A DNA stretch of 33,507 nt from Kiritimatiellia bacterium (GTDB lineage Bacteria > Verrucomicrobiota > Kiritimatiellia > RFP12 > UBA1067), in the NCBI GenBank assembly GCA_028700415.1, contig JAQVSS010000004.1:1-33507 (forward strand), in the 5' to 3' direction. The position numbers and the translations under genes are program-made. Below the pieces are notes generated by a model that did not search any database, was not told the DNA's origin, and saw only the letters and a list, made by a program, of their open reading frames with translations. Below, piece by piece: positions 1-33,507 of this stretch (within the stretch, counting starts at the first letter, position 1; every line of letters starts with the position of its first letter).

Positions 1-252
1 ACAAGCACTTCAGCGGTTGAAATCACTCAAATCAGCCTGTTCGGCATCTGGCTGCTCTGCGGGGACAAGGAGCGTTTTCTCCCGTATGAGGATTTCCCGT
101 GGTTCAAGAACGCCACGGTCTCCCAAATCCACGATGTGCAGCTCCTGCATGGAAAGCACCTGTACTGGCCGGCACTGGATGTCGACTTGACGCTCGATAT
201 GCTTGATCAGCCGCACGCCTATCCGTTGATGTACGCCGGCGAAAAGCCGTGA
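1..252 (+). CDS. DUF2442 domain protein, 3' end only (partial)
   Basis: The plus frame is open from the window edge to TGA at 250-252, giving 83 residues without a start. It reads with the pattern of DUF2442: an aromatic strand (FGIWLLCGDKERFLPYEDFPWF is the region around residues 14-35), then a lysine/aspartate-containing helix start, then a C-terminal part with VQLLHGKHLYWPALDVDLTL-like strands and a conserved tryptophan. DUF2442 proteins are small and often paired with a DUF4160 gene, sometimes in toxin-antitoxin-like modules; any partner would lie outside the window. The biochemical function is unknown. The 5' end is missing, so only the family assignment can be supported. Confidence 0.72.
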   Translation, partial: TSTSAVEITQISLFGIWLLCGDKERFLPYEDFPWFKNATVSQIHDVQLLHGKHLYWPALDVDLTLDMLDQPHAYPLMYAGEKP

Positions 253-326
253 TGTCCCTCGTTTAATTACAGAATGGCCTCTTGTTTTTTGTACCCCTTT
301 CTTTCTTCCAACATCACTCCATTCCC

Positions 327-1133
327 ATGAAATTCATCCACTTCCTTTCTACCGCCTCCGCCACACCGCGCACCGGCATCCTGCACGACGACGGCTCCGC
401 CGAACCCATCGACGGGAACCTCTTCGGCGCGTGGAAGCCCACCGGACGGCGCGAACGCGTCGCCAAACTGCTCGCGCCACTCCAACCGTCGGTGATCCTC
501 GCGATCGGTCTCAATTTCCGCGAGCACGCGATCGAAACAAAGCAGCCCCTTCCCGAGTTTCCTGTGCTGTTCATGAAAAGCCCGTGGGTGACGCAGAATC
601 CCGGCGACCCGATTGTCATCCCCACACACCTGCCGAGCACCAAGGTGGACTACGAGGCCGAACTGGTGGTGATTCTTGGCAAGACCTGCAAGAACGCGAC
701 GCGCCGGAACGCGCTAGACCATGTGCTCGGCTACACCTGCGGCAACGACGTCACCGCGCGCGACTGGCAGAAGAGTTTCGGCGGCAACCAATGGTGCCGC
801 GGCAAGTCGTTCGACACCTTCGCGCCGCTCGGCCCCTGCATCGTCACGAAGGACGAGATCCCCGACCCGCAGGCCCTGTCCCTGAAAGCGATTGTGAACG
901 GCGAGGTGCGGCAGTGCTCCAACACGGCGGATCATATTTTCAGCGTGGCTGACCTGATCGTCTTCCTGAGCGGCAGCACCACGCTGCCCGCGGGCACGGC
1001 CATCTTCACGGGTACGCCTTCCGGCGCGGGCTTCGCCCGCACGCCGCCCGTCTATCTCGCCCCCGGCGACACGGTCACCGTATCCATCGGCGGTATCGGC
1101 GAACTCACCAACCCGGTGATCCGCGAACCCTGA
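327..1133 (+). CDS. Fumarylacetoacetate hydrolase (FAH) family protein
   Basis: This 268-residue protein belongs to the FAH superfamily of cytoplasmic, divalent-metal-dependent C-C hydrolases, decarboxylases and isomerases acting on beta-diketo or acylpyruvate acids. Visible landmarks are the GLNFREHAIET segment (His67, Glu70, the usual catalytic pair region), the metal ligands Glu110 and Glu112 in DYEAELVVILG, Asp141 in the GND motif, the RGKSFDTFAPLGP loop and the late FTGTPSGAGF motif. Length and motif order match single-domain family members such as acylpyruvases and 2-hydroxyhepta-diene-dioate isomerases. The exact substrate cannot be read from the sequence. The ATG at 327 is preferred over the upstream ATG at 282 because family homology begins there; no clear Shine-Dalgarno precedes it. 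It converges on obgE. Confidence 0.9.
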   Translation: MKFIHFLSTASATPRTGILHDDGSAEPIDGNLFGAWKPTGRRERVAKLLAPLQPSVILAIGLNFREHAIETKQPLPEFPVLFMKSPWVTQNPGDPIVIPTHLPSTKVDYEAELVVILGKTCKNATRRNALDHVLGYTCGNDVTARDWQKSFGGNQWCRGKSFDTFAPLGPCIVTKDEIPDPQALSLKAIVNGEVRQCSNTADHIFSVADLIVFLSGSTTLPAGTAIFTGTPSGAGFARTPPVYLAPGDTVTVSIGGIGELTNPVIREP

Positions 1134-1139
1134 CCGTGC

Positions 1140-1158
1140 GGCGGAGCTGGCTCCCGCC
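1140..1158. terminator. Possible bidirectional hairpin between convergent genes
   Basis: GGCGGAG (1140-1146) can pair with CTCCCGCC (1151-1158) with one bulged base and a 4-base loop. It lies in the short gap between the convergent FAH-family gene and obgE. There is no clear T-run on either side, so a role as an intrinsic terminator is only suggested by position. Confidence 0.3.
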
Positions 1159-1166
1159 CTCCGCTT

Positions 1167-2354
1167 CTAACGCTTCCCGCGCTTTTTGGGCGGTTTGCGC
1201 GCCAAGTCCAGAAACGGCGCATGTTGTAGCGCCTCTTCGCAAATGATCTCTTCCGCAGACGGCGCACCCTCCGGCACGGACGGCTCAACCGTCGGCGTCG
1301 CCCGCCACGTGCCCTTGGGTTCAGGACGAAGGATCTCCCACAGGCGTTGTTTGAACTGCGCGACCCCCTCGTCCCCAGGGTTAATCGCCGAAACCTGTAG
1401 CGGCGTGACCCCCGTCTCGCGGATGAACCGGGGCAGATTCTTGACCGCCTCGTCCTGATCCATTTTGTTGGCCAACACGAGGCACGGGCGTTCCAGCAGC
1501 TCGGGGTTGTGTTGGCTGATCTCCTTGCGCAACGCCAGAAAATCTTTCCACGGCTTCCGGTTGTCGGTACCCGCCATGTCGACGACATACACCAGCACGC
1601 GCGAACGCGCGATATGCTTGAGGAACCCCACACCGAGTCCCACACCGGATGCCGCGCCCTCGATGATGCCCGGCACGTCGGCGACCCGCAGTTGCGAGAA
1701 ATCTGGGTATTGGATCGCGCCCACGAGCGGGTTGAGCGTGGTGAACGGATAGCTGGCGATTTTTGGGTGGGCTCCGCTGACGCAGGCGAGGAGAGAGGAC
1801 TTGCCCGCATTGGGGAACCCAAGCAAGCCGGCGTCCGCAATGGTCTTGAGCTCCAGCCGCAGGCGGAACTCCTCGCCCGGATCGCCCGGCGTGTGTTCGG
1901 TCGGGGCCTGATGCGTCGAGGTCTTGAAGTGGACGTTGCCCAGGCCGCCCTTGCCGCCCTTCGCGATCACCACCTCATCGCCGTGGCCGATGACATCGGC
2001 CAGCTGCGCGCCGGTCTCCGCATCGAACACCGTCGTGCCGCACGGCACCCGGACGACCAGGTCCTTGCCCCTGCGCCCGTACATCTTCTGGCCGCGGCCG
2101 GCCACCCCGTCCTCGGCAAAGAGCTGTGGCGCGAAATAGAGCGCGATCAGGGAATCGACGTCGTGGCTCGCCTTAAAAATGACATGTCCCCCGCGGCCCC
2201 CATCGCCGCCGTCGGGGCCGCCTTCGGGCACACATGCCTCACGACGGAAACTGCTGCTCCCGTTTCCGCCCGCACCGGCACGCACATGCACCACGACATG
2301 ATCTACAAACGTTCTTGTCTTCAAGGATCTCGTGTCTCCATTAAAATCAGGCAT
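1167..2354 (-). CDS. obgE: GTPase Obg/CgtA
   Basis: This 395-residue protein is the ribosome-associated GTPase Obg, which acts in late 50S subunit maturation and stress signalling. The glycine-rich Obg fold occupies about residues 13-170 (GPDGGDGGRGG is its hallmark). The G domain follows: G1 GFPNAGKSS at about 179-187, the DVPGIIEGA G3 motif, NKMD G4 and SAI G5. The C-terminal tail is short and basic and ends KKRGKR. The ATG at 2354 starts just before the Obg fold; the open frame runs further to 2429 but the extra 25 residues do not look like Obg. Only a G-rich stretch serves as a possible ribosome site. The gene lies on the same strand as rplU-rpmA but is separated from them by 6.3 kb of opposite-strand genes, which is unusual. 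Confidence 0.97.
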   Translation of the reverse strand: MPDFNGDTRSLKTRTFVDHVVVHVRAGAGGNGSSSFRREACVPEGGPDGGDGGRGGHVIFKASHDVDSLIALYFAPQLFAEDGVAGRGQKMYGRRGKDLVVRVPCGTTVFDAETGAQLADVIGHGDEVVIAKGGKGGLGNVHFKTSTHQAPTEHTPGDPGEEFRLRLELKTIADAGLLGFPNAGKSSLLACVSGAHPKIASYPFTTLNPLVGAIQYPDFSQLRVADVPGIIEGAASGVGLGVGFLKHIARSRVLVYVVDMAGTDNRKPWKDFLALRKEISQHNPELLERPCLVLANKMDQDEAVKNLPRFIRETGVTPLQVSAINPGDEGVAQFKQRLWEILRPEPKGTWRATPTVEPSVPEGAPSAEEIICEEALQHAPFLDLARKPPKKRGKR

Positions 2355-2489
2355 AGAATACAATAACCCCCGGCAGGCAACAAGAAGCAATACCCGCGAA
2401 ACGGGACCACGTAACGGGAAGGTGGACAAAAGGCGGCGTTTTTGTCATCCTCTCACCGTTGTTTAGGACAAGGCTTGATGCCGTGCCCA

Positions 2490-2526
2490 ATGGCCGAGGG
2501 AGGGGACTCACAAGAGCCTCGGCCAT
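2490..2526 (+). promoter_or_regulatory. Perfect 10-bp inverted repeat in leader of the esterase gene
   Basis: ATGGCCGAGG (2490-2499) is exactly complementary to CCTCGGCCAT (2517-2526), with a 17-base purine-rich loop. It lies 27 bases upstream of the GAGGAG ribosome site (2554-2559) of the esterase gene, in the divergent gap with obgE. It could be an operator for a dimeric regulator or an mRNA leader hairpin. No U-tract follows, so an intrinsic terminator is unlikely. Confidence 0.5.
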
Positions 2527-2566
2527 AGAGGCTTTCACTTCGCGTTACCCGTCGAGGAGATCTGCC

Positions 2567-4597
2567 ATGAGAACGTTGTCCCGGTTGTCCAGGAAAACAG
2601 GCTGTCACTCTTTTGTCGCCGCTGTGGCCCTGTGCGCTTGCCTCGGAGGATTTTCCACGCGGGCCCGTGCCGAAGAAGAACCGGCCCAGTTGTATTCATG
2701 TCTCGTGAGGCAGGCGCAGGAGGTCACCAGCCGGTCCATATTCGAACTCCCGCCGCTTGAAACGTGGGAGGAACAGCTCCCCGGAAAACGCCGCAAGTGG
2801 CTGGAAATGCTGGGTCTCGACCCCTTGCCGCCGCGCACAGACCTCAACGTCACGGTGACGGGCACGCTCGACCGCGGCAGTTACCTGGTGGAGAAGATGC
2901 ATTTCCAGCCGGTGCCGGGCTGCAGGATTGCCGCCAACCTGTATCGCCCGAAAGAGGTGAAGGGCAAGCTTCCCGCGGTGGTCTACGTCTGCGGCCATTC
3001 GAAGCGGGGCAAGTTCCATTATCAGTTTCATCCCCGCTGGTTTGCGGAACACGGCTATGTGGCCATGATCCTTGACCCGATCCAAGTCGGCGAAAACGGC
3101 GGCTTCCACCACGGGACCTATTCAAAGGGCTGGTGGCATTGGTACAGCCAGGGGTACTCGCCCGCCGGGGTCGAGGTGTGGGCGGCCATGCGTGCGGCGG
3201 ATTATCTGCAGGCCCGTCCGGAGGTGGATGCGGAAAGACTCGGCATAACCGGACTGTCGGGCGGCGGGACAATGTCGTGGTTCACAGGAGCGGCCGATCC
3301 GCGTTTCAAGGTTGTTGTACCGTGCTGTCAGACCGGGAACATGTACCAGCATGTCCGCGACCGGACCGTCGACGGACACTGCGACTGCACCTACTGGGTG
3401 AACACCTACGGCTGGGATTTCCCTGACCTTGCGGGCCTCATCGCCCCGCGCGCGCTCCTGGTCGGCGCGGCGACGGAAGACGTTCTCTTCCGGCCCTACG
3501 CTTTCCGCGACTTGGTTCACCGCGCGCGGCACGTGTATATCCTCTATGGGTGTGAGGATAAGGTCGGCCTGACCGAGGCGGTCACGCAGCACGGTTATTC
3601 GCCGAAGATGCGCCGGGCCGTTTTCAACTGGTTCGAAAAGCATCTCAAGGGGTCGGATACCCCGGTGACGGACGACATTGCGGAGACCCCTGAAAAGGAT
3701 GAGGATCTCGCCGTCTACACGGACATGAAACCGCCTGCCGACGACAGGCTGAAAGATGTGGACACGTTCTTTATCCCTTTGCCCGGTCTGCCGGAACTCA
3801 AAGGCAGGAAAGACTGGGAGAGCCACCAGGAGACCTGTCTGAAGAAATTGCGCGACCTGACATTCCGGCAAATCCCGACGGTCATCCCTGTTCCCGACAC
3901 CTCCTGCAGGCGGCAGGGGCAGAGCGGCAGCCACCAGTTCCGCACCTACGAATTCCACTCGGAGCCGGGGATGCTGATCCGCGCCCACCTGGCTATCCCG
4001 ATCAAGGGCCCGCGGCCTTATCCGCTGGTTGTCGGAGCCATGCAGCCTGACGCGCGTTCCCCGTTCTGCGCCGCCGGCGCGGGTAATGCCTCGTTCAGCA
4101 CGAATGCGGCGGGGTATGCCTGCGTGGAAGTCCGCGGAACAGGCGGGGTCTCTGTCGGCCCGGGCATCGAATGGACAGCCCGGCGCGCTTACCCGCTGGT
4201 CGGGCAGACCTATTACGAGCGGAAGACGCTCGACCTGCTGACGGCCATCCAGGCGCTCCGGCAGGAGACGAATGTGAAAGAAATCGTTGTGTACGGGCGG
4301 GGCGCCGAGGCGGCCGTGGCGGTTTATGCGGCCCTGCTCGATCCGGGCATTTCAGAAGTCATCTTGCAGGACCCGGTGGTCACGCATTGGAAGGGCGGCC
4401 CGGAATTCATGAACGTCCTCAAAACCGGCGATCTCCCCCACAACCTCGCGCTGGTATTCCCGCGCCCGATCAGCTTCATCGGCAGGATGCCGAAAGAATA
4501 CGAATGGACAAAGCGGTGCTACGACTCATGTGGCGAGGGCGGGAAAGTGCGGGTTTTCAATCAACAGGACAGGTGGAGCCGGTATGCGCACGACTAA
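2567..4597 (+). CDS. Secreted tandem alpha/beta-hydrolase, acetyl-xylan-esterase-like
   Basis: This 676-residue exported protein has a signal peptide (basic start, hydrophobic FVAAVALCACLGGF, Ala-rich cleavage region near residue 34). The N-terminal half is an alpha/beta-hydrolase of the acetyl-xylan-esterase/prolyl-oligopeptidase-like kind: strand LPAVVYVCGH, nucleophile elbow GLSGGG with Ser231, the segment YGWDFPDLAGLIAPRALLVG, and a His in TQHGYS. The C-terminal half, from about residue 400, looks like a second hydrolase domain, but its elbow reads GRGAE (577-581), without serine. It probably removes ester groups from a polysaccharide; the substrate is not determinable. The start is set by GAGGAG at 2554-2559; upstream codons do not encode a signal peptide. 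The stop overlaps the next gene by 14 bases, indicating translational coupling. Confidence 0.8.
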   Translation: MRTLSRLSRKTGCHSFVAAVALCACLGGFSTRARAEEEPAQLYSCLVRQAQEVTSRSIFELPPLETWEEQLPGKRRKWLEMLGLDPLPPRTDLNVTVTGTLDRGSYLVEKMHFQPVPGCRIAANLYRPKEVKGKLPAVVYVCGHSKRGKFHYQFHPRWFAEHGYVAMILDPIQVGENGGFHHGTYSKGWWHWYSQGYSPAGVEVWAAMRAADYLQARPEVDAERLGITGLSGGGTMSWFTGAADPRFKVVVPCCQTGNMYQHVRDRTVDGHCDCTYWVNTYGWDFPDLAGLIAPRALLVGAATEDVLFRPYAFRDLVHRARHVYILYGCEDKVGLTEAVTQHGYSPKMRRAVFNWFEKHLKGSDTPVTDDIAETPEKDEDLAVYTDMKPPADDRLKDVDTFFIPLPGLPELKGRKDWESHQETCLKKLRDLTFRQIPTVIPVPDTSCRRQGQSGSHQFRTYEFHSEPGMLIRAHLAIPIKGPRPYPLVVGAMQPDARSPFCAAGAGNASFSTNAAGYACVEVRGTGGVSVGPGIEWTARRAYPLVGQTYYERKTLDLLTAIQALRQETNVKEIVVYGRGAEAAVAVYAALLDPGISEVILQDPVVTHWKGGPEFMNVLKTGDLPHNLALVFPRPISFIGRMPKEYEWTKRCYDSCGEGGKVRVFNQQDRWSRYAHD

Positions 4598-6056
4598 AAG
4601 GTTGAACGGGATGTTTGTGAAACAGGCGGGGCTCATCGCGGCATGCGTGCTGGGCGTTTGCGTGACGGGCGCGGCGAAAGAAAGCGCCCCGGGCGCGCTC
4701 CGCGCGGGCGCGGCGAAAGGGAACATCACGCCTGCGCTGGGCGCAAGCATGTACAGCGGGTTCCTGCCCTTCCCGTCCAAACACGTGCACGACGACCTCT
4801 GGGCGCGGTGTCTGGTGCTGGACGACGGCAAGACGCGCGTGGCTTTTGTCGTGTGCGACGTTCTGGACGTGATGTGGCAGGTGAGCGAGGTGGCGCGGCA
4901 GCGGATCGAGCAGGAGACCGGTTTGCCGGCGGGGCACGTGCTCATCTCCGCGACGCACACCCACACGTCGCACGACGTGGTGGGCGACCGTTTCGTCGTC
5001 ACGCCGGAGCTGAACAAGGTTCAGGAGGTTCTGGTGCGCCGCATCGCCGACACGGTGCGTTGCGCGATCAACAACCTTGAGCCGGCCCGCATCGGCTGGG
5101 GCACCGCGACCGAGCCGCGCCATGTTTTCAACCGCCGCTGGTATCTGAAGCCCGGCACCGTGCCGGCAACACCCTTCGGCGGCACGAACGATCAGGTCAA
5201 GATGAATCCGGGGCTGCTCAACCCGAACCTGGTCAAGCCGGCCGGGCCGACCGATCCGGAGGTCGGTGTGATCGCCGTGCAGACGGCTGGCGGACGGCCG
5301 CTCGCCCTTTTCGCGAATTACGCCTTGCACTATGTGGGAGGCAATCCCGCCTCGGACATCTCGGCCGACTATTACGGGATGTTCAACGACCGCATCCAAC
5401 AGCTGCTGGGCGCGGACCGGCAGGATCCGCCCTTCGTGTCCCTCATGAGCAACGGCGCGAGCGGCGACATCAACAACATCGACGTCACGAAGCCCGCCGC
5501 AAAGCTGCCGGCCTACGCGAAGATGAAGATTGTTGCGGACGACGTGGCGCAGAAAGCCTGCGCGGTCTACCAGACGATCCGGTGGCGCGACCGCGTTCCT
5601 CTCGGCGTGTCATTCGGGAAGATCGATCTCCCTTACCGGCGCCCGACGCCGGAACAGCTCGCGTGGGCCAAGGGCATTCTCGCTTCGCTCGCGCCCGGCA
5701 AGAAACCGGAAACGTGGTCGGGCATCTACGCCGAACGCCTTTTGCGGATGGACGCCATGCCGGCACGCTGGGGTTTCCCGCTGCAGGCTTTCCGCGTCGG
5801 CGACGTCGGCATCGCGACGTTTCCGAACGACACCTTTTGCGAGGTCGGGCTGGAGCTGAAGCGCCGCAGCCCGTTCAAACCGACGTTTGTCGTGTCGCAT
5901 GCGCACGGCTATTTCGGCTATCTGCCGACCGTGGAGCACCACGCGCTCGGCGGTTACGAGACCTGGCCCGGCTCCAGCCGGCTGGAACCCGATGCCGCCC
6001 CTCAAATGATCGACCGCCTGCTGTCCATGCTCAACCGTCTCCAGAAAGGCGAGTGA
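4584..6056 (+). CDS. Secreted neutral/alkaline ceramidase-like protein
   Basis: This 490-residue exported protein has an N-terminal signal (KQAGLIAACVLGVCVTGAA) and the fold signature of the neutral/alkaline non-lysosomal ceramidase N-terminal domain. That signature includes GAAKGNITPALG, the VLDDGKTRVAFVVCDVLDV strand-loop, the metal-binding ISATHTHTSHD segment and an NGASGDINNID motif. True neutral ceramidases have GDVSPN with the nucleophilic Ser. Here the aligned residue appears to be Asn297, and no C-terminal domain of the long ceramidases is present. It is probably a zinc hydrolase of this superfamily acting on another amide or ester, possibly cooperating with the esterase upstream. The ATG at 4584 is preceded by AGGTGG and overlaps the upstream stop, so the two genes are co-translated. 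Confidence 0.82.
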   Translation: MRTTKRLNGMFVKQAGLIAACVLGVCVTGAAKESAPGALRAGAAKGNITPALGASMYSGFLPFPSKHVHDDLWARCLVLDDGKTRVAFVVCDVLDVMWQVSEVARQRIEQETGLPAGHVLISATHTHTSHDVVGDRFVVTPELNKVQEVLVRRIADTVRCAINNLEPARIGWGTATEPRHVFNRRWYLKPGTVPATPFGGTNDQVKMNPGLLNPNLVKPAGPTDPEVGVIAVQTAGGRPLALFANYALHYVGGNPASDISADYYGMFNDRIQQLLGADRQDPPFVSLMSNGASGDINNIDVTKPAAKLPAYAKMKIVADDVAQKACAVYQTIRWRDRVPLGVSFGKIDLPYRRPTPEQLAWAKGILASLAPGKKPETWSGIYAERLLRMDAMPARWGFPLQAFRVGDVGIATFPNDTFCEVGLELKRRSPFKPTFVVSHAHGYFGYLPTVEHHALGGYETWPGSSRLEPDAAPQMIDRLLSMLNRLQKGE

Positions 6057-6091
6057 ACGGCAGGGGCAACCCAACACGGAAGGAAAAACTC

Positions 6092-8536
6092 GTGGGCAGG
6101 ATTTTTTTGAAAAGACGCTTGAACGTGAATCCAAGTGTCACGCGCATCGTTCTGACAATGGCGGGCATGGGCATGGCCCTCGGCATCAGGGCTCAATCCG
6201 CCACTGGCTCGTGGCTGGTCTCGGCAAACGGCGTAGCCTGCGACAGCGGCGCGCTCAGGCTCGCCTGGGTCAGCCGGACACTGTTGGAAGAAACGTTCCC
6301 CAACGGGTCCGGCACGTGGCAGACCGAAAACTACGACCAGGCGCTGACGTTCGAACGGCAACAGGAAGCCGGCGCGTCGTACCTTTCCATTCGCCGGAAC
6401 GGGAAAAAGCGCGACACGGCCTTCAGCGTTTTTTCGCGTGCCGTCACAGTCACGCCGGGCACGCTTTTCGACCTGCGCATCATCGCGCGCGGCGAGTGCC
6501 TCTTTGCGCGGCCGCGCGGCCATGCCGGAAAATATGAGACGTGTATCCAATGGTATGCGGCGGACGGCCAGCCGTCGGGGGCGCTGCCTTTCGGACTAGA
6601 CTGCCAAACGGACGTGTGGCAAGAGACCCGCGTCTCGGGCAGCGTGCCCACCGGAGCCGTCAGCGCCGTCATCCGCATCGGCGCGGACTCGCCCAACATT
6701 CTTCCCGGCCAACCGCTGGACATCCGGAAAGTGGTTTTTGCCGCACAAACGCCCGGCGAGTTCATGACGAAGGGCAAGGCGGTCTCGCGCCCGTTCCCAG
6801 TCACGGCCGCCCCGTCCGGAATCCGGTGGCAGGCCGCCTGTCCGGCAGGCACACGGGTGACGTTCCAGATTTCATGCGCCCCCGATGACAACGGCACGCC
6901 CGGCGTGTGGTCGCCCTTCATCGGGCCGGACGGCACGGCCTCCGGTCCGTTTGAGAAGCCCGGGCACCCCTTGCCGCCGTTGGCGGACTCAGCCCGCTGG
7001 CTGCGTTACCGCGCGCTTCTGACTTCCGGCAATGCCGCCCACAGCCCGGTCTTGAGCCGGGTCATGATCGGGACCGTTGAAGACGGCGCTTGGAACGGCG
7101 TGGACCACACGCCTCCTGTGCTGGAAACACTCAGCCCGAAATTGACGGGTGACGCGAGGTCCCCCATCATCTTCCGCGTATCTGACCCGACGGGCATCAA
7201 CGCCTCCACGCTCCGTTTCTGGGTGGACGGCAAAGAAGAGACCCAAAGCCTCCAGCGGAAAAACGGAATGCTCGTTTTCACACCCAAAACGCCTTTTGTG
7301 CCCAACGGGAAAGCGCGAGATCCGTCGGACATCCCTCCCAACCTGCACCACGCGCGCGTGGAGGTCGAGGATCAGGCCGCCAACCGCCTGCAAGAAAGCT
7401 GGCCGCTACTTGTCGGCGGGCAGAACACGCGGAACCGGGTCACCCTGAGAAAAGACGGCACCGTGCTCATCGACCGGGAACCCTTCTTCCCGATCGGGAT
7501 CTATGCGGTCTGGAAAAAGGCGTTCAACAGCAACAGCTTTGACCGCGCCTTTACGGAACTGAAAGCCAACGGGTTCAATGTCGCCCACACCTATAACCCG
7601 GGGCGCACGGCCGATTTCCGGGAATTCATGGACTCCGCCGCCCGCCATGGCATCCGCCTGTTCCTCTCTTCGGGACAGGGCGCGAACCGCATGGACGTGC
7701 AGACGGTCCTCGAGGATGTCGCCCGCGAGCGGTCGCACCCCGCCGTGCTCGCCTGGTATCTGGCCGACGACACCTCCGCGCATGTCTCTCCCCGTGACTT
7801 GACCAGGCTCTCGGAAGCGATCCGCGCGATAGACCCCGGCCACATCACCGTTCAGGCCGACGGCGTCGGACAGCCGCCCTCCTCGAATTACTCCGCGTTT
7901 GTCGGCGCGACCGACGGGTTCCTGCCGGAAATCTACCCGATCCGGGGGGACGACAATGTGCCGCAGGTCATCACCGACATGCAGACGCTCCGGGCCGACA
8001 TTCAAGCGGCCGGGAATCCGGTCAAAACCGTCTGGCCGATCATCCAGTATTTTGAGGGCTGGGGCTGGCCGCGTTTCCCCACCGCGGAAGAATTGCGGGC
8101 CATGAGTTTCCTCGCGCTGATCCACGGCGCGAACGGCATCACGTGGTACACCTACGGCGGACGGGATAAAAACCACGGGGCCACCCATACGGAAGAAACC
8201 TGGCGCACGATGTGCGGGGTTTCCAAAGAAATCAGCGGCCTGCAAGCCGTGCTGTTGTCCGAGACAAGCGAGACGCCGCACGTGACCATCAACGCGGGGC
8301 CGCAGAAAGACAGCCAAGGCCATCCCGCCATCAGCGTTTTGGGGAAACGTTACCAGGGCAAGCTCTATCTGCTCTGCGCCAACTCGGCCAAGGCGGAGGT
8401 CAAAGCCGCCTTCACTTTCCCGGACGCGGAAAAGGTCACGGACCGGCAGGAACCGGCACGCGCGCTCACCTTCGCAAAGGGCGTGCTGACGGACACGTTC
8501 CCGCCCTACGGCGTCCGCGTCTATATGGCGGAATGA
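6092..8536 (+). CDS. Secreted TIM-barrel glycoside-hydrolase-like protein
   Basis: This 814-residue exported protein is best started at GTG 6092, eight bases after GGAAGG, giving a basic start followed by the hydrophobic segment VTRIVLTMAGMGMALG. Residues about 40-250 form a beta-rich, carbohydrate-binding-like region with a LysM-free, CBM-like pattern. A beta-sandwich with a VSDPTGIN loop follows, and a TIM barrel occupies about 450-750 (RKDGTVLIDREPFFPIGIYAV, ANGFNVAHTY, HPAVLAWYLADD, LPEIYPI, NGITWYTYGG). The pattern is that of PVC and Bacteroidetes glycosidase-like barrels. Candidate acids are Asp559/Asp560 and Glu613; the usual DEP at the first site reads DDT here, so activity is uncertain. 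It follows the ceramidase-like gene by 35 bases and probably shares its transcript. The upstream open frame overlapping that gene is not coding. Confidence 0.75.
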   Translation: MGRIFLKRRLNVNPSVTRIVLTMAGMGMALGIRAQSATGSWLVSANGVACDSGALRLAWVSRTLLEETFPNGSGTWQTENYDQALTFERQQEAGASYLSIRRNGKKRDTAFSVFSRAVTVTPGTLFDLRIIARGECLFARPRGHAGKYETCIQWYAADGQPSGALPFGLDCQTDVWQETRVSGSVPTGAVSAVIRIGADSPNILPGQPLDIRKVVFAAQTPGEFMTKGKAVSRPFPVTAAPSGIRWQAACPAGTRVTFQISCAPDDNGTPGVWSPFIGPDGTASGPFEKPGHPLPPLADSARWLRYRALLTSGNAAHSPVLSRVMIGTVEDGAWNGVDHTPPVLETLSPKLTGDARSPIIFRVSDPTGINASTLRFWVDGKEETQSLQRKNGMLVFTPKTPFVPNGKARDPSDIPPNLHHARVEVEDQAANRLQESWPLLVGGQNTRNRVTLRKDGTVLIDREPFFPIGIYAVWKKAFNSNSFDRAFTELKANGFNVAHTYNPGRTADFREFMDSAARHGIRLFLSSGQGANRMDVQTVLEDVARERSHPAVLAWYLADDTSAHVSPRDLTRLSEAIRAIDPGHITVQADGVGQPPSSNYSAFVGATDGFLPEIYPIRGDDNVPQVITDMQTLRADIQAAGNPVKTVWPIIQYFEGWGWPRFPTAEELRAMSFLALIHGANGITWYTYGGRDKNHGATHTEETWRTMCGVSKEISGLQAVLLSETSETPHVTINAGPQKDSQGHPAISVLGKRYQGKLYLLCANSAKAEVKAAFTFPDAEKVTDRQEPARALTFAKGVLTDTFPPYGVRVYMAE

Positions 8537-8699
8537 GATCCGCAAGCCGCAGACACAGAAAAGGCGTTCCGCGCAGGAAAACCGTGTTTCCGCACAAAAC
8601 GCCCACCTGCCTACACAACTTCCACGCGCAGGCAGAAACCTGATTCATCCACAAAGGTTCTTGCCCTCGCGGGGCTGCCCGCAAACGGGACGGATCCGC

Positions 8700-8948
8700 T
8701 TACTTCGCCGCGGCTGCGGGAAGGATGCTGACCACCGTGCCGTCTTTCATGAACTTAACGGCGCCGTCCACCAGAGCGAACAACGTGAAATCGCGCCCGC
8801 ACCCGACATTCGCGCCGGCATGGACCTTGGTTCCGCGCTGACGGATAAGGATCGAGCCTGCCCGGACAACCTGACCGTCATAACGCTTCACGCCCAAACG
8901 TTTGGAGTTGCTGTCACGACCGTTTCTTGCTGCTGCTGCACCTGCCAT
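8700..8948 (-). CDS. rpmA: 50S ribosomal protein L27
   Basis: This 82-residue protein begins [21 protein letters not shown] and contains the invariant [23 protein letters not shown] core of L27. The protein sits at the peptidyl-transferase centre of the 50S subunit. A strong GGAGGAGAG ribosome site precedes the ATG, and rplU ends 17 bases upstream, so the two are co-transcribed. The residues after Met-Ala lack the cleavable Firmicutes N-terminal extension. No intrinsic terminator is obvious downstream. Confidence 0.98.
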
Positions 8949-8965
8949 AAATCACTCTCCTCCGT

Positions 8966-9280
8966 TTAGGCGATCGCCTTGACCGACGCAACCGTCAATT
9001 CCTGACGGTGTCCAACCCTGCGTGAATACCCCTTGCGGCGTTTCTTTTTGAAGTTGATCAGCTTTACGCCGCGCTTGTGCCCGACCACCGTAAGGGTCAC
9101 CTTCGCGCCCTGAACGTACGGCATGCCGATCTTCAATTCCTTGCCGTCCGAAACGGCCACGACCGAATTCAACTCCACGTCGTTTCCGGCTTCGGCGTCC
9201 AGAAGTTCAACCTCAATCGTGTCGCCAACGCACACACGATACTGCTTGCCACCGGTCTCTAAAACCGCATACGCATCCAT
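8966..9280 (-). CDS. rplU: 50S ribosomal protein L21
   Basis: This 104-residue protein matches L21 along its full length: YAVLETGGKQYRVCVGDTIEVELL at the start, KVTLTVVGHKRGVKLINFKKKRRKGYSRRVGHRQ near the end (basic, 23S-rRNA-binding), and a short hydrophobic tail. It is the first gene of the rplU-rpmA pair. AAGGG lies 8 bases before the ATG. A promoter with a consensus -35 box lies about 70-100 bases upstream, leaving a leader of about 65 bases, long enough for ribosomal-protein autoregulation, though no known leader fold was recognised. Confidence 0.98.
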   Translation of the reverse strand: MDAYAVLETGGKQYRVCVGDTIEVELLDAEAGNDVELNSVVAVSDGKELKIGMPYVQGAKVTLTVVGHKRGVKLINFKKKRRKGYSRRVGHRQELTVASVKAIA

Positions 9281-9350
9281 GTTATGACCCTTCGTCAGAT
9301 GAGGAATCCGCCAGTCCCGGGAACCTTCTACCGGAACGAATAAGGTGTTT

Positions 9351-9380
9351 AATTTACCCGATTCCGGTATGGGCTGTCAA
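9351..9380 (-). promoter_or_regulatory. Sigma-70-type promoter for rplU-rpmA
   Basis: On the minus strand, TTGACA (complement of 9375-9380) is followed after 18 bases by TAAATT (complement of 9351-9356). The -35 box is the exact consensus and the -10 box is weaker. It points toward rplU and is its only well-placed promoter candidate. Confidence 0.62.
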
Positions 9381-9400
9381 GTGACCCTTTTTTATTTAAT

Positions 9401-9432
9401 CGCCGCACCCGGAACACCCTTCTCCGGCGGCG
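9401..9432 (-). terminator. GC-rich hairpin abutting the mtnP stop codon
   Basis: Directly after the mtnP stop, CGCCG/CGGCG and CCGGA/TCCGG can form a two-part stem (9401-9405 with 9428-9432; 9409-9413 with 9423-9427) with a 3-base bulge. The mRNA downstream is A-rich rather than U-rich, so it may be a processing or stability hairpin rather than a classic intrinsic terminator. Confidence 0.5.
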
Positions 9433-10179
9433 TTATTTCACTTCTGGAATCACCTGAACCAGAAGATTGGTCACCTTTTCGGCGTTCTTTTTGAACACGT
9501 CAACAATCGCGTCCCAACTCACCGGCTCTTCATCCGCTTTCCAGCAGTCGTAGTCGGTGCTCATGGCCACCACCGCGTAGGGAACGCCCGCTTCGTTGGC
9601 CAAGACCGCTTCAACCGCAACCGACATGTTGATAATGTCGGCACCCCACAACCGGAACATGCGCGACTCTGCGCGCGTGGAGAAACGGGGGCCTTCAATC
9701 GTGACCACCGTTCCTGTCTCGTGATGCTTGTAACCGAGCTGCCTGCACTTCGCAATCAACAGGTTGCGGAGCTTTTCGTCGAACGGTTCAGCCATCGGCG
9801 TGTGTACCGGCGCATGGGGTTCAAAGGCTTCGTGGAAGGTCAGGTGCCGCCGTTTTGTGAAATCGATGAACTGGTCGACGATCACCAGATCCCCCCGGCC
9901 GATTTCTTCGCGGAGCGAACCCACCGCGGTCGTTGCAAGGATATGCGTGCACCCCGCTTTTTTGAGCGCGGCGATATTGGCGCGATAGTTCACCTGCGTC
10001 GGGGGAATGGTGTGCCCCCGGCCGTGACGGGCGAGAAGGACCACCTCCGTCCCGCCGATCCTGCCGTGTTTCAGCGGGGATGACGGTTCGCCGTAGGGCG
10101 TGGTGACCGCTTCGTCGCGTGGACACTCAAAAATGTCAGGATTGTCCAACCCTGATCCGCCGATAACCCCGATGATCAT
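9433..10179 (-). CDS. mtnP: S-methyl-5'-thioadenosine phosphorylase (or close relative)
   Basis: This 248-residue cytoplasmic enzyme phosphorolyses methylthioadenosine (and often 5'-deoxyadenosine) to adenine and the ribose-1-phosphate product. The family marks are clear: GVIGGSGL phosphate loop, LLARHGRGHTIPP, NYRANIAALK, DQFIDFTKRR, GPRFSTRAES, and the adenine-selective end MSTDYDCWK with its two Asp residues. The NMSVAVEAVLANEAG segment replaces the more usual NMT-x-x-PE form, a small deviation in the purine/ribose site region. It is the last gene of a three-gene operon; its ATG overlaps the aldolase stop by 4 bases and follows AAAGGAG. A purine nucleoside phosphorylase is the main alternative, made less likely by TDYDCW and the mtnA neighbour. 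Confidence 0.9.
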   Translation of the reverse strand: MIIGVIGGSGLDNPDIFECPRDEAVTTPYGEPSSPLKHGRIGGTEVVLLARHGRGHTIPPTQVNYRANIAALKKAGCTHILATTAVGSLREEIGRGDLVIVDQFIDFTKRRHLTFHEAFEPHAPVHTPMAEPFDEKLRNLLIAKCRQLGYKHHETGTVVTIEGPRFSTRAESRMFRLWGADIINMSVAVEAVLANEAGVPYAVVAMSTDYDCWKADEEPVSWDAIVDVFKKNAEKVTNLLVQVIPEVK

Positions 10180-10784
10180 TCGAGTGCTCCTTTCGCATAG
10201 ACCGCTTTCACAAGCGCCAGCGCCGATTTGACCGAACCGCCGTAAGCCATGATCCCTTCATCGTGGCCCGCGATGACAAAAAGGCCCTCACCCGCGCCGA
10301 TCGAGAGGGCCAGCGCTTCGATGGCGCGCGCCAACTCCGGCGTCCCAAAGGGGATGGACGGATCCGTCTCGGGGTAGTGTCCCGCGCGCATGAAGTCAAA
10401 AAGCCTCCGGCTGTGAATGTGGATCACCGCGCTGACCGAGGGAAGCGCCCGATAGACCGCGCCATGGCTCATCGATTCTGATGACGCATCAATCCAGCCG
10501 GTCGATTTCACGCTGTTTCGGGCCAAGTCAAACGACTCCACCAGCGCGTAGTGCTCTTTTGAAAGGTCGCGGATCCCGCCCGTGGCGCTTCCCGAAATGA
10601 TAAACTGCGACGCCTTCACGCGAATGCTCACATTGCCGTAGCCGATCCCGTTCGGGTACATTCCGATCAGCTTCAGGTCGAACAGTTCCGTGCGGCAGCG
10701 GTTCAGCTCATCCCAGTCCACATGATCAGGGATCGGGCCTTCCGTCCGTTGCGCACGATACTTGATGTAGCCCTCGTGGATCAT
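10176..10784 (-). CDS. Class II aldolase/adducin family protein in thionucleoside salvage
   Basis: This 202-residue enzyme is a single class II aldolase domain. Glu103 in SSES aligns with the catalytic glutamate of fuculose-phosphate aldolase, and His122, His124 (HIHS) and His174 (AGHDEG) are the likely zinc ligands. It lies between mtnA and mtnP with 4-base overlaps on both sides, so its substrate is probably the MtnA product, 5-methylthioribulose-1-phosphate or 5-deoxyribulose-1-phosphate. Two activities fit. One is cleavage to dihydroxyacetone phosphate plus an aldehyde (the Ald2/DHAP shunt). The other is dehydration as in MtnB of the classical pathway. No mtnC, mtnD or mtnW occurs nearby, which favours the aldolase reading. 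GGAGG precedes the ATG. Confidence 0.82.
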   Translation of the reverse strand: MIHEGYIKYRAQRTEGPIPDHVDWDELNRCRTELFDLKLIGMYPNGIGYGNVSIRVKASQFIISGSATGGIRDLSKEHYALVESFDLARNSVKSTGWIDASSESMSHGAVYRALPSVSAVIHIHSRRLFDFMRAGHYPETDPSIPFGTPELARAIEALALSIGAGEGLFVIAGHDEGIMAYGGSVKSALALVKAVYAKGALE

Positions 10785-11890
10785 GTTTTTTCCTCCGGGA
10801 ACAAGCCAAGAATGCCGGCTTCGGAAGCCTCGCAGACACCCCGTTCGCAGATCAGCCGGGTGATCAGCCGGGCCGGCGTGACATCGAACCCCCAGTTGCG
10901 CGCCGGGGTCGTATCCGGGCAGATCTGCACGGTTTCGATTTTCCCGTCCGCGGTCTTGCCGGCCACGAACCGCACCTCGCCCGAATCGCGCTCTTCGATC
11001 GGGATGTTTTTCACGCCGTCAACCCGCCCGAAATCGAAGCTCGATGAGGGCAACGCCACATAGAAGGGGATGCCGTTGTCTTTGGCTGCTGCCGCTTTGA
11101 GATAGGTGCCGATTTTATTCGCCGCATCGCCGTTGCGGGTCACCCGGTCCGCGCCGGTGAGCACCAGATCAACCAGACCGTGCTGCATGAGGTGGCCGCC
11201 GGCGTTGTCCGTGATCAGGTCGTGGGGCACGCCGTGCTGACCCAATTCCCAGGCGGTGAGGCTCGCGCCCTGGTTGCGGGGGCGGGTCTCATCAACCCAG
11301 ACGTGGACCGCCACACCCGCATCGAAGGCCGCATAGATCGGCGCCGTGGCGGAACCGTAATCCACAAAGGCAAGCCAGCCCGCGTTGCAGTGGGTCAGGA
11401 TGTGAATTGTGCCGCCCCGTTTCTTCCTGGCCATTTCGATGATGATTTCTTTGCCGTGTCCGCCGATGCGGCGGCACGACTCGGCGTCTTCGTCGGCAAT
11501 GGCCGCTGCGGTCGAAAGCGCGGCCTTAACGCTCTCTTCGCGGGTGGGACAGGCACGGATCGCTGCGAGCTGGCGGTTCACCGCCCAAGCCAGGTTCGCC
11601 GCCGTGGGGCGGGTCGCCACGAGAATTTCCGCGGCTTTTTCGATGAACGCGCGGGTGCCCTTCTCCGGCGAGGTGAGCGCCGCGATATACATGCCGTAAC
11701 CGGCCGTCGCGCCGATCAGCCCCGCGCCGCGCACGGTCATGTCTTGGATCGCCGCGCGGCAATCCTCCACCGTGCGGAGCTCCAAAACCTTAAAAGCATG
11801 GGGGAGTTTCCGCTGATCGATCACCTGTACGACGCCCGGGTCGTCCCCTTTAAGCCAGATGGTGCGGAAGCGTGTTCCGCTCACCTTCAT
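10781..11890 (-). CDS. mtnA: S-methyl-5-thioribose-1-phosphate isomerase
   Basis: This 369-residue enzyme converts methylthioribose-1-phosphate (and, in many bacteria, 5-deoxyribose-1-phosphate) to the ribulose-1-phosphate ketose. It is related to eIF2B subunits. Diagnostic elements are TVRGAGLIGATAGYG, RPTAANLAWAVNR, Cys168 in THCNAG (catalytic), the DETRPRNQG segment, and Asp248 in TGADRVTRNGDAANKIGT. Length is typical. It is the first gene of the operon; a purine-rich GAGGGAAAGGGG stretch precedes the start. The stop overlaps the aldolase start by 4 bases. The upstream gap holds short tandem repeats rather than a recognisable riboswitch. Confidence 0.96.
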   Translation of the reverse strand: MKVSGTRFRTIWLKGDDPGVVQVIDQRKLPHAFKVLELRTVEDCRAAIQDMTVRGAGLIGATAGYGMYIAALTSPEKGTRAFIEKAAEILVATRPTAANLAWAVNRQLAAIRACPTREESVKAALSTAAAIADEDAESCRRIGGHGKEIIIEMARKKRGGTIHILTHCNAGWLAFVDYGSATAPIYAAFDAGVAVHVWVDETRPRNQGASLTAWELGQHGVPHDLITDNAGGHLMQHGLVDLVLTGADRVTRNGDAANKIGTYLKAAAAKDNGIPFYVALPSSSFDFGRVDGVKNIPIEERDSGEVRFVAGKTADGKIETVQICPDTTPARNWGFDVTPARLITRLICERGVCEASEAGILGLFPEEKT

Positions 11891-11937
11891 GGCCGCCCCT
11901 TTCCCTCGTCCACACCTTGAGCGTTCCCTTTCCCCAC

Positions 11938-12023
11938 TTGAGCGTTGAGAGTTGAGCGTTGAACGTTCCCGGGACCCGGGGCGGCGGGCTCGTTCATCAC
12001 TCCGGCGTTCGGCGTTCGGCGTT
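11938..12023. repeat. Two clusters of degenerate heptamer tandem repeats
   Basis: Four heptamers TTGAGCG/TTGAGAG/TTGAGCG/TTGAACG run from 11938 to 11965, and three exact CGGCGTT units run from 12003 to 12023. Read on the opposite strand the second cluster is GAACGCC repeats, so the two clusters face each other across a CCCGGGACCCGGGG core. They occupy the divergent gap between mtnA and the sensor kinase. No coding potential is seen. Confidence 0.7.
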
Positions 12024-12125
12024 CACCACTCAAGTTATCCCCCCGTTCATTCCCGTTCTGCAGACAGCGGCGTTTCCACTGTTCAGAAGCTTATCACACC
12101 GAGGTTGGGACTTCAACCGCCCACC

Positions 12126-12141
12126 CGTTTTTCAAAAAACG
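12126..12141. promoter_or_regulatory. Short inverted repeat CGTTTTT/AAAAACG
   Basis: A perfect 7-base inverted repeat with a CA centre lies 26 bases upstream of the -35 box of the kinase promoter candidate. It is well placed to be an operator or UP-like element, but a chance occurrence cannot be excluded. Confidence 0.3.
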
Positions 12142-12166
12142 TGACACGAGGCGCACCAGTCTTTCC

Positions 12167-12195
12167 TTGAAACCGTGCCGGACAGGAAGTAAACT
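12167..12195 (+). promoter_or_regulatory. Promoter candidate for the sensor kinase operon
   Basis: TTGAAA (12167-12172) is followed after 17 bases by TAAACT (12190-12195), facing the kinase gene. It would give a leader of about 108 bases containing a 22-codon open frame. Of the 420-base gap between mtnA and the kinase gene, this is the only good promoter match seen. Confidence 0.45.
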
Positions 12196-12225
12196 ATCCG
12201 GTAAATGGAAACGGGCTGGAGGAAC

Positions 12226-12294
12226 ATGTTGCAGGCTGATGGCGCGTGCCAATACAGCCCCTGTATGTGTCGTTTTCATTTTTGCCCGCCCTAA
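12226..12294 (+). CDS. Possible Cys-rich leader peptide upstream of sensor kinase
   Basis: A 22-codon frame starts at ATG 12226, three bases after GGAGG (12218-12222), and ends TAA 12292-12294, 15 bases before the kinase start. The predicted peptide has four cysteines (positions 8, 13, 15, 20) and a histidine. It resembles a leader peptide in position only; the ribosome-site spacing is tight and no family is recognised. It may be fortuitous. Confidence 0.25.
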   Translation: MLQADGACQYSPCMCRFHFCPP

Positions 12295-12309
12295 CAAAGG
12301 AAGGCCGTC

Positions 12310-16872
<4,563 letters not shown>

Positions 16873-16873
16873 C

Positions 16874-17467
16874 ATGCGGATTCTGATTGCGGAAGACGAT
16901 TTGACCTCGCGCACCATGTTGGCCGCCACGTTGCATAAGAACGGGCATGACGTGGTAGAGACCGTTAACGGGGAAGAGGCATGGGAAGCGTTGCGGAAAA
17001 GCGACGCGCCCCGGCTTGCGATTCTCGACTGGATGATGCCGGTGATGGACGGGGTGGAAGTCGTGCGGCGGATCCGTGCGGAAACATCAGGCCCGCAACC
17101 CTATATCCTCATGCTGACCGCCAAAGGCACAAAAGAGGATATTGTCGCCGCCCTGGATACTGGCGCCAACGACTATCTGGTTAAACCGTTTCATCCGACC
17201 GAGCTGAGAGCCAGAGTCGAGGTCGGGAGACGTTTGGTCGACATGCAGGACCAGTTGACCGAACAAGTCAAGGAACTGCGCAAGGCCCTGGAAGACATCA
17301 AGACCCTGCAGGGCATCCTGCCCATCTGCATGCACTGCAAGAAAATCAGGAACGACAAGGGATACTGGGAACAGGTTGAGTCGTACATCAGCGAACACTC
17401 TGCGGCGCTTTTCAGCCACAGCATTTGCCCCGAGTGCATGAAACAGCACTACCCTGACCTCTTGTAA
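16874..17467 (+). CDS. Response regulator with C-terminal CxxC/CxxC domain
   Basis: This 197-residue protein has a receiver domain (1-120): acidic pocket EDD at 7-9, phospho-acceptor Asp52 in LDWMMPVMDG, Thr82 region LTAKG and Lys104 in VKPF. A short coiled coil (about 122-146, VDMQDQLTEQVKELRKALEDI) leads into a 50-residue C-terminal module. That module has Cys152-x2-Cys155, a GYWEQVESYISEHS core and Cys185-x2-Cys188. The module recurs at the ends of bacterial response regulators and PAS proteins and looks like a small zinc ribbon, but its role is not known to me. There is no DNA-binding or enzymatic domain. GGAGGAG lies just before the ATG, one base after the kinase stop, so the pair is co-expressed. 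Confidence 0.9.
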   Translation: MRILIAEDDLTSRTMLAATLHKNGHDVVETVNGEEAWEALRKSDAPRLAILDWMMPVMDGVEVVRRIRAETSGPQPYILMLTAKGTKEDIVAALDTGANDYLVKPFHPTELRARVEVGRRLVDMQDQLTEQVKELRKALEDIKTLQGILPICMHCKKIRNDKGYWEQVESYISEHSAALFSHSICPECMKQHYPDLL

Positions 17468-17487
17468 CTGTCGTTGGCCCGCACGGC

Positions 17488-17514
17488 TTCAAAAATGCGC
17501 GTTCAAAAATGCGC
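17488..17514. repeat. 13-bp tandem direct repeat upstream of SHD1 gene
   Basis: TTCAAAAATGCGC occurs twice, at 17488-17500 and 17502-17514, separated by one G, giving a 14-base period. It lies just upstream of the -35-like box of the next gene and could be a tandem regulator site. Confidence 0.55.
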
Positions 17515-17527
17515 CGGCACTTCCACG

Positions 17528-17556
17528 TTGCGCGGCCAGAAAGGAAAAGTTATTCT
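17528..17556 (+). promoter_or_regulatory. Promoter candidate giving a near-leaderless SHD1 transcript
   Basis: TTGCGC (17528-17533), a 17-base spacer and TATTCT (17551-17556) place the expected transcription start at or one base before the ATG at 17564. No well-spaced Shine-Dalgarno is present. The box matches are moderate. Confidence 0.38.
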
Positions 17557-17563
17557 ACGTGAC

Positions 17564-18301
17564 ATGAATCACGTTCTGGCACATTTCCTTCGGCACGCCC
17601 TCGTGTTCGTGGCGCCGCTATGCCTCTGCCTTCACGCGCAAGGGGAGCAGCACCCCCCGACCCGCATCTGGACGTCGGTCAACGGCAACACCGTCGAGGG
17701 CTCATTCGTAAAGGAAGAGGAGGGCAAGATCTTCATCAAACGCCCGGACGGCTCTCAGGTCGCCACCACCCGCGCCAAGCTCTCTCCCAACGACCTCGCC
17801 TGGATCGATGGGCGCAATGCCCCGGCCGCTCCCGCGAAGACGGAATCCTTCCCGAAAGCGGTCCTGCTTGAGACGAACAAAATGGAGGAGTACAAAAAAG
17901 TCCGGCGCCTGATCCTGAAGACGTACACGCTGCTCACCAACAACGACCGGAGCGACAAGATGCTCGCCTTCCTTGAGCGGGACGCCCTGTCCATGTATGG
18001 CTGGGCGGCGATCAGTTCCGACTGTTACCCGACGCCCTCCGGGAAGCGCGGCAAACTCAAGACGCTCACCTTTATCCCGCAGGCGCCCATCCCGCTGCGC
18101 GAAGCGGTGCAGATGGCGCGCGACAAATTCACCCTTGCCCTGCCCGATCCGGCGGTCGTCAGGGAAATCGTTTTAGACGGCGAAACCTATTGGGAAGTGC
18201 AGTCTCTGCCGCCTTACGTTTCGCGCGCCCTCTTGCTGGCCGGCCCTACACCCAGAACCGTCACACGTTTCGATTTCCAGTTTCCCCCGCCGCCGAAGTG
18301 A
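17564..18301 (+). CDS. Secreted SHD1-domain protein
   Basis: This 245-residue protein has a probable signal peptide (MNHVLAHFLRHALVFVAPLCLCLHAQG). A domain at about residues 31-80 matches the SLA1 homology 1 (SHD1) pattern: R-x-WTSVNGNTVEGSFV, KIFIKRPDGSQ, and a KLSPNDLAWI end. SHD1-type domains are common in exported proteins of planctomycetes and verrucomicrobia, where they are thought to mediate binding. The remaining 165 residues (LRREA-poor, with YKKVRRLILKTYTLL and EIVLDGETYWEVQSLPPYVS) match no family I recognise. The ATG at 17564 is chosen over an upstream in-frame ATG at 17474 because the signal peptide begins there. It may be leaderless. It stands alone between the two-component genes and convergent uxaE. 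Confidence 0.72.
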   Translation: MNHVLAHFLRHALVFVAPLCLCLHAQGEQHPPTRIWTSVNGNTVEGSFVKEEEGKIFIKRPDGSQVATTRAKLSPNDLAWIDGRNAPAAPAKTESFPKAVLLETNKMEEYKKVRRLILKTYTLLTNNDRSDKMLAFLERDALSMYGWAAISSDCYPTPSGKRGKLKTLTFIPQAPIPLREAVQMARDKFTLALPDPAVVREIVLDGETYWEVQSLPPYVSRALLLAGPTPRTVTRFDFQFPPPPK

Positions 18302-18304
18302 GCC

Positions 18305-19561
18305 TTACAGGCCGCCGAAAATCGGCTTCAGGTGCCGCCCGTAAAGGTTGCCGGAAACGTGTTTCGCCACAACCGCTTCGTTCGCCCGCAATGCGTCCAG
18401 ATAGCGGCCTCCCAGCTCCGCCGCCATTTTGTAGGAGACATGGATGAATTGGCGGAAATCCGGATTGAACCGCGAATCGTCCGGCACATGCCGCAACGCC
18501 GCCGCAAAGCGCTCACCGTCCCACGCCTGCACCTCTTCCACACGCGGCAACCGCTCAGGCTTCACATCGATCACCGCCGCGTACGGCCCGCACAGCTCAT
18601 CGAAATGGGGCATTGCCCGCACATAGATCTCTTTCGCGATCGCCAGCCCTTCACCTCCCGCCACCGCCAGCCCCGTGACCTCCTCCAGCCATGTGGTCCC
18701 CGCCGTTTTGACATGCACGCCCACACCCCGGCTTTTCAGCGTCCGCGCCACATGCGGATAAAGCGAGAACTTGTCGCTGCCGGAGTGAATGCTGAGTTTG
18801 AGGTTTTCCGGCAGGCCAAACCGCCGCACCGCCTCGCGCACCACACAGGCGTCCGCATCAAACTCGCGCCCGAACACCGCCGCATCGCCCACATAGTCCA
18901 CGCCCTTGTTGAACCGGCCCGTGAATTTCGGGGCGACCGTCTGCGCCGGGATACCCTCTTCCGCGATCGCCGCAAGAATCACCAGCAGCATTTCCGGTGT
19001 CTGCGGCAACACCGTCTCATCCATCGAGACCTCGGTGACAAAATCGTCCGAGCCTTTCACCTCCACGATGTGCCGGTAAAGCCGCCCGGCCTGCTGAATC
19101 GCAAAAAGCGTGCCCCTCACAATCTCGGCCAACTGCGGGCGCGTCAGCGTCACCGGCTCCGCCAGCCCGTCGACCGCGTGCGTGCCGATCAGGTCCTCGT
19201 GCCGCGCCACAAAACCGTAAATCGCGCCTTCGTCCGTGGTCTCGCCGATATAGTCCGCCACATCCAGCGTGAAAAAGTCCGAAGCAGCCACAAACCCGTC
19301 CACATTCTTGAGGCTGATGTGATCGGCGTCGACATGGTAAGGCGCCCCCCAGCCGGCCGCGCTCACCGCGGCATCCGCCTCCAGCCGCACCGACTCGGGT
19401 TTCGTGCCGATGATCGTGTGTTCGCGGTTGGACTTGTTCCATACCGGCGTGACCGCAACCCCCTCGTTCTGCGCCAACAACCGGAAAGCCTCAAGCTGTG
19501 CACGGCCTTGCAGGCCGAACCGGTCCCCGATTCCCATCGAATACTTCGCCAACTTTTTCAT
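18305..19561 (-). CDS. uxaE: Tagaturonate epimerase family protein (UxaE-like)
   Basis: This 418-residue cytoplasmic protein resembles UxaE, which interconverts D-tagaturonate and D-fructuronate and so links galacturonate and glucuronate catabolism. Supporting segments are KYSMGIGDRFGLQGRAQL at the start, HVDADHISLKNVDGF, SDFFTLDVADYIG, the VDYVGDAAVFGREFDADACVVREAVRRFGLPENLKLSIHSGSDKFSLYPHV block and KTAGTTWLEEV. Conserved Asp/His residues in these blocks probably bind a metal. The start at 19561 gives the family-typical N-terminus; alternatives at 19576 or 19654 are possible. No other uronate-pathway gene lies in the window, so its role rests on similarity. The stop is 3 bases from the SHD1 gene stop (convergent). 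Confidence 0.83.
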   Translation of the reverse strand: MKKLAKYSMGIGDRFGLQGRAQLEAFRLLAQNEGVAVTPVWNKSNREHTIIGTKPESVRLEADAAVSAAGWGAPYHVDADHISLKNVDGFVAASDFFTLDVADYIGETTDEGAIYGFVARHEDLIGTHAVDGLAEPVTLTRPQLAEIVRGTLFAIQQAGRLYRHIVEVKGSDDFVTEVSMDETVLPQTPEMLLVILAAIAEEGIPAQTVAPKFTGRFNKGVDYVGDAAVFGREFDADACVVREAVRRFGLPENLKLSIHSGSDKFSLYPHVARTLKSRGVGVHVKTAGTTWLEEVTGLAVAGGEGLAIAKEIYVRAMPHFDELCGPYAAVIDVKPERLPRVEEVQAWDGERFAAALRHVPDDSRFNPDFRQFIHVSYKMAAELGGRYLDALRANEAVVAKHVSGNLYGRHLKPIFGGL

Positions 19562-19741
19562 GCGCCTTAACCCCATACCCGAACCCAAAGACGGGCAAAC
19601 CAAAAAAGACAACCGGCTTCTATGCCCGCCCATTGACAAGTCCGGAAATTTCAAAGGGAGTGTAGCAAACCTGCCCTCCCCCTTAAAAGCCGATTCTCCG
19701 GCCAGGGGTCAAATCGCCCAAAAATGGCGTGCCCCTTCTTA

Positions 19742-19770
19742 TTGCCGTTCCGCACGCCAACCCGTATAAT
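19742..19770 (+). promoter_or_regulatory. Strong promoter with probable leaderless start
   Basis: TTGCCG (19742-19747), a 17-base spacer and a perfect TATAAT (19765-19770) lie directly upstream of ATG 19777. The ordinary distance from the -10 box puts +1 on the A of the start codon, and no Shine-Dalgarno exists. This is the best sigma-70 -10 match in the window. Confidence 0.65.
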
Positions 19771-19776
19771 ACCATC

Positions 19777-20313
19777 ATGAATGTTTTCTACTTCCTTCTG
19801 ACAATCGGCCTGTCCGTGACGCTCTGCAACGCACGTGCCGCCGGCGTCAAAATCTGTTTCGAGGCTGAGTCGGCCGGACACCTCGAAGCCCCGATGGCCG
19901 CCGTCTCGAACGGCATCGCCGGCGCCTCGGGCGCATATCTCGAAATCCCCGAGGGGGCCGGCAACCCCCCAAAACTGGAGGCGGGTAAAGCGGCCTTTAC
20001 CCTCGACGTCCCCGCGGACGGCGCGTTCACGCTCTGGTGCCGCGTGTGGTGGGAGGGCGAGTGCAGCAACTCGTTCACCGTGACGGCCGACGACCAGCCC
20101 GCCTTCCTCTTCGGCGAGGACGCCACCTATAAATCTTGGCACTGGGTGAAATACCCGGTTTCGCGCACCGTCGCACCCCTGAAGCTCAAGAAAGGCCGAC
20201 ACACCCTCACGTTCCATAACCGCGAGGACGGCGTGCGGCTCGACCAGATCCTGCTCAGCGCCGACAAGCGCTTTGTCCCGGTCGACATTGAACCCCCGGG
20301 AACACGTCCATGA
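19777..20313 (+). CDS. Secreted carbohydrate-binding-like protein
   Basis: This 178-residue exported protein has a signal peptide (NVFYFLLTIGLSVTLCNARAAG). A single beta-sandwich domain follows with the pattern of CBM6/CBM35-like modules: FEAESAGH near the start, ASGAYLEIPEG, FTLWCRVWWEGECSNSFTV, and the ending HWVKYPVSRTVAPLKLKKGRHTLTFHNREDGVRLDQILLSAD. The last block (REDG-x-x-LD) is typical of such modules attached to PVC extracellular proteins; here the module stands alone. It probably binds a glycan, though no ligand can be named. Its stop overlaps the start of the O-antigen-ligase-like gene by 4 bases, linking it to surface-polysaccharide functions. Confidence 0.72.
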   Translation: MNVFYFLLTIGLSVTLCNARAAGVKICFEAESAGHLEAPMAAVSNGIAGASGAYLEIPEGAGNPPKLEAGKAAFTLDVPADGAFTLWCRVWWEGECSNSFTVTADDQPAFLFGEDATYKSWHWVKYPVSRTVAPLKLKKGRHTLTFHNREDGVRLDQILLSADKRFVPVDIEPPGTRP

Positions 20314-21524
20314 CCGGACCGCGCCTCCACACCTTCCTGCAAACCGCCTTTCGCTGGGGCATCCTGGCGACCCTCTGCATCGCGCCGACCCAATGGTCGT
20401 TCCAGCCGCGGCCCAAGCTCCACCTCTCGCCCGCCGACCTGACCCTTGCCCTGGCTGCGGCCGCCTGGTTCCTCGACCTGCTGCTTTCCCGCGACTGGCG
20501 CCGCCTGCGGCCGCCGCACTGGACGCAGGCGCTCTTCGTCGCGCTCGCCGCCGTCTCGGCGCTGACCGCGACCAACAAAGCCGCCGCGCTCAAAGACCTG
20601 ATCCAATACACCGAATACTTCCTGGTCGGCGCCCTGCTTTTCGAAGCGTTCCTGCGCGGGGACACCCGTGCGGCGCGACACGCGATGATCCTTCTCGCAA
20701 GCGTGACCGCGCTCATTCTCGGCCTCGCCCTGACCCAGTACTTCGCGCCGGACGCCGACCCGCTCTCCGTGCGCGGCACCTTCGGCAACCGGAACGTGCT
20801 GGGCGGCTACCTCGCGCTCGCGCTGCCCCTTGTTTTCGCCGGCGTGCTCGGGATCCGCAACGCGCTGCTGAAAGCGGCGTTGGCCCTGCTGCTGCTGGCG
20901 GGCCTGACGGTCAACCTGTCGGGGGCCTCTTATCTGGCGGTCGCGGGCGTCATCGCCTGCATGGCCGCCACGCGCGGGCCCGCCCTTTTCATCCCGGTCG
21001 CGGCCGCCCTGCTCGTGTGGCAGGCCGCGGTGTTGAAGCACCTGCCGTGTGAAAACGACTTGGCCCATTTCCAATCGCTCGCCCTGTACGACGGCAACGG
21101 TGACGTCAACCGCCGTTATCCCGACTGGCAGGCCGCCTACAGCATGGCGCTCACCCACCCTTGGCTGGGGGTCGGGCTCGGCAATTACCAGAAGCATGTC
21201 GGCCAGTATTACGACAACATCCCCCGCAAAACCGGCCCTTCCGAGCCGGACATCCAGAACCTCTATCTCGTGCTCGCCGCATCGGCCGGACTGCCCGCGC
21301 TGGCCGCTTTCCTCGCCCTGCTCGCCACCGCCGCGGGCCGCGCCGGAATCGCCGCCAGCCGGAACCGTTCCGCGCTCGCCCTCGGCGTCTCCGGCTCGCT
21401 CTGCGCCTTTGCACTCACCGCCGTGTGGCACCCGCTGCTGGTGCGGGGCATCGGCCTGCCGCTCGTTTTCGCGCTCGCGCTCGCACGCCATCTCGCACAA
21501 CCGGAGGCCAGCGATGGAACCTAA
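20310..21524 (+). CDS. O-antigen ligase/polymerase-like membrane protein
   Basis: This 404-residue inner-membrane protein has about ten hydrophobic segments, for example LTLALAAAAWFLDLLL, HAMILLASVTALILGLAL, YLALALPLVFAGVLGI and LALLLLAGLTVNLSGAS. It carries the O-antigen ligase (Wzy_C) pattern: GTFGNRNVLGGYLAL, then a hydrophilic periplasmic loop with YPDWQAAYSMALTHPWLGVGLGNY and EPDIQNLYLVLAASAGL. Members join or polymerise lipid-linked glycans at the periplasmic face. Whether it acts as WaaL-type ligase, Wzy polymerase or protein glycosylase cannot be decided. It is coupled by ATGA to the upstream gene and overlaps the downstream acyltransferase by 11 bases. Confidence 0.85.
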   Translation: MTGPRLHTFLQTAFRWGILATLCIAPTQWSFQPRPKLHLSPADLTLALAAAAWFLDLLLSRDWRRLRPPHWTQALFVALAAVSALTATNKAAALKDLIQYTEYFLVGALLFEAFLRGDTRAARHAMILLASVTALILGLALTQYFAPDADPLSVRGTFGNRNVLGGYLALALPLVFAGVLGIRNALLKAALALLLLAGLTVNLSGASYLAVAGVIACMAATRGPALFIPVAAALLVWQAAVLKHLPCENDLAHFQSLALYDGNGDVNRRYPDWQAAYSMALTHPWLGVGLGNYQKHVGQYYDNIPRKTGPSEPDIQNLYLVLAASAGLPALAAFLALLATAAGRAGIAASRNRSALALGVSGSLCAFALTAVWHPLLVRGIGLPLVFALALARHLAQPEASDGT

Positions 21525-23376
21525 ACAAACCGAAGCTCCGCGGATTTTCGAACTTCCCATCCACAAATTCCACACCCGGGTGCTGCGGTTTCTCGTGCGC
21601 CTTGTCAAACGCCCGGTCGAAAGCGTCAGCGGCCTGCGCGCGGCGGACGACATCTATGCCCGCGCGTGGAAAATGCCGCGGGAGATCCCCTTCTGCGACC
21701 GCGTCCTGCAGGCGGTGGGCGTCCGCGCCAACTTCGCGGAAGAGGACCTTGCAAGCGTGCCCAAAGAGGGCCCGGTGGTGGTGGTGGCCAACCATCCCTT
21801 CGGCGGCATCGAGGGCGTCATCCTGCTTTCCCTGCTGCGCCGCGTCCGGCCCGACGTCAAGGCGATGGCCAATTACCTGTTGAGCGCGATCCCCGAAATG
21901 CTCAACGACTTTATTTTCGTCGACCCTTTCGCCTCGAAGAATTCGGCCAAGGCCAATCTGAAGCCCATCAAGGAAAGCCTGACCTGGCTCAAGGACGGGC
22001 ACCTGCTGATCGTCTTCCCCTCGGGCGAGGTCTCCAGTTTCGACCGCCGCACACTGCGCGTGCGCGACCCCGCGTGGAGCGCCAGCATCGCCGCGCTGGT
22101 GCGCAAGACCAACGCGACGGTCGTGCCGATGTTCTTCCCCGGCCGCAACAGCGTCTTTTTCAATCTGGCCGGCTTCCTTCACCCGCGCTTCCGCACCTTG
22201 TTCCTGCCGCGCCAGATCGCCAACAAAAAAGGGCGTGTCCTGACGGTGCGCATCGGCACGCCGCTCACCACCAAAGCCCTGGAGCCCTTCTCCATGGACG
22301 ACGTGCAGCTCATCAAGTACATGCGCTTCCGTTCGTACCTGCTGGCCGAGCGCGAGACGCACCGCACGCGGCGCTTCATTTCCCTGCATCCGCCGATGAT
22401 GCCGCCCGACCCCATCATCGCGCCGGTGCCCTCCGAAATCCTGACCCGCGAAATCAGCCGGCTGCCCGACGACTGTAAACTGATCGCCGCCGGCGACTTT
22501 GCGGTCTACATCGCCTCGGCCCGCCAGATCCCCTCCTGCCTGCGCGAGATCGGGCGCCTTCGCGAGGCCACCTTCCGCGCCGTGGGCGAAGGCACGGGCA
22601 ACGCGATCGACCTCGACGCGTTCGACGAATACTACAACCACCTTTTCATGTGGAACACGGTGCGGCAGGAGATCGTCGGTTCCTACCGGCTCGGCCTGAC
22701 GGACAAGATCCTGGCCGACCGGGGCGTCCACGGCCTTTACACGCGCACGCTGTTCAAGTTCGACGACCGGCTGATGAAGGAAATCCCGCCCGCCATCGAG
22801 ATGGGGCGTTCCTTTATCCGCACGGAATATCAGAAAGCCTACACCTCGCTCTTCCTGCTCTGGCGCGGCATCTCCGCCTTCATCGGCCGCAATCCGCACT
22901 ACCGCGTGCTCTTCGGCCCGGTCAGCATCACCAACGAATACCGCGAGGCCTCGCGCTGCATGATCCTCGCCTCCATGCGCCAAACCTGCATGGCGGACAA
23001 CCTCGCCTACCTGGTCAAGCCCAAATTCCCGCCCAAGCCGCCCCGGCGCTCGGAGTGGTGCCTCAAAGAGTACATGGAATACCTCAACGACATCGATCAG
23101 GTGGCCGGTTATGTCGCGGAGATCGAGCCCGACGGCAAGGACATCCCCGTGCTGTTGCGCCAGTACCTCAAGCTGAGCGGCAAGCTGCTCTCCTTCAACG
23201 TCGACCCCGAGTTCAGTTCCGTCGTAGACGGCCTCATCATGGTCGACCTCTCCCAATCCAGCCCCAAAACCTTGCGCCGCTACATGGGCAACGAGGTCGC
23301 GGAGGCCTACTTTAAATACCACGGCATCACGGAAGCGGCCGACCCGCCCCCGCAGACCGCAACCGCTAACCCCTGA
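21514..23376 (+). CDS. PlsC-like acyltransferase fused to GNAT N-acyltransferase
   Basis: This 620-residue membrane-associated protein has two parts. Residues about 60-290 are a lysophospholipid-acyltransferase (PlsC) domain: NHPFGGIEG with His94 and Glu100, FVDPFASKNSAKANL, the FPSGEVS motif and PMFFPGRNS. Residues about 310-560 are an OlsB-like GNAT/hemolysin-type N-acyltransferase: LREIGRLREATFRAVGEGTGNAIDLDAFD, VGSYRLGL, EMGRSFIRTEYQKAYTSLFLLWRGI and LFGPVSITNEY. The combination resembles bifunctional OlsF, which acylates an amino acid on N and then on O to make ornithine or related aminolipids. The His-x5-Glu spacing is normal for this subgroup, not the classical His-x4-Asp. GGAGG precedes ATG 21514; the open frame upstream is a shadow of the ligase gene. 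Confidence 0.85.
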   Translation: MEPKQTEAPRIFELPIHKFHTRVLRFLVRLVKRPVESVSGLRAADDIYARAWKMPREIPFCDRVLQAVGVRANFAEEDLASVPKEGPVVVVANHPFGGIEGVILLSLLRRVRPDVKAMANYLLSAIPEMLNDFIFVDPFASKNSAKANLKPIKESLTWLKDGHLLIVFPSGEVSSFDRRTLRVRDPAWSASIAALVRKTNATVVPMFFPGRNSVFFNLAGFLHPRFRTLFLPRQIANKKGRVLTVRIGTPLTTKALEPFSMDDVQLIKYMRFRSYLLAERETHRTRRFISLHPPMMPPDPIIAPVPSEILTREISRLPDDCKLIAAGDFAVYIASARQIPSCLREIGRLREATFRAVGEGTGNAIDLDAFDEYYNHLFMWNTVRQEIVGSYRLGLTDKILADRGVHGLYTRTLFKFDDRLMKEIPPAIEMGRSFIRTEYQKAYTSLFLLWRGISAFIGRNPHYRVLFGPVSITNEYREASRCMILASMRQTCMADNLAYLVKPKFPPKPPRRSEWCLKEYMEYLNDIDQVAGYVAEIEPDGKDIPVLLRQYLKLSGKLLSFNVDPEFSSVVDGLIMVDLSQSSPKTLRRYMGNEVAEAYFKYHGITEAADPPPQTATANP

Positions 23377-23417
23377 CGGGCCAACCGGCGCCCCTCAACC
23401 GCCCGCACAACCTGCCC

Positions 23418-25082
23418 ATGCTCCAACACCTGTCAGTCCGCAATCTCGCCATCGTCGAAGAGGCCACCGCCGCGTTCGGCCCCGGCCTCAACATCATCAC
23501 CGGCGAGACCGGCGCGGGAAAATCCATACTCATGGGCGCGCTCGACCTGGTGCTCGGCGGGCGCGCCGACAAGTCGGCCATCCGCGAGGGGGCCGCCGAA
23601 GCGTGGGTCGAGGCCTCCTTCAGCCTTTCCGATTCCCGTGCCGTCGACGCGCTGCTCGACGCGGGCGGGCTGCCGCCCTGCGAAGAGGGCAGCCTGCTCG
23701 TGCGCCGCTCGGTCGCCGCGACCGGCGCGGGCCGCTGCCTCGTCAATGACGCCCCCGCCACCGCCCAGACTTTGCGCAAACTCGGCAGCCTGCTGGTTGA
23801 CATCCACGGCCCCTACGACCACCAGTCCCTGCTCGACCCCGACTTCCAGCGCGATATCCTCGACGCCTACGGCCACTGCGCCCCGCAGTTGGACGAGTAC
23901 GCCCATTCCTGGCAGACGCTCAAAGCGCTCGAATTCCGCCTCCGGGAACTTCAGGGCGACTCCGCCGACATCGCCGCCGAGATCGACCGCCTCCAGTTCA
24001 TTGTTGACGAGATCTCCCGCGCCGGCCTCACAGAGGCCGACGAGTCGGAACTGGTCGAACAGCACGCCCAGGCCGCCAACGCCGAGCAGATCCTGTCGCT
24101 CGGCTCCGCCGTCACCGGCGCCCTCACCGACGGCGACACCTCCGCCTTTGACGTGCTCGCCAATGTCCAGTCCCAACTCGCCGAACTCGCGCGCATCCTT
24201 CCCGCCGCCGTCGAATGGAAAGCCGGGGTGCAGGAGGCGGCCGTGCAGCTTCAGGAACTCGGCCGCGCCATCAATGACCGCCTGAGCCGGATCGACGCCG
24301 ACCCCGCGCGTTTCCAGCAGCTCGAAGAGCGCATGACGCTGGTACAGCGGCTCAAACGCAAGTACGGGCACACCGTCGGCGAAGTCCTCGCCACCCTGAA
24401 AAGGCACCAGACGCGGCTGCACGACCTCGCCACGCGAACCGAGCAGGTCGCGTGCCTGCAAACGGAAATTGCCGCCGCCAACGGGGCCCTGTCCGGAAAA
24501 GCGGCGGCCCTTTCCAAAAGCCGGGCAAAAGCGGCCGGGAAACTGGCACGCGCCATCACCTCCGAATTGCATGACCTCGGCTTCCTCAAAGCCGGGTTCT
24601 CCATCGGCCTCGCGGACTGCGCGCCCGGCCCGCGCGGCGCGGACGAGGTCTCGTTCGGCTTCGCGCCCAATCCCGGGGAGCCGATGCGCCCGCTCAAAGC
24701 CATCGCCTCCAGCGGCGAAATCGCGCGTGTCATGCTGGCGGTCAAGGCCGTGCTCGCGGCGCACGACAGCATCCCCGTGCTGGTGTTCGACGAGATCGAC
24801 GCCAACATCGGAGGCGAAGTCGGCCGGGCGGTCGGCCAGAAATTGCGCAAGGTGGCGGAAAACCACCAAGTCATCTCCATCACACACCTGCCGCAGTCCG
24901 CGGTCTACGGCCAGCAGCATCTCGTGGTGTCGAAAGAGGTGGTCAAAGGCCGCACCAAAATGCGCATCGAAGCGCTCGGCGACGCGCAGCGCGTCGACGA
25001 GATCGCCCGCATGTTGGGCGGCAAAGGGCTCACGAGCGTGATCGAGAGCCACGCCCGCGAGCTGCTTGCCTCAGCAAAGTGA
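23418..25082 (+). CDS. recN: DNA repair protein RecN
   Basis: This 554-residue SMC-like ATPase holds broken DNA ends during recombinational repair. The N-terminal half-ATPase begins LQHLSVRNLAIVEEATAAFGPGLNIITGETGAGKS (Walker A at 29-36). A coiled-coil middle follows with the RecN-typical DIHGPYDHQSLLD segment. The C-terminal half has the signature IASSGEIARVMLAVKAVL and Walker B VLVFDEIDANIGG (Asp458, Glu459), then VISITHLPQSA. Length is normal. No Shine-Dalgarno is seen before the ATG at 23418, 42 bases after the acyltransferase stop; initiation may be SD-independent. A LexA-like operator was not recognised upstream. Confidence 0.96.
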   Translation: MLQHLSVRNLAIVEEATAAFGPGLNIITGETGAGKSILMGALDLVLGGRADKSAIREGAAEAWVEASFSLSDSRAVDALLDAGGLPPCEEGSLLVRRSVAATGAGRCLVNDAPATAQTLRKLGSLLVDIHGPYDHQSLLDPDFQRDILDAYGHCAPQLDEYAHSWQTLKALEFRLRELQGDSADIAAEIDRLQFIVDEISRAGLTEADESELVEQHAQAANAEQILSLGSAVTGALTDGDTSAFDVLANVQSQLAELARILPAAVEWKAGVQEAAVQLQELGRAINDRLSRIDADPARFQQLEERMTLVQRLKRKYGHTVGEVLATLKRHQTRLHDLATRTEQVACLQTEIAAANGALSGKAAALSKSRAKAAGKLARAITSELHDLGFLKAGFSIGLADCAPGPRGADEVSFGFAPNPGEPMRPLKAIASSGEIARVMLAVKAVLAAHDSIPVLVFDEIDANIGGEVGRAVGQKLRKVAENHQVISITHLPQSAVYGQQHLVVSKEVVKGRTKMRIEALGDAQRVDEIARMLGGKGLTSVIESHARELLASAK

Positions 25083-25095
25083 CCGCGTCCAAGGC

Positions 25096-25785
25096 TTACA
25101 GATCCAAGGATTCGAGCCGAAGTTTGACGCCCTTCCAGTTTGGGCAAAGCCTGTCGAGTTCGGCATGGAATGCCTTACCGTGTTGCGGGTGCTTCAGGTG
25201 GCACAGTTCGTGTGCTATCACATAGTCGATACAGACCGAGGGTGCCCGCACCAGCTCGGGATTGAGAGCCACCGTGCCGTTCTTGTGCGCGCTTCCCCAC
25301 CGCTTGGGCATGGACAGCAGACGCAGGCGCGGTTCCGGCAGTTCCCGTTCCGCGCACCACGTGCGCCAGCCTTTGAGCCGACGCGCGAACTGTTCCTTGG
25401 CTCGGGCTCGCATCCAACCCGACACCAGAACCGCCACGGATTTCTCGCTCCCCGTCCGTGACACAACGCACAATGAGGCACCACGGAGCTTGACGCTTTG
25501 CTCCGCGCCGACGGTCACCTTCAGCCGGACCTGCCGCCCTAGATACCGATGCGTCGCTCCCGTGCGGTACCGTCGCGGCGGTCGCTTGGCGTTCAACGCG
25601 GCGAACGCCCGGCGCTGACGCAAAATCCACCGCGTTTTTTTCTCGAGCTTCTCCCGGATCGCGTCTTCCGACGCACCGACCGGCGCGACCACCTCGACCG
25701 CCCCGTCCGGCAACACACTGATCGCCAGCGTCCGCCGCCGCTTCCGCTTAAGCACACAAGGGCCGATGGATGAATGCAACGTCAT
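25096..25785 (-). CDS. YgjP-type (DUF45) zinc metallopeptidase at end of hsd operon
   Basis: This 229-residue protein has the YgjP/SprT-like metallopeptidase pattern. The N-terminal part is beta-rich with a basic KRKRRRTLAISV motif and an RWILRQRRAF helix. Then come PRLRLLSMPKRWGSAHKNGTVALNPEL and the zinc motif HELCHLKHPQHGKAFH, in which His192, Glu193 and His196 form HExxH and a following His provides the third ligand. YgjP-like genes often adjoin hsdR, but their substrate is not known to me. The ATG at 25785 follows GGGGA with 7-base spacing. It lies 47 bases downstream of hsdR in the same direction and is probably the last gene of the operon. Confidence 0.85.
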   Translation of the reverse strand: MTLHSSIGPCVLKRKRRRTLAISVLPDGAVEVVAPVGASEDAIREKLEKKTRWILRQRRAFAALNAKRPPRRYRTGATHRYLGRQVRLKVTVGAEQSVKLRGASLCVVSRTGSEKSVAVLVSGWMRARAKEQFARRLKGWRTWCAERELPEPRLRLLSMPKRWGSAHKNGTVALNPELVRAPSVCIDYVIAHELCHLKHPQHGKAFHAELDRLCPNWKGVKLRLESLDL

Positions 25786-25798
25786 CAAGAATTCCCCA

Positions 25799-25830
25799 CA
25801 GTCTAACAGCCTACAACCTAACGGCCTTCA
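25799..25830. repeat. Degenerate heptamer/octamer repeat at the hsdR-metallopeptidase junction
   Basis: On the minus strand this junction reads as imperfect units of 7-8 bases (GCCGTTAG, GTTGTAG, GCTGTTAG, ACTGTGG). It is short and degenerate but recalls the other short-period arrays in the window. It contains no gene. Confidence 0.4.
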
Positions 25831-25832
25831 TA

Positions 25833-28800
25833 CTACACATCCTCGGGCCGGTTGCGCGCGATACCCAGACATGTCTCGATGATCGCGTCCATCTGCTCAA
25901 GCGTCAGGTCGACCTTGCGTTCCTGCCTAAGCTGAAAAAGATAGTCGTCCATCGCGTTGCGCATCCGGTTCTGCACGTCCGGATTCTCGCGCCACCGGAC
26001 AATCGCCTCGTCGCGGATGATCGCCTCCAGCCGCAGGCTCATCTCGGCGCGCAGACGGTCGGCCTCTGACACACGCGGCGACTCCTTCCCGTAGCCGACC
26101 GGCTCTTCATTCACCGTCCACCCTTCCGCCGGCGTCACGCGCTCGCTGACCACGCCGTAGAGCGCCTGCGCAAAATCGCGTCCCTCCAGTTCTGGCGGCA
26201 CGTCGGACTTTCTGCGATCTCGGACGCGTTCCATGATCTCACGAACTCGGGCCAGATACTGCGCCTCGGTGATGCGCTGCCGCCGGTACTCGTCGATGGC
26301 CTGCTCCAACAGCAGCGAAAACTTCCGGTAGAAGAAGGGGTCTTCGTCCATCCGCTCGGTGATCGTGCGCTTGGTCCGGTTGACGATCGTGTCCGCCTTG
26401 GCCCGCGGGGTCTTCGCCCGCTCGACCTCTTTCTCGAAGGCCTCGCGCTCGAAGATGTTCACCGGCTCGACGACCTGAATGACCTCCTCCGCGCGCACGT
26501 AGGTCGCCAGCATCTTCTGGATCTGCCGCTCGTAATCGCGGTAGTCGATCTCTTCCGCGTAGCGGATCTTCACCGCCGCCCGCAGGTTCTGGAAGAAGAC
26601 CGCGTCGCGCTTGTACCTCTCGGTCGTCTCCTGCGGCGTGGCGTCCGCCCACCGGATGCACGCCAGCGCCATCTTGAGTACGCGGCAGAACTTCGAGAAA
26701 CGCGCATAGAATTCGTCGCGCCGCACCGGATCGGCCAGCGCCAGCTCGAAGGCCTCCTCGTCCCGCTTGTTAGGCACGTCACGGAACAGATCCCACAGCC
26801 CGTCGCGCAGGCCCGGCAGCGACTTGATCTCCTCGGCGAGGTTCGCGAGCATTCCTTCCAGGTCCGCGGAATCGAACTTGCCCTCCAGAGAGCTGTAGAG
26901 TTCCAGCGCGTCGTGAAGCTGCGTGACCACCCCGTAGTAGTCGACGACGTATCCGAAGTCCTTTCCAGGCGAGAGCCGGTTCACGCGCGCCACCGCCTGC
27001 AGCAGCGCGTGCTCCTTCAGGCTCCGCGCGATGTAGAGCACCACGTTGCGCGGCGCATCGAACCCGGTCAGCAACTTGTCCACCACGATGAGCAGGTCGG
27101 GCGCATCGGTTTTCTTGAAGGCCGCGACGACCTGACGGTTGTACGCTTTCTCGTTGCCATATTTGTCCATCATCGTTTTCCAGAACGTCTCGACGCGCGC
27201 GTCGGGCGCCACCGACGCGCTCTCCTCGCCCTCAATCTCCTGCGGCGCGGAAATGATCACCTCGCTCGTCACCTTTCCGAACTGGTCGAGGAAGCCCTTC
27301 AGCATCAGCGCTTCTTTCTTGCCCGACGCGGTGACCTGTCCCTTGAAACCCGTGCCCTTCCACTGCTCCGCGAAGTGCTGCGAGATGTCCCAGGCGATCA
27401 GGTACAGGCGGCTCTCCAAACGGTTCAGCTCGTCGCGCGAGGCGAACTTGCGCTTGAGGTCGCCCTTCTGTTCGGGCGTCAGCCCCCGACACATCGCCTC
27501 GAACATCGAGTCGACGGCCTTCTCGTTCACCGCCTGCAAGACGTGCCGCCCCTCGTAGAGCAGCGGCACCACGGCTTGGTCCGCCACTGCATCGCGGATC
27601 GTGTACGCGGGCTCGATGAAGCCGCCGAACTTGAGCGCCGTGTTCTTCTCCGCCTTCATTAACGGCGTGCCGGTGAAGCCGATAAAACAGGCGTTCGGCA
27701 GCGTCTTCCGCATGCGCAGATTCGCTTCGCCGTACTGGCTCCGGTGGCTCTCGTCCACCAGCACGAAGAGGTTGTCGTCGGTGTTCTGATATCCCGATGA
27801 CGCATGGGCCGCCGCACGGAACTTGTCGATCACGGTGGTGATCACCGCCACCCGTCCGTCGCGCAACAGCTCGTGCAGGTGCTTGCCCGTGCGTGCCATC
27901 TGCGGTTCCTTGCCGCAAAGGTGGAAGGTCTTCCAAATCTGCTCGTCCAAGTCGATCCGGTCCGTGACGATCACGATGCGCGGATTGAGGATCTCACGGT
28001 CCATCGCCAGCGCCTTGGCCAGCAGCACCATCACCAGCGACTTGCCCGAGCCCTGCGTCTGCCAGATTACACCGCCCTTGCGCCGCCCCTCGGGATCGCG
28101 CTGCCGCACCCGCTCCAGCGTCTTGCGGATCGCAAAGTACTGCTGGTAGCGCGCGATCTTCTTGACCGTGCCGCCCTCGTCGTAAAGCACGAACTGGTGC
28201 ACCAACTCCAGGAGGCGCTCCGGACGGCACAGCGACCAGACGAGCCGGTCCTGCCCAGTCGGCTCGCGCTCCTGCACCGCCAACTCCTCGAACGCCTGCT
28301 TGGCGTAGGCGAACACGCCCCGGAAAAGCTTCTCGTGCTCTTCCAGACGCACGGGACCGTTGACTGCGGCCCGCACCTCGGCGTCCGCGTCGCGCATCTC
28401 GCGCCATTGAGCCCAGAACTTCTGAGGTGAGCCCGCCGTAGCGTAGCGGCCCTCGTTCTTGTTCAGCGCCAACACGAGCTGCGCGTAGAGGAAGAGCTGC
28501 GGAATCTCGTCGTTCTTCCAGTTGCGGATGTTCTGGTTCACCGCCTGTTCGAGCGAATGCTTCTCCTCCGGCCGTTTGCACTCGATCACCACGAAAGGAA
28601 TGCCGTTCACGAAGCAAACGATATCCGGACGGCGCGTCTCGCGGCTCGCGGTGCGCTCGACCTCGAACTCCGCCGTCACATGGAAAACGTTGTTACGCGG
28701 ATTCTCCCAGTCGATGTAGCGCAGGGTAAACCCCTTGGTCTCACCCAGCACGGTCTGGTCGAGGCTCTTGCCCAGTGTGAGCAGATCGTAGACCTTCTCG

Positions 28801-29075
28801 CTCGTGCGCACTAGGCCGTCGAACGGGATCTCCCGCAGCGCCTCCACCGCCTTCGCGATGTTTTCGTCGGAGAACGCCGCCTCCTGGCCTTTGAACGAAA
28901 TCGTGTTCAGCCGCCGGAGCTGCCGCGCCAGCACATCCTCCAGCAGCACCGACCGCCGCTTCGCCCGCCGCTCGGCATAGACCTCCTCGGGACTCAGGTA
29001 CGCGTACCCAAGCTGCTGCAGCAGCCGGATCGCCGGCAACTGGCTGATGTGCGCCTCTTGGAAGCTAGGTGTCAT
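25833..29075 (-). CDS. hsdR: Type I restriction enzyme, HsdR subunit
   Basis: This 1080-residue subunit does ATP-dependent DNA translocation and cleavage in the HsdR2M2S complex. The N-terminal nuclease domain has the PD-ExK set: Asp151 in RRPDIV and Glu165-Cys-Lys167 (IECK). The SF2 motor has Walker A GSGKS at 342-346, DESH at 441-444, VDKLLTGFDAP and QAVARVNR. The C-terminal helical part, including ITERMDEDPFFYRKFS, should contact HsdM. The ATG at 29075 gives the normal MTPSFQEAHISQ-type start and overlaps the stop of the upstream gene (ATGA); the longer open frame to 29414 runs through repeat DNA. The cassette appears intact. Subfamily is uncertain; HsdM and HsdR sizes suggest type IC-like. 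Confidence 0.96.
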   Translation of the reverse strand: MTPSFQEAHISQLPAIRLLQQLGYAYLSPEEVYAERRAKRRSVLLEDVLARQLRRLNTISFKGQEAAFSDENIAKAVEALREIPFDGLVRTSEKVYDLLTLGKSLDQTVLGETKGFTLRYIDWENPRNNVFHVTAEFEVERTASRETRRPDIVCFVNGIPFVVIECKRPEEKHSLEQAVNQNIRNWKNDEIPQLFLYAQLVLALNKNEGRYATAGSPQKFWAQWREMRDADAEVRAAVNGPVRLEEHEKLFRGVFAYAKQAFEELAVQEREPTGQDRLVWSLCRPERLLELVHQFVLYDEGGTVKKIARYQQYFAIRKTLERVRQRDPEGRRKGGVIWQTQGSGKSLVMVLLAKALAMDREILNPRIVIVTDRIDLDEQIWKTFHLCGKEPQMARTGKHLHELLRDGRVAVITTVIDKFRAAAHASSGYQNTDDNLFVLVDESHRSQYGEANLRMRKTLPNACFIGFTGTPLMKAEKNTALKFGGFIEPAYTIRDAVADQAVVPLLYEGRHVLQAVNEKAVDSMFEAMCRGLTPEQKGDLKRKFASRDELNRLESRLYLIAWDISQHFAEQWKGTGFKGQVTASGKKEALMLKGFLDQFGKVTSEVIISAPQEIEGEESASVAPDARVETFWKTMMDKYGNEKAYNRQVVAAFKKTDAPDLLIVVDKLLTGFDAPRNVVLYIARSLKEHALLQAVARVNRLSPGKDFGYVVDYYGVVTQLHDALELYSSLEGKFDSADLEGMLANLAEEIKSLPGLRDGLWDLFRDVPNKRDEEAFELALADPVRRDEFYARFSKFCRVLKMALACIRWADATPQETTERYKRDAVFFQNLRAAVKIRYAEEIDYRDYERQIQKMLATYVRAEEVIQVVEPVNIFEREAFEKEVERAKTPRAKADTIVNRTKRTITERMDEDPFFYRKFSLLLEQAIDEYRRQRITEAQYLARVREIMERVRDRRKSDVPPELEGRDFAQALYGVVSERVTPAEGWTVNEEPVGYGKESPRVSEADRLRAEMSLRLEAIIRDEAIVRWRENPDVQNRMRNAMDDYLFQLRQERKVDLTLEQMDAIIETCLGIARNRPEDV

Positions 29076-29713
29076 CTCCACGTCCTTCTCTGTCCGTGTC
29101 CGTCCGTGTTTGTCCGTGTCTGTCCGTGTGTCCGTGTCTCTCCCTCTCGCTCCCTCGCCTCCCGCCTGAGCCGATACATCCGCTCCGTGATCCCGCCCTC
29201 TTCGAGGAAACTCTTCTCCAGCGAGGCCAGTTGCTTGCGAGTCAAGTGCAGCGCGAGGTTCAGCAGCGTCAGCGTCCCGTTCGCCGCGATCTGATCCGGC
29301 GGCAATGTCTTGCCCGACGCCGTCCACACGTCCTTGGTCCACCCGCGGAACGCCTCCAGCGACTTCACATGCCGCGCCTTCAGATCTGCCAGCGCTGGGT
29401 ACTCCGGCGGCCACTCCTCCAGCTTCTTGCGCTTCAGGTACTTCACATAGTCCTTGGCCAGCTCGTCCATGCAGCCGATCGCGATACCGGTCAGCTTGAT
29501 CTCGCTCTTTTTGGAGACGCCCGAGTCGACCGAACCCTCGGCGATGTTCTGAAAACCCGACCGGCCCGACTGGACCATCTGGTCGTTTGTGCGGTCAGAG
29601 ACCGGCACGAACTTTTCGCAGAAGAGGACGGTGATGTCGAAGATCAGTTCCGCGAGCTGATACGTGAGCAGGTTCTTGTAGCCGCCGTGCTTCGGCAGAA
29701 GGTTCTCGCTCAT
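29072..29713 (-). CDS. Four-helix-bundle suffix domain protein inside hsd operon
   Basis: This 213-residue protein has an N-terminal helical region resembling bacterial four-helix-bundle (S23/IVP-like) proteins, with DRTNDQMVQSGRSGFQNIAEG at residues 40-60. A longer C-terminal helical part follows (YVKYLKRKKLEEWPPEYPALADL, LTRKQLASLEKSFLEEGGITERM). It fits the family called four helix bundle suffix domain. Function is not established; related bundles bind nucleic acid or assemble as pentamers. Residues about 191-213 are encoded by a 10-base repeat array and are rich in Thr, Arg, Gly and His. The ATG at 29713 follows GAGGAGAG. The stop overlaps the hsdR start, so HsdR translation is probably coupled to it. 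Confidence 0.75.
   Translation of the reverse strand: MSENLLPKHGGYKNLLTYQLAELIFDITVLFCEKFVPVSDRTNDQMVQSGRSGFQNIAEGSVDSGVSKKSEIKLTGIAIGCMDELAKDYVKYLKRKKLEEWPPEYPALADLKARHVKSLEAFRGWTKDVWTASGKTLPPDQIAANGTLTLLNLALHLTRKQLASLEKSFLEEGGITERMYRLRREAREREGETRTHGQTRTNTDGHGQRRTWR
29081..29140. repeat. 10-bp tandem repeat array A (GTCC-phased), inside 3' end of helix-bundle gene
   Basis: GTCC recurs at 29082, 29092, 29102, 29112 and 29122, exactly every 10 bases, then at 29130. The unit is close to TGTCCGTGTY. The array codes for the C-terminal tail of the helix-bundle protein and ends 6 bases from the hsdR start codon. Confidence 0.85.
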
Positions 29714-29733
29714 GTCTCTCTCCTCTCTCCTCC

Positions 29734-29822
29734 ACACGGACAATCAAGGACTAACACAGACCTTCACGGACACCCGTCCTTGTCTGTCCTTGTTTGTCTT
29801 TGTTTGTCCTTGTGTCCGTGTT
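29734..29822. repeat. Inverted pair of 10-bp repeat arrays (array B) at the hsdS 3' end
   Basis: The left arm has GGAC, GGAC, AGAC, GGAC at 29738, 29748, 29758 and 29768. The right arm has GTCC, GTCC, GTCT, GTCC at 29776, 29786, 29796 and 29806, then GTCC at 29814. The outermost ends ACACGGACA (29734-29742) and TGTCCGTGT (29813-29821) are exact complements. The right arm encodes the HsdS tail; the left arm runs over the hsdS stop toward the next gene. Confidence 0.82.
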
Positions 29823-31001
29823 CTCCACCCGTGTCTCCCCCGTCAACAGTCTCTGCATCAGCCCCCGCTTCTGCCTCTCGACTGCCGTGCGCGTGGCGCG
29901 GAGCAGGCGCAACTCCTCGTCGCCGGTGTCGAGAATGTCGGCGATGGCGCGCTGCTCTGGAAGTGCAGGGAGATTCACGGGAAGTGCAAGAAACTCAGGA
30001 GGATTCACTCGCCTTGCTTTGCGTCCACCAGCGGCAGCACCCAACTGGCGCGTATAGAATTCAGGCCGCACCACGTATGCAAGCAACCACCGACCATCGC
30101 ATTTCTTTGCAACGTCAAAAGCAGGCAGGTCTTGAGTGCTTTCAAATCCCTCCAAAGAGGGTGGTACAATGCCGAAGGCCCCATTCAAAAAGTCTAACTT
30201 GCTGTAAATGAACTGTCCCGTGTGCCTGACGAAATACTTGGTATTCTCAGACCCGCTCATGCGTTCTTGTTTAGCATAAACACCCTTGCCATACAACTTC
30301 ACTGTAATCTTCTGTGCAAACAGGCCATGACTTCCCGGATTTCGTGATTCCTGCAAGAGATTTCCAAATGTTGTTCGCTCCCATTTTCCAGTAAACCCCT
30401 TCACCCGCCTCTTGCCCGTCAGCAACTGCTGCATGAGCCCCTTCTTGCGGAGCTCTTTGGCGGCGATCAGCGCGTCGAGTTTCTCCAGCGCCTCGTCCCA
30501 TGCGCCCAGAATCTCCGCGATCTTGCGCTGCTCGGGGAGCGGGGGGAGTATGACATCCAGTTTACAAAATTGCTCTCGTGTCAGATGCGCAATACTGGAC
30601 TGCGTTGTTAGGTCACTTACTCGTTTTGAGCCCGATATATAAGACATGTAGGCGAACATGAATTCTGTAACGATCTCATCAGTTGTCGGGCGCAGGCGAT
30701 GAAGCGTCTTCTGAAAGAAACAAGGAGATATCTCCTCTCTCCAGATCGCGCACCGGCCGACCTCGCCACCTTCGCAAACAACCAAGTCCCCTTTCTTGAG
30801 TGTAAATTTGGATTTGTCTCGCTCTGAAAAGTGCATCTCATTCAGCTTTGAAAGATCAAATCGGCCCCATTGTACATTGCAGTTCGTCAAGTATGGCTGT
30901 TGTTCTCCCGTGGTTCTTGCGGTCTCGTTCAGCATTTTTCCAAGCTGAACATCAAATAGACATCCGACTTTACCGATTTTCCATCCCTTCGGCAGTTTCA
31001 T
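29751..31001 (-). CDS. hsdS: Type I restriction-modification specificity subunit HsdS
   Basis: This 416-residue subunit sets the bipartite DNA target of the HsdMS methylase and HsdRMS nuclease. It has two target-recognition domains (about 1-150 and 205-345), each followed by a conserved helical region: PPLPEQRKIAEIL at 153-165 with KKGLMQQLLTG, and PALPEQRAIADIL with KRGLMQRLLTG. Both halves are present, so it is full length. The last 24 or so residues after LLTGETRV are low-complexity (Asn, Thr, Asp, Lys, Gln) and encoded by the repeat array, not part of the normal fold. GGAGGTG precedes ATG 31001. Base composition of the recognition domains is visibly more AT-rich than flanking genes, as expected for exchanged HsdS domains. 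Confidence 0.95.
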   Translation of the reverse strand: MKLPKGWKIGKVGCLFDVQLGKMLNETARTTGEQQPYLTNCNVQWGRFDLSKLNEMHFSERDKSKFTLKKGDLVVCEGGEVGRCAIWREEISPCFFQKTLHRLRPTTDEIVTEFMFAYMSYISGSKRVSDLTTQSSIAHLTREQFCKLDVILPPLPEQRKIAEILGAWDEALEKLDALIAAKELRKKGLMQQLLTGKRRVKGFTGKWERTTFGNLLQESRNPGSHGLFAQKITVKLYGKGVYAKQERMSGSENTKYFVRHTGQFIYSKLDFLNGAFGIVPPSLEGFESTQDLPAFDVAKKCDGRWLLAYVVRPEFYTRQLGAAAGGRKARRVNPPEFLALPVNLPALPEQRAIADILDTGDEELRLLRATRTAVERQKRGLMQRLLTGETRVENTDTRTNKDKQGQTRTGVREGLC

Positions 31002-31027
31002 ACGCGCACCTCCGAAGGGCATTCCAA

Positions 31028-31047
31028 CCCCGTCGAATTCGACGGGG
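31028..31047. promoter_or_regulatory. Perfect 20-bp palindrome upstream of hsdS
   Basis: CCCCGTCGAA (31028-31037) is followed at once by its exact reverse complement TTCGACGGGG (31038-31047). It lies 27 bases upstream of the hsdS ATG, between hsdS and the KilA-N gene stop. No T-run follows, so it looks more like an operator for a dimeric protein than a terminator. Confidence 0.65.
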
Positions 31048-31094
31048 CCAGACGTCGGATAGTTGCCGTGCGCAATGGAGTCCGAGAAGAGGTA

Positions 31095-31940
31095 TCACGC
31101 ATTTTCAGTCCTTTTCTTTTCATCCAGCATCTTCGCCGTGTCCCGTGCCGTCAGGGACTGCAATTGCCGGATAGCGATCTGGTTCAGCCGGACCAAGCGG
31201 TCAGATTGGGGGACGCCCATGCGGATGAACTCGGCGTTCATGCCCTCGATGTTGGCCAGCACCAGCAGTTGCTCGATAGCCGCGTAATCGCGCATGTTGC
31301 CTTCCATCGACGGGTTGGCATCCCGCCACTGTTTGGCGGTCTGGCCGAAGAGCGCGACATTCAGCACGTCGGCTTCACTCGCGTACGTCATGCTGATCTG
31401 TTCGGGTGTCAGCGCGGCCGGAATCAAATGATCTTTAATCGCGTCCGTATGGATGCGGTAGTTTAGCTTGGCCAGCGTCCGGTTGAGATTCCAGGCCAGC
31501 GACAAGCGCCGGTTCTCGTCTTCCTTGAGACGCTGAAACTCCTTGATCAGGAACAACTTAAACTCGACGGAAATCCACGAGGCAAACTCGAAGGCAATGT
31601 CGGGGTGGGCATACGTTCCACCATATCGGCCCGGCGTTGACTTGATCCCCACGGCGTTCGTTTTTTCAACCCATTCTTTTACGCTAATCTTATAGCTGTT
31701 CAGGCCGGCTTGACTTCTAATTATGGCGAATTCGCCATAATTAAAAGACGGATTGAAAATAGACTCCCAGACGCCCAGAAACTCGACTGTATTCCTGTTC
31801 CGAAGCCAATCTGAGATGAAAAACTCTCCATCTTTCGCACGGATCATATCGGTCAGAGAGATGTAATCACCGTTCTTTCCGGAGATGATAGAGACCGCCG
31901 TCCCTTTCACATGAACCGACATGAGCTTGTCTTTCTTCAT
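31095..31940 (-). CDS. KilA-N domain protein between hsdM and hsdS
   Basis: This 281-residue protein has an N-terminal KilA-N domain (about 12-136): the GKNGDYISLTDMI start, ISDWLRNRNTVEFLGVWE, then RYGGTYAHPDIAFEFASWIS and KLFLIKEFQRLKEDE. KilA-N is a DNA-binding domain first seen in phages and large DNA viruses. The C-terminal half is helical (RTLAKLNYRIHTDAIKDHLIP, EADVLNVALFGQTAKQWRD, YAAIEQLLVLANIEGMNAEFI), a segment common in bacterial KilA-N proteins. It is embedded in the R-M operon 67 bases after hsdM, suggesting a regulatory or accessory defence role, but this is inferred. ATG 31940 follows AAGGA; the TTG two codons upstream is an alternative. Composition is AT-richer than hsdM. Confidence 0.88.
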   Translation of the reverse strand: MKKDKLMSVHVKGTAVSIISGKNGDYISLTDMIRAKDGEFFISDWLRNRNTVEFLGVWESIFNPSFNYGEFAIIRSQAGLNSYKISVKEWVEKTNAVGIKSTPGRYGGTYAHPDIAFEFASWISVEFKLFLIKEFQRLKEDENRRLSLAWNLNRTLAKLNYRIHTDAIKDHLIPAALTPEQISMTYASEADVLNVALFGQTAKQWRDANPSMEGNMRDYAAIEQLLVLANIEGMNAEFIRMGVPQSDRLVRLNQIAIRQLQSLTARDTAKMLDEKKRTENA

Positions 31941-31945
31941 GGCCA

Positions 31946-31992
31946 ATCCTTGTTCGTTTTCGTGTCTGTCCGGGCCGGTCCGTGTTAGTCCT
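31946..31992. repeat. 10-bp repeat array C at hsdM-KilA-N junction
   Basis: GTCC occurs at 31968, 31978 and 31988, again exactly 10 bases apart, with degenerate flanking units (ATCC at 31946). It fills the 67-base gap between the hsdM stop and the KilA-N start and belongs to the same family as arrays A and B. Confidence 0.65.
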
Positions 31993-32007
31993 TGTGCTGA
32001 GCGTTTT

Positions 32008-33498
32008 TCATAGCCTCAGCTCCTTGAGATATCCGTCCATCTTGGCGCGGACAGTGGCGAGCTGTCGCTCCAGCCCGTCGATCTCCTTCTTGACGGCCTT
32101 GAGGTCGATCTCGGCCTCCTCCTCGAAGGTGTCGACGTAGCGCGGGATGTTGAGGTTGTACGCGTTGTCGGCCAGTTCCTGCGCCGTGGCGCGGTAGGCG
32201 TACTTATCGACGGTCTGGAAGGCGCGGTAGGTCCGGACGATCGTGTCGACGTGCGCGTCGGTCAGCACGTTCTGGTTCTTGGCGCTCTCGAACGCGCGGG
32301 AGGCGTCGATGAAGAGCACGTCGCCGTGGGCCTTGCCCTTGTTGAAGAGCAGGATCGCCGCCGGGATGCCGGTGCCGAAGAAAAGGTTGGCGGGCAGGCC
32401 GATGACCGCCTCCAGCAGATTCTCCTCGATGAGCCGCTGGCGGATCCTGCCCTCGGCACCGCCGCGGAAGAGCACGCCGTGCGGCACCACCACGCCCACG
32501 CGGCCCGTGCCTTCGCGGGCGATCTCGATCATGTGGGAGATGAAGGCGTAGTCGCCCTTGGACTTGGGCGGCAGGCCACGGTGGTAGCGGTGGAAGGGGT
32601 CGGCCTCGGCCTCCTCGACGCCCCATTTTTCCAGCGAGAAGGGCGGATTGGCGACCACGATGTCGAACTTCATGAGCTGGTCGTGCTCGACCAGGCGCGG
32701 GTGGCGCAAGGTGTCGCCCCACTCGATGCGGAAGCTGTCCATGCCGTGCAGAAACATGTTCATCCGGCACAGGGCGTGGGTCGTGCCGTTGCTCTCCTGA
32801 CCGAAGAGCGCGAAGTCGCGCTTGTCGGCCTGCCGCCCCACCTTGATCAGCAGTGAGCCGGAGCCGCAGGCGGGGTCGCAAATCGTATCGCCTTTCTTCG
32901 GCGCGAGCAGGCGGGCCAGCAGCGTCGAGACCTGACCCGGCGTATAGAACTCGCCCGCCTTCTTGCCAGCGTCCGAGGCGAAGCGCTCCAAGAGATACTC
33001 GTAGACGTTGCCGATCACGTCCTCGTCGCCGACCGCCGAGGGCCGCAGGTCGAGGCGCTCGTCGTTGAAGTCCTCGAGCAAGTGCTTGAGACGGGCGTTG
33101 CGCTCCTTGGTCTGCCCCAGCTTGTTCTCAGAGTTGAAGCTGACCTCGCGGAAGACGCCTTCCAGCTTTTCTTTGTTTGCCTCCTCGATCTCGCCGAGCG
33201 CCACATCGATCCGCTCGCCGATGTCCGGCTGCGTGCGGTAGGCGTAGAGGCTGGCGAAATCGCACCCCTCGGGAAGCTGGAAGCGCTCGCGCGACAGGCG
33301 GCGGTTCACCCGTAGCACGTCTCCCCGGTACTCCTTCATGTACTGGTCGCGGTGGTCGCTCCACACGTCCGAGATGTACTTTAGGAAAAGCATCACAAGG
33401 ACATAGTTCTTGTAGTCGGCCGGATCGAGCACGCCCCGGAAGGTGTCGCACGCCCGCCACGCCACATCGTTGATCTTATTCTGGTCAATCGTCTTCAT
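32008..33498 (-). CDS. hsdM: Type I restriction-modification methyltransferase HsdM
   Basis: This 496-residue N6-adenine methyltransferase subunit has an N-terminal helical domain (WRACDTFRGVLDPADYKNYVLVMLFLKYISD). The catalytic domain carries the FYTPGQV segment, motif I DPACGSGSL at 208-216 for S-adenosylmethionine and motif IV NPPF at 284-287. The C-terminal helices (ELADNAYNLNIPRYVDTFEEE and a coiled coil) contact HsdS. Length is normal for the type IC-like group. The ATG at 33498 is 9 bases from the window edge, so its promoter lies outside. It is the first of six co-directional genes here. Confidence 0.96.
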   Translation of the reverse strand: MKTIDQNKINDVAWRACDTFRGVLDPADYKNYVLVMLFLKYISDVWSDHRDQYMKEYRGDVLRVNRRLSRERFQLPEGCDFASLYAYRTQPDIGERIDVALGEIEEANKEKLEGVFREVSFNSENKLGQTKERNARLKHLLEDFNDERLDLRPSAVGDEDVIGNVYEYLLERFASDAGKKAGEFYTPGQVSTLLARLLAPKKGDTICDPACGSGSLLIKVGRQADKRDFALFGQESNGTTHALCRMNMFLHGMDSFRIEWGDTLRHPRLVEHDQLMKFDIVVANPPFSLEKWGVEEAEADPFHRYHRGLPPKSKGDYAFISHMIEIAREGTGRVGVVVPHGVLFRGGAEGRIRQRLIEENLLEAVIGLPANLFFGTGIPAAILLFNKGKAHGDVLFIDASRAFESAKNQNVLTDAHVDTIVRTYRAFQTVDKYAYRATAQELADNAYNLNIPRYVDTFEEEAEIDLKAVKKEIDGLERQLATVRAKMDGYLKELRL

Positions 33499-33507
33499 AA
33501 GTCGTCC

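Follow-up and report, generated by a model that had tools for sequence, protein, structure and literature searches.

The 20-base palindrome CCCCGTCGAATTCGACGGGG that precedes hsdS in a type I restriction-modification cluster belongs to a family of DNA sites that occur in and beside KilA-N genes, whose arms change together, and whose half-sites recur as modules in viral contigs without such a gene. Drawing on sequence comparison and on an analogy with BstA and its aba element, we tentatively read these sites as recognition sites for KilA-N proteins that may serve as aba-like self-immunity tags, an explanation that we hold with slightly less than even confidence.

The window, i.e. the whole stretch of 33,507 nucleotides that was analysed, carries the cluster in the order hsdM, KilA-N, hsdS, four-helix-bundle gene and hsdR, all on the minus strand (Table 1). 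For the KilA-N gene, ATG at 31940 and TTG at 31946 are both candidate starts. It should also be noted that the first 40 residues of hsdM recur, at 98% identity, immediately ahead of that gene and just past the window (G000:C523:33606-33725).

Table 1. Palindromes and genes of the hsd cluster, in window coordinates.
Feature	Position	Strand	Remarks
hsdM, upstream neighbour of the KilA-N gene	32008..33498	-	N6_Mtase E 1e-104
KilA-N gene	31095..31946	-	Pfam KilA-N E 1e-22; PADLOC PDC-S22 E 1e-129
In-frame perfect 26-bp palindrome TAATTATGGCGAATTCGCCATAATTA, inside the KilA-N gene	31718..31743	-	type TTATGG; encodes NYGEFAII
Intergenic palindrome CCCCGTCGAATTCGACGGGG	31028..31047	.	equals its own reverse complement
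GGAGG, ribosome-site-like sequence	31009..31013	-	7 bases before hsdS ATG 31001; context conserved in G037
hsdS, type I specificity subunit	29751..31001	-	Methylase_S E 8e-23
Four-helix-bundle protein gene, between hsdS and hsdR	29072..29743	-	TIGR04258 E 9e-17
hsdR	25833..29075	-	SWI2_SNF2, HSDR_N

A perfect 20-bp palindrome between the KilA-N gene and hsdS had been reported in the preliminary description, and both its symmetry and its placement are borne out by the sequence: the palindrome occupies part of a gap of 93 bases that follows the stop codon of the KilA-N gene (31095-31097). The GGAGG sequence favours the ATG at 31001-30999 as the hsdS start, and the palindrome therefore starts 27 positions upstream, the distance originally given. 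The estimate that such a palindrome arises by chance in about one of 30 windows was also correct (4^-10 x 33,507 = 0.03), as was the remark that this is the only hsd junction without GTCC repeats. Degenerate GTCC/GTGT-rich repeats are present at the other junctions (window 29085-29150, 29740-29830 and 31950-32005). With up to three mismatches allowed, CCCCGTCGAATTCGACGGGG has one occurrence in the window (shuffled mean 0.01). The organism's own genome holds no second exact copy and a single place at three mismatches (C523:54438).

Conservation of the site was seen in a genome of another genus in the same family (G037), where the 24-bp palindrome AACCCCATCGAATTCGATGGGGTT stands at the equivalent spot before hsdS. 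One pair differs between the two palindromes and has changed in a compensatory manner on both sides, from G-C to A-T. In G037 the KilA-N gene ends in a tail with 89% identity to that of the window (residues 235-281), after which come AACCCCATCGAATTCGATGGGGTT and an hsdS start context like that of the window. This context, ATGCCCTTCGGAGGTGCGCGTATGAAACTGCCG, is common to both (window 30999-31022; L121 297-320), and the hsdS sequences after it diverge, as if a target-recognition domain had been exchanged. When the DNA of the region was searched against 387 genomes of the phylum, the short matches fell mostly within KilA-N genes, not before hsdS.

The longest perfect palindrome of the window is the 26-bp TAATTATGGCGAATTCGCCATAATTA within the KilA-N gene, which was absent from the preliminary description. 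Together with CCCCGTCGAATTCGACGGGG it makes up all perfect palindromes of at least 20 bp in the window and 199,926 scanned bases of the same genome, and the two have the core CGAATTCG in common. The general form of the site is TTTTAA-N6-CGAATTCG-N6'-TTAAAA, and we refer to the six variable bases of the left arm as its type. The intergenic site consists of two CCCCGT-CGAA half-sites (type CCCCGT); its outer arms read TT on the right (GGGGTT) and GG in place of AA on the left. The CCCCGT half-site is also the left half of in-gene sites at three other loci (L137-L139). A close type, TCCCGT, occurs in the KilA-N gene of L136, next to hsdM and hsdS, and in that of L033, next to hsdS.

Among KilA-N relatives drawn from bacterial genomes, plasmids, named phages and viral contigs, almost every gene of the PDC-S22 class carries the site in frame, at the codons of a helix of the helix-turn-helix (codons about 66-75, or about 68 codons into the gene). 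We tabulated 102 sites from bacterial genomes, from plasmids and named phages, and from the region search in the phylum. Of these, 56 are perfect palindromes of 18-44 bp centred on Glu-Phe codons (GAA|TTC), and the remainder are mostly one or two changes short of perfection. Glu-Phe-centred palindromes are likewise present in the KilA-N genes of phages and plasmids. The left arm falls into 40 types across 161 distinct genes. In 71 of these genes the palindrome is perfect over 24 bp, and this subset includes 13 types.

The arms of these sites covary. In the 89 distinct 32-mers from the 161 genes, 462 of 534 cells at the six variable pairs are Watson-Crick, compared to a mean of 207 and a maximum of 241 in 1000 shuffles; for the 56 distinct cores the count is 276 of 336, compared to a shuffle mean of 125 (sd 10). 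Sliding one arm by 1-3 bases abolished the signal at the variable positions, and complementarity stops beyond 16 bases on either side of the centre. Pairs involving a third codon position are complementary in 710 of 800 cases, compared to 323 after synonymous codons were redrawn (maximum 364 in 200 redraws). Pairs at second bases, which synonymous codons hardly alter, are complementary in 74 of 80 (position 5) and 66 of 80 (position 8) cases, with shuffle means of 38 and 21, showing that the amino acids on both sides change jointly as reverse-complement codons. Encoded octapeptides include NYGEFAII, NPVEFDGI, KLVEFDQF, NSPEFGGI and KPLEFEGF. Neither protein constraint nor codon choice explains the complementarity of the arms. 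A lone 20-bp palindrome, as an event expected about once in 30 windows, could be put down to chance; however, the synonymous-codon and shuffle controls, and the pattern counts in viral stretches (118 vs 2) and in the phylum (73 places vs 6 genomes with the reversed pattern) described below, leave chance or a by-product of protein constraint with next to no probability. The 20-base palindrome is real and not a chance occurrence.

Complementary arms might also reflect a hairpin in the KilA-N or hsdS transcript, acting as a leader structure or terminator. The leader of the window does fold better than shuffled sequences (z -3.1), and the compensatory G-C to A-T difference between the window and G037 would suit a hairpin. 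On the hsdS-sense strand, moreover, the window has G.U at outer pairs where G037 has A-U, and in leader copies inspected by eye G.U outnumbers A.C on the sense strand. In-gene copies, however, have no transcript bias, since the non-standard pairs at positions 1-13 of the 89 in-gene 32-mers comprise 30 G.U and 35 A.C on the sense strand. Furthermore, sites that are hybrids of two half-types (see below) would not pair as RNA. On these two results we rejected a hairpin as the general explanation. At the window site there is neither a T-run nor a terminator call, and the hsdS-sense strand continues with TTGGAATGCC, so an intrinsic terminator was rejected there. The search against Rfam returned no covariance-model match except a chance one at E 9.8. 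Taking both sides together, we judge a role as an RNA hairpin highly improbable.

We used a loose pattern, TAA-N6-CGAATTCG-N6-TTA, to determine how the sites are distributed in the 387 genomes of the phylum. It matched 73 places in 47 genomes, and a reversed control pattern matched in 6 of the 387. Inner-pair complementarity is complete (6/6) at 43 of the 73 places, 5/6 at 18 and 4/6 at 10, with one further place each at 2/6 and 0/6. In 25 loci that were fetched there are 28 sites, 23 of them inside KilA-N genes and 4 beside one; the sole site away from such a gene is non-palindromic. Similarly, 13 of 14 matches in 94 relatives are in KilA-N genes and the other is located 65 bases before one. 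The genome to which the window belongs has no copies beyond one of each type. With one copy per type there, and with all matches in the 94 relatives linked to KilA-N, we rejected a dispersed mobile palindromic repeat of the REP or RPE kind.

Additional copies within 400 bp of a KilA-N gene were found at about nine loci (121 sites scanned, plus G037). They are situated 20-140 bases before the KilA-N start at L036, L048, L075, L105, L139, L140 and L201, and downstream of the gene in the window and G037. The leader of L036 holds a tandem row of differing site types. At L048 a truncated KilA-N gene stops at its own palindrome and is followed by two more palindromes and then by an intact gene. In all 10 pairs separated by less than 500 bp, the extra copy and the in-gene copy differ in type. 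Such a mismatch is the chance expectation (the sum of squared type frequencies is 0.06) and is therefore not significant; as degenerate own-type copies are also visible by eye in L036 and L048, a consistent difference in type between a gene and its extra copies was dropped as evidence. Most other near-palindromes within 400 bases of the gene lack the core. Further perfect palindromes were also encountered, namely 44-bp and 32-bp palindromes of another family between the replication gene and parA of the Aureispira plasmid pAUEb (L194:4121-4164 and 4624-4655), and one of 58 bp on a Flavobacteriia contig (L081:11850-11907).

These data bear on the proposal, made in the preliminary description, that the intergenic palindrome is the KilA-N protein's own operator and controls hsdS and downstream genes. 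The tie to KilA-N biology stands, given the 27 of 28 sites in or beside such genes (23 and 4, respectively). Control of hsdS through the gene's own operator lacks support in that form, as the intergenic site is of type CCCCGT whereas the gene's own in-frame site is of type TTATGG. A broader version would have a dimeric KilA-N repressor or activator bind the palindromes and control its own gene and hsdS onward, with the in-gene copy as a downstream operator. The DNA-binding fold predicted for the N-terminal domain, the PHROG label of the protein ('transcriptional regulator') and the extra copies, be they in KilA-N leaders (20-140 bases from the start) or directly ahead of hsdS (window and G037), are consistent with this. 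However, extra copies exist in only about nine scanned loci, so an operator function would not be general, and they are of types other than the gene's own. The in-gene copy is also far from the gene start, and phages that lack the gene have sites at scattered places, for instance among capsid genes or following an integrase. An operator is thus, in our view, unlikely.

Recombination could account for the same arrangement, if a mobile palindromic element moved among KilA-N genes, leaders and phages and template switching kept its arms complementary. Tandem arrays in leaders (L036) and the truncated gene ending at a palindrome (L048) fit such an element, as does its 12-8-12 layout, which we take to resemble the core sites of tyrosine recombinases. 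It would not be expected, though, to leave 13 of 14 matches in the 94 relatives inside KilA-N genes and the last one so close to one, nor to be without further copies in the window's genome, and two-type hybrids are unexpected from the copying of arms alone. We consider this reading improbable.

To look for the site in viruses, we scanned IMG/VR with TTTAA-N6-CGAATTCG-N6-TTAAA. This pattern was found in 118 viral stretches, compared to 2 for the scrambled core GCAATTGC. We examined 80 of the 118; in these loci, the site falls within a KilA-N gene 33 times and within a stretch lacking one 47 times. The KilA-N profile was unmatched in all 47 whole viral records, which may be fragments and were searched without a positive control, so a gene may have gone unseen. 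Of the 47 gene-free sites, 34 show complementarity at four or more of the six inner pairs, where 1.5 of 6 would be expected. Most of the 38 gene-free sites that were inspected lie in short or out-of-frame ORFs, i.e. they are mostly intergenic.

Many half-sites of these viral copies match those of the genes. When compared to a catalogue of 45 gene half-sites, which covers 1.1% of 6-mers, 15 of the 47 viral sites have both halves in the catalogue and a further count of 22 of 47 have one. Many are hybrids that join the left half of one gene type to the right half of another. Because two-type hybrids cannot form a full hairpin, we favour half-sites in double-stranded DNA over an RNA structure. Viral sites also form tandem rows (L310, L318, L345 and L349). 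Among named phages, found by blastn with a 32-bp query and hence biased towards that query, sites are present between capsid genes of Streptococcus phage Javan117, between the integrase and recombinase of Lactobacillus phage LR1, and in Staphylococcus phages SP197 and Pel11. Acinetobacter matches from blastn (24 bp in a hypothetical gene, E 0.3) were excluded as evidence.

Such copies could be targets: KilA-N proteins of satellites, plasmids or the host might attack or sense the phage copies, and the in-gene copy might limit the gene's own expression or copy number. In satellite phages L196 and L199 the KilA-N gene lies between the repressor and the integrase, and the ACTGGT type is common to Streptococcus satellites and Streptococcus phages, both of which fit this reading. 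A target should nevertheless be lost by single changes, yet the phages keep palindromes, tandem arrays and two-type hybrids. This alternative, too, seems rather improbable to us.

Site-like hairpins were also seen at a module border of Streptococcus phages (L440-L475), where a variable hairpin plus a T-run is located ~95 bases before the capsid scaffold gene. The hairpins run into TTTTCTTT. Identity is 30-50% upstream and 84-98% downstream, and the upstream DNA changes together with the site. This locus may be better explained by terminators at a module border. Since these could be terminators of exchanged modules, type switching at this one place in closely related Streptococcus phages was not used as support for any reading.

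The protein encoded by the window gene matches PDC-S22, a label for a candidate phage-defence protein family, at residues 5-279 (profile 3-278 of 281; E 1.1e-129), and two other proteins match the profile over nearly its full length as well. The Pfam KilA-N domain covers residues 20-142 (E 1e-22). In an AlphaFold2 model (mean pLDDT 72; about 81-94 in the N-terminal domain), the palindrome-coded residues 66-75 fall at helix 68-77, before the next helix and wing. The predicted fold of residues 2-145 resembles those of fungal APSES/KilA-N factors, with 1bm8 (Mbp1) at Z 6.5 (rmsd 2.8 A over 84 residues) and 4ux5 (PCG2) at Z 6.3, and the predicted N-terminal domain also resembles Bqt4. A Z under 8 to Mbp1 points to a shared winged helix-turn-helix arrangement in the model and is not proof of function. 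With a predicted N-terminal domain like those of Mbp1 and PCG2, binding of the palindrome is plausible. The predicted whole chain resembles DdrC (Z 8.0), but with a large rmsd of 14. The core CGAA may resemble the SCB-type core of the fungal factors; we know of no binding site within coding sequence for any of them.

Outside the palindrome, the residues most correlated with type are 36-47, 83-89, 101 and 106, a correlation that is confounded by shared descent. The KilA-N proteins of L136, L072 and the window have near-identical C-terminal halves and N-terminal DNA-binding domains that differ together with palindrome type, a difference that resembles a modular swap.

BstA is a KilA-N-like prophage protein that prevents phages from replicating and is itself silenced by a DNA element cognate to it, aba; each BstA variant has its own element, which acts as DNA (PMC8585504). 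The element is 63 bp long and straddles the bstA start, with 29 bp ahead of the gene and 34 bp within it, and bstA adjoins the phage repressor gene cI (PMC8585504). The window protein has a KilA-N-like N-terminal domain as does BstA, KilA-N genes lie next to a repressor in satellites L196 and L199 as bstA lies next to cI, and the palindrome, like aba, is a short DNA element within the gene's own locus. In contrast to aba, it sits deep in the gene, has modular half-sites and is copied in phages without the gene, and a leader copy near the gene start exists in some loci only. No homology to BstA is detectable (hhalign against BTP1 BstA gave a probability of 0.5% over 21 columns), BstA itself matches no Pfam family at E 1, and a palindrome of this kind is absent from the aba locus of BTP1. 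Homology, element position and architecture thus rule out membership in the BstA family.

We prefer the reading as self-immunity tags because of the BstA/aba precedent and because phages keep the sites. Under this proposal, proteins of the KilA-N family to which the neighbouring gene belongs would recognise the palindrome as double-stranded DNA. A site is composed of two half-sites, (TTTT)AA-N6-CGAA, meeting at CGAATTCG, with the six variable bases defining the type, and each KilA-N gene bears one site of its own inside its frame. This in-gene site would label the DNA on which the gene lies as self, and the protein would interfere with incoming or replicating DNA unless a recognised site were present, in analogy to the protection from BstA that aba provides. 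Additional sites of differing type, whether before hsdS or in phage arrays, would then confer immunity against other protein variants. In the window, TTATGG in the gene would then be the cluster's own tag, and CCCCGT before hsdS the tag of another variant. Binding by the KilA-N protein, its anti-phage activity (PADLOC supplies a candidate label only) and the immunity role are what we infer; observed directly are the site family itself, the covariation of its arms, its occurrence within and next to the genes, and the modular half-sites in gene-free viral contigs.

A more specific form of the self-tag reading, which we regard as possible but somewhat doubtful, is a lock-and-key arrangement in which a defence gene encodes, within its own helix-turn-helix, the hypervariable palindromic password that its protein recognises. 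The diversity of types (at least 40 left-arm types) would be open-ended, with the half-site as its module. Passwords of other types would be collected by phages and by mobile or restriction loci nearby and kept singly, as two-type hybrids or in tandem arrays, which might let their carriers get past the defences of other hosts; the site ahead of hsdS would be one such password.

If the sites are self-immunity tags, they would amount to a readable infection code, in which the in-gene type of the host is set against the types carried by a phage, and the defence candidate PDC-S22 would become a system whose specificity code can be tested directly. How DNA such as aba silences an anti-phage protein could then be approached with 32-bp synthetic sites. 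A paper that names PDC-S22 reports its co-occurrence with other systems, in a passage that mentions no palindrome. No description of the element was found among open-licence PubMed Central papers, in which six site sequences had no match; where GGCGAATTCGCC occurs in PMC5944118, it is part of a CRISPR repeat.

A coding sequence whose arms change jointly across phyla, phages and plasmids is very unusual and calls for a mechanism. Palindromic DNA inside open reading frames is known from the Rickettsia palindromic elements, and the mitochondria of Nematomorpha reportedly have coding palindromes as well. In those cases many genes are involved and the repeats are either dispersed or long and inverted, whereas the KilA-N palindrome has a fixed place in a single gene family and arms that covary. 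As a further observation on this family, a second, broken KilA-N relative is present in the window's own genome at the end of a contig (L122/L128/L131; G000:C437:2-579).
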